Source: Plumapathes pennacea
Taxonomy: Eukaryota > Cnidaria > Anthozoa > Antipatharia > Myriopathidae
DNA: 64,000 nt
Direction of reading: 5' to 3'
NCBI GenBank assembly: GCA_964036295.1
Contig: OZ038464.1
Span: 18,956,443-19,020,442 of the forward strand
In this document: one piece after another, positions 1 to 64,000 of the stretch
Numbering within the stretch: the first letter of the stretch is position 1
How the letters are laid out: each line of letters begins with the position of its first letter
Made by a program: the position numbers and the translations under genes
The notes under the pieces: generated by a model
Told to the model about the DNA's origin: nothing
Seen by the model: only the letters and a program-made list of their open reading frames with translations
The model's database searches: none

Positions 1-69
1 GGCTTCAGCTTACCAGCACATTGTGCAGCATTCTGATTATGTTTCCACATTGCTTTCTTTGTTTCTTAG

Positions 70-2434
70 CAATTGGACAAAAGTAAAACTCTGGAGGAGA
101 ACATGAAGAAACTTGCCCAAGAGAGAGCCCGCAGTGAAGAGTTGTTGTACAGGATGATGCCGAAGCCAGTGGCAGACCGAATGAAACGAGGCGATAAAGC
201 CATCAGCACTTGTGAGGTGATTGCTTTTAAACAATGGCAAGTCCCCCAGAATGACAGTATGCACCGAGAAAAAGTAAAAAACAAAAATAAAAGAATCCAC
301 GACGGTCCTGAACTCCGAATTCCCAAATTCTGGATTACGGGTTCTATAATGTACGCCACACTCGATTCTCGATTCTAAATCACTGTGATTCCGGATTCTG
401 CAGTTGTTGAATGCTAGAGTCTCTTACATAGGGCGAGAACCACCACCAGGCTTTAGATTCAGAGAGCGTTATTTTTACATTTCAGTTATTTCGCGTGTTT
501 GGCTTACATCTCAGAAACTTGACTGTTCTTAATTTTGCCATGTCTGTTTGCCTCCCATTGTTTGTTTGTCTGTCTGTCTCTTGCTGTGTGTCCCCTTGTC
601 TCTCGTTATCATATGCCACTCATCACAATCTCTTTATATTAAGTATTTCAGCAGTGTGACAGTGATGTTCACCTATATGGATGGATTCCCCAGCATCTGT
701 TCTCGAGTGTCAGCCATGGAAGCTGTCAACCTCGTCAACTCGATGTTCGTCAGATTTGACAATCTCACCGAGACGCACGATGTCTATAAGGTTTGACACA
801 GAGTGATCAAAGTCCTCTTTCTCTTTGCAGCCTCTGATCTCATACGTGTTGTACAAAATCGAGAACCTGGTGCCTGATCGTTTGCCAAAGTGAACGTTGA
901 TTAAACTACAGGAATTCTTAGCACGTCAAGCACACGTTTTTGTATAAGCGGTTTAGAGAATCCGTATTCAATTTAAAAAAATAAAAAACAGTTGCTAGGA
1001 CAAATTGCCGCTAAAATGTTGGCAACATAGTCTAAATTGAAATTTTGTTAATAAAATGAATCCCAAAATCCCAAAATGGCGCATAGTTCCGACTATTTTT
1101 TCATGGACTGTATCGTTCTCTAGTTTTTAAGCAAATTTATGGCAGTTTAATGGCAATTTATCCCAACACCTGATCATTCCTGGGAGTTGAGTAAGCGTTC
1201 CGTTTTCAACTGACATGGCTAATCTCTTTCTTTTGCTTAGCAGTTTGAGACGCTTGGAGATGCGCTGTACATGATTGTCAACGGAGCCCCCGTCAGAAAG
1301 GAGCGCCACACAGAACCGATGGCGGATATGGCCCTAGACATGATTGAGGCCGTGAAGGACCTAAAGGACCCTTCTACAGACAAGCCAATCACGATATCAA
1401 CAGGTATGAGCAATTTTCAAATACAGGTTACATTAGATTAGTACCAAAAATTTGGCAACCATAAAAAATCGCCATGTCTTCTTGTTTGTCGCACAGACTT
1501 CGTTTCTTTTGTTACGTCTAATTTCACACCCAACAATCTGACTGTGCTCCTGCTTACGTCACAGGCATGCACCTGGGTCCAGTCGCCGCGGGACTCGTGG
1601 GAGAGAAGACTCCACAGTATTGTTTGTTTGGAGACACGGTCAACATTGCGTCACGACTCCGCACTACGGCAATGGTTAGTCCACCAGGCAAAAGCAAAGA
1701 CTACTTGGCGCAAATGGCGGGCTTGTTGTATTGTAGATTTTGCATTGTACATGACATATCACAAACCGATTGTTGTATTTGATAACCGGACCAGAAGTAA
1801 CTTATTGCTTGTGAGGAAAAGACCGGACCAAAGTACGGTAAATTGAGTGTTAAAGTTGTGTTCACACGCCAAAAACTTGGCTCTTCAGTTGCTGTGTGCA
1901 TCCCAAGAAAGTTTGCAAAATGATGACGTCACATTTTTGCCAATCAAAAAGGAGGTTTTATCGTGACACAAATCTGCAGTAAGTGTAACTTGCAGCAACA
2001 ATGTGACGGCAAGTCACTCGATTCTGGCGTCAAAAACTCCCATACAGAGTCAGCGTAGATAATTCAGTTTACATAAAGTGATCTGCCATGTTGATTCGTT
2101 TTTAGCCCATGCGGACCCACATTAGTGCCACATGCAACCAAGCCCTAGAAGACACAAAGTTCAAGACCGAATATCGAGGAAAAATCGAACTGAAGGTAAA
2201 CGACATACCGACAACCGAACCGATCCCTTCGGGGATCACGTATCAACCAAATAACGACCAGAAATGGACAAAATAACAACGATAAAATACCTTGGTCAAC
2301 AGCACTGAGCTCTTGAATTGAATGTTGGTATTTTGGTCCTGTAAATGTTTCTTTTCACATTGTAGGGCAAGGGAGAAGTGAAGACTTATTGGCTAACCGG
2401 CCGAAAACAAGAATGGGTAAACCAGGCAAGCTAA
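70..2434 (+). CDS. Soluble-type guanylate cyclase, C-terminal part (5' end outside window)
   Basis: Exons read by eye are 70-216, 644-790, 1241-1403, 1565-1674, 2106-2195 and 2366-2434; all junctions are GT-AG, the phases agree, and 241 codons precede the TAA at 2432. Exon 1 encodes the signalling helix before the catalytic core ([17 protein letters not shown]), as in haem-NO-binding-associated cyclases. The class III core follows: [41 protein letters not shown]. The purine-selecting Glu (FETLGD) and Cys (YCLFGD) are the guanylate type, and the catalytic Asn and Arg (NIASR) are present. The first metal-binding Asp, expected as F-S-D-I-V-G-F, is replaced: the segment reads F-T-Y-M-D-G-F. Vertebrate sGC beta-1 also lacks this Asp, so a beta-like subunit that needs a partner is likely (inference). 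The product would make cGMP. The sensor domain is not in the window, so NO or O2 sensing cannot be judged. Confidence 0.9.
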
Positions 2435-2670
2435 GTTCAGCAACCACTCCCAAAGGCTACAGAGCTGGTCTCTGTAGCAACTATGGAATTGCATTTTGAC
2501 CCTCCAATCACTTTATTTTGCAAGACAGCAGTCAATGCACAGAAGTTAGAAACACCTGCAAATTCGAGGGAGTTCATTTTTATTTCATGCAATGGTTATA
2601 TAACTTCAAGGCTCCCCTTGGAGACTCAGATTTAGACTTAACCACTCCCTAGTATAAGTTAGGCTTCTAT

Positions 2671-2762
2671 AGCCTAAGATGTCAGTCGTCTTCTTGTCCC
2701 TCAATCCAAGCCCCACATGAGGCTTGGGTTGAGGGACAAGAAGATGACTGACATTTCAGGCT
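2671..2762. repeat. Hairpin-forming inverted repeat (small MITE-like element)
   Basis: The left arm begins AGCCTAAGATGTCAGTC and the right arm ends GACTGACATTTCAGGCT. The arms pair over about 40 bases each, around a short loop near 2710-2718. It lies between the cyclase stop codon and its likely poly(A) signal, so it would form a strong hairpin in the 3' UTR if transcribed. Confidence 0.75.
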
Positions 2763-2899
2763 ATTAGGCTTGAACCACACAAATTAAGTGAAAATTTACC
2801 TCCAGCTGATGATTGCTGACCAATCAAAGTAACATCAAAGAATGCATTTCTCTATGAGCTGCTCCTAGTTACTGTAGCACAAGATAAAAAATCACATTA

Positions 2900-2905
2900 A
2901 ATAAA
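2900..2905 (+). promoter_or_regulatory. Candidate poly(A) signal of the guanylate cyclase gene
   Basis: A canonical AATAAA lies 466 bases after the cyclase stop codon on the same strand. It is the first clear canonical signal seen there. No transcript evidence is available. Confidence 0.4.
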
Positions 2906-5289
2906 CATAACTGGAAAATCTTGTGAATTCAATGACTTCATCCTTCTCTTTTGTCAAACAGAACCACCTCTCCTCCCATCATTATCACCACCTCCTATGG
3001 TTTACACATAAGTTTGGATCTAAAATTATTTGGAACACAGCAAACATAGAAAATCATCCAGCCTTTTCAGATCTATTATGGTCCATTGGGGCATCCTATA
3101 AGATTTTGCACATGGATACATTGAAAAAAATGCTTACTGAAAAATCAAATGGCTGAATATGAGCCTCAGACATGAATTAGCATGCTGTGCCATGGATAAG
3201 AATGCTCATAATCAGGGCATGACAAAAACCATGTCTTCTAAGTCCTGGGCTACCAGAGTTTCCTGATGGGCTAGAAGATTTTCCCAACAACATGCTCAGC
3301 TGTTTGAACTATTACCAGCTAGTGAGTCATGACCACAGCTTGTGCACATTTTTCCATCGCGCCCTGATAATGGCATGGCATGTAACTATAGTAATGTAAT
3401 AAGTCAAATCCAACTCTGATCATACCCCCACTCCTCCCCCAAGAGCAAGCAGCTTTGCATCTCAGAGGTTTTCATTTTCTTGAAAATTTAGGTGGGATTG
3501 TTTGTGGTGATTGTGAGCCTTCTACCAACTGAACTCTGCTGTTTTCTTTTCATTATGTATATCCAATAACAGTACTCTGTTCCAACCAGGGGGAGGAGGC
3601 ATTTGACTGCGTTTCCTGCCCACACAGCAGTGCACTTGACAAACGTTTTAAGTGCTCAGGAATTTTCCTGGGATAGAGGGGAGAGCAATGGGAGAGAGGG
3701 ACAATCACAGTTGGACTTGCCCCATAAATAGTGTATGTTCCTTTATATATTTGCTTATCTACTAAAATGTGATGTATAGAATAATAATAAAGTTGCCTTT
3801 GTTGTAAACCAGTGATACATAGAGGGACGTCATGACTGGATTCTGGGCATGGGTATGGAATTTGTGGCACAAAGTACAGTTGATAGCAACTCACGAAACT
3901 CAGAATGGAATACTGCATGCGTACGTCGTACAGCCCTCAGTTGGTTTTCATAAGTTTCAAAAGCACAAGAGTCCTCATTTCAATAGCTCGATCCTTGCCC
4001 TTTTTCTCGTGCTTGCGTCGCTCGTTCGTGACGCATATCCTTGTGTTTGTGTCGCGCATGAAAACCAGGCCAGGGGCGACTATGTTACACACAAAAACTA
4101 GGAAAGTCATGTCAGGATCCTTGAAGAATTGCCTACCTCTGAGTTTCAGACAGTTTCCGCCATTTTGGTTTCCCGCAAGACAATGCGTGCGCCGCGCAGC
4201 TATTGCGTCAATCAGACGACGGAGTGGGGGAGGGGTGAGATGAGAGTTTGAAAGGATTTTCTACCCCCTTTATTCTCTGTCCCAGCTTTCTCTGTCTGTC
4301 AATACTCAAATTAGACAAATACAAGAGGACAGTAGATGAAATATAGCTTTAATTACTTTAGTCTCATCCCATGCCAAATTTAGATCTAAACACGAAGGTG
4401 CATAACAAAACGGGACACACTGCTATACCTCTTTCCGTACAAGCAAGTTACTTTAGGAGCTCTTTCAAGCAAGCAATAAACTCTTTTCTCAGTAGAGTCA
4501 CGTCTACCTAAAGGTCGTTTTATGCGGTGTATCCTCGAACAATTCCAAAGACACGATAATCGCGGCCTAACGTGTCGTAAGGAGGTTCCATCGCGAGGTT
4601 TCACGTAAATCAACCTTACAAATTCTTTTCTTAGTGTGCTATCGCACTTCAGATTAATTATTAGTATATAATTATAGAATTTTCACAACAATAATTTTTA
4701 AGTGGTGCCTATTTATGGCCACATTAAACCGTAACCCGCGGTAGGTTTTCTCTTTTAGTCTATCACATTACTGGAGCATAGAGAACTTGGCATTTGAAAG
4801 CTTCAATCTGGTCAAACTGTCAATTTCCGCTGCGTCACTTGTTTTTTTTTGTTCTTGAGTAGTTGGGACTACAGAATTATTATATTATGAGATGAAACTG
4901 TCAAAGTCTCATCGAGTAAGTTCCGTCTTTTCGATGTTTAACCACAGATATCATGTAGTGCAGTAATAACTGGTAATCAGAGCCTGGCATCTGATACAAA
5001 CAAAGCAGTAATTCATCTATCAGTGCTCAACATGACATGCTACACTTGATAGGATTCCGTCTCGTTTGACTTGGTACCTTTCTTTTTTCCACAATTTTTT
5101 TTTAATGGCAAATGAGCAGTTTCGACCACAATCCTTTGCACGCCGGAATTTCACCATCCGCCATTTTAAGGGCTTGGGAGAATGTTATTTAGCTTTACTT
5201 ATTATCGACAGCTTTATACATTATCATTAATTATTGATCAATTATTGATTAGTAATTTTATATAAGTTCAAAGTACTGATCTAATAGAA
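2906..5289. other. Intergenic region between cyclase and RFX6-type gene (convergent 3' ends)
   Basis: No convincing exon is visible. The stretch at about 3980-4075 carries the GCTTGCGTCGC/GAAAACCAGG motifs of the dispersed element seen in full at 11490-11686. The rest is AT-rich with no recognised feature. Confidence 0.5.
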
Positions 5290-8200
5290 CTAAACAGCTC
5301 CGACTCCAACCCGAGCCAACTGTGCCTCATGTGTTGCAAGCCCGTCCATACCAAGATCACTTCCGGCAGCATGAGTCAAACTGGTATAGCCCATGATGTC
5401 ACTTCCGTTGGGCTGCAGTGTGCCGCGTAGCGGTTCGAAGTAGAAGTTATTGTTAAATTTCGAGAAGACATTTGAGACATTTGCTGGGAAGTTAAAGTCA
5501 TTTCTTGACTGGCTTGTGTTCATGCTAGTGCCAATGGTTGGTGCTACTGCGTAGCTGCCAATAGCTGGTGTATAGTTTCCTTGGGGTGCATAAGACAAAG
5601 GAAAATTCACGTTGCTGCTATAGCCAACACCTTGGTGATTTGTGGGAGAAATTGCTTGAAAATTGTCAGAGTTCCTGATAATCTCCGGAAAGTTCTTAGA
5701 ATTGCCGTGAATTTCCTGGAAATTATCGGGATTTCTTGGAATTTCCTGGTAGTTCTCGGGATTTCTTTGCATTTCTTGGTAATTCACGGAATTTCTGTGG
5801 ACTTCTGTGAAATGCATAGAGCTGAGTGGCAGTGGATTGGCGCTTTCGTCGTGCAACCAAGACGCCCCGACGTACTGGTTGGTATTGAGGGTAACACTAT
5901 TGCTGAACAGGGTTTTATCGATGACGTTCATAAGTTCGTTTTGGAAACTAGCGCTCTCTGTCACTGTGGTCTGATAGCGAAGCACATCATCGGGAAGTGA
6001 ATACTGCGGCATACTTGTCAGCTGCCCTGGAAGAATGGTACGCGATCCGTTAGTGGTCGAGATAGTCGGCGTATTCGGAGCTGACAAGCGGCTATGATGA
6101 TGCGCACGGTCCGTACCGGAATAAATCACGGGTGTCGACGCTTTGGTGAAGGCGGGAGAGGTGGAGTTGAAGCGTCCGTGCAAGATGTTGGGATGTGGTA
6201 CACACGGTGTGTTGCTTGTTTCTTTGAGTGGATTGTTGGATATTTGAGTCAAGTTGATTGGCCCTGGCTTCTTTCTCTTGCGAGGAACCTCGTACGGCTT
6301 CTCATCCACTTTCTCGCTTGGAGGGGGAGCTGGTGTAATCTCCACCGTCCGGTATTCTGTGACGAAAAATGCAATAATGTTCAGCGTTATAAAATGACTG
6401 AAACATCTGAGTCTTTCCAGCCAATCGTATCACGACCAAACCAAACAGCTGGACCAATCAAAGCAGCTGACCAGAGATCGGCATAAATGTGCGACTTTTC
6501 GCTCAGGTGGTCGACACGTCAATCACCAGTTCAACAGCCTCACCCGGAAAATCAAATTATACGAACAACTAATAAGCTAGGTTCAAACCATTTGTCATGT
6601 CACAAGATAGTTTTGTGTATACGTGGAGCATTTATTTTGTCTCTTTATTCCCGTACACAAGATATATCATACAGTAAGGAGAATTTAGAATTAAGCCGAC
6701 TAAACGATAAATTTTCACTTCGCTTGGCACATATTTCTTCATAAATCGTTAGAAGAATCAGTAACATGCATAATCTGCACAAGCTTCACGAGCATAGCCG
6801 CAACTGGGTCATCTAGTAGATCATAAGAACTGCGTATATAGAATTCTACTAAAAGTGTACAGATTACATTCACTTCAAGTACACTCACCTTTCTTTACAA
6901 AGCGCTGCAACGAGAGATTCATGTTCTTGTCCATTTCTTGCATCAGTTGACTTTCAATGATCAAAAAGGCGTATTCCTCAAATGTCATGTGGATCAAATG
7001 GAACACGCCTGTGGAGCCAAAAACATTTGTTAATCCACGAACCAAAAAGGGACGACAAGTTGCCAAAAAAACATTGAGCGATGGCGTTCGTTTACCTAAA
7101 AGAGCTCCAAATACTAAATGCGCATCCCCAGATTTAGAGACATCAGACACAATAGGCCATTTTTGAGATGCCTGCTGCCTCTGTTTCAAAACGAGGCCTA
7201 GTAAAAATCCTATTGTTATGAAGATAATCTTGAAATATGATTGACAGTAACTTTCCACAAAATATCTTACCAAAACTTGGGGCACTCCGTAGGGTCAAGT
7301 CAGCAAGCACACCCCCTGTGACAAAGGACCACATGGACAGAAACTCCTTGGCTCTCTCTTGCAATGTTTTGTTTTTCAACCCTGGTTTGCTCTATCAAAA
7401 GAAAATAAGAAAGTGGTGACTCAAGCATATTACGTAAATTGAAAGGCAGATAACTAGTTAGAAGCCTTCATATAGACAGTTTTGCGTGCATGTTCAAACT
7501 TGATTACCCAGAAGAACTCACAAGAGAACGTTGTAGAAATGACATTGTTTATAGGGCCAGGGCCCGGGTTGTTCAAAGCACGATATAACCTAACCCCGGG
7601 TTCAATCTAATCTTGTTGTCATTTTTAATTAATGAGAGGCTTTCGCTCGCAAAACAACTTTCTGGCTTTTCTTTGAGCAAGAAAAATTTTTTTACTTAGT
7701 AAAAATACTGTAGTTTGTTTGCCAAGCGGTTGCAAGAAAGAATATAGGGTTAGCTTAATAGAGTATTGTACAGCCAGGTACAGGAGTTTGAGGGGTTGCG
7801 TACCTGAAGTACGCATCGGTCCACGAGGCTATCCAGCCACTCCGTGTACGCTTCTAGTGGTGCCTGTTTGCTAAGAAGTTCGTCTAACTCTTGAATAACT
7901 GGAGTGAAGACAAGAAAAACAATGAACGCACAACACTAGAATTCTACTAATCCGTGTGAGGACGAGTTTTTGTCTGCTTAGTTGTAACAATGAACCATTT
8001 CCAAGATGCCTGTTGTCTCCGTTTTAAAACGAGGTTTAGTGCGAAATGAAAATGAGATTGATTAGCATTAAGATAAAAATGCGAGAAAAAATAGACGCAA
8101 CAGGTATATCGGAAATGGCGTCTTAAGGCATTATGGTTGACGTGCACGTACTAAAGGCCTTGAAAAATAGATTAGCTTCAGAACTTTGACTGGGAAAGAA

Positions 8201-11200
8201 GTTCTGCTCAAATGAAGAGCTAACTTCAACTTTAAGTAAGACAAACAAACAAAAGCATGATGGACTTGAGAAACGTAGGATTAACTGTAACACGTGGATT
8301 AAGTTTGAACCGACGAGATTGATACATACACATGCCTGCCTTGTCAAAAATGTCGTTCCGTTCACTGATGAAGAAGCACTTGGAGATGATACTGGCGAAA
8401 TCGATCTTCCTTAGGTCAGTCAACATCTTGGAGACGGCCTCGTAGCTGAGAAGCACCGAACGAGCAGTCTAAAGATGAACGCATGTGCAAACGTGTATTT
8501 AATGTCGTTGTTCGACGTATGGTTACCCAGTTTCCCGAGCCAAGGACCCATTATTTATACATACGTCGACAGTATTGAGTTTGGCGGGAAAAATGGAGTT
8601 TGAGTAGGGAGAAAAGCAGTGGAATTAACTGCTACGTTATTTACGGGGAGATACAGAGATAGTAGACACAGAAAAAGAATTTAAGATACTAAAATCGAAC
8701 CTGCGCAAGATGTATGAAGCAGACTTGTCTTCGTAACCCTTGGGAGAACATCCTTGCGACTGAAACCAGTAAATAAACAATACCGAATACGGGGTTAAAT
8801 TTACAATCTAAGAACAACAAATACACAATGTATATGTTTTCAAGTTAGAACAGTACTGGTAGAGTTGACACTTCCATGAAACCACGAAAAAAAAAAAAAA
8901 AAAAGAAAAGAAAATGGAATTGTTGAAATTTCTGGACGACTGCCAAACATATTCGTTTTCCGAGCAATGCGTAGCCCAGTATATTCTTTCAGTTCAACTC
9001 GTATCCAGAACTTCAGTTTTTCTTAGGCCAAATAGAAAACGTTCAATAATTTTATAGTATGCTAGTCTTACCTTCTAGTTTAGCTTCCTTCAGGGCCACT
9101 GGTACTTTTGCTAAAGATTCCTCAAGCCATTCGAGTAGGTTGCCGGCAAACGAGTTGATTTCATCCCTCAAACTGATGTAAAGAAAAGAGTGTGTTTAGC
9201 CCGAACACGAGCCGAACAGAAGAACCAAACAAACGATAGATAGATAAACAAACAAACAGACAAACAAACAAACCTGTCAGGGAGATCTTGAATCGTTGAG
9301 GGAATGAGAACATCGGTTAAAACCTGAAAGATGCGTCGTATATGAGTTCAATAAATACTTAGGTTTTGCTGACCTATCAACCAGTCTTTGCACAAAAGAA
9401 AAAAAGAAAAGTGTTTTAAACGCGCACTCAGCTCACCTTGTATAAAATAGAGTCACATACTCCGACCAAGTCCACCACCATTGAGCTTTCCAACACCGAC
9501 ATGATATGTCCCGGCATGCCTTGCCAGAAGTGCAAGATGAAGTTTTGCACCTAAAGGTTGACGGTAATATTTTGCGTGTGAGTAAAGACTTTTCAGGGGA
9601 GGGGTAGAATGAGAGGTTAGTAAGAGGCACATTGTTAATAGACTCACCCCATCAAAGTTGGCGCTGACGACGGTATCTAGCATCCTCTGGCAGTGTGTTC
9701 TGTACATCATGATAAACGTTTCAAGCTGAAGAAGAATGTGGATTAAACTTTATAAGTGTTTAACGGCCTTGGATTAGAATACACAGGTATTGACAAGCAG
9801 TGCCCTCGTTGGGTACGAACAAGGAATGATTTTAGTGTATTTGCAGGAAATGCAATACACTACGCTACCACAGTGCAGCACAACTTATACGGTACAGTAA
9901 ATAGTACGTTTGACTCAGTATATATCACTACTATACAGTACTTGTATGTGCAGCATAACATTATGGCAAAACAGCAAGGCAAAGCACAGAAGACAGAACG
10001 GCACAGAACACAGTGACTTTGACTTTGAGTTAATTTACGGTTGCATAAGAATGGCTCAGGCTATTTTCAACATGCCTGTTGCCTCTGTTTCAAAACGAGG
10101 TCTAGTGCACCACCTTTCTTATGAAAATTAATTTTCATTTTCATGCAAATCAAACTAATTTTCATAAGTTAGAAAGGTTACGCACTAGGCCTCGGTTTGA
10201 AGCAGAGGCAGCAGGCATCTCGGAAGTGGCCTATTGTTTGATGATCACGTGGTGGTACCTTCTGAGCCGGTACTCCCTCTGGTAGCTCCAGTTTCCTCGC
10301 TTCCGGGAACTCGGGCAGCAAAGTACCTGACTTGGAACTCAAGGAGAACTTTTTGTTGGAACCCTTAAAACAGAAACATGGAGAAGTCTTGTTAAATACC
10401 TTATGCAAAGATAGGATTTTTCTGTATGAAGAATGAGCATTATAAAAAAACCTTACAAATAAAGAGCTTTGTGAGCCGATGAAAGATGGCATTTTTCGAG
10501 AAAAATCTACGTACAGAAGAGAAACCAGGGTTCTTTAATAGCCAATTGTAAGAATTTAAGCGTGACTGAAAAGTGAAAGCAATTGTGTTACTGTTTGATT
10601 ACTTTTTTGTTTACTTCACTTTCTGGTTGGACCAACAAAATCAGAAAAGAACATATATCCTTTCGACCAATCATGTAAAGAGCTATACAGTAGCTGGACC
10701 CACCTCTCCTTTTCCCTTTATTCCCGAGAACCTGCAAGTGTATAGAAAACGAACGAGATAAGAATAAAAAAATTATTCAAAGTATGTGCTACATTCGTTG
10801 AATTTCGATAAGAACAGAAATTTTCTCTCTCCTTCTCTCTGCTCTCTTTCTGTCTATGGAATCCTCTTCCAGTCGAGCTAAAGAACAGTGTCTCCGTGTT
10901 TAAACAAAATTTCGTTTATCTATTATTCTCAACCCAATGGAGTTTCTGTCTATTAAGTCTACCTTACTCTCTATGTTTCTCACCCACTCTCCCTTTCTTC
11001 ACGGTTGGTAGCCAAAGCCCTGGTCGCTCTTGTGAATTTAACGAAAATAATGTGGCCATTTACAATCTTTCAAGTCCAAAAGGTATTTTGACGCATACGA
11101 ATGTTAATTGTAAGATGCCACCAAACTTCAAAGAAGCCGTGGTCTTGTTCTGGGATGCTTTGTTGTTATTCATCATCCAGTCTAGCGCCAACAATACAAG

Positions 11201-14200
11201 GCAGAAGAATTAACGTATACCTCGTGAGTCCTTTCTTGGAATAGCCTGCGTGGAAATATGGCGAGGTTTCCTTTACACCAATCCCATAATAATGGTACCT
11301 ATCCAAGATAAATAACGAGGCAGAAACAAGAATATGTTGAGTATGTGATGAGGTCTTCTGCATGCAACTCCCGTACGACACAAAAAACGAGTTGTACAAC
11401 TTTGAAACATGCTTTAGCCGTGCCCAAAAAATTGTCGTAAGTATGTCCACAAAGTGACTTTTCATGTGGTAAACTAGTGTTGCGCCTTGAAGCCTGGTCT
11501 TTGCGAGCGATCCAAGGACAGGCGCAAACACAAGCTTCATAATTTCAGTGACAACCGATCCGACGCAAGCGTAGATACAAACACGAGGATCAGAATGTTT
11601 TCTTTTTCTTGTTCTTGCGCCGTCCGTGTTTCCATGGACGTATTTCTCTTGTGCTTGTGCTTGCGTCGCTCGTGAAAACCAGGTTTTACAGAGATAACAA
11701 AATGTTACAAACATACTGAAACTTAGCTGGAGATGACAGTCCAATCAAAGAGAGAGAGAGGGAGATCTTACTTTGATTGTCCCCTTGTTCCCAGGCGTCT
11801 TGTAGTCAGTTTTGGGAATCTCTGGCGAATTATCTGCGGCATCAAAGTAGAACATCGTCATAAACATGGTAACTATTATGGTCCTTGTTTCTCGGGGATT
11901 TGTTGTGTCTCGTAATTTGTTCTCATTGTTACTTTCTTTTGCTTATGTAGTAACCATTATTTCTTATCACACACGCGCTCCCTTTGCTTGGACAGAAATG
12001 TCCTGACAGCAGTGACAGTATGACATCAAGCTTACCGTAAAGAAACTGTCAAATGAAACTGCCTAAAGGTATGATCAGCTCTCAATAAGTGCATTCCACA
12101 AACAGTGCTCACTCTTCCAACTTCTGAACTGTCACTCAAATGAAACCCGAAGATTTGACCACTCAAATGAAAGCTCTCGGTTAGCACATCAATACTTGTT
12201 CTTCTTCGGCGCAGTTCCTGCTTTTGGTATTTTACCCTTTTACTACCAGGGACAAACTTGACTCAGACTAAAAAATTTCCAACTTTTGAACTCAAATACA
12301 ATATAAATGAAAGTTTTCAATAAGTGCATTCTTATCGTTTTCTCTATCGTAGTTCTTGTTTTTCTCGTTTTAAATTGACTGAGTCTAATTCTCTTAACAG
12401 CCCGAATACTGTTCCAATGTAGATTGCACACTACGAAGCTATATAGTTATCAGTGGTACGCAATATTTAATGCCCATACCTTGCCAAAGGTTGCCGGTCC
12501 TGAGGGGCAGAGTTTGTTCTTCTTGCAGAAATCGAGATAGTGAGTGTACATGACACAGCGGGGCAGGCACTTGCCGTCCTTCAGTTCGTAGTTTTCGCCC
12601 AACCTGCAGAATAATTTATAGCTGAGTCCCCAGTGCAGAGTTGGCGCCGCTGATGGACTGTGCAAATATTGGCACAGCTAATTATTATAGATATGTTCTC
12701 GTCAAGCAAGCAAATGAGCACCATCAGGTGAAAGGAGCGGGACAGAGTCAGAGAAAAGCCACTTTCACAGCTATGGCTATATTTTATTCGGCCACCTGAT
12801 AACAAAACTTGGCGGACAGAGTAGAAAACTGCTTCTTTGGTCGTAATGCATACAATTATGTAGAAACAAAACCACTACTCAGCAGAAACATTTACTCGAC
12901 AGACACTCGTTCATGCGGGAAGAAAAATTTGCTATTTGCTACTGCGCATATGAAAGTGGCTTACAGATAGACATGAAGAAACATGCGGAGACACTAAAAG
13001 GCAAAGTCTAACATATAAATTTAAAGACAGCAAGACACTCAGACACACAGAGAAAAATATAGAAATACATAGGCAAAGAAGAGGCAAGTATAGGCAGAGG
13101 TTCTAAGGCATAGTTTGACAAAGAACTCCTTTGTGTCTGAGAGACAGACAAACAGACAAAGAAAAAGAAAGTGTACAATCAGTGCATGCTGTACACATGC
13201 TTCAGACACAAAACCAATACATGCAAAAAAAAAAAAAGGCCTCCGGCCAGTAGAAAGTATTTTCACTTAGGGTCCTGTAATTGGCTCCTTCATACTTTAG
13301 CTTTTGGCAGTACCGCGTGTGTCAGCCTTTAACTGCTTTATTGCAAGCATTTTTGTGGGTTCACTAAACGATATCTTCCATTTTACTATAGAATTGAAAT
13401 CCAAACATTCAGATGTATGTCCAAAGGAGTCCACAATATTCCAAAGGTATTTCTGTATATCATACCGGAATTTCCATAGTATGGAATTGAACGTTTAAAT
13501 ATTTTCGAGTCCAGTTGCTCAAAGTACGATTGAGATAATCGTGGATTAGGGCAAAATTTTGTCTTAAAATGTAAGCCTGTATACTGAAAGATTTCTCTTA
13601 AACTTTCAAGTTTAAGTCGAAAAAGCTCTTCAGTTTTCCACCAGGGCTTGGCGGGTTGTTCAAAGAATGAATAGCGCTATTAACCGAATACATCGCTATC
13701 CAGTGGATATAAGCGTTAACTTTTCAGCATATTTTATCAACTAAATTTATCCCGTGGATAGCGCTATCCTCCTTTTTGAGCATCCGGGACCCGAACGTAT
13801 GGCATTTTAATCATGAAAAGGTTGCGAAAAGGACTTTGGATAATCTTGGATATTTAATTTGCTTAATCGAGGTTTGGCCCAAAAGATTTCCAGCTTATTT
13901 CTAGTACGCTGTATGATGGAAAAGGTGCAACACAGAGGCAGAGATAATCACAGGTAATTTTCGTCTCAGTCTCAGTTCCAGTTTCATGAAGACTTTCACA
14001 AAGTGAAACTCGAACTGCATTAAAAGTATTGAAAAAGTCTCACAATAAAAATATATTCAACCTACATGCACAAGCCTCTTGCCGTGAACACCAGGCATCT
14101 AAGTAAACGTTATCCTACAAGTGCAGCTGTTTCCACAAAAAAATTCATTCCTGGAGTAATCTAACTTTGAAATCACTCGGAAATCGAGAGTTGATGCATC

Positions 14201-17200
14201 ACACTTTAGCATTCTTGCCGCCAATTGAAAGTGCCTTAATGGCTTTGTCGGGGATTTTAGTCTCGTATGCTCCATTAGTTCTTAGATGCACTTCCAGGGT
14301 GCCTATGACGTTAAACTCCAAAGACCCGTTCACCTTTGTCGAGGGCTTTACTCGACACCTGCATAACTTCTGCAATTATATTGGGAAATCAATATAAATC
14401 AACTGATAACGCAAAGATTTGTGATAAGCCCAACTATAAGTCTTCTTGTTAATGAATGCACGCTGTCCTCACGAAGTGAGACGGTGCTTGAGAAGTTTTG
14501 CGTTACAGGTAAATTCCTTATATTTCAGTCATCGGTTCACGCATTGGTTGTGTGGGCAAGCAACACGAAAGCTCTGTACGACCGCGAGAAATTAAGGCTG
14601 AAAACCAAAAATTAAGTTCACATCGCTCTGAGTTGCATTGCAATCTTGTTCTGCATCAAATGGGACTACAACTATCTTGCAGAGTTGAGTTTTTAAGCTG
14701 GTGGACTGACTGTCCATAATCTTAGGAATGTCAATTACCTCGCATGCAAACAAAAGAAACGGAAAATGAGTGGATTGATATCTCTGCAAGAACTAGTACG
14801 AGGGAGTGATACGGTGGCTTGTATTAAGCAAGTATGATATGGATCTTGATTTAGCTGATATACAATCTGAGATAAGATAAAACAAACACTGCAGTATTTT
14901 ATCAAAATGACAGTTGTGTGGCTCTTTTCAGCCTGGTCGTTTCGAATAAACATAAACCAAACTATTTTACTAAAAGTATGCTGAGTCAGGAAAGAGCTGT
15001 CCGACAGTACTTCTGTTATATGTTACAGCCCTTTGTTAAAATTTCCGTCATTTTCAAGTTGTTTCTTGCTAAAGCGACAGAAAGGGATGGGATATTTCTG
15101 ACACGGCTACTGCAGGTGCTCGGGGAATACGCGGCAGTCCTACACCAACACTAGAACTACACTAGTACAGACACTAGAAGTACAAGAGAACCTCACCATC
15201 TCAAAGTCTCCGATATTTGCCTCTGCTTCTTCTCGAGCATCATGCGAGATGAAGTGTCCTTCCGCTTTCCAGCTGCAAATAAGGACGAAAAGGTGGAATA
15301 ATAAAAATTGCGCCCAGTTTAAAGCATTTTGAATGATAGTTATTCCACACACAAGTGGGCCCTGCATCAAACTGATAAAAGCTGCGTTCTAAGCATTCTC
15401 AGCCGCTGCCTCGAAGAGCTGATCGCCATACAATCATGGCTGCTTTATGTAATGATTCATCTAATCTTACCAGAAACCTTGACGGCGGTTTCATTTTTGC
15501 CGTTGGAGCTGTTTAAAGCATCGTACGTTTCGGTATGCATGCAAGTAATTCAGACCGGTTGCGTGTTAGCTCCATTATCCGACTGCGTGGCGAGGTGTTC
15601 CAGAAGTGGGGTCCTAGTCTGAGTGTGTGAAGGTCAGGTGGACTAGTGCATTTTTGCATTTTTCAGAATCTGACCACAGCTTTCTACAGCGACAAGACTA
15701 GGAAACCAGAACCTTAAACCTGTTTAGCTGCGTCATGTTTAAATCTGTGTTTTTCTTTATTCTCCTAATCCTCTAGTTGCTGTTTTCTTCTTAGTCTTTT
15801 CGTCTTATATTGATCTCACTATTCCGCTGGTATTTATCTCTTTATGTTCTCTGCATTTGTTTGCTTCAGTCTCTCTATTGTTTAGTATTCGCCAAAAAAG
15901 TAAAGTGAGTATCGGTGAACAAGCTTGAAAAAAATATACATTTTAAGTCGGAATTGCCAGCTTAGGAATCAGATACCAAGCGAGGGCGTAAAGCAATATT
16001 TCATTGTTAATTATCGTAATCGATTATAACAGCTGCCAGTATAACTGCTCTCATTAGTCCAATAAAATTTATCGAAGCAATTTCCTCGAGAATAAATTTA
16101 AAATTACGATCTCAGTTCTTTAGCTAGCATCTCCAGTTGAATACAGAGAGAGAAATAAGATATACTTTTCAAAGTTATAAATTATAAATTATAAATGAGC
16201 TATTATAAATTATAAAACATAAAATTACAATAAAAGAGAGAAAAAAGAAAGTCTTTTTCGCAAAGATATAACGTGTCAACTAAGGTTGATGTGGACCAAG
16301 TAATGAAGAGATGGTGCAAGTCTAGCGTTAGCCCTTCGTCAATCTGATCGGAGCATGGCCATATATGGCATATGCACAAGGCACATTAAGAGGGTTTCCG
16401 ATGTAAAGTCGAGTAATGATCACGGTAAAAAGAAACAATTCTTTTACCAACACAATTTATTTATGATTGAGAATTTTTCGCCACTTTCTTGAAGATCTTG
16501 ATGCCAGGCATCTTTTACCATAACACCGAAAGATAATTCATAAAACTCTCCAAGAAACAGGAGGACGAATATTTGTATCAAACTCTTATTTTGCACTGAT
16601 AACGCACGTATTATTGCGCATTTTGAGCTAGGAAGGCAACCAAAAAGACTCACATCTTCCCTTGCGCTTCTTGAATATTTTCAGTGTTACTCATACATGC
16701 ATGATCGTCTTACATAGTCAAACTAAGAAAACAAAATATATCACAGAAATAGTGCTTCTTTCTCTGTTACAGACTTTTTGCGTGCATTGCACGAATTTAC
16801 AGCGGAAAACCTCTTAATACGTTTTATCTCTACGGCCGGTCGCATACCAAGACTGGCTCTCACAGCCGACTATAGCATTCTATTTTACACAAGTATACAG
16901 TAATGTGTTTCTTTTGCAACTTTTGAATTTATGGTATAAGTAATCGAAAACTAAAATCATGTACATATATATACACACTCTCGTCGTCTTTCGGTACTTC
17001 GAACAAAAACAATATCCGGCACGTGTCCTTGGCGATCACTTGTTCGTACACTCAGTTTTCACAAAGGATCTCATTCAAATCACACATAATCGAGTCTTTA
17101 CGCAGCAATCGAACAGGTTTTCAATAGAATAATGCGGTTGAGGCGAAATGTGCGGTTCCTTAAATTTAATTTTTAACTGGAAAAAGATACGCAAGCAACA

Positions 17201-19116
17201 CAAAACACTCCCTCCCCTTTTCCACGATTTTCTGAATAACTGCATATAAACCATGAACTGAAGATTTTTTTCCTTTCGAACACCGATTTGCTTTCCTTTC
17301 AGACCAGAGATTGATTGAACCTCCAATTAAAAAAAAAAAAGAAAAAAGAAAAAAGAAAAAAGAAAAAAGAAAAAAGAAAAAAAAAAAGACTCAAGAGGAT
17401 AAGATATGTCCCTTTAGAAACTGGTTGCCAGGTCAAAAATCCCATTTTGCTTGATGAATAGGAAGAACGTTTTTGGCATATCCTTTATTTAAAACAAAGC
17501 AAACACATTAGAACATGATATTGAAGTTCTGTCTCACACGTTTCGCTCAGCCACGTTACCTTTCCGTTATGTACTCTGGGTTTTCACTTTCTTTCGGCTC
17601 AAAAAGGCGAGAGACAGAAAAACAGAGACAGTGTTGGACAGACAGACAGACAGACAGACACTTGCACACACATAGAGACCCCAGAGGGACAAAATTGCAG
17701 ACAGAGCCGATTTAAAACAGCAGTATAAGCTACAGACATACTAGTCTCCACACAAAACAGATAGACAGTGTGCTAACAACATCCGAAATAGAAAATTTAA
17801 AGTTGTCGAAAGCCCAAAGAAAACGAAAAAAACATTCGCTTAAAAAAGAGCACCTCTCCCTCTGGAGGCTTAGGTCGGCCTCTTTGATCAGGTTTTACAC
17901 ACCAAATCAGAAAAATATTCTAGACATCGAGCATATAGCCGTATTAGCCCTCCTTGTTGCATAAAACCTCTCGAACCTATCAACAGGGTAAATCTAAACT
18001 CGTACCTTTCGAAGATCTATTATTGTATAAAATACAGGGAAAAAATGCATTTTGACTTCGACAGCAGCTAAAGAAGGCCTTTTCGTTAGTGTTTGTATTG
18101 ATTACCGCAACGGAAATCATCTCTCAATGATCAAAATGAGCGCCGAAAGAAATATGGTACCTCAAGGGTTGGATAGTGGACCACTTTGTCAGTCAAGATG
18201 AAAAAGAAACCGTGTCGCGCCACTAAAGCGCCCACCTTTTACTGATTCCATATAGCAGCTATTTAATAAGTTTATCGTGCGCACAAAACCGCAAAGCGCG
18301 AGCGACTTGGAATTCTAACTTTGAACGCTACACGCGCGCGCTACGTGCGTTTCTGAGAAATGCCTATTTAAATTTGAGTCTTGTTAAATATTCGTGGAAT
18401 ATATCAGTAAAGCTGTTTTATCACGCTGGGGAGAGTTGCCTTGGCCTGCACCCATTTTACATCATTCTCCCTCACACAAACGTAGGTTATAGCTGAGAAT
18501 TTGTGGAAAATCGAAAAATGGGTGATGTCTCCGTTCGCAGAAAGGTTTTAGTGGCCGTTTTAAAACTGAAGTCAGTGTTTATACTGCTGCTCTTCGGATT
18601 TTCTTTGTGTTCTCGGAAGTCATTCAAAACCGTCCAAACCAAAGATGCGGTATTGGATTTTGTAGCTGTGTTCTTGACATGATTGGTTCAATACTAAGGC
18701 ATCGTTGACATGTAATATGCAACCCGTATCACGAAGTGTCCATCTGTGCTGAAATAATTCAGTAAGGTCTCTCTCCGCCGTAATACAATCGTGCATGTAC
18801 CGTCCGAGACCTAGCCAAGGTAAATTTTCCAAATACGACGGCTGTTATGACATCTTTGCCGATAAATAAACATAAAACGAAGTATTTCCTAATGTAATAA
18901 ACGGTTTCAGTAGCTGACATTTCTCTCTGACAGCCAATCATACGTCGACAGCCGGTTGGAAATTCTTTAATTGAAAAATTAGTTCGTGTCCAAGAGAAAA
19001 GATAGTATCTTAAACTCACATTTGGTGGCGAGCACGCGTTTCAGCTCAGCTTCCATGCCTTCCGAACAGTAACCCCAAGTGTAGTTTTGTGCTGCGAACA
19101 TACAAGACGATGCCAT
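5290..19116 (-). CDS. RFX6: RFX6-type winged-helix transcription factor, complete, 17 exons
   Basis: Minus-strand exons in gene order: 19116-19020, 15272-15197, 12603-12480, 11833-11772, 11298-11221, 10731-10704, 10363-10259, 9725-9648, 9550-9437, 9323-9274, 9172-9072, 8759-8701, 8468-8330, 7898-7804, 7391-7271, 7008-6889, 6356-5290. All junctions are GT-AG and the phases agree, giving 837 residues. The start is the first ATG in good context (GCCATGG). Residues ~52-128 are the RFX DNA-binding domain ([31 protein letters not shown]). Residues ~190-480 are the conserved dimerisation and extended region ([59 protein letters not shown]). GLTRFSG and VLTDVLIP favour RFX6 over its close relative RFX4. 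The last exon adds a long, low-complexity Asn/Ser/Thr/Pro-rich tail, probably an activation region. RFX6 binds X-box DNA and in vertebrates drives gut and pancreatic endocrine fate; the role here is unknown. Confidence 0.92.
5656..5805 (-). repeat. In-frame 30-bp tandem repeat in the RFX6-type last exon
   Basis: Five consecutive 10-residue units cover residues ~667-716 with the pattern E-(V/I/M)-x-(R/G)-N-(S/P)-x-N-(Y/F)-(Q/P). Examples are [20 protein letters not shown] and [10 protein letters not shown]. The unit length is exactly 30 bases, so the frame is kept. It lies in the poorly conserved tail, away from the DNA-binding and dimerisation domains. Confidence 0.9.
10040..10240. mobile_element. 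MITE-like inverted-repeat element in an RFX6-type intron
   Basis: The left end contains GCCTGTTGCCTCTGTTTCAA and GTCTAGTGC. The right end carries the complement (GCACTAGGCC, GCAGAGGCAGCAGGC). The arms are about 80 bases long. Related single-arm fragments lie in other introns of the same gene at about 7147-7240 and 7980-8065. The right end stops about 20 bases from the donor of the 10363-10259 exon. Confidence 0.75.
11490..11686. mobile_element. Inverted-repeat element with GACGCAAGC motifs
   Basis: The element opens with AAGCCTGGTCTTTGCGAGCG and closes with CGCTCGTGAAAACCAGGTTTT-like sequence, which is its reverse complement. It is rich in GCTTGCGTCGC and its variants. It sits in an RFX6-type intron. 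Related copies lie at about 3980-4075, 39580-39760 (degenerate) and 48466-48700. Confidence 0.6.
12049..12340 (+). repeat. Dispersed ~92-bp repeat, copies in an RFX6-type intron
   Basis: The diagnostic core CTCAAATGAAAGCTCTC occurs here with the flanking blocks GTCAAATGAAA, TGACCACTCAAATGAA and TCCAACTTCTGAACTGTC. The array is degenerate. Other copies are listed under 29765-30030. Confidence 0.65.
13652..13795. mobile_element. Short inverted-repeat element
   Basis: It starts GGGTTGTTCAAAGAATGAAT, with ATAGCGCTATT just inside, and ends with ATAGCGCTAT followed by TTTTTGAGCATCCGGGACCC, the imperfect complement. Its ends resemble the GGGCC/TTGTTCAAAG family found at 22654-22881 and 57315-57556. 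Confidence 0.55.
14199..14369 (-). CDS. Possible terminal exon of an unrecognised gene nested in RFX6-type intron 2
   Basis: After the acceptor ATAATTGCAG the minus strand is open for 56 codons to a TGA at 14199. The reading is protein-like ([20 protein letters not shown], ending SIGGKNAKV). A second open segment on the same strand, about 14602-14752, reads [12 protein letters not shown] and later [17 protein letters not shown]; it could be an upstream exon. A short segment at about 14480-14590 may lie between them. I do not recognise the family and cannot close the exon chain, so this may be a remnant. RFX6-type exon 2 (15197-15272) and exon 3 (12480-12603) lie on either side, on the same strand. 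Confidence 0.28.
   Translation of the reverse strand, partial: KLCRCRVKPSTKVNGSLEFNVIGTLEVHLRTNGAYETKIPDKAIKALSIGGKNAKV
17329..17387. repeat. A-rich (AAAAAG)n microsatellite
   Basis: About five perfect hexamer units are flanked by longer A-runs, inside the first intron of the RFX6-type gene. A (GACA)n tract follows at about 17636-17660. Confidence 0.9.
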
Positions 19117-22100
19117 GGCAAAGCGCGACGATTGAACGCCAGAACTAAAGTGTGGCGAGCACCTGCGCAAGTGAATGGGGAGATTGCAACGAAATGCCAA
19201 TCTGAAGGGCTCGAAGTATGACATTTATATGCGCCAGCTGATATGAAACGTCATTGAGCACTCGAAAAAATTCCTCATTAACTGAAATAGCAAGTGGGCG
19301 CTCATCCACTATTACGCACGATACAGCAGAGAGTCGGTTATAATATCAGTAACGCCCAGACGTTTTTAAAACTGGCAATTGCCAGTCTCCACTTAGCATC
19401 AAGTAGTTTCACCGGAAACAGGGCACTTACTTTTGGAAAGATGTTTTGTTTTACAGTAGGAAAATGCAAAGCGAAAAGTTACATGAAAAGCTGCGCCGCA
19501 TTTTAAAATATGGCCAGATATGCTGCACACGCCTTGGGTCTTTTTTTTTTTTTTGTGGAACTTCGCAGCCTGCCCGTTGTCTGAGTAAAGGCGCCGACTG
19601 GCTTCGCTCGTTTTAAGTCCGGTTTGGTCCAATTTGAGTCCAGTCGGCGCAAATGGACTCAGTGCATAAAAGTCACGACACATTAAATATACATGCGCAA
19701 TGCGCAGCACGAAACAGCATGTAAGACACTCACTGGCGGAAATTTCTGGATCACGTTTTTTGCTTACTGCAAACTTCACCAAGTACCCAGGACAGATATA
19801 AGCCCACAAATCTTTAAACGGATTCAAAATCGATGCAGTTGATTTTGCGTACATGCCCGGCTTGGCCGATATGGGACCACTTAGAACAGGGCTGTAACAC
19901 CAATTTTGATTGGTTGCCTTTATCGTTTTCAGGTGCTGAAGACGTAGATAGTGTGATTTGGGTGTTTCTCTAGCTTTTAATAGAGTCTATCTAACAGCTT
20001 TTCCTGCGTTAATAAGGCTGTATCGCGATCTTATATTAATCGATCCACTGCCAAAGGCGAATTGGACTCAAGAAAACTCTAGAAAACTTCCAAACCCTGA
20101 ACTGTCAAATGAAATCACTCCACTCAAATGAAAGCTCTCGACGAGTGCATTCTAATAGCTGTAGTGTTCACGTTGTTGTTGAGCGGATTTCATTGTAGAA
20201 ATCTGATTTATAAAATCTCCCCTTTTCTTCCTCTGAGGAACCTTTGTTCTCTGTGTGAATTCATATCGAAGCATTGCATGCAGTCTGGGAGTTGGAGATG
20301 TCCTGCAGTACACAAATGCCAAAGATTTTTCTCCTCATCAGCATAATTTGAACTGGCTGCTGTGAGTCTATGCGTGCCAAATCTTAGAAATCCGGATCTG
20401 ATTACTTCAGCTATACGCCCTATAAGGCTTAATATAACCATGTGCAGATTTTTCGGCTTGAGAATGTTATTTCATCAATTCTTTATTTCATTCAAGACTT
20501 GTGCAACGTTTGTTTCGAGAGAAGCTAGCTATGCCTAAAACAAATTTTGGCAATCTGCATTGACGTCTGGCAGCTTTCCAAGAGACTAAGAACAGCTGAC
20601 TATGTACACTAAGAAGAAGAAGAAGAAGAAAAAAAATGCATCAATGATTTCTTCTTCAGTGCAGTTTCTTAGTTCTAATCTACAGCTTTGGTGGAAACCT
20701 GATTGAATATGCACGGAATAACCCTGCCTCCCGATATTAGACACTGGACCAAATTATGATTTGACGTAAAACAGCGGCGTTCTGTTCTATTTTCAGGAAG
20801 TGACTTTGTTTTTGTGTTTAGTATTATAACGGCCGAAGCAACAGCAAGCAAATAACAGCAAGAGATATGGACTCGGCATTCGGCAACAACGCGACTCCGT
20901 GAGCGAGACTTTCACAATTTAGTTTGGAAGTGCAAATATCTGATGCACAAAATCGTTTGAGCAAATTTTGAAAAGCTACGAGAAGACCATTTTAATTCTT
21001 CACCAAGAAAGGTGAAGAATTAAAAACATACTTCTTAGTTTATTGGCAAAGAACGTCTCAAAGCTAAACTGCAAATTGAGTTCGTAAACTTTCAAGACTG
21101 GGACAAAGCTTTAACTTTCAGGAATCTCACCTAATGGCGCCCATCAATTATACGCTTTGAATATAGTATTACTGATAAAAGGTAATTAGAAAAGGGTGTA
21201 CTAATTTTCACGCAATAAAAGCGCATTTGTAGTCACTTAGTCATATTGATATGTGAATAAAGAAACGGTGCCCTGTAGGCGAGTTAAGTCGGGGGCTGTG
21301 ATTTGCGGCGAATTTTTTCATTAGGTTGGCGGTGAGCTTTCACTCTTTCAACGCCTTCTAAATCGAAAAGCACTTGTTGTGTCTGTCCAATTTTTCTATC
21401 AGATAATGTACTGTAAGATTGGTTGCCTTAACTTGAGTGTGAACACGTGAGAGTAAACACAAACATCAGATTGGTGCACGGAAGGTTTAGATCCGAAAAT
21501 TTACCACATTTTGCTGTAGGAATCTGTTTGGACTGAGGAATAATCATGACTTGTGAGGTTTTCCCGTCTGCCGACTGATGCAGTGACACGTATTTTTAAT
21601 ATAACGTTCGAGATAACAAAAGAACAAAAATATCTAATGGCGTCTTGCTTAATTATAAGCATGTTCGACACAAAGACAAAGACATTTGGGCAGGCAAGGA
21701 AATGCTTTTAGAATAGGATTAATTAGCGGCACCAGTTTGAACAACGATGGAGTCAAAAAATACTTCAAAAATCCAGTATTTGACGTTCCGTTTTCTGTAT
21801 GATATACATATTAATTTGCACTCGAAGTGTTTTTGCAGATTACAGGAAGATGTTTTTAAACTTTCCCAAAATGAAAAAAAAAAAAAAAAAGAACAAACTC
21901 CACTCGTGAACACTGCTGTTAGAATGTACTCATTGAGAACTTTCATTTGTGTGACGAAAATTAATTTGACAGTTCATGAGTTGGAAGTTTCACACTGTCT
22001 TTGGCAGGGAAACGTTGATATTTTTTTCAGTTAACGCGGTGTCGACCGTTATACGTAAAGTTGATAATTTGCTTCTAGACCCAATACGTACACCATTTTT

Positions 22101-22653
22101 ACGTGCAAATTTCTACTCTGTTTCAAGAAGTAATTTATCCCCAGAAAGTGTTGATAAAAGCACGATATCATGGCATGAAGTATGAGATGGCAATTACGCT
22201 TACATCCTAAGCAGAACTGACTCGATCCAGCTGACCTGAGCTTCGGTTTTTGCTGCTATGTTGTCGTTAGTGAGAAATACCAGGCTGATATTGTAGAACA
22301 ATCAATTTACGTTGTTAAGTCTGTGATAAATCAGTTCAAAGGACTTTTACCTAACCCTTTATTGCAGTATTTTTATCTTTGTTATTTATGAGCTCGTCGC
22401 TTCATAGCCAGTATCAGCATCACTATGTCTAACCTTGTTGATTATTTAGTCAGGTTTTCTTAGGATATTGGTGGTCACTCATCCATCAAAATAGGTTCAT
22501 TTAATCTCTTGTAATTTCAGTTCTAGGAGTCATTTAATTTTTTCCCTCTTTATTTATCTTTTCTTAGCCTAAATGGGTTCTATTTTCAATACATATCAGA
22601 TATCCAACTGATATGAAATAGAAAATAAAAAATACTAGATAGTCCACTGCAGA

Positions 22654-22881
22654 GCCCACTTGTTCAAAGCTCAACGAAGCTAACTCACGATTAGCCTTTT
22701 TTTTTCTCTCAATTTTGCGGCCCAAAAATCTGCAGAGTTTTGATTTAAAAAACTGCCCAAAAATCTTGATATCTAGCTCAAAACATATCGACTCATATCG
22801 TCTCATTAATTCAGGCCATAAAAGTTTAGACCTGTTGTAATCCAGAATTAGAGCTAAATGGAGCTTTGAACAACCGGGCGC
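22654..22881. mobile_element. MITE-like element with long terminal inverted repeats
   Basis: The left end GCCCACTTGTTCAAAGCTC is matched by the right end GAGCTTTGAACAACCGGGC in reverse complement. The arms continue imperfectly (AGCTAACTC against GAATTAGAGCTAA). The element is about 228 bp and has no coding capacity. Confidence 0.65.
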
Positions 22882-25682
22882 AGTTCAGTTATTCACAAGT
22901 TCTACAGCGAACTTTAACTATTAACAAGTCACAGAACTAAACTGCTCGAGTGCAACTACATTTCTAGTCTGCAATATATTATGCATGCAACGAAGGTATG
23001 TCTAGCTTCAATTTATAAAGAACAGTGTTGAAAAATTGGCGCCTCGAGGTTCCCCAAGCTATATTTTGTGATACAACAGATTCCTTTTCCTTCTCTCCAA
23101 ACTCTAATCCAAACAAGTTATCAAATTCTCCTTACTGTATAATAAATCTCTGGTACGAGACTGTAAAGAGAAAACGGACGTTGATCACTGTCAAGGGTAA
23201 AAGGTTAATATAGTCTTTCGTGACGAAAAATCAGCGTTGACCGACCCGACATTGAAAATTTCACCACCTCTCGTTGTTTTTTTGTGTGACGCAACAACAG
23301 CGGCTCTGTGAGTGATTTACAAGGGGCACTGATTGAGATCTTGACGTTAGCTTCGGCCTGTCAACATCTGAGTATAAAAAATGACTTGTGCGAGCCGTAA
23401 GTTCAATATAATGCTGTTTTAGTCTGTCGATAGAAGGCGTTTCACCAGATATACGCAGTTTTAGTTAATAAAAAACACACAAGCACCGACTCTATTACAT
23501 TCCTCAGAAAATGGCACGTTCAACATAGGCGATTGAATGCGCTAGTCTTTATACGAACTATTAATAGTATGGGTCTGTTTAACAATCAATTGAGTGGTCA
23601 CACCTTTAGGTTTCATTTGACAGCTCAGGAGTTGGAAGTGAGCACTGCTTTCAGAATATATACTCATTGAAAGGTTTCATTCATTGACAGTTGAAAGTTG
23701 GTGAACACTGCATTTAATATGTGGTTGGCCACACCTTAATGTTTCATCAATAGCTCAGGAGGTAGGCAGGGGCAGGAGGATTGGGTATCTCTCATAGTTT
23801 CTCAAAATCGTGACCCTGCGGTTTCAACCCAAAATTTTTTGATACTCCTTTTCAGACCTGTCCCCCAAATTCGTAGCCTATATTGTCGTTTCACATAGAA
23901 ATCACACGCTAACCCGTGGGACAAAAGGACAAAATAATCAAAATAAACGCCTATACCTGTATGGCTTATATTATGGAATCCCCCCCCCCCCCCCTCCCTT
24001 CTCCTCCTATCTCTCCCCTCCCTTCGGGATGATGAATCACTCATTTAACGTACCCGCAAAAGAGCTCCATGATGCTTTCAGGCAACGAATTACTCGGCTA
24101 ATACATATGGCATGATAACTAAATGTAATGACTAGACTAATGCGAGCAGAAACGAGCAAAATCATATTGCTGCCTCACAGATGATTGTGAGTGATAGCTC
24201 TAGTGGTGTAAAAAAAGGCCACAAAGCAGGAGTTTTGACAGGACAAATATCTCAACGAGGTGTGAAGCCGGCCCTCTTCAGAAAAGAACGATACTTGCGA
24301 TTGACGCATAATTATCTATTGCTTTTCCTTTGTACGAAACGCAGCGCAAAACGCTACGCAAATTCTGACACAAAGAGAGGCGTGCACCGAATTAGGCGCG
24401 TTTTAACTCCAATTTACTGAACTTTTTTGCTGCATTCCGCACCAAAACTGTTGGAACATCCGGTTTTTTTTTTTAAATCTCTCGTTGCCTATTTCTCCCC
24501 TTAATTTCCGGCCTATGAATGTTGTTCAGAGATTGTGACTTACAATGAGCAAACATTACTTGGGAAAAAGGGGGAAGAGGTGGCTTAGAGCTCTTAGTTG
24601 CACGTTTCTACGTGACTTTTTCATATGTTTCATTTTCAACTAGTTTTGGCGCGGACTGTGCAACTATCATGCTAATGACTGATAAAACAAGAGCTATTTA
24701 TTTTTTAGCCTTCCTTTAATTCTTTCAACTCTTCACTACAAGAAATACTGTTTAACATGCATTTATCCAAGCTTGACATAAATTACTCAGATGTTGTGGT
24801 ATAAGAATATATTCTTGAGTTGTTTTGCAAATATGTGTCATATGTAAGTGTAATATGATCTAAATTTGTGTAAGAATAATGTGTGCGTTTCTATAGTTTG
24901 CATGCGAGACAGCTGAATGATGATAGAACTTGCCAAACTGATCGGCGGTCTTTTAAAATGCCCAACATGTTCTTGTCATGAAAAAGATTGACGTCCAAGA
25001 ATGACAACTTAGTAGAACATTACCACACGAACAAACTGCCAGCTTCAATTTGTATTGAGCGTGAACAGAGTCGCTCGCACGGAAAACTGAAAATTTATTA
25101 ATTGTTCGTGTTGAGAACAGTGCGCTAAAATTGTTGTCTGGAAAAAGCAATGAATCTTTTAAACGAATCTAATAAGAATAACCGTCTTTTAGAATAACTC
25201 ATAAATCCACTTGAAATTGTTACATCTGTAGATTCTAATTTCTACACTGAGCGGTTTCCGAAACTTTAGCTGTTTACTACAAGTTTTTTCTTCGTGAGCT
25301 GAAACCGCTCAATTTCAGATCAGAATGTCACCATTATAAAGCAAATACGAATTAATAATTCATATTGATATCACTGGAAAGTAGTGGTTTGAAAAACAGT
25401 CGAATCCTGCTGCTACAGTGGCGTTGGAAAAACTGAAATGAATGTAGCGAAACAACGCACCAACACAGTACACATTATTTTTCAAAGAGAACTAGTTTAG
25501 AAAACTATAAATTAAATACTTTAGAAGGCATTTAAAACATTCCAAGGACTTTTTAATCAGTAATCATTTGCCTATTGGGCGGCTGAAATACCGAGTGCCT
25601 ACTCACTGGTATTGTCAATTTGGTATTTGCCAACTAGTATTCCAGTATAAGGCAATAAGACACCGACAGTCAAAATCAACAA

Positions 25683-25715
<33 letters not shown>

Positions 25716-27004
25716 ACAACAAACCTTCGTCCCACTTCCTAATCTGTCGGTTTACTGACAGAGTAATGCAAGCTAAGACAACAGTTGTGCTTCGAAAGAT
25801 TTAAAATTAGGTCAATATATCTATGTATGTTTGCATGTGTTACATGGCGTGTCTTCCCGAAGCTATCACAAAACACTTGAGAAACATTTCGGAACAATAC
25901 ACGATATTCAATATGGTGGCCAAAATCATGGAAGAAGACTATCAGCCACTATCGAGGAAGTACGTCAGCGCCTTCCTAAGGTCAGTAGATGTTTTGTTTG
26001 CGCTGAAGAAATGTTCATCTTTTCTACTGTCATGTTTATATCTGACTGTCCAAAATACATGGTTTAATAAGAGTAAAACCAAAACACAAAATCGAAAATA
26101 AGAAAATAAGTAAACAACATGAACACTGCACAACAACAACGTGAACACTGGTATTAGAATTTATTCATCGAGAGATTTCAGTGGATTGGTCACACCTTTT
26201 TTCAGGTTTCATTTGACAGTTCAGGAGTTGATAACTTTCTGGGATGAGTCGCAGAAACTCGCCCAGTGAAAGAATTACTGGACGAAGTCGCAATATAATG
26301 ATAGAGCCATGATAGGGTGAGTATACTCAAAGTCATCACACTTTACTGATGGATGGGACCTTCTTAGGATCGATCCGACCTCTAGTAATATGTTCTTGAT
26401 TTCTCGTGACCTTTGCCAGATGTTTCGGTAAAGAAAACAACTTTCTGAGTGACAGAACTTTAAACGCCGCCATGTGAAATGGCCTTGAGCTGTGCCTTCC
26501 GGGCCGCTGTCATTTAACAATTTATGTCCATTGAAAGCATACAAGCATCTCTTGAAAACTGTGAGAAAACACTAAAAGCATTTGTAACATTATTTGTAGG
26601 AGTTGTCTTGTGCCGCTTGGGATTGAAAGTTAGAGCCGAAGAATAGAACGAGAAATACAATTCATTTAAAGCTTTCTTTTCTTTCTGCTTGGGGATTTTC
26701 GGCTGTTTAATCTTATCTTTGAAGAATTTTTAAACTTACAGCACCGTAAAGCCAATATTGTTCCACTTACGGAACCTTCGTCGAGTGAACTATTATCTTT
26801 TCGGACCGGAACAAAAGCAAGCATGAAGTATGTCATAAACTTAATCCAATACAGGAAGAAAATGCTCAGATCTATAGCATGAACTACAAATTCTACCTTA
26901 AAGCATGTCGAAATGCATCACTGTAGTTCTATTTTATTAAAATCACTTTGACCTCAATAAACTAGTCGCAAACTAGTTCAACTAGAAATGCGTCTAGTTT
27001 TGAC

Positions 27005-27132
27005 TTAGGCCTGTTTTAAACGTCGAACTTCACATGCGTCGAACACAATGTAAATTTAGGCTGAAACAATAGATTTTGCTCATTTGTATTGTATTCGACG
27101 CATGTGAAGTTCAACGTTTGAAACAGGCCTAA
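27005..27132. mobile_element. MITE-like element with ~35-bp inverted ends
   Basis: The left end TTAGGCCTGTTTTAAACGTC pairs with the right end, which reads CAACGTTTGAAACAGGCCTAA in the forward direction. The arms extend through CGAACTTCACATGCGTCGAA. The element is 128 bp and its ends are TTA/TAA. Confidence 0.8.
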
Positions 27133-29494
27133 GGCTTTGGAGGTTTCACACTTGTAGTGCTCACAAAAATATGTTAGACTTATGTGCGTACATTCGCAGT
27201 TGTTTACAATTTGATTCTTAACTATATCGATTTCTACATTGAATCATTTTATGAAGGCACTGACAGGAACCACACACGCAAGAAAACTTTGAGAGTTTAT
27301 CCGACCTCGAGTCCCGGCCTCAAGTGTGAGTGATCAGGTGTTAGATGTTGTTTTATATTCTGACAGTCTTTAGAAAGTCTTTTCCATCTCTCGTTTGTCT
27401 GTGCGTGTGTCTATGTAGTGTTGTTTACTCCTGTTGTTTATCTGTCTCTGTCTCTGTCTTTCTCTTTACTTTTACCTCTCTATCGTTTACCTTATTTTTG
27501 TCTACAATACACCTAGTAATCTATATAATAATTTCACCAACCTCCAACCTCTAAATTTGTTTTCATCACATAGAAATTCATGGGCACACTTGCTGTGCTA
27601 AGGAAAGCTGTAAAATTATATAAACTAAATTGCAAACTCCGCTCCTCCCATTAACTCATTAACTCCTTCATGATTCTGCCACAAAAGATGCTTCAAACAT
27701 TCAGTATGAAGTACGAGTCAAGTTTAAAACTTTTACAAACTCCTCAGTGCCTGTTAACACGCCCCAAACACAGGTAGGAAATTGTCACGTTTTCGCACGC
27801 GAATTAAAAGAACAACCGTATCCGTAAAGGCTGTGTTCAAGTTTTGCAATCATAGTTTTCTTGAAAGTAAAATTCAAACAGATGAGTTTGTCCGGCTGGT
27901 TATTGTCGCAAAATTCCGTGAGTTTAGCGGATTGTATTTATGAGTGGCTCTCTTAAACCTGTCACAAGGTCCGTGCGGTTTTTTGGGCGGGGCTAAACAC
28001 GTGTCGTATGTTTTGGAAAAGAACAAAGGCAGCACAAGTAGCACAAGCTGTCGTTTTCATAAGTGATGATTAAAGGATTTTAAAGTGCAACATTATTAAA
28101 TACGGGTGAACTTAAAATAATTTTTCATCTGTCCATTATAGTGTGAACGCGAGTCTAAAGCTTTCTCACAGACTTCTGTTTAAAACACGACCACGTGGGC
28201 AGGTGTTAAGACGATATTATGCAAGTGACTACATTAAGCAGGTGTCAGCGTTCTCTTTTAGTTTGGATGATTAAAATTTCAATTCTCACAGCATTACTTT
28301 TGCATTTCTTCTTTAATGATTGGGAGAATCTGCATTATGAGCTTGTGAGCACCTTTTTTTAACCTTTCTTCGAACCACTGACTGTTAAATGAATCTTGAA
28401 AGTGTATCATTCAAATGAAAGCTCTCAGTGAGTAAATTCTGATAACAGTGTTCACGTTGTTGTTGAGCGTACTGTCGTGATTTTTTCCTTCTTTTGTTTC
28501 GATATTATGCGAGTGACTATTTTAGACAGATGGCTGTGATATTTCTACGGGAATTGTTCGCATAGATTACGAAAGACTATAAAGGCTATATGTGTTCCCA
28601 CAATCTTTCAAACAAAGAGGATGTAACTCAGTCGAAGATTTAGGCGTACAAATAATACGAAGTTTAAAATCAGTGTGGTGTTGTTTTTAGATGAAGTCAA
28701 ATTTGGCCTTTAAAAACCCGTAAAAACCGTTGTTTGCCCTATTCTGCATGGTAGTATATGTTAAACATTTTTGTCCAAAAAAGTCAGTTATACCAACATG
28801 TTTTTCAGTCATATTTATATCATAGTATATTGGCTGTTCTCTCCATAAACATTATATCCGCAATACACTTGAATGAAACAAGCAACGCCTACTGCAATAA
28901 AATTGTTCGCAAAGACGCAAGCCCAACACAAACGTAAAGTTAGCCACGCACGAAATGATTGTTAATCTGTTGAGTACCAGAGATCTCTATCAAGTCAATT
29001 GATTTGTTTAATGCAAGGTTTGGCGTAAGCAATTCACTTGTACACAGATATAACGCGATCCACTTTCAAATGAAGACGCCTGGGTTTGTTTAGGAAAAAT
29101 GACGTCTACTAAAAACAAAAAGATTCTGCTCTTATGTTTCAAAGTTCTTGATTTACAATGAAAATCAGCAATTCGTCAATACAGACTGAACGAGCGCTCT
29201 TATTACACACCCACTATAATATTAATTTATAAAACACCGCTACACCAACCTTTGGCTCACCTACACCAAGGCTCTTTGAAGCTACGGTTTCCACAGTCGG
29301 GTTTATCGATGTCGTCTGAGCGGCTTAATTCAAAGAAAAACGCAGTCTGCTATGTATAAACTGCACAGGCTAAACTCTGGGCAATATACAAATCATGTCA
29401 TGACCAACTTTAGCTCGTGGGCGACGGGTGGACTACATTATAATGTGATATTTAGTCACCAATCATCTTGTCAAAAACATTTGGTTTCTCGACT

Positions 29495-29608
29495 ACCCAG
29501 TCAGAGTTAACGCGGTCTCAAGCTTGGTTTTTTCGTTCCGTATAGCTTAAATGTAAGCTATACCGAATGAAAAGACCAAGCTTGAGACCGCGTTAACTCT
29601 GACTGGGT
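29495..29608. mobile_element. Near-perfect palindromic element (hairpin MITE)
   Basis: ACCCAGTCAGAGTTAACGCG at the left is repeated exactly in reverse complement at the right end. The two ~54-base arms pair almost throughout, with a few mismatches near CTTGGTTTTTTCGTTCCGTA. The loop is only a few bases (AATG). No target-site duplication is obvious. Confidence 0.85.
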
Positions 29609-29764
29609 CAAAGTAGCTTCTTGGTTGCACACTTGCTTAATCTTTTGTCGTCAAAATTCAGTGTCTGAATACCAATTAAAATAGATAGCTACAGCAACTA
29701 ACAATCTAAAATCTGGTTTTCATAAGCGACCAAAGCACAACGCAAACCATATCATGGAAAAAGA

Positions 29765-30030
29765 ACTGTTAAATGAAACCTCAAGGTGTGACCACTCAAA
29801 CGAAAGCTCTTGATGAGCAGTACATTCTAATAGCAGTGCTCATTTCCAACTCCTGAATTGTCAGATGAAAACTACAGGTGTGACCACTGAAATAAAAGCT
29901 CTCGATGATTATACATTCTAATAGCAGGTTCACCAGTTCCAACTCCTGCATTTTCAAATGAAAAGTAAAGGTGTGACTTCTCAAATAAAAGCTCTCAATA
30001 AGTAGTGTTCACGTTGCTGTGCGGATTTTT
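29765..30030 (+). repeat. Three tandem units of the dispersed ~92-bp repeat
   Basis: Each unit runs TGTCAAATGAAA-type, GGTGTGACCACTCAAA, GAAAGCTCTCGATGA, ACATTCTAATAGCAG, then TTCCAACTCCTG. Other copies on the plus strand lie at about 20103-20200, 28380-28470, 34755-34805 and 38405-38540. Reversed copies lie at about 21898-21995, 23590-23765, 26137-26236 and 35505-35600. The unit has no open reading frame. Confidence 0.8.
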
Positions 30031-30436
30031 TTTCTTTTTAAATTTGATTTGGATCCTAAAGAACTGACTCCCGGTGGCAGTGAAAGAGGTAAGTCTGCAT
30101 ACAGCTTTGTCCTTATGCCTTAACACGTTGTAAAATCCTTACAAAGTATACGCTATTGTTCTAAACTAAGCCGCTCATTTGACATCAAGAGAGCACAATT
30201 GCCTAGTTTACGAAACGACTCCGTCGGTAAAAAGGAACAAAAAATAAAAAACTAATTGATAGGTGTCAAGAATATTTAGTCAGGTTAGTTTCAGGTATAT
30301 TGTTACACATTATTTATTTCCCTAACCGTATCAGATCCAAGCAAACACCCGCAAAATGAACATTCTAGTTGGATCTGAACAGTGCAGGTCAGGTTCAGTC
30401 ACTGTGAAGATAATAGATTTATGATTATCTAAAGCT

Positions 30437-30637
30437 GGTGTTACACTGGTCGATTTGCAACGCCGATTTTCTTCAAATTCATGCTACGGTGTTGCAAGTT
30501 TTTGAATCGCTTTCAAAAACTTGCAACGCGTTGCAGCACTGTAAACATCGCGAAAAATCGTTCGCGATGGGGTGTTACACCTGAACAATTTTTAGCGCAA
30601 CATCGTATCGTTGCAAATCGACCAGTGTAACATCACC
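30437..30637. mobile_element. MITE-like element with ~25-bp inverted ends
   Basis: The left end GGTGTTACACTGGTCGATTT is answered by AAATCGACCAGTGTAACATC at the right end. Internal pairs include GTTGCAAGTTTTTGAA with TTCAAAAACTTGCAAC-like sequence and TCGCGAAAAATCGTTCGCGA. The element is about 201 bp and noncoding. Confidence 0.8.
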
Positions 30638-31308
30638 TTAAGGCCCTGATTATGTGGAGAAAAGTTGTCTCGGGCACACGAGTCACTCTCCTCCCCGAGC
30701 CAACTTTACCGAGCGTTTACAGGGGAAAACGTTTTCGTCAACCGGGTCAAAACCGGGAAGAGTAAGACTCAGTACGTTAAGCACACGGATGGCGGATTGA
30801 AGGAAGATTATTTTATCTTGGTTTCTGTACTCTCATGTTTCGATAGTTTCGCACTTTTGCTTTTGGATCAAGGCGAAACAGGCTTGCGTTACCCGGGTTG
30901 TCCCTCTCACCCGAGTCAAAGTGTCACATGGAAAAAAAAGTTGTCCCTTCCCCTAGGTTCACCCTGTCTAGTTTGCCGACTGGCTCCCAATACAAGTTTT
31001 GATTGTCATGTAGACGGCTTTCTTAGATTTTTTGAGAAATGTATCATCCCCTGGGCATCCGAGTCCCCGGCCCTGTTTTTATGTAGACAAGTTGTTCCGG
31101 GGACCCGATACACCCTTCTACATTTCTTTATAAATCGAAGCGAGCAGTTTACATAAAAAACCACAACTTGTCTTGGGGCACAGGGTGACCCTGGAGGCAG
31201 GGTAAGCAGACCACTCAGATAATTATATATATAAAAAAGCTATATAATAATGAATAGACCACGCGCCCAGGGTGACTCGTGGATGAGGCGCCCCAGGACC
31301 AGGTTGTT

Positions 31309-31400
31309 CGAAAGCCAATTAAGCTAATCCAGGATTAACGAAAATCTCTCTCTTGACATCTCTGCCAATACACTGCAGGGTTTTGTTGCTTGTGACGTCA
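31309..31400. mobile_element. Fragment of the TTGTTCGAAAG inverted-repeat family
   Basis: GTTGTTCGAAAG and TAAGCTAATCCAGGATTAAC match the left part of the element at 57315-57556. The fragment at about 34130-34265 (CGAAGATGGATTAAAAAGCT, GTCGTTGTAGACGAAA) matches the middle of the same element. A more diverged left end is at about 43722-43800. Confidence 0.65.
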
Positions 31401-31559
31401 CAAGCTTTAAAATGCAACGATTTTTTATTTTTTTTTATTTTTCTGGGTTAGAGATCTGCATGCGGTGATTGGTTCATATTATCATGTGATTTGTGATGAC
31501 GTTGTGATCAAGTGACTTGGCGGGCGAGCAGTTTCGCCATTTTGAAGACAGCAAGTTGC

Positions 31560-32735
31560 TTGCCTTAGTTGGCTCTGTGGATCATTTTATGGACCGCTCA
31601 TCTTACTTACAAACGCATACGCCGGCTGCGGTAGACCCATACTAAATTTCATTGAGCGGTTTTGGCTTGGGTCGGTCCGTTCAGCCTCAAAAGCCATATT
31701 GAAAGCCATGAAAGCAAATGCAATGAACTTATCAATGAACTGCATAACTATGCACAACTGTACAGAAATGTACGAAGAATTTGACATCCAGAACCTTGAG
31801 AACTTGAAGGAACAAGCTGAACGAAGCCGCTCGACATACAAAGACGAGAACCTGTGTAAAGACGGCGATTCTTGACAAGCGCTTGATAGCGGATTATATG
31901 GAACTGTTTAGTATGAGGGTGAACTTGAAGGTACTTTGTATTCTTTTACTTTGTATTATTCTTGTTGATACAAGTAAAGCGTCAGAAAATCTGGCTTTTG
32001 TTTGGGATCAAAATTTCACTCTGCTGTGCATTTATGTGCATTTATGTTGTTGTTGCGACATTCTGGCTCGGTGCCATGAAGGTCAAACAATCAGTGGAAC
32101 AGATGGCGTTATTATTTGAAAATTGGGAAATGGCTGAGGAAAAAGTGACCGTTGGTAGATCTCGCTTCGCTCAGTTTTATTGTATTCCCACAAATGTTTA
32201 TGTGAAAGAAAACCGAAGTCCTGCAAGACGAAGTCGTGAGCCAAGCCACGTACCCTTGAATAACCTTTCACGCATTTTGAACAAGAGTAGAAAAAACAGG
32301 CGACTAATACAAGAATACATTTCAAAGAATGTCCCAAAGTCGTCAAAAGTTCATGATTATACCCGAGCTTACGTACTTCACAATGCTAATGCGTTCCGAG
32401 AACGTGCATGTAAACAACATGTAAACAATAAAAAGCCACAGATGGAAATGGAAAGAGAAAATTAGGATCAATAAACCATCGCTGCGAGAAAGCTAGAAGC
32501 TCAAAAAGAAGATTGCCAAAAGTAACCGAGGTGCTAAGATACGTTTGTATTTTAAAATGTGTTAAAAAAACAGGCATTGCAAGATCAGACGTACTCAGAG
32601 ATCAAAATCACAGAACCAAGTACAATGGGTTTTCTCTGTCAAGGGATATAGAAAAAAATTCCGGTCCTTCAGTTGTTGATCCAAACAAAACGATCATCGG
32701 TTGGCTTTCTGGATGCACGGAAGCCATACTTTAAG
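31560..32735 (+). mobile_element. Decayed protein-coding element with a 2A-like motif
   Basis: Several plus-strand open segments in different frames succeed one another. One, about 31962-32465, encodes a Lys/Arg-rich stretch (SRILNKSRKNRRLIQEYISK). A later one, 32513-32734, reads SLSRDIEKNSGPS followed by VVDPNKTI. This is one substitution away from the ribosome-skipping 2A consensus D-x-E-x-N-P-G-P, with Pro replaced by Ser. Such motifs are common in invertebrate mobile-element polyproteins. Frames are broken and no transposase, polymerase or helicase domain is recognised, so it is most likely a remnant. Confidence 0.35.
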
Positions 32736-35700
32736 AGCGATTTTGGCTTGCATTGTTTTTAAGCGTCGGAAGACTTGAAAATAGCCGTACACAAATGCTT
32801 GATGTGTTACCAGCGGGACCCCCGTAAAGTACGAAGGGTTGTGTTTTGCAAATGCTCGATTATAGATACCGCTTCAACCAATGTATCTGTGTTCTGAGCA
32901 ATATTTGTGTGAAAGAACATCGAATAAGTAGTAGAAGACGTGTCGAAACTTGATAGAACTTGAACTTTTCCCTGCGGGCAGAGCGTCTCCCTTTGTCGGA
33001 AACTCTGCGGCTTTATGTAACGCGCGGCGCATACGAACAGTCGGCGTTTAACTTCGTTTTGCGTGCAGTAACTTTTTCGTGAGTATGTCTCAGTATGTAT
33101 ATAATAAAGGTTCTTTGTTTATTGTCTGAGGATATTGAATTACTAATAGGTTTGAGGCAAATATCACGCGAGATTAAGATACAAGATCTGTCAATGAAAT
33201 GTCACGAGCATAATATCATAGAACGGGGAATCCCGAATCATCAGCTACTTAGCTTTCACTCACTTTCCGCTTTAACAAAAGCAGGAAAGACCGGCAGCGA
33301 TTACATCGAGAATATTTGTCACTGAATACCTCGAAGTCTTCAAAAGCTCAAGGTTGATATCCGACTATCCGAGCCGTAATGTTCGCTCCACAAGCCCGTG
33401 ATGCATGCCTTTGTTGTCACGGTATTCAAACGTCTGCAGCTTCCGATAGAGATTAATTTCGTATCGACCCAGAATTTTGCGTTAAAGCTTAATGCATAGC
33501 AGTCTTGAACATATTAGTGATCAGACTTGTACATGTAGGATGAGTAACGTCTGAGATGGCTTTTTCATACGAAGTAATTTCATCATGGGAAGTGTCATGT
33601 TTTAATGTGCTACAGAGATAAGTCTGAAAGCTTTGAATTACAGCTACTTGAACATGATGCACACTCTGGGAAGATGAGATAAGGCTATTATGCTGTCTTA
33701 CAGCTACTTAAGATGTCGGGTATTCCCCAGTCAATCCCATTACAAAATGACAACACAGTTCCTCCACAAAACATGTCAGCTTGAAAGGTTGCCAGGTTGT
33801 ATAGCAAGCGTCACACAAGTACTGTCACGTGCATCGGAAAGCAATGAAAACTGGGTTGTTGCAAACGAAGAATATTCCTATGGGGCCTTCGATAATTGTT
33901 TTCTCTCAATTATTATAATACACTTTTTCGTGAATATCTGTTTGACCGAAATTAGAAGAAAAGAGGGCAAGAAAAATAAAGGGAGCTCTTGGATCCGTCA
34001 TGTGCAAAAACTGACTCGGCTATAATATCTTTTGCATATAAACGCACGACAAAAGTTCCTCTCCCGGGACCCCGCGTGTCTCTATTCATTGTACTAATGA
34101 CGTCACAAGCGCACTGGCCACGGGCCTGTCTTGTTCGAAGATGGATTAAAAAGCTTTTTCCAGCTTAAAACTTATCAAGGAAGTCGTTGTAGACGAAACC
34201 TTCACATCAGTCAGGCTCATGAATGACAGGATAAGGCTAATCCAGAAACTGCTGAGGCTTTCAAGTTTAACTCAACCTGCCAGGGGTCTCGAAAATCTTA
34301 AACGTTTTGTTTTAGTCCGTAAAACAATTACAACGGGCTGTGACTTGGTGTAGTACATGATATTGCAATATGCTTTAACGCCATGATGGTCAAACGGACT
34401 TGCAAGTTGTCGCAAGAGATAACGTTTGGGGATGAAAGAGCTTGGGAACGAGGTTAGGGGTGTGAAAATGTGTGATGACTTTGATTGAATTACCGCTGAC
34501 ACAAACCTAAACGCCAACATGCGCAGGTTCGACATCAAGTTGTCATTAATTCAGTTCAAACTCCCGTCAACTTGCGGGCAACAATTTGGAAATCGGCTTG
34601 GCCAGGGATTCACTTAAAATGCAGTCAATTCAAGTTAAGTTGTTGATTTCTTTTTAAGCATTTTTCTTTTTACTTTTGTTGTTGTTTTTTCACCGCTAAA
34701 GGCAAACTTGACCCTGCCTTGAAAATGTCTAAATTCCTAAAGAATAGAACTCATAATATAAAGTTGTGACTCCTCAAATGAAAGCTCTCTTAATGAGCAC
34801 ATAATTCTACCAAGTTCTGGCCAAACGGACTCGCAGTTCGACACAAGGAACGCGCGTGCACATAGCCTTTGCCAAATGCCGCCGGGATGAAAATTTACGT
34901 GGAAATTTGAGCTTGATAGAAGTCAACGCAAGTCGACATGAGTGGTGGTCAAACAAAAGCACATTGAAGTGCGAAGCCATGGCACAGCGTTCATAACATT
35001 GTTCTTGTTGCTGAGTGAAGTTAATTTTAAGATTAGTTTGGACAGAGAAATACGACGCAGTGAAAGGGTCAATCCAACAGATTGAATAAAAACTATTCAA
35101 GAGCTATTGCAGATATTTTTAAGACAGACGCCCAACAGACGCCCTAAGTTCGATTGCTTGATGACGGCACACTGACTACAACAGGTTTAACAATAAAATC
35201 CGTCTGTTTCAGTACAAAGGGATCAGATAAACTCCCCTCTCCCTAAAAGAATCATCACGAATTCACATGAAGCACGGACGGTGTGTTTATGCCACGTATT
35301 GACAAGTTCGCTTGTCCAACTGGTAAGGTCATGGTGTTTCTTCCAGAAGCAAATTAACATATATACTCTATACCGTCCAACTGCATTGCTTTGATAACGA
35401 ATTGAGCATGAATACAGGAAAGCTGCGCGCCCGCACCATTCCTTTTATACCCACGTTATCATCAGAGTGGTCACAACATTTGAAGATGAAATGATTCAAA
35501 ATGTCTTGCTGTTTAACAACAACGCTAACGCTTCTATTAGAATGTACTCACTGAGAGTTTTCATTTGAGTAGTTAAACGAAGGCTACAGTTCAGGAAATG
35601 GGAGTTGAGTCTGGAGGGACTGGCACAGAAAGGGTTAATAGAATCACACGGAATGATGCCACAGACGTACAAATTGAATAATAATTATGTGACTGAATTG

Positions 35701-37145
35701 ACTTAAAAAAAAGAGGCTCAAATCACGGCCTTTTCTTAATCAAATAACTCTAATAAAAAGAAACGAGAATCCTGTGATGATGCTGAAATAAACTTCACTG
35801 GCACATTTACGAAACTGGATATTCAGTGAGTGCTTTGTGAACGTCTTTTGCTTCTCACAGTTGAAAGAAAATTTATTAAAATGACCAGCATGCGGCAGCA
35901 GGTGTATTGTGAATATCAATAAAGTTAGCGAACAAGGCAATAACCGCGATAACAATCACACCAAGATACTAAGACTCGTAAAATAGGGGCTTTTATATCT
36001 GTCTACCTGACGGCGACGTGAAACATCTGTAATTCAGGTGGACCGGAGGAAAAAAACGAGCGCTGTCAAATCAATCATTTTCTGACTCCACTTTAATCTC
36101 TTTCTTACAACTGAACAAGCAAACCCTGTGAATAAGAGCTTTTAAAACTAAATTAACATTTTTAAAGACAGTTTAAACGCATGATTTTTGACATCCGTCC
36201 TCCCCAAAAATAGAAAACTCGCAGAAATAGGAAAAAAAGAAGTGCTTCTAAAGGCTTCCCACAATAACTCCTTCACGAAGGGAACATAGCGGCAGCCGAA
36301 AAAACCGCGGCTTGGTAAATATAGTTTTTCTTTTTTAATCACCACTGTATTTGCAATTAATGGCGAAGCTCGTGGTTAAAGTTGTCTTATGTCATTATTG
36401 TCGGAGCGAGTAAAAGAGGGTCTTAAATTATTGCTTTAGTTTCTGCTATCTTGCTTCAAGAAAATTCTTGCACAGCTACAGAAATACAACTAACTACTCT
36501 GAAGGTTTCGTTAACTAGCCCTTCTACACGCTCATAGTACTTCGAGAGAACAATAGCCAGAATTTATCTGTGTGGCGATACAAAACAAAAGCCTTACTGT
36601 CGTAGCATTGTATATTTTAAACAGATGGCGAAATTAGAAGAGATTTTTTTGTGTATCAGTTCTGAAACTCTCGACGCCGAATAAAACGAATCAGGAAACG
36701 GTCAGTCTGGCTCTTCAGATCAATTTAACCGATATGTTTAAGCCAGCCTCCTCGCTCTGGTTAATCGGCCATTTCCAGAAATAATGAGTTTGTTTGCCAA
36801 TTTTGTCCTTGATCCATCCACGAGCCAACTGCCTGATATTGGTCTAACTATAAAAAATATTGCTCTATATTTTTTATCTCTCAGTTATTTTATCGCGTTT
36901 TGTTTAGTTGGTATTCTCCATATGTCAATTCGTGCGGAAGTTCCCATAGCCTGCGGTCATTGCTCGAGAGAACTATAACTTCAGACGTTCGCTGGCTTTG
37001 CTCGCGTCAAAGTGTGAAGACGGCTCCGAATTTATGTATTAACAAACTCGATGCTCTTAATTTGTCTCTAGTATATGCATTAACTGTTGGAGGACGGGGG
37101 CGGTGGGTGCGCATACTGTTCGATAGTGAAATGTCCTCGGCCTAC

Positions 37146-37344
37146 CTTTCGACTTGGTCGCTTTTTTGTTCTCCATTTGAAAGTCCTCGTCTGATTCTGC
37201 CTCACGGTACGATTTCTGTGGCTTTGCACGTCTTGTGTTCCTCTCAGTGTGAAATTTCCCGGAGTTCTCTTGTTTGTTGTCATGTTTGTGTTTCGGAAAA
37301 CACGACTGCGAATTGATCGTGACTCGCCGCGCCTCAGATGCCAT
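37146..37344 (-). CDS. Isolated coding-like 5' exon, gene not resolved
   Basis: The first ATG of a minus-strand frame is at 37344 (MASEARRVT). The frame stays open for 66 codons and one base to a good donor (AAAG|GTAGGC) at 37146. The product is charged and looks nuclear: RRAKPQKSYREAESDEDF, then KKATKSK. The pattern of a basic patch followed by Y-x-x-x-E-S-D-E-D-F resembles the N-termini of NUCKS1/RAD51AP1-like proteins, but it is too short to assign. No downstream exon could be found on the minus strand toward 31 kb. It may be a chance frame. Confidence 0.25.
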
Positions 37345-40300
37345 GCAGAAGAAAATATCAGAGTTCCTTTCCAAAACTCCGTACTCTTTAAATTGTCGGC
37401 TAATATTCCCCCAGTCTCCCAGAATTATTATTTCCTTTGTGTATCAATATCTCTAAACAGCTGCTTATGTCCAGAAGAGGATTCTACGCCGTGATCAAGG
37501 TTGAACAGGCTTGCGATGAATAATAATAGCCGAACAAAAGGGGACACCGCACCAGTTGCGACGATCTCCAATTTGATTGGCTCACGATGACAGCATGGCA
37601 AATAGTCAGGCAAACAAAATAATGCATAAATGCAAAGAACGGTTTTAATGGCTAAACAATGTTTTTTGTGTTTTGTAAATATAGCTGAACTATTCAGAAT
37701 GTGATTTTGTTTGCCACGAGAGAGAGACTTTGGCCAGAGTATCTTCGACTGCTCATTTTGCTGTAGTCTAGAAATTCGAAGAAAATTTATGCTCTCACAA
37801 TCACGTGCACGTGCGAACGACCACGCGGAGCTGTCAACACTGAAAAGGAAATTCTACTCGCTGAACTAACGACCGTGAAGCCTGACAAATTGTAGCTTCG
37901 CACGGAAAGAGATCGCCCCTTTTCCTGCTGTTCTTTGTTAGGCTTAATTTTTTTTTAGGGTTAGGTCTAAGGTTAGGTCTGGGTTTCCTTCTCGCGCAAA
38001 CCCAGCACCAAAGGAGGCGTGGACTCCTGAGCACGAGTGAACGACTCAACTTCTCAACAGTTTGATTCGCAAAAACGGCTCGTCATTTCGTAGTTCGGGA
38101 CAAAACAGACTGTAGCTAGCTAGATAATATCATCTACTTAGACGTTTTCACTGTCAGTGATTAATGTCGGTTTTCTCTTTTCAGTTTCAGAACCATAGTA
38201 TGAAGAAATTGGCAATCAGGATAGTTTGCTGAGAAGAAAGGAGATTAGATGGACAATCGCATTCTGACTCGCAATATCACTCGCATTTTCTTTTTAGAAT
38301 GGTTTGTTTGAATGGCTTGTTAGCCCAAAGGTAGAACTTTCAGTGTCAAAGGCGAATTTGAATCAAACAAGAAAACGCCTTCCTTCTAAAAAAAATGTCC
38401 ACATGAACCTAAGTGTGACCAAAGCTTTCGATGAGTACATTGTAATAGCGGTGTTCACATCCAACCCCTCATGAACTGTCAAATGAAATGTTTAGGTGTG
38501 ACCACTCAAATATAATCTTTCAATGAGTACCACTATATTTAAATCGAACAAGCCCCATATAAAACATATAGTTTGACCTAGAAGGCGTTCTACTAACGGT
38601 CAAATACAACGTAACACGGAGGCAACGCACTCTCAGAAAATTCAGTAACACTGAAAAAAAGAAAACTGAGATAATCTAGTTCATATTGCTGTAAAATAAC
38701 TATATGCTGGAAGCTACAATCTACGTACCATATTTGTGTTTGACCTGAAATTCAATCGCTCCTGGTCACTGGCCCCATTTTGTCAGTTGGGTCTTTCGGC
38801 GCCTGAATGGAGCTTCCCCACAATAATGTATGGCCTTGGCTGATACAAACTAGCCTGTCAAAGAAACATTACTGTTTTAACGCAACCAGAACAACACTGG
38901 ATTTCAGACAGTTTTTTAACTATACTCTTAAGCTGCTATAATACTAATGGCTGCTAATCTAAAGACCTAAAGCGATTTATAAATTAGTTACTTGATGTGA
39001 ACGAACATGTACAAGGAGTGTTCTTCGCCTAACCAGTGCAGATCAATCCGACGCCATCCAAAGTGTTATAGCTTCTCTTATGCTGTTATTAAAGGTCTGC
39101 CAAAACAATTAATATAAAGGGAAAAAGCAACACCATTATATGGTTATTGTGACACATTACTCTCTAAATTTAATTAAAGTTTCTAGCAGTTTCCCGAAGA
39201 AAACAAATATTTATAAATCAATGCTTGCTGTTTGGCTGTTTCGGCCGTTCATTGCATGGGATGACGAGTCAGTTATCTACCTGGCCACAAGACTATATTA
39301 CAACAAAAAAACGAACGTACAAGGAACGATGTAATTGACCTGTTACCGTTCATACTTTGCTTTGAGAGACAATCCAGTGATATTTTTTAAGTTTTAGTGG
39401 CCCTTCTAGTCTTATGTTACCATGATTTACCTTCATTTTTACTTGGTATCTTTTCTAATAGGCGAATTGTATTGAAGTTATATTTCCGCCCTTTGACGTG
39501 GGAACTCACTCTTGACACAAAGATGGGCGTGGTGAAGCCGACGCGACATTTTGGCGGGAAATTTCCCGCCATCATTATCGCAGCCGCCGTCAGTCTCGTT
39601 CTGGCTCTTGCTCTTGCTCAGTTTCTCTTTCTCTCATTCTTGCTCTTTATATACTGTTGTTCTTTTCCCTGCTCTAACTTGCTTTTGTTCTTACTCTCGT
39701 TCTTGCTTTTGTTCAGGTTGCTTCTTGCTTCTTTCTCTTGCTTGTTTATTTTGTTTTAATTGTCCTCGTACTTGTCCTGGTCGGGGAAGTGGCTTTATCA
39801 CCGGTGATCACATCAGTGAGATCACATCAGTGAGTGCCGCCAGGGTTATTTCGTAGATCTATTCAGTCTGGTTTGTTTATTGATATTAACACTTAACAAT
39901 GTTCGCTTGAGGTGTAACCTTGCCGTAAACTCCAAACAGGAAGCTGTATAAAAACGGACACAGATTTCTTTACATTCGGCACATATCGTGGTTTATATAT
40001 CAGTACAGTCACAAAGGCGAAAACAACTACAACAACAACAAAACACGACAGCCCTAAAAGCCTGGAGAAGGAAAAAAATGCTCGTTTTCTTGCAATCTAC
40101 TTTTACTTTAGTGCATAGGATTCGTAGAAAAATTAGATCTTTCGCAAAAAATAGGAATGTATGCTAATTAGTATAATTTCTTGTAGCTGCCTGCAACCAA
40201 AAGGGATACGAAAACTTAGGGTTTTAATTATACTATAAAAATAGACATTTTCCATAATATTGTAGATTAGATTTTATAACTGCGAGACTGTATTCTACGT

Positions 40301-40634
40301 GTAGATTACTTACTTGATCTAAACAGATACTAACGATTTGAAAATGTTACAAAGCAAATACAACTGCATAATGTATTTGTACACTGAATATAAAGCAGTA
40401 TAAGTTTCGAACTTGTAACACAAGTGCAAAATAACTATAATCCCAGTCATAGGAGCCACACTGAAAAAAAAAAACTTTCAAAGCCTAATCAATGTTCACA
40501 CTTTCGAAATCAAAAACAAAAAGTAAAACCAATCTGAGAAAACGTCCCGACTGCCTGTTCACATTCAGTAGGCCTGGTGGGATCACTTTAGATCGCTCTA
40601 ACTGCCCAAGGATGACTCGACATTATTTGTCTAT

Positions 40635-42074
40635 CTATCCACAGCACAAACAGCCTGCCTTTCCGTCCTTATCCTTCTTCTTGCTCTTACTGTCGTCTGC
40701 GCACCAAGCAAAACATGGGCACATGTCCATGATGAACTTCTTGAAGCAGACGTAACAAATCGCCATGATAATCAAGATTACGTAGAATACCAATCCAATG
40801 CTCCAGATTACATCCGCAGCTCCTCCGACGCCCGCCTTCATTGATGGAGCGACTTTGACCAAGTGGAATTGGACCACCCCCATCCCCGGACATAGAATCA
40901 TTACCATGTATATCACTGCAGCGGGGGCAGCAATAAAGAACCTCAGCGGATAACAGCTCCAGCAGAATGGGTTCCCTACCCACATGTACAGAGGAAGGAG
41001 CCCTGGAGTAGGAAAGCGAACCGGTGGAGAAGAGGGAGTTAGGATGGACACAAGGGGCAGGTGTGGAGGGAGTATATATATATAATTGATTATCATGATT
41101 ATTTAATGTAATTGTTGCTAAAAAGCCCCTTAGGGGAGCATCAACAAAGATATGTATGTAGGGAGGGAGGTGTAAACAGAGAAAGACTGACATGTACATA
41201 CAAAAACAAAGACATTGAGCAGAGAGACAAATACAGAAAGAGACAGAGGGACAGAGAGAGAGACCGTGGCTTTACGGTGGCTTGACTTTTAATATGGATT
41301 TGAGAGTACTAAAAATTATTTCTGCAAGTCCCCAAATGAAAATTATTGCCATAGAAAACAAAACAAAACAAAACTTAACCCTTTCATACCTTTGTATATA
41401 CTTGAAAAAGCAACTGTGGATATCTTCAAACCCAACCACATTGAGCTTCTCTGCACCGCTAGATTCTTTACCCCATCCTCTGTGAGGGAGCACTCCCAGC
41501 AATTCGTCGGATTAAAATACATCACACACAGCTCTACAGCAATGCACGTGGAAGGGATATCGTGCACAATCGACTCTATCAACATGAACACAGAGTGAAT
41601 AGAAATGATGTTTTGATAATATTTTTGGTCATCATCGATTTCTTGCTCAAAGTCGGGATTCACGCAGTAATGGCACAAATTCGGAAGAAGTGTGCACAGG
41701 TGCGTGATGTAAATCGCTCCGCCAATGCCTGCGATTAACAGCACAACCCATTCAAAAATCTCCATCGGTTTTAAGTTCTTATCGAGGTCGGCCAGACTGA
41801 AATTCCCGCTTCTATTGCAATATATTTGAGTTTCTAAAGAGTTGCTCTTAGTCCCGTTTCCGCCTCCGGTGTCAGCAAGCATGTCGTCACACCGCTTGTT
41901 GGCAATAAAAACATCGAAGAATATTCCAACATCCACGCCAAGGTTCATCGCTTGGAGTATCGCGTAGACCACAAACTGGGTGATGTACATCGCCCTAGTG
42001 CTCATGTATCGGCAGCAGATCTTGCACATGGCACCACAGCAGCTCATGATTGCAGCACAACAACGATCCGCCAT
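40635..42074 (-). CDS. Cys-capped multipass membrane protein A (unknown family)
   Basis: Two exons, 42074-41390 and 41002-40635, joined in phase 1, encode 350 residues. The N-terminus has seven cysteines within residues 5-21 (RCCAAIMSCCGAMCKICC), suggesting palmitoylation or metal binding. About six hydrophobic segments follow, near residues 27-55, 106-132, 163-190, 212-228, 246-270 and 284-310. Conserved blocks shared with the neighbour are QAMNLGVDVGIFFDVF, GAIYITHLCTLLPN, ESIVHDIPSTCIAVELC and LPLYMWVGNPFCWSCYPLR. The C-terminus is Lys-rich and ends AGCLCCG. The family is not recognised; a channel or transporter role would be guesswork. Its tandem paralogue lies 2.3 kb upstream on the same strand. 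Confidence 0.8.
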
Positions 42075-44342
42075 TTTTGTTTCTTTGATAATTTAGTATC
42101 CAAGTCTACTGATCAGGCTGGGTCCGCCACTGTTTACTAATCAAACTGACCTCTTACGAAGTTTAACAGCTCGGCCTTTAAAGTGATTTGATTGTCAGCT
42201 AATTTGTGAAGCATTAGAAACATCAGTATCGCACAACAGGCGACTGTGGAGTCAAGGGATGCTGAACATTCACTTGCACAAGACTCCTCGGGAATATACT
42301 TCGCTCTGTTGTCAAACGAATCAGAAAAGGTCGCCAAGTTACGCGCGTTTTCTGTGGTCAAAGTCACTCTCGCCGATAATCGATCGCCACTTTAAAGGTG
42401 CGACTCTTCTCAGCTGTCGTCTAATCCTGCAATCTTGTATCCAAAAGCGGAGGTGAAACGAGCTGCCTGTCCTTCCAAGTTCTCAATTACGCGACAAAGG
42501 GTTTCAACAAAACGTCCTCTAAACGGGCTCTCGATCGTTTTCTTGTCGGTTGATGTCGGGTCGAGGGAACAGTTTCCGCGACGTGCAGAGTTCTCACTAA
42601 AATAACTTCCTCTCGCCGATCAAATATGTCGGCTATTCAGGGACACAGCTTCGACAATCTAAATATACACACTCCAGTGTATTTGCTCTTTTGTCTTGGC
42701 CAGAGGATTGCAAACAATTTGCATACAGTACTATGAGACGCCCACAAATCTGACCCATTAGAGCGAATAATTTATGACGCGCAGTGACGTGTGTCCCACT
42801 ATCGATCTTTTGACTGACTGCGTTACAGCACTTGATCAGTTTGTGCTGATGAATTTATGTCACTTGCAAAGAATTATTGTCCGTTTATGTACGTTTAAAA
42901 CATCGGCATTTGATCCTTCTCCCTCTTACCCATCTCCTTCTCACTCCATCCCTTCAATTCCAACGTTAACTGACAACATCCAAGCAAATTACTGTCGTTT
43001 TATTCACTTACAGTTCTTCGTAGACTGAAACAATAAGTCTCTGCACAACTGTCGCTTTTTTACACAACTGACAATGAAAGACACTCAATAACGCATGCTC
43101 AGTAGCCATGTATGCCTCCGCCAGTCATAACAGATAAAGCAAGTTAGTATGATATATATGCTATCCGTGAATCTTGACTCGAGAATACATTTCTTTAACA
43201 TGTTTCCTATACATGATCTTTTACATGTTTCTTTTACATTTCTTTAACATGTTTCCCTGCCAAAATTGAAGCCAAGAACCCCACAACACTAATACAAGAT
43301 CATTCACATCTGAATCAAATGCTAACAACACACATTGCATGTTATGCACATATGTCAATTCGTTTGCAAACATATCATATCACTGTTTCAAATTATGCTG
43401 AATTTAATAAGCTGTTGAAATCGAACTATTTTGGAAATTGATGATACTTTGTAACATTATAGATCTCTTTTTTATTCACGCGTTTACCATGTGGCCGGAT
43501 TCAATAAGACTTTCAGCATATGCTTAAATTGATTTGTCAATAAATCTGTGAACTAACTATAAAAATAAATAATACAAAATAAACCTTGCCCTAAAAAGGA
43601 CCATGTTGGTTCAGTGCCTTAAATTATTATAATTAATGGAATATGGTATATTATATACGTAAAACAAATTAAGTTATTAATTTAAAAAAATCATACGTGT
43701 TCTAACACATAGCAGTTATGTTCAAAGCTCGATTAAGTTAGCCCCAGGATAACAAAATTCTTTCTCTCTACCTCTTGATAAAACAAACTGTGGAATTTTG
43801 ATCAAAGACGAACTGAAAAACATATCGATGAAGTGTTTCTGTGGAGGAAAATGATAACTTGCCCCTAATGATGATAAGTTTTTATGTACCGTAATCCAGA
43901 GACTACTGGTAAGTGCCGCTATATACTAAACTCCTTAATGCCAAACAGTGATTAAGGTCAATGTTCTCCTTTCATTTGATAAGCAACTGTGAGAAGTATA
44001 GTGTGGAGAACTGGGCAGCTGATCTGTTTCTAGGAACATATTTTGTTAGCATCAAACTTCTCCAGCTATAACTCTCGCGTCGTCTTTTCATAACGTCAGG
44101 GGAATTTGGTTCTTGATCACTGGGCATTAAACCTTTAACTCCTGATGGTGATAAATTCTCTGTTTACTTTCTCAACAGATTCTCAATAGATGTCATCCAG
44201 TAAGGAGAAGTTGCCACCTGACAACCTTCGCAAACACAATTTGACATAGCTATCAATTCTCACAACATCACTCATACAGTTTCTTTGTATGTAGTTGGGA
44301 GAATTAGTGAACGATAAGCTCAGGAGTTAAAGGATGAAGGAG
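42075..44342. other. Spacer between the two membrane-protein paralogues
   Basis: No exon is supported. The first few hundred bases (42075-42600) precede gene A and should contain its promoter, but no clear TATA box or other element stands out. A diverged fragment of the TTGTTC-AAAG inverted-repeat family lies at about 43722-43800. Confidence 0.4.
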
Positions 44343-46172
44343 TTAACACAAACAGCCACTTTTCTCGCCTTCTTTTTCTCCTTCCTTCTTCTTCTTCTTG
44401 CACTGACAACTGCAGAACAGGCACTTGCCACACCAATACCAGTAACAGAAGTAAATCATGAACACGATGATATAGAACATCAGGCCGAACGTCCAGATCG
44501 TGTCCGAGATGGTCCCCATTTCCCCCTTCATAGCCGGTGCCGCGATAAAGAGCCTGTTGATGGCCACTCCCATGGCAGGGCACAGGGTAAGGACCACGAA
44601 AAGGAGCCCCGCTGGCATCACTACCAAGATTCGCAGCGGGTAGCAAGCCCAGCAGAAAGGGTTCCCGATCCAGGAGTACAGGGGAAGGATCCCTGGAGAT
44701 AAAGTGAATAAAATTGGTACGTTGTTTGTCTCTCATTTATTTTTTAATTGTCTCCGTTTCTGTTTCTTTGTCTCTGTCTTTTTGTTTCTGTCTCCTTCTT
44801 GCTCGGTACGTAGTCGGCAAGAGCTCGGCACTGAATTGTTCGGTATGTAGTCGGTATGAGCTCGGTAACGTGGTCGATAATGAACTGACTCGGTATGTGG
44901 TCGGCAATCGTATCCGTATAAATACCGACCGTACTTAATCACAACTACCGTCTATGTCTCTCTTACACATATACACGCATATGACTTGAATAAATCAAAG
45001 TGAAACAAATAACAGGTAAAGGGCTGCATTTTAGCCGATACCTTTATAGGCGCTAACCAAAGCAATGGAGCCCAACAGCAGCCCAAGCCACAGCTCACAA
45101 TTGGGCAGGGCCGTGGGAGGAGGCATGTCGCCAGGTGCTCCCACACAGTCCCAGCAGTTAACGCCCCCGATGCCCCACATCTGGGCGCACATCTCGACAG
45201 CCAGGCAAGCGACCGGGATATCGTGCACCAGGGTCTCGGTGTACAGGAAGACCGTGTGGGTGCGAAGGATCTTCTGGTAGTATGGAGAGGCTTCCTGCAC
45301 GTATACAGATAAACATAAACATAAACATAAACATAAACATAAACATAAACATTAACATTAACATTAACATCAACATCAGCAACAACTCGGATTCACAGAG
45401 AACTATGAAGAGTGGACTATAGTCGTATACACATTAATGAACTATCGAATTGTCTGATTGGTTACAGCTCATTATAGACTTTGCGACACAGGCCCGGCTT
45501 TTCAAAGGGTTAGGACCAGATTAAGATAATCATGGGTTTCTTGTCCCGTAACTTTCTTGGAATGGGCTGAGCTACATCAGCATACTTGATTAAAATCCTG
45601 CAGTTCATTGGGCAACAGAATAAGAAAAAAAGTTTGGTCGAGCATCAAACACTACTAAAGTGCGCCTGACGTTTGCTAACAACAAGAAACAGACTTACCT
45701 CTATCATGTTCTCGAAGTTTGGATCTTTCCAGTGCCTGCAAGCGTTTGGGAACAGCACAGTGATGTGCGTCAAGTAGATGGCCCCAGAGAGACAGATAAA
45801 GAAGAAGAAAAATCCCTCCAACAGCTTCAGAGTCTCAGCCTGGCTGTTCAAGAGCGACTGCGTAGCGTTTGGGGTCGTGCTGCAGTACAGCTTGGTGATA
45901 TTCGTTTCGTTGTTGAGCGGTACCAGTTCCTCCGTCGCGAGTCTGTGACAACGTTGGTATGTTTCGGCCGTCTCGAGGAACACGCCAACGTTTGTGCCGA
46001 TGTTGAAGCCTTGAAATGCGGCGTACAGAAAAATCTGGATGAAGAAACCCGCCCCGGGCGAGACAGCATTGCAGAAACAGCGACACATCGCCTTGCACGT
46101 CTTCGCCAGGCATTTTCCCAGGCCTTTGCACAGAAGGCCGAGGCACTTGCCAATGCAGTTGCATAAACACAT
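44343..46172 (-). CDS. Cys-capped multipass membrane protein B (unknown family, paralogue of A)
   Basis: Three exons, 46172-45699, 45294-45042 and 44692-44343, have consistent phases (0 then 1) and encode 358 residues. The N-terminus is more Cys-rich than in A: ten cysteines within residues 2-34 (MCLCNCIGKCLGLLCKGLGK, then CLAKTCKAMCRCFC). The membrane pattern and blocks match A: QGFNIGTNVGVFLETAE, GAIYLTHITVLFPN, ETLVHDIPVACLAVEMC, LPLYSWIGNPFCWACYPLR. The tail is KKKKKEGEKEGEKSGCLC. The intron before LPLY is shared with A in position and phase; the first intron is not present in A. There are possible N-glycosylation sites (NET, NAT) between segments 1 and 2. The function is unknown. Confidence 0.82.
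45309..45380. repeat. (AAACAT)n microsatellite in intron 1 of gene B
   Basis: About seven perfect AAACAT units pass into ATTAAC/ATCAAC variants. The tract begins about 15 bases from the splice acceptor of the gene B second exon and lies on its 5' side in the minus-strand gene. Confidence 0.9.
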
Positions 46173-48465
46173 TTTGGCAAGTTATGCTCTACGACCACAA
46201 CTGGTTTCGAACACTTGTATGGAATTCAGTTGTCTTCAACAGCCTTGTCTCTCGCCTCTGGTGCTCAAATAAGCTCAGCTTTTGTGAAACTATTGAGCAG
46301 AGCTCTGGAAGACAAAATATTGCGATCTAATAGTTGGTAGGATAGTTCATTAGAGTTCTCCTTGGGGGTTTCACGACTGCGACAACCTAATACGGGTAGG
46401 ACTGCAGGTAGAATTTGGTAAAACCCAAACACACTTGCTTTAACTTCAACTCCCTGAGATGAAAGAGTAAACAGACATATTGTTAGCTCTTTCTATAAGG
46501 TTTTTCAAATGTTTCAGCATATATTTCACTGACGAATTACAAATATAACAATTTAGAATTAAAGCTGAATTAACGCTAATATGAAGATGATTAATGTACC
46601 TCGAATTATAAATTCTAAAAAACAATAACACAGTTTGTTACAAAAATATATATATAAATACATCGGCCGGTTTTTGCATTGAAAGGTCAAGGCTGTATTG
46701 TATAACTGAACAAGAAACGAGAGATCTGTGCTCTACTAATCTTTGTTAATCTGCAAAATGTTTCAGCGGTTATCGAGCCGCTCAGATAAAAATTGTTCGA
46801 GTGATTTCAAATTTGTACAATTTCATGATTTTTCAATTTCATCATTGCAGATGAAAACCAGTTTTTTGATACTCGACGGTCAGACTTCGTTATTTGCACC
46901 AATCTCCAGATTTCTAGGAATTTTACTGCAGGCCAAGCTGGGAGCATCAGTTCCTACGAGTAATGCAGATTCAGTTATATCATTCCATTTATTTTCATTC
47001 CGTTATTTCCATTCCAGTAACATCCCTTTTTTGAGTACTTTTGAGGGAACTATAAAATTATGTGTATCATACTGATCATTTGCAAGAAAATAAAAGTGTC
47101 GTCTTAAAATTAAGAGTGATACTCCCACAATTCACCTTTACCACCAAAATTAGAATTTTATTTCAAATCGTTGTATTAAAGAGAATATTTAGACTTTCCT
47201 GTTCTTCATACAGCCAACATTAGGCAAACTGTTTGTGGCCTTTACACTTTTTTGTTATTGATGTCTCTGAATAAACTAAATTTTAAATTAATCTCGATAA
47301 AATCAACTCAGTTCGATAAATAGGTCGAAGGGGCTTCGCTGAACTGTCCTACTTTTCTTCAATGTTTAAAATAATCAAGGTGGGAAGTAGGACTGCAGAA
47401 TTTTCTGTTCGACAAGACACATCTGCTAATTATATTCGATGTTTGAAGCGGCTCTCGATCTTCGTAATCTTGAAAGTTCGTTTCCGCCTATCGACGAGTC
47501 TTCGAGCCACGAAAGCAGATTTTGTGAAATAATATTCCGAATTGCGTGCAAGTTCGACCTCGATGTCATAAAAAAAATCAGACTTTTTCTTCTTGTGATC
47601 CATTTACAGCGAGAATCCTCAAAGCCTAACAGTAAGTTTCAATCTGCGAATCTTTTTCACAATTAGAATTAAACTAAATATTATATATGGACTGTAAGAC
47701 ATTCAGAATTTAAACATACTAACCTAAACTTTGCTGCGAACCTCCCAGATGTAGATCCGATCACCGAAGATGGATTTCCTCTTCCAATATGGCGTCGTTT
47801 GACAGATCACAGCTTTCAAAGTATTCGTTGCCGATTTGCGAGAACGCCTCTGATTCGTGGATTTATCGACAAACAGTAGGGTCATACACACCAGGTGTTT
47901 TCACAGTTCCATTTATCGACCGAAAGTTGAATAAAATTTACATAAAACAGGAAAACCTAAGCCGAAAGTGATAGTGAAATAAACCTGACCGAAGAGTTTA
48001 ATTTAAAAATCTTATTTCGATCGGGTTAGACGATTCTCTTCGCGAATACTCATAAATAATCATACGATTGGCAAACGAAAAATAAACATCTCTTGATCGG
48101 CCGATCGCATAAATTTATTTTCACGAAGCGCCAACGGAAATAAATTTGACGTGGGGCTGTCATTGCTTTATTACAGAAATAAACATTTAATAAGATTGTT
48201 TTATGTTTTTGTATAATGTGTCTGTTCTTGAAAGCACGACGTTTACCACCTGACGGGAATTTGGTCGGGATTTCTTTACTATAAAATAGTTTGTGTTTTA
48301 GGGGGAGGGGAGGGGGTTAATACGCGCCAAGAAAGAAAACATTGATAATATAATATCCATGTACTGTGAACAAAATGAGGGTAAAAATCACCTAACTATT
48401 AATAAAAAACACTAATGCCACCTCTCATCCACCACAGATGTCTGTAATTTTTTCTTAACTTTGTA
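46173..48465. other. Intergenic region upstream of gene B
   Basis: The region is AT-rich. Two short plus-strand open frames (47439-47666 and 47789-47971, the latter starting ATGGCGTCGTTTGAC) have mildly protein-like composition but no homology I recognise and no closing exon chain. No RNA gene or element was identified. Confidence 0.4.
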
Positions 48466-48700
48466 AAGCCTGGTTTTCACAAGAGACACAAGCACTTTAT
48501 TAAGCGCAAAAACAAGATATGCGTTGGTGCGTCAGTAAAAACGATCGACGCACGCGCAAGAGATATGCGTCTAGTGAAAACGATCGACGCGGCAATTACG
48601 CCTCATGTGACAACAATCGACGCACGCGCAAGAGATACCTGCCAAGTGAAAACGATCGACGCAAACGCAAGAGTTACGCGTCATGTAAATACCATCTTAT
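48466..48700. repeat. Dispersed GACGCAAGC element with internal ~39-bp tandem units
   Basis: It begins AAGCCTGGTTTTCACAAGAG, the same end as the element at 11490-11686. It then carries four imperfect units built on AACGATCGACGCACGCGCAA and AGATATGCGTCTAGTG. A copy of the second end is not evident. It directly abuts the Mab-21 pseudogene. Confidence 0.65.
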
Positions 48701-48717
48701 CTCAAAAAACAGGTTGA

Positions 48718-49164
48718 GTGCATTATGAAGGAACTAGCAATGGACCGTGACGTGTTATGGGAGCAAGGGCCCGCTGTGAGCTTTGAATACCCATCGGGCA
48801 CCCGAATTTTCCCTTCATAAGCGTCGACTTGGCCATCGCTATTGATCTCATAAACTAGCCGATAGTCGCCCGACAGCTTACCGCGGAGTTCACGAAAGCA
48901 AAGGCTCAGCTCGTTCCCAAGCCCCGACAACAGACCGCTGCTGTGGCAGATATCGTTCTCTCAGGTGGAAAAGGACTGGGCTCCATCCATGCTCCATCCG
49001 TGCCTCGTTTTCAGGAGTTCATCGAGCGTCTATTAAAGAACGTGAAAGAGGGGTGGCTACCAAGTTACTTTGTTCCCGCGTACAATCTGCTGGAAAATAA
49101 ACCGGGTCTCGTGGCCGCCAAAGATGGCATTTTGAACGCTATGAGAAACCTACCTGGGGCATGA
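48718..49164 (+). pseudogene. Mab-21/cGAS-like pseudogene fragment
   Basis: Segments in different frames align in order with the intact gene at 50990-52636. DVLWEQGPAVSFEY matches VIWDQGPAVSFTY and runs into a stop at 48818. VDLAIAIDLIN, from 48823 to a stop at 48856, matches VDLAIGIKLK. AQLVPKP matches TQLVPKS. LLWQISFSQVEKD matches MLWQISFSQIELQ. RFQEFIERLLKNVKEGWLPS and YFVPAYNLL match the C-terminal lobe and end at TGA 49162. The N-terminal part with the GSS and E-x-D motifs is missing, and there are at least two in-frame stops and frameshifts. It is a dead tandem copy. Confidence 0.88.
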
Positions 49165-49999
49165 AGCTGCCACAATCAAGAATATTGAGTTGTGTAGGAT
49201 CAATCTAATAACTATAGATATGGAGTCTTTATTCTGATGAAGGGCTAACGCTCAAAATGTCAGCCAACGTTACGTTGATATATTCTACGTTATACCCTGT
49301 TTGTCTCCCCGATTAGTAGGGCACATGTGCCCGGCTATAAGAACCGAGACCTTAATAAAGTTGATTGAATGATTGATTGATATCTCAACGAAACGTCTTA
49401 CGAACCAAACCTGGGGTCAATTCAATAAACATTTACACGTGTATTTTACAAGCTGGACTATTATTCCAACACCACTAAACGGACTCTAATCTAGCGAAGT
49501 CTGTACAATATTACAGATACAAGTCCCCAGTGCACACCCACAACAGCATTTGGCCATTGTACTGGATTAAAGTGTGTTTTAACGTGTGGCGAAATTGGTC
49601 CGACTTGTAAAATACACTTGTAAATGCTTTATTGAATTGGCCCCTGGTTGTCACAGGGACTAGTACTCCTATTTTGTACAATCAAATATTGCATTAAAAC
49701 ATAGAGCGTAAAAGGCAGACTCACAGACATTGTCTACTGTTGTGCTGATATTTAATCTCTGCAGCAGACTGAGCTTTTGTGCGTGAACAAGTGAATGAAT
49801 CGTAAATTAACAAAACTTGTGAAAAGGGACACTGTGTTTTGGGAAGGCAGCCGCAAGGCAATGTTAGGTTTACCATGTTCAAGCTAAATCATTTCATGAA
49901 GGTTTTCCTGCAGGTTTGTACAACTTGTGTTTGAAACAATCCTAAAGATCTTAAAATTAAGACACTTCTACGATCTGTGCTGTTGATGGTTGGATACTC

Positions 50000-50690
50000 A
50001 TGCTCTGTTAAATTCTTGTTAAATTCTCTGTTAAATTCAATAAACATTTAGTTAAAAATGGAGGATATACCGGTATTTTCTGTTTAACGCTAGAGGAATC
50101 ACGCTCTGTCGAATTTCTGAGATCGCAACTTAAAAGTCTGTGGTGGATATACCGGTTGAAAATTGATCATGCTCTGTCAAACTCCTGAGATCGTATATAG
50201 TAACTTAAAAGTGGAGGATACGCCAGTCGCCTAAGTCTATTGCTCGCAGAGTCATGCTCTATATGAAATTCTGTAGGTTGTAACTCAACAGTGGACGGTA
50301 CACCGGTTGAAGTCTCCCGCTCTGTCAAAATTCTGAGATCATAAAGAAAATTACATGTGGAGGATCTACCGGTCGTCTGTGTTAAACGCTTGAAGAATCA
50401 TGCTCTATCCAATTTCTGAATTCTTAGCTTAACAGTGGGGGATAAACCGGTTGAGTGTCCTGCTCTGTCAACATTCTGAGATCATAAAATAACTTAAATG
50501 TGGAGGATATACCGGTCGCCTATGTTAAACGCTTGAAGACCCATGCTCTGTCAAATTCCTGATATCGTAACTTAACAGTGCGGGATAAACCAGTTAAGGC
50601 CTTATGCTCTGTCAAACTATTGATATCGTAAAGTAACTTAAAAGTGGAGAATATGCCGGTCAAAGCTTCGCGCTCTGTCAAATTACATCA
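50000..50690 (+). repeat. Higher-order tandem repeat upstream of the cGAS-like gene
   Basis: About ten units each contain a TGCTCTGTCAAA-type start, TTCTGAGATCGTAACTTAA, then GTGGAGGATATACCGGT. Unit lengths tend to alternate between about 60 and about 80 bases. The longer form adds a block ending GTTAAACGCTTGAAGAATCA; the shorter ends near CCGGTTGAAGTCTCC. The pair forms a composite unit of about 144 bases. The array ends about 300 bases before the start codon of the intact gene. Confidence 0.8.
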
Positions 50691-50989
50691 CATGACACGT
50701 GCGGAGGATGGTAAAGTAGAGGACGGTACCCTGCTCCTTGTTCCCATGGTTGATGTCTCCTGCCCTGCCTAACAATAGCCGCTACATGTGTAGTACATGA
50801 GGTGAAAGTGACCAGGTACTGAAGATATGTTTGAGATGTAAATTAATAACATCAGAGCATACTCTGTAATTTGGCTTTAAATTTGGAGCGTCACCGTCCT
50901 CAAACGAGATTTGCTCGGCAGTCACATTCCGTGAACCAAGACGACAAGAGTTGTACAACGTTTTGCAGTTCAACTTCTCTCAAGGCAGT

Positions 50990-52636
50990 ATGATTGCACA
51001 GCTATTCCTGAAGACTGCAGGGCTCCTCCTGATCCTCTCACTGAACGGAAATGCAATTCCACACAAAGATCGTCTCCTCTCACTCGAGGACTGGGGGTCT
51101 GGCTTCGAAGACACCCCGGATGAAGGCACAGAATCCTCAGCAGAATCAGACTACGAATTCGACTACGAATCCTACGAAACCCACACGTCGGACGTGATTT
51201 GGCCAGGTTTGGCATCGTTTTGCTTTTCAGTATTATACACTCAGTGTAACCTCCCTAAGAGACCACCTCTCTTAGTCCCGATGGGTTCCTCAAATTACCA
51301 CTAGTGCAACTTCTGGTGTTCAACCATCTCTGACTCTGTATATACCGAACAACCGGTATGCGACCACCCAAAACGTAGTACTACAGAAGACTCTTTATTT
51401 TTACGATTGTTATTCAGTTGTTATTATTGTTATTCGTTGGGAAAGCTGTGGATTCACTTCATATCCGCCGCTCCCTTATACAGGAAGTAAAGAGTACTAT
51501 TAGCCACTGCATGTAAGTGTGAAAGTGGCTTATATGGGTGCATACATGCAGTACAAAACTGACACTCCTTCCTTTTGCCTTCTTAATTTCCAGACGAGGA
51601 TAGATTAAGAAACTACCTCAACAGAACTTTCCACAACATAACCATCAACAATGCGACCAGGGAAGCAGTGGAAACCGATCTCTTATGTCGCCTCGGTAAA
51701 ATCCTTCCCAAGGTCGCTGCACTCGACGAGTACCGTTGCTTCGATTTCAGGCTAGAGTTTAAAGGTTCGTCCTATGAGGGTCTCAGAATTGGCCTTCCAG
51801 ATGAGTACGACTATGGCCTGGTCAATGATAGCTGGTCAGAACTTGTAGCCCGTCAGTTGTCTACACCTTACGTACCTGGCTTTGGGTATGCATTCGACAA
51901 CACAACTTACCCTTGCTTGGACCGTTTTAAGAATGGCAGCATACTCGATCCAGAGAAAGTGAAAGCTCATCTCAAAGCATTGGTAAAGCAGGCGATGGAT
52001 GAACTGCACATAGATTACGAAGTAATATGGGACCAAGGACCCGCTGTGAGCTTCACGTACAAGTCCAACGTCCCTACAGTCTACAATGTGGACGTCGACT
52101 TGGCCATCGGCATTAAACTCAAGATGTGGCCCCAGGAAGCCCGAGACCTTCCCCAAAGACTGAAAGACATCGGCACCCAACTCGTCCCTAAATCGTTGGC
52201 CTCTGATCCAATGCTGTGGCAGATATCTTTCTCCCAGATCGAGTTACAGATGATGAGAGACATCGGACAGAAGCCAGGCTGGCGGAAGCAGGTGCTGATG
52301 TTGGCCAAATACTGCAAAGGAATAACCAATGGGACCTGGGACCCTCTACAGTCGTATCATCTGAAGATGGTGTTCTTGAACATGACCCAAGTTCATCCAA
52401 ACGACGAGGATTGGACATTCGCTAAACTCCCCGCTCGTTTTCAGGAACTGATTATGCGCTTACTAGGTCACGTGAGAGACAAACATTTTTATAGTTACTT
52501 CGTGCCAGAGTTGGACCTCTTCCGCCTTTTGAATGAAACCCAGCTTGCCAGGGCCGAGGCGGGTATCAAAAGCTTTCTGTTAAACCTACAGAACATCGCG
52601 GATGCTACTTACGACCAAGTAGGTATCCGGATCTGA
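50990..52636 (+). CDS. cGAS-like receptor / Mab-21 nucleotidyltransferase with N-terminal signal-like segment
   Basis: Two exons, 50990-51206 and 51594-52636 (GT-AG, phase 1), encode 419 residues. Residues 1-23 are a basic-hydrophobic signal-like stretch (MIAQLFLKTAGLLLILSLNG). Residues ~30-75 are an acidic Ser/Tyr-rich linker. The nucleotidyltransferase core has FKGSSYEG at 128-135, the acid pair E143-x-D145 (PDEYDYGL) and the third acid D239 (YNVDVDLAIGIK), so the active site looks complete. GPAVSF, MLWQISFSQIE, YHLKMVFLNM and YSYFVPELDLF align with the cGAS C-lobe. No Cys/His zinc ribbon is present. Cytosolic family members make cyclic dinucleotides on sensing nucleic acid; here the leader suggests lumenal or extracellular placement, as in ITPRIP-type Mab-21 proteins. 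Ligand and product cannot be read from sequence. A dead paralogue lies upstream. Confidence 0.88.
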
Positions 52637-53875
52637 ATGTATCAACCGAAACATGTGTAAGACGGTCAAATAAGAGTGATTTATTAAATTAACTTGTGTA
52701 ACAAGGTAAAATAAAGTTATCCAGTAACTTGTAAGAACAAGGTCAAACAAAGTGATGTAATAACTTATAAGAACGAATAAAGTGATGTACACATCTGACG
52801 TGGATAACTAGTGCGACATGACTGAAAAAAAAAAAGAGCTTCTCGGGGTAGAGAAAGATGACAGTAAGCTAGACACACTGATTTCTTTGTTTTCATATGA
52901 CGGTGAGAGGAAAGTGAAAGTTTTCAATTCCGGGCCAAACGGTCAAACAAAAACAAAAACAAAAAAACTGATCCAAAATAAGCTATCAAACACTAACCTC
53001 TTCCTTCTTGACCAACTGAGGCCATGAACATTGACCGACTCTTTATAAATAGATAACTGAATATTTACAACATGACACAAAAACAGCATTAAAAGGTTTC
53101 TCTGCAGTGACTGTCACTTTGATGACAGGTTGTAAACTCTTGGAAGTTTACAAGAGAATGCGAAGGACGTTTAAATGATGCTTACATGACGGAGTCCGAC
53201 TGACTAAAACTGGCTGGCTTCGTGGAAGGGCTAACACTCAAAACGTTCTTCCGGCATTAATCTTATCCACATCAACCTTGGGCTGATACATCTCTCACCA
53301 ATTCAGATTAAAAATCAGCTCTCACAGGGGATAGCATTCCATTGTCACTAAAACTAGCTCCTTGCGCGGGAACTGGAACGAGCCTCGAAACGACGCTTCG
53401 GTGCCTCTGAAGGTCGTAACTGCCGGAGAAAAACGTGTATACGTTCCATACAGGTTTCGAGTGCTTTAGAACGTCCTTCCTGGTGAGCTTTGTGTTTGGT
53501 TGACCTCGCTTTCGAGCCAATAGCGCTTTTCTTCGACTTTCGTCTCGAAATTACTTTCGCTTCGGAGCAAAACGGAGACTGTGTCAGGCTGCGATATGAA
53601 GATGAAGATCGTGGAATCTCCAGTACCTCAAAAATAGCTGGCCGAGGAAGCCCACTGGGGAGCACCAGAATACTGCGGAGCCTTCTTTGGTCAGTTATTT
53701 CTTTTCCCGATTTCAAACTTCAAACTTCAAACCAACGAAAAAGTGGAAAGGAACGGTTCAATGAATACAGCATTCTGCTAAAGTAGAAGAAGGCACCGCT
53801 AAAAAAGAAACGGAGCGGTGCCCTATTTCCTCGACGCAAAACTCTAGAGAAGAATAGTGGAAAGAACGGCAAAGT
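52637..53875. other. 3' flank of cGAS-like gene and convergent spacer to BBS2
   Basis: Candidate poly(A) signals AATAAA occur at 52710-52715 and 52776-52781, within imperfect ~40-base repeats containing AAGTGATGTAATAACTTATAA-like text. A minus-strand open frame at 53354-53716 encodes a basic, Ser/Arg-rich 120-residue sequence (ISRRKSKKSAIGSKARSTKH). It has no recognised domain and is probably not a gene, though a conserved single-exon frame cannot be excluded. Confidence 0.4.
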
Positions 53876-56800
53876 TTATAAGGTGCCCGCCTTGATAATC
53901 TTAAACAAACCGTTGACGTTGTTCGTCTTGATGGCCTGACGACATGCGCTGATCGTGTGGGATTTGGATTTGCCAACTGCAAAGGAAAGAATACAGGAAC
54001 AATCGTAAAATTAGAGTCCTGACAACTAATCTCCCTGACAACCACTCTCTGACCCAGGTTCCTCACCTCTCAACTTTCCCGCCCTCTGGATGGCCTGATT
54101 GACAATTTTAAGGGAACTTAACAGCTCCGTGTGGTTGTTACACCGGATCTTGTAGCCGTTGATCAGGTCGCGGTTCAAGTCATACAACTCCATGTAACCT
54201 TTCCGCATGTTTTTCCTACAGGGACAGAAGAGCGTAAACATTGTTTGTCTTCGGATAGATGCACGTCCATAGTCACAGAGAGGTAGAGTGGTGACTATTT
54301 TATATCTGACTGATTGAGCCCTTTTCAGATGACCGTAGAAAGCAATTGTTTGCTTGCTTTGATTTTGCGTTTGCTACGCGTTTGGGTCGGCAGAATGTTG
54401 GTTAACCACAAAAAAGAATTAATAATAATAATAATAATAATAGAAAACCCAATTCTGATTTGCTCACGTAAGCAAATTTCTTCAAAGTAAACCAGTCGCA
54501 AATTGGTTTGGTTTCTAGCTGGTTGAACGTGTTTTCTTGCAGACCGGTGTCCTAAATACATCAATAGAAAATCATTCACCGCCGCAGTATTTAACTCCTG
54601 AGAGTAATCATCTTCCGATTTCTCTGTTGTGTAATTATTCAAAGCTGTACTGTATCATACAGCATACAGTGCAAAAAAAGAAAAACTCAGCGTTTATAAG
54701 CTTCCTCAGATTAAAGTTGATCAATGTATCAATTCTTACTACGCCACTCATAAGCTTTCTTCTTGACTGGTTAGGAGAATTCGTATTATGAGCTCGGTCT
54801 CTTACATGTCGCCCATTAGACGAGCGTCTTCAGCTCGTACGACCAAGCTGCGTATGAGGTTGGAATGGTCCGCCATTTCTGCTGTCAGCTTCTGACGGAC
54901 CGAGTGTAGTTCATCCACCTTCAATGAAGGTAAAGGGGGTGATTAGAGGCAAAGTTTAACTGGAACACAATGAGTCCAGGATATTAACTACGCTAATGCA
55001 TCAAACATCGTAAACTGCCAGTTATAACCACCACCAGCCCCCCCCCCCCCCCCCCCCCCCCCCTAAGGGTTATAGGCCCACCAGTCTGGCAACAAAAAAT
55101 CCCTCTCTCTCCACTATCGAAATGAAATGCCTTTACTATGTCGAACATCGACATCACGGCAAATAGGAAGGGTTTAATGTCAGAGTAGAAGAAAGGCAAA
55201 AGCAGAAAGGACAAGAGTTAACAAAGGAAGAGAAGAAAATTAGAAACAAAACACGAGAAGAAAAAAGAAACCAAGGAGGGGGAAGAAAAAAAAAAACAAA
55301 AAAACATTCTGTGTTCTGTACCCTGAGTAGCACCGCTCGCAGCTCTTCCATTTGCTCGGGGAACTCTGCAGTAGTTTGAAGGTCCTACCGGTGAGAAAAC
55401 AATGAAACATAATGAACACACGAAGCAAAAAAGATTGTGATCCATTGCTAAAGACGCACCTCGATAGCAAGAAAGGAAGCCAATGCTTGGATCAGATCTC
55501 CTGCGAGCTCCATGTCTTCCGTCTTGATCGTAACCTGAGTGGACAAAAACGATAAAAATTTTCATCCGGTGTTTACGTACAGTTCAAGCATCAGGTCATC
55601 AAATCGTTCTTGCCGCTCAAATTCACGTTTTTTTTTTGTTTGTTTTTTTTTTGGTTCATCATCATCATTATTATCAGCTAATCATCATCCTTATGACCAC
55701 CAACATCACCATCACCATAATCATCGACATCATCATCACCACCATCGTCATAATCATAATCAACATCACCATCATCACTATCATCAACGTCCTCGTCGTG
55801 ATCATCATTATCATCATCAATATCTTCACCATCACCATAATCATCATTGTCATCTTCATCACCACCACTATCATCACTATCATCACCATCATCAACTACA
55901 ATATATTATTATCAGAATCAACATAATCGCTGTCTTTATCCACACTCTTCTTCTTCTTCTTCTCCTCCCTCTTTACTCTTCTTGGTCTTCATGTTTTCGT
56001 CTGTTATCGAAGAGCAGGGCAAGCAAAACTTGGGCACAACAGTTGACGGAATGAAGCAAAGAGATTTAGGCAAGAAGGAGGACAGAAGACAGCTGCACTT
56101 ACGTTGCATCCTTGGTCCATCTTGAGTGCTAGTGGGCCGCCACTACGTAAAGACAGGAACATAACATCCAGAGCGCCATCCATTGGCTCCACCTCTTGCG
56201 TCAGGAGGAAGTTCTGGTTGACCCACATAATAACCTGTAATTACATCACCAGTTAAACGGGTTAAACCAGTTAAACCAGTTAGGAACGTGAGCACTGAAA
56301 TCCCAGTGTAGAGTATATTTCTGCACTTTGTCGACCAAAACGTTCTATTACAACTTCATACGTTGAAAGATTCTAAGTTTCACTGCTGAACAAATATTCT
56401 TGGTTTCTAATCAATACCTGGAGACTCCGAATACAAAAGACAACGCGGCCATGTTGGTTCCGAGTACAATATAGGATAATGACAGCCTTTTGTTTAAGTT
56501 CTTCCAACACGGCCGCCATGAAGTCAAATGCAAACGAAGAATAGAAATCTCTAAACATGTTTCAGTACACGCATTGACACTTATTGCGTCCAGTTTCCGA
56601 TCTGTTCCTCGACAGACGAGCCTATAACAAGGAAAGGGCGGCAGGAATCCCATCAAAAGCAATTCCAAATAGGCTTATGGTATTTCGCGAAACGAAACGA
56701 AACAAAACTTGGAATGAAATAGAACACAAATAAAATCTAAGAGGGATTTTTCGGTAAAACGTACCCGGTTGACCCGCTCGTTCACATGGAAAGTGACGAA

Positions 56801-59800
56801 TGACTTGGGTTCGGCATACCCTTCAGGACAAGGAATGTAAAGCGTGAATCTGCAAAAAAGAAAAAGAAAAGAAAAGAGTAAAGAGAGAAATCGATTAATA
56901 TTCACATCCAACGTAAAGCTGGCTCGGGAGGAGTGTGACTCGGGTCCCCAATTGAATTCCAGTGATCAGCAGGAAAATTTGAATGAAAAGAAAACCAGAG
57001 TACCAACGTAACGTGAATTTTATAAGGACTTACTTACCTGGGTAGTTGTCTTGTCAGCTCAAACACGTGGAAATGTTGACTGAGAGGAAAGGAAAGCAGC
57101 AATAAGAACACGAAATCAATGATCGCAGTTGTATTTGACTCGTACACTGAGGTCGTGTTCTACTCGGACCAACCGTTTCAACCTAAACCGGTTTTTGGTT
57201 GACGTGGTTGAAGTGTACCAATAGAACACATTTCAACCGTTTTCGGTTAAATAAGTTGAAACCTGGTGCCATCGTTTTCAACAGTTTTAACAATAGAAGA
57301 CGACCTAGTTCTCAGGGCCCAGTTTTTCGAAAGTCGATTAAGCTAATCCAGGATTAACGAAATTATTTCTCTCCTCCTCCCTCCCAATAAACAGCAAGGT
57401 TTTGTGTCGAAGATGGATTAGAAAGCTTGTTCCAGCTTAAAACGTCAGCAAGAAAGTCGTTGTGGACGAAATGTTCACGTTTTCAGGCTTATAAATGACA
57501 AGAAAGTTTAGACTTAATCCAAGCTTAGCCTAATCGTGCTTTGAGAAATCGGGCCCAGATGAACTGGCATTCCTACGGCATCGGTACAGTACCTTGACTT
57601 CTGACCAACGAACGACTTAATATGCAGATCCACTGGAACATCTTTAGGAGGAAATATCGGGATACTCAGGGATCCCTTCAGATTCTGTTGTGACGGGTGA
57701 ATGACATGACTCTCGCCCTCAAACAGCCCCTCAGCAAAAATCATGACAGCGCGAATGATCGTCTCGTTGGTGGTGGTGACCGATAGCTCCACGTGTGGCT
57801 GAACTTGTTCGCTGCCCGGATTTACAGACAGGGATGTCTGTAGCTGTGTGCTCGCAGGAATCAACCCCATCTGAGACGTGTCTGCATCTTGGCCTCCTGC
57901 TTTGGCAACCTGTGTTTAATTCAGCGTATAACAGTGATCAACTTCAATTTCAGTGTCTACAGCATCAAACAGCAGATGTTGTTCTTTTCACACGTATCGC
58001 GTAACTTATTTGAAAAAATAAAAATAAATAAAATAAATAAATAAAAAAAAAGAGAAGGTCTACGAGCCCATCGGGCACAAAACGATAATTTCTTGCTAGT
58101 CCGATGTCAATTTATACTAGCCCTGAAAATCGTGCTAGCAGATGTTTCAAGCCAAATGATATTCTACAGAATGGTTTATAGAAATACCCTGGAGTTCTCC
58201 TCGTAATTCCTGATCTCCAGCAACAGATTCTGTTTCCTCAGTGCTAGGTCCCTGACAGTATCCTGCTCCACGTTAACGTCCATCAGATTGCCTCGCAGTT
58301 CGGGTGGTGCTGGCAAGTAACCTCGCACTGATGGATTAATAGAAAATATCTCAAATTCTCCCTACTCACCTGAACAAAATGTATGGCTCAAAAAAATTTC
58401 TTCTGCCTCACTAGCCATGGACTCGTATGTCACGCAAGTAGAGGAAGCCCAGATTCAGTGAACTCTAGCTCTAAAGATAGTACTCTTCTCATTGTCGTAA
58501 TCAACCCCAGATACTGTTCGTCGTTTCGCGTGTATCAGTCGGGGGGCGGGGTAGGGAAAAGAGTCTGGGAACGAGGATGCTCTTACTCACGGTCGGACGA
58601 CGGAAGCCAAGGACGCGACAATGGTTTTGTTCTCTCGCGTTCGGCTTCGCCTCACATTCGTTCTTAGTCACTTAGGCCTCGGACAGAGAGCGGGAGGAGA
58701 TCTGGGAGCCACGGTAACTTACCGGTAGTCATTCAATTTTCAACTTTCGAAAAATGAGGAAATTGAGGAAAAGAGAACGTTAGCCCATCGGCCAATAAAT
58801 TGTTGTTTCTAGCTAGCCCAGTGTAAAATCACAGTGCGCTAGCAAAAATTTCGAGCCGTAGGAGTGAGCAGGAGAATTTATGTTCTGATCAACTTGAGCC
58901 CAGCAAGAGCAGGTTTATGATACTGTAAGTACATACCTTCCCCATCCACTGAACAGCAGATGAGTTCTGTCTTTCCGTCCAAGCGGTAATCTCCCTCCAG
59001 AAGTCCCGCCACAGCAGAAGAAAAGTTGTCTTTGAAGATTACTTCACCCGTCCTGTCACTTCTGGCATCGATCTAAGAAAAGGGTTATTGGAGATGATGT
59101 GTAACTGAAAATAATTTGCACCAGCACTTTACTGACTGCTTTCACAAACAATCATCCAGAACAATGAGCGCTAGTCTCTAGTTTGAGATATTCACTTTAT
59201 TATTGGGCTGAAGAATATAGGTCTCTGATGTTATCTATAAAGGTATAGTGTGATTTTGGTTAATATTTGAAAAATGCCTCCGTCGGAAACGAGAAAAAAA
59301 ACTTTTGACAGTTTCATTCAAAAATCCTAAACTAACTATTTTCTGATACTCTGCAGTTAAGTGAACTACAATGCCATGTTCACAATTTTCAATATTTTTT
59401 TCACAGAGGATATATTCAGTAGTTCACATTTATTTTAATAACAGCAACAGACTAACCTTGCCATTAGACCAGCCGGTGATGAGCTCAGGGACGCCGTCAC
59501 TGTCCAAATCAAAACTGTGAATGACTATTGCTTGATTCTTGGACTGTACAAAAAGAAAATTGATCATGAACACATGCACGGCGAGGCCTGGTTATTTTAT
59601 CATTCCCATTTACGGTTTAGTAACATTTTGGAGCCATTCCCGACAAGTAAAATCTAAGAAGGCAACCCTATCAGCAATCGGATAGGGAGATAGGTAATAA
59701 AGACACTAGTGCACCTTAATTCTCCAGTATCTTGCCGTCTTGTCATACACCCCAACAGTTCCATTAGCCAGTGCATAACCAAATCTAGAACCATGCAATG

Positions 59801-62800
59801 GATACAGGCATGTCACAGCCTAAGGAATAAAATATAGAATATATCTAACAAATCATTTCCTGCATTTCACAAGTTATAACTTTCATCTGGAGGGGCTGGA
59901 GCATCCTCACATCAGCCAGAATGCACTGTTATTAGAAACCCTGGTTAGACTATCAAAGTATGTACTACATGTATGTAGTTCAGTGTGGAGAAAATGGCAG
60001 GCAATCTCTTGCTAGGTTCATGTTGGTCAGACTATCAATTCTCCTAATGCCACTAGTCAGGTTTTCTTTCTATCAAATGCCATATTCTCCTTATTGTTTG
60101 ATATACCTCTGATGAGAAATTAAGAAATACAAAATCTTAGCTGATCACTCTCAGTCAGGAGCTACAGTAGCTGAACAGTTGAGGGTTAAATTTACCTCAG
60201 TTTCTGTCATTTCTGCTATTATTTCGTCTTCCTTGAACACTCTGATATCAAAGTCTTCAGAACCAACCAAAAGCTGTTGAAACAATATTAATAATAATGC
60301 CTGTAAAATACTGAAAAAGATCTGAGTTATGAGCACTGGGCTTATACAACTTGTAAGGGGTTTTGAGGGGGCTATAACCAAGGGGAGTTATAACTAGGGT
60401 AAAAAATGTGTATAAACAGAAAACTATGTTTAGGCAGGTAGCACTAAGTCTTAACCCTTTCACTCCCAAGTTAAAAATGCAGATTCTCCCAACCTTTTAA
60501 GAGTAACATGTATAAATAATTGATAGTTTAATCAGCTATCATCTGAGTAAGCTGTGAAATGCCAAGTTCTCCTTGTTGTAATGTATATTTTTAGTGAAAA
60601 ATGGAAGGAGAAAATTGAAGTTGATCACTCTAACTGTCTTGTTTGTGTCCATGTTGCCATTCTTCTTGAGCATAAAGCAATTTATGATACGTGATAATGT
60701 ACCTGAGAATGGGGAAAAGAGGGGGAGGAGGGCTTGAAACCACAATCCTGGTCAAAAGTATGTGGGACACTCTGAAAAAAAGCTATTTTTCAACATTATT
60801 CTCTTTTCAGCAACGAAAGCGCCCCCTTTTCAGAAAGTTAACCCTCCCCCCTTTCCCCCATACAATGTTGCATAAAGGGAGTGCACTTTGAGCACACTCA
60901 GTCAACATTGTAAGGGGGGAGGGGGTGGGAAGAGGGAAAGTGTCATAATTTTTAGATAAAAGGCTAGGTGTCCCACGACTTTTGGCCAGGATTGAAGCTT
61001 TGTTGGTATATGTCATAAAATGTTTGGATCATCATAAATCAAGTACATGTGCAAGTGAGCCATTCTTGATAAGAACACAATCATTACAGTAATGGTTACC
61101 ATACCTCCATTTGTCCATCAGCATTGAAGTCACTCAAAGCCAACGAACACACATTATCCCCAGTGACCTAAAGAATTTGTTGAGCAGTATGATTATTACA
61201 AACTTTATACCCTTTAGTATTCTGATATTCTTCCCGAATGGACGTAAAATTGAGACTTGTATAAAGTACTCACAGTCCAAAATTCATCTTCGCCTTCAAA
61301 ATTGAAACCTTGAATGGAGCAGTTTCCACCAACAACTGCAAGAGGATCCTCAAAGCTCCCAACTCTGCCAACAACGATGGAATTGACACCGTCAGCAACC
61401 TGAGAGAACAACAACAAAATGGTGTGAAGAACTACCGATAACCAAAAGTAAGCTTTTGTATTGATTATAGAATGGTTTATAGATGACTATCCAAAGCGAT
61501 TACAGTGTGATTGCTTTTTTGTCAGATTATCAATATTATCCTAACACTACTCATACATTTTGTTAAAGGCAGGTTGGGAGAGTTGGCCTTAGTGATCTCT
61601 TGCTTGGATTCAAGCTGCTATCAATTCTCCTGAACCAAACTACTCAGACATACACTTTGTTATAAAGAGCATGTTGTAAGAATTAGGTGACCTCTTGCAT
61701 AGGTTCAAGCTGATAAGACTATCAGTTCTCCTAACACTACTCATACATTTTGTTAAAGGCAGGTTGGGAGAGTTGGCCTTAGTGATCTCTTGCTTGGATT
61801 CAAGCTGCTATCAATTCTCCTGAACCAAACTACTCAGACATACACTTTGTTATAAAGAGCATGTTGTGAGAATTAGGTGACCTCTTGCATAGGTTCAAGC
61901 TGATAAGACTATCAGTTCTCCTAACACTACTTATACATTTTGTCCAGGACAAGTTGTGAAAAAAATTAGGGCCTACAGTATATAAATATTATATCTTGGG
62001 ACTGAAAAGGGATAATAAACTACAAATGCACACATCTTGGTTGGATTCTTACATCTTTGTAAAATAAATCAGAGTTCTTTTCCACATCATACGCCAGGAT
62101 ATTGGTTGGAGTACCAATGAGAAGTGTATCACGTCCAGAGGTATTCAGCTGACCTGCAGCCACAGCAGAAACTTGCTGATTGATGTTCAAGATACTGATG
62201 TCACTATCACTGCTGGTTATGGCACGTCCTCCTTGCAGGGAAGTGGTGTGTGGATTATGAATGAAAACCTAGGGAATACAGTGTAAGTATTACCTAAACC
62301 CTGATGTCAAAAGCCAACCCAAATCAACTTAAGATTGCAATAGAACCTGTGTATGCATGGATTTACGATGGGGTCCAAAGGGATTGACAAGTCAGCTTGC
62401 AAGTCATAAGAAAGTAATTCAATGCCATATCAACTTGCAAATGGAATTTGCCTTTCATGTAAAAGTTCATTGAAACCAAAGTCAAGCCAAATATTCCCAA
62501 GTGGGTGTATTGAGCTGACTTGTAAGACAATTTGGCCATGGCCTTGGAAACTGCTACATTTCTGAACACAATCATCTCATCAGAACTGAAATATGGTTTA
62601 TGGTTACAAGGACACCCAAACATTTAATTACAATAAATTATATTATTTACACTAGGTACAGTGTATAATACACTCTATAAATTTTATAAGATACCCTTTA
62701 CTTTTGAATATTTTATGACCATAATAGAAAAAGGTATGGCCACAATAAAAAATATAAAGATAATAATCTATATCTGAAATAATATTATATTACACATTTT

Positions 62801-63094
62801 ATCTGACATAAAAAAAATAAAATAAATAAATAAAACTTAACATCCACAGGAAGATTTGCAGCCTAAACGTTAATTAACAAATATCAGTGGGTTTCCGCGA
62901 GAAACAGAGTACCAGACACATAAGTAATGGCTAAACTAGTAAAACGAGTAAAGTTTTATCAAAATCAAAGTACAAACCTTTCCTGCAGTAGTTGCACCAG
63001 TAAGACAAGGATGTCTTCCATCGTACTTGCCGATGGCGGTCGTTCGCGCGTGAATCTTGTGGCTCAATTTCAACGTAAAAATTGGCACCAACAT
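53876..63094 (-). CDS. BBS2: Bardet-Biedl syndrome 2 protein, complete, 18 exons
   Basis: Minus-strand exons in gene order: 63094-62978, 62268-62053, 61399-61274, 61167-61105, 60273-60196, 59819-59715, 59543-59457, 59072-58937, 58327-58188, 57909-57593, 57079-57038, 56849-56765, 56234-56103, 55534-55460, 55384-55322, 54918-54806, 54215-54067, 53976-53876. All junctions are GT-AG and the phases agree, giving 714 residues, close to the usual ~720. The N-terminal beta-propeller (~1-320) starts [14 protein letters not shown] and includes [18 protein letters not shown] and [11 protein letters not shown] coiled coil (~325-360, [16 protein letters not shown]) and the conserved [11 protein letters not shown] and [16 protein letters not shown] blocks follow. 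The C-terminal helical part has [20 protein letters not shown] and [18 protein letters not shown]2 pairs with BBS7/BBS9 in the BBSome, which moves membrane proteins in and out of cilia. No disrupting change was seen. Confidence 0.96.
55038..55063. repeat. Poly-C run of 26 bases in a BBS2 intron
   Basis: An uninterrupted C tract lies between the exons at 55384-55322 and 54918-54806. Its length is likely to vary and to be error-prone in sequencing. A shorter C-run is near 23980. Confidence 0.9.
55655..55910. repeat. (ATC/CAT)n trinucleotide-rich tract in a BBS2 intron
   Basis: About 250 bases of imperfect ATC/CAC/CAT triplets lie between the exons at 56234-56103 and 55534-55460. The tract makes open frames of His or Ile/Thr runs in several frames; these are not genes. 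Confidence 0.9.
57150..57306. mobile_element. Small inverted-repeat element in a BBS2 intron
   Basis: The left end AGGTCGTGTTCTA pairs with the right end TAGAAGACGACCT, with one mismatch. Inside are repeated TTTCAACCG/GGTTGAA blocks. It lies immediately beside the element at 57315-57556. Confidence 0.55.
57315..57556. mobile_element. Fold-back element with GGGCCC ends in a BBS2 intron
   Basis: The left end reads GGGCCCAGTTTTTCGAAAGT, then CGATTAAGCTAATCCAGGAT. The right end contains AATCCAAGCTTAGCCTAATC, then TTTGAGAAATCGGGCCC. The arms are about 40 bases. It ends 36 bases from the donor side of the large BBS2 exon (57593). Fragments of the same family occur at 31309-31400 and 34130-34265. 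Confidence 0.8.
61541..61945. repeat. 190-bp direct tandem duplication in BBS2 intron 2
   Basis: The block starting CTAACACTACTCATACATTT at 61541 recurs at 61731, and its start recurs at 61921. The first two units are nearly identical (for example one A/G change in GCATGTTGTAAGAATTAGG), so the duplication is recent. Confidence 0.95.
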
Positions 63095-64000
63095 GGCACA
63101 AATATTGCACTGTAGCAAAAGGATGGAGAACAAAAAAGTCACTGCGAGAAGGGCGCTAAAATCGGAGAAACTCCATCATTTTATGGTTTGTTCGGACGCC
63201 ATAGAGACAGATGACCACAACGTGCGCACGGGCACAATGCGCATCGTATTTACATCCGAACGCTGGTCAAGGTCCAGTGGCAACTTCCGGTTTCGCATTT
63301 CATGCAATGAGCGGAACAGTGTCATTTCGCTCTCTTTTTTTCATGGCGGATTCACCTCGGTTAATGAGTACGGAAGTACGCATAGGTAACAGATTCTACA
63401 AAAATATTTGGTCATCCAAAGAATTTTTAAATTAAAAGTGTCTGCGATGTCACCTGGTATTTCATTCAACATCTTCGTATTCTTTTCTTTCTTTATGCGC
63501 AGAAAAAAGAAAACGTGGGACAGGTTTCTTCTGTTGTGTAACGTAATGATTTGGCGCCTTTTCGCAACAAGAGCATTGCAACTCGAAACCCAACATTCAC
63601 CACTCGTCTCTTCATCAATTTGATCTAAGACAAATCCTTATGACCGAAAGATTCTTATAATCTTATTTCGCTGTAGTGGCCTCGTGAGCACAACAAGGGC
63701 CAGAATAATGCATAAAAAGGGTGCTAAATCTTCATTTTCGTCTGTCTTGACTCAATCTGTGCAAAACAATGGCAAACAATGCAGTCTGAAATTGACCGCC
63801 ATTTGAACTGCGATAAGCCAATCACAACAGACCATCACGTCAACTCCAACCAATCAGCACAGCGCACCCTGGCGGTCGATTTGAAGTGTCACAAATGCAA
63901 ACGCATATCGATTTTCTTGCGATGAAGAAAAATTGATAAGAAAAGTGCGCGCTTTCGAGATTTTGCCCCAGGAGTGCGGCTCTGTTACCCAGGATGGCTA
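63095..64000. promoter_or_regulatory. Upstream region of BBS2
   Basis: This 0.9 kb lies upstream of the minus-strand BBS2 start. Two CCAAT boxes are visible near 63819 (AAGCCAATCACAAC) and 63850 (CAACCAATCAGC). Possible X-box half-sites for RFX proteins are GGCAAC at about 63279-63284 and GGTAAC at 63385-63390; neither has a good left half. No coding exon is supported, and a divergent gene may start beyond the window. Confidence 0.35.

Follow-up and report, generated by a model that had tools for sequence, protein, structure and literature searches.

The window analysed here is a 64-kb (64,000-nucleotide) stretch of Plumapathes pennacea DNA, and the gene at 50990-52636 on its + strand is real. 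Exon 1 (50990..51206, +) contains the ATG, a leader and an acidic linker and ends in phase 1, while exon 2 (51594..52636, +) contains, by translation and Pfam, the entire Mab-21 nucleotidyltransferase core, the C-lobe and the stop codon. When the coordinates, splice and translation were rechecked, the joined exons encoded 419 residues followed by a stop, in agreement with the gene model of the initial annotation (50990..52636, with a 51206/51594 splice). By splice-site inspection, the intron (51207..51593, +) has a weak donor (CAG/GTTTGG) and an acceptor (TTTCCAG) preceded by a good pyrimidine tract, both in phase 1. An AATAAA polyadenylation signal, found by sequence scan, lies 74 bases 3' of the stop (52710..52715, +).

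To the left of the gene, a genome search detected a broken fragment of a family paralogue (48665..49161, +), 2.3 kb upstream of the neighbourhood of exon 1. This fragment occupies two frames, contains in-frame stops and lacks its middle, a sign of tandem duplication followed by decay. A tandem array (50052-50661, period 143, 4.2 copies) sits between the fragment and exon 1. Further upstream, on the - strand (40638-46181), there are several multi-span, Cys-rich open frames in tandem that are alike by eye, and the five that we scanned had no Pfam match. The end of an HNOBA domain at 70-375 (+) places a soluble-guanylate-cyclase-type gene at the left edge of the window, and exons of BBS2 (hairpin and GAE domains) lie downstream on the opposite strand (54029-57915, -). 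Rfam returned no matches within the 64-kb window.

The first in-frame Met of exon 2 is residue 207, well beyond the GS motif and the E-x-D pair, so a 5' exon is required. The open frame of exon 1 offers just one upstream-usable ATG ahead of the leader, and the leader is retained with any of the other phase-1 GT dinucleotides listed in 51041-51301 (51072, 51246 and 51285). Our search for other first exons in 49201-51560 found no ATG frame with a strict GTRAG phase-1 donor, in a scan that would also miss the weak donor of this gene.

Both halves of exon 2 belong to the Mab-21 family. The Mab-21 (PF03281; 7e-12, 46.3 bits) and Mab-21_C (PF20266; 1.5e-15, 57.6 bits) domains each exceed the curated Pfam cut-off (24.1 bits). 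Scans of three proteins against NCBIfam, a library built for prokaryotes, gave no pertinent family. The structure model of the protein is a confident cGAS fold. The top PDB match of the protein is Sp-cGLR1 of Stylophora pistillata (PDB 8gjy), by sequence (8.2e-18) and by profile (2.8e-48), at ~24% identity; Foldseek ranks 8gjy first, and it is absent from the 50 matches listed by VIA.

We compared the protein with the curation used by Li et al. for animal cGLRs. It has the homology across the nucleotidyltransferase core and C-lobe, and the predicted structural match, on which that curation relies, and the G[S/G], [E/D]h[E/D] and third [E/D] elements are present as G130-S131, E143, D145 and D241. 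It departs from the printed pattern, h[QT]GS[X8-20][DE]h[DE]h[X50-90]h[DE]h, as Lys precedes GS and the acids are 93 rather than 50-90 residues apart. Sp-cGLR1 likewise has Lys before GS, and its acid gap is also longer, by count on a single-sequence alignment. As Sp-cGLR1 itself seems to fail the pattern at the same points, Li et al. would not have applied the printed form literally. Given the departure in the residue before GS and in spacing, we refer to the P. pennacea protein as cGAS-like and do not file it as a cGLR.

To assess conservation of the active site, we used an alignment of 30 family sequences that includes the P. pennacea protein. The G and S of the activation-loop motif G130-S131-S132 (51764..51772, +) and the first two catalytic acids, E143-Y-D145 (51803..51811, +), are kept in 28/28 of the sequences that reach them, confirming both assignments of the initial annotation; the two sequences that are missing start too late. 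That annotation had named D239 as the third acid, a pairing that also appears in a single-sequence alignment with cGAS. This is the wrong residue. Position 239 (52091-52093) is Asp in the P. pennacea protein alone, the other 29 sequences having 27 Ser, 1 Arg and 1 gap. D241 (52097..52099, +) is instead kept in 28/29 family sequences, with one frameshifted or read-through fragment and one gap accounting for the losses at this position, and positions 143, 145 and 241 stay nearly invariant when ten crinoid cGAS-like proteins are added. A profile built from this enlarged alignment matches column 241 to the S-V-D Asp of both Sp-cGLR1 and cGAS. We therefore ruled out D239 in favor of D241.

The C-lobe and nucleotide-pocket elements S-F-S, L-V-P-K, R-K...K-Y and S-Y-H-L-K are also kept and line up with cGAS and Sp-cGLR1, as had been claimed for the C-lobe blocks. 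At a base-contact position, cGAS chains have Arg after Trp in W-R-L-S-F-S where the P. pennacea protein has Gln (Q282) and Sp-cGLR1 has Cys, and the 29 sequences with a residue here have 22 Q, 4 L, 1 H and 2 R. As the active site (G130-S131, E143, D145 and D241) is complete and under constraint across the family, the ability to join nucleotides is most likely retained. Judged by sequence, this appears to be a catalytic protein whose base preference is unpredictable.

The N-terminus of the protein resembles a signal peptide. Residues 1-22 (50990..51055, +) score 7.41 for a cut after A22 on a von Heijne weight matrix, used as a stand-in for SignalP. This score was matched by 0/5000 internal windows but by 1.8% of shuffles of the protein's own N-terminus. 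The leader is followed by an acidic linker (residues 23-72; 51056..51205, +) with a net charge of -13, and residues 24-72 include 15 acidic and 2 basic residues. Both features had been described in the initial annotation and hold up here. We found no membrane span after the leader (the best 19-residue hydropathy mean past residue 30 is 0.84) and no KDEL-type tail, as the C-terminus is VGIRI. Mitochondrial targeting was dismissed by eye, the leader having a single basic residue.

Leader-like N-termini are also found in four relatives, P0008 (11.08), P0013 (9.06), P0043 (8.47) and P0032 (4.44), and each joins the core at the position of the P. pennacea intron. The score of P0032 is just under the 99% null value of 4.51, and 6.6% of its own shuffles match it; in P0043, the sequence after the leader looks like an intron. 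These four are among ten other family sequences that have at least 8 residues ahead of the core. The other six (P0001, P0007, P0033, P0038, P0041 and P0042) have 8-38 residues ahead of the core without leader-like character, and we infer that these N-termini are intron read-through produced by bacterial-style gene calling. The remaining family sequences start inside the core.

The core contains an excess of N-glycosylation sequons. A sequence scan found nine (N82, N87, N92, N150, N175, N186, N318, N335 and N386), spanning 51620..52540 (+), whereas composition predicts 1.36 in residues 76-419, and 0/20,000 shuffles had as many. By the same test, the genome's remaining 17 PF03281 loci have 0 to 4 sequons, with enrichment in none (lowest P 0.126). 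The relative P0018 has 5 sequons in 133 residues, against 0.64 expected, and the other 28 family sequences have 14 in 9115 residues. This distribution led us to reject glycosylation as a family-wide trait; as P0018 is rich and the other 28 are poor, the excess is a property of the branch that contains the P. pennacea protein. Such a gain is one that a protein passing through the ER may make and is hard to explain in a cytosolic protein, although it represents an opportunity for glycosylation and not proof of it. In the structure model, N82, N87 and N92 map to helix 1 and the beginning of the long helix 2, and N335 lies within a helix, where it may be buried.

The same branch differs from the rest of the family in charge. 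The core of the P. pennacea protein has a charge of -3 (pI 6.2) and that of P0018 has -4 (pI 5.1), as compared to +7 to +19 (pI 9.0-9.9) for the other 28 sequences, some of which are fragments. The long helix of cGAS helps to hold nucleic acid. If N82, N87 and N92 carry glycans, classical nucleic-acid binding would be hindered. Given that the P. pennacea protein and P0018 are acidic and sequon-rich while the other 28 sequences are basic, sensing of nucleic acid is doubtful for this branch, and because it no longer has the basic surface seen in its relatives, plain dsDNA or dsRNA is an improbable ligand. In the earlier description as a cGAS-like receptor, the cGAS-like fold and active site are upheld, while "sensor" in the cGAS sense is doubtful in view of the acidic core and of N82, N87 and N92 on the first two helices.

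To place the protein among its relatives, we built a tree of 39 sequences, 20 of which were family members. These 20 form one clade (100/100), within which the P. pennacea protein falls beside P0018 (99/98); the crinoid and lamprey sequences, and ten other Mab-21 sequences from this genome, lie outside it. Five of the family sequences (P0009, P0010, P0011, P0016 and P0018) are fragments. P0041 and P0042, which form the deepest family branch, have a basic tail (PRHKTHHKK) that is absent from the other sequences shown. The only named family relative is P0017, from Oculina patagonica, which was left out of the family counts because its open frame is chimeric.

Searches of the 290-Mb genome with the P. 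pennacea protein and with P0013 found no other intact family member, the other matches to P0013 being weak. Our count of 18 PF03281 loci is separate from the P0013-matching loci on contigs C8, C9 and C10. The genome also encodes two STING ligand-binding domains, whose best PDB matches are 8gjz and 8efm, with 5cfl-type chains next, all of which we take to be STING of S. pistillata and Nematostella. In addition, loci L017 and L020 (G000:C2, near 34200210) form a multi-exon gene very like Sp-cGLR1 (166 bits over 138 residues). The two STING domains and the Sp-cGLR1-like locus indicate that cytosolic cGLR-STING signalling is also present in this animal.

From these data, we propose that the product of this anthozoan gene is a cGAS-like nucleotidyltransferase that is active and is either secreted or lumenal, a reading to which we assign a probability of roughly 60%. 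The initial annotation had singled out a leader together with a complete active site as the unusual combination, and this is supported, with further backing from the leaders of relatives and from the sequons. Its lumenal or extracellular placement is favored by these sequence features; the membrane anchoring that it offered as an alternative is not favored, as no later span is present. On the proposed reading, a cleaved signal peptide would feed the protein into the secretory pathway, where it would be N-glycosylated in the ER and would finish up soluble, either within a lumen or extracellularly. Cleavage, glycan use, export and catalysis are each predicted from sequence. Beyond these steps we can offer guesses as to ligand, product, import and immune role: after export, a ligand other than nucleic acid would close the activation loop, lumenal or extracellular NTPs would be converted to a cyclic or linear oligonucleotide, and the product would be imported and meet one of the two STING proteins, or would act outside the cell.

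A broader version of this proposal is tentative, and we give it about half as much weight. Here, secreted cGAS-like cyclases would form a family in anthozoans and produce nucleotide messengers outside the cytosol, either as immunotransmitters or within a gut, mucus or endolysosomal lumen, and in the branch of the P. pennacea protein the nucleic-acid face would have become glycan-covered and lost its basic charge in favor of a different ligand.

Several other explanations were weighed. The strongest of these, though rather unlikely, is that the protein is lumenal or secreted but no cyclase: it would modify a protein, glycan or small molecule with a nucleotide, or make a linear product, in some other signalling route. 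The substitution of Q282 for the Arg of cGAS and the acidic, sequon-rich character of the branch would fit this possibility, but the conserved C-lobe elements argue against it, and Sp-cGLR1, described as a cyclase in the survey of Li et al. (PMC9980059), has Cys at the same place. We consider it improbable that the protein is an ordinary cytosolic cGAS-like receptor whose exon 1 is not a true, or not the sole, first exon. The gene model was derived from sequence and has a weak donor, and the 17 other PF03281 loci of the genome look as though they lack a leader or have an ambiguous first Met. However, a usable Met is absent from exon 2, the leaders of four relatives meet the core at the equivalent point, the core has an excess of sequons, and the strict-donor scan, though blind to weak donors, yielded no other ATG frame. 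A signal-anchored membrane enzyme is similarly improbable: an uncleaved anchor retains some weight because hydropathy averages 1.64 over residues 1-19, but the leader has a short hydrophobic core and the cleavage context at A22 is good. Of the two orientations, a lumen-facing (type II) core is the likelier, and the sequons argue against a cytosolic one. The von Heijne matrix does not distinguish a cleaved signal from an anchor, since a score of 6.67 is also reached by P0028, a cGAS-like protein from a crinoid whose long N-terminus resembles an anchor.

A secreted or lumenal nucleotidyltransferase would be a departure from known systems. We know of no cGAS-type enzyme that acts outside the cytosol. 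cGAS is a cytosolic sensor (PMC9980059, PMC12424679), and the P. pennacea protein lacks the zinc-ribbon cysteines of human and mouse cGAS. It shares with Sp-cGLR1 the GS, E-x-D, third Asp and the Lys before GS; its leader, acidic linker and nine sequons set it apart. Li et al. reported more than 3,000 animal cGLRs, many of them in corals, and in the text of that survey covered here none of the terms "signal peptide", "secret-" and "extracellular" occurs (PMC9980059). Our literature search, made up of main texts with few subscription papers, returned no secreted catalytic cGLR. The novelty lies in the combination, outside vertebrates, of a leader and sequons with an active site that is both complete and conserved.

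Cyclic dinucleotides travel between cells, and their synthesis is placed in the cytosol. If the P. pennacea protein is exported and catalytic, then the enzyme itself would be outside, which would alter the range of sensing and provide a source of extracellular cyclic dinucleotides in invertebrates. Secreted poxins degrade 2'3'-cGAMP, and the authors of that work suggest extracellular regulation of cGAS-STING in insects (PMC7688311, PMC9663721). Extracellular use of a Mab-21 relative has been described for ITPRIPL1 (CD3L1), a single-pass membrane protein whose extracellular domain binds CD3 epsilon (PMC11357910), although it is reported there as a ligand and not as an enzyme.

Leaders on Mab-21 proteins were previously described in the 2007 DANGER study, in which the vertebrate proteins D1A-C, D2B and D3A were predicted to have signal peptides or membrane spans and an intron was noted where the leader segment ends. 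Its authors proposed that exon shuffling took place early in vertebrate evolution and raised the possibility of secretion (PMC1784063). Compared by description, the P. pennacea protein resembles these DANGER D1-D3 or ITPRIP-type proteins in having a leader with an intron at its end, and differs from them in occurring outside vertebrates and in having a full active site. If our reading is true, leader exons on Mab-21 genes would be no vertebrate novelty, contrary to that proposal. The lamprey proteins in the 39-sequence tree that bear the name ITPRIP-like are not part of the family clade.
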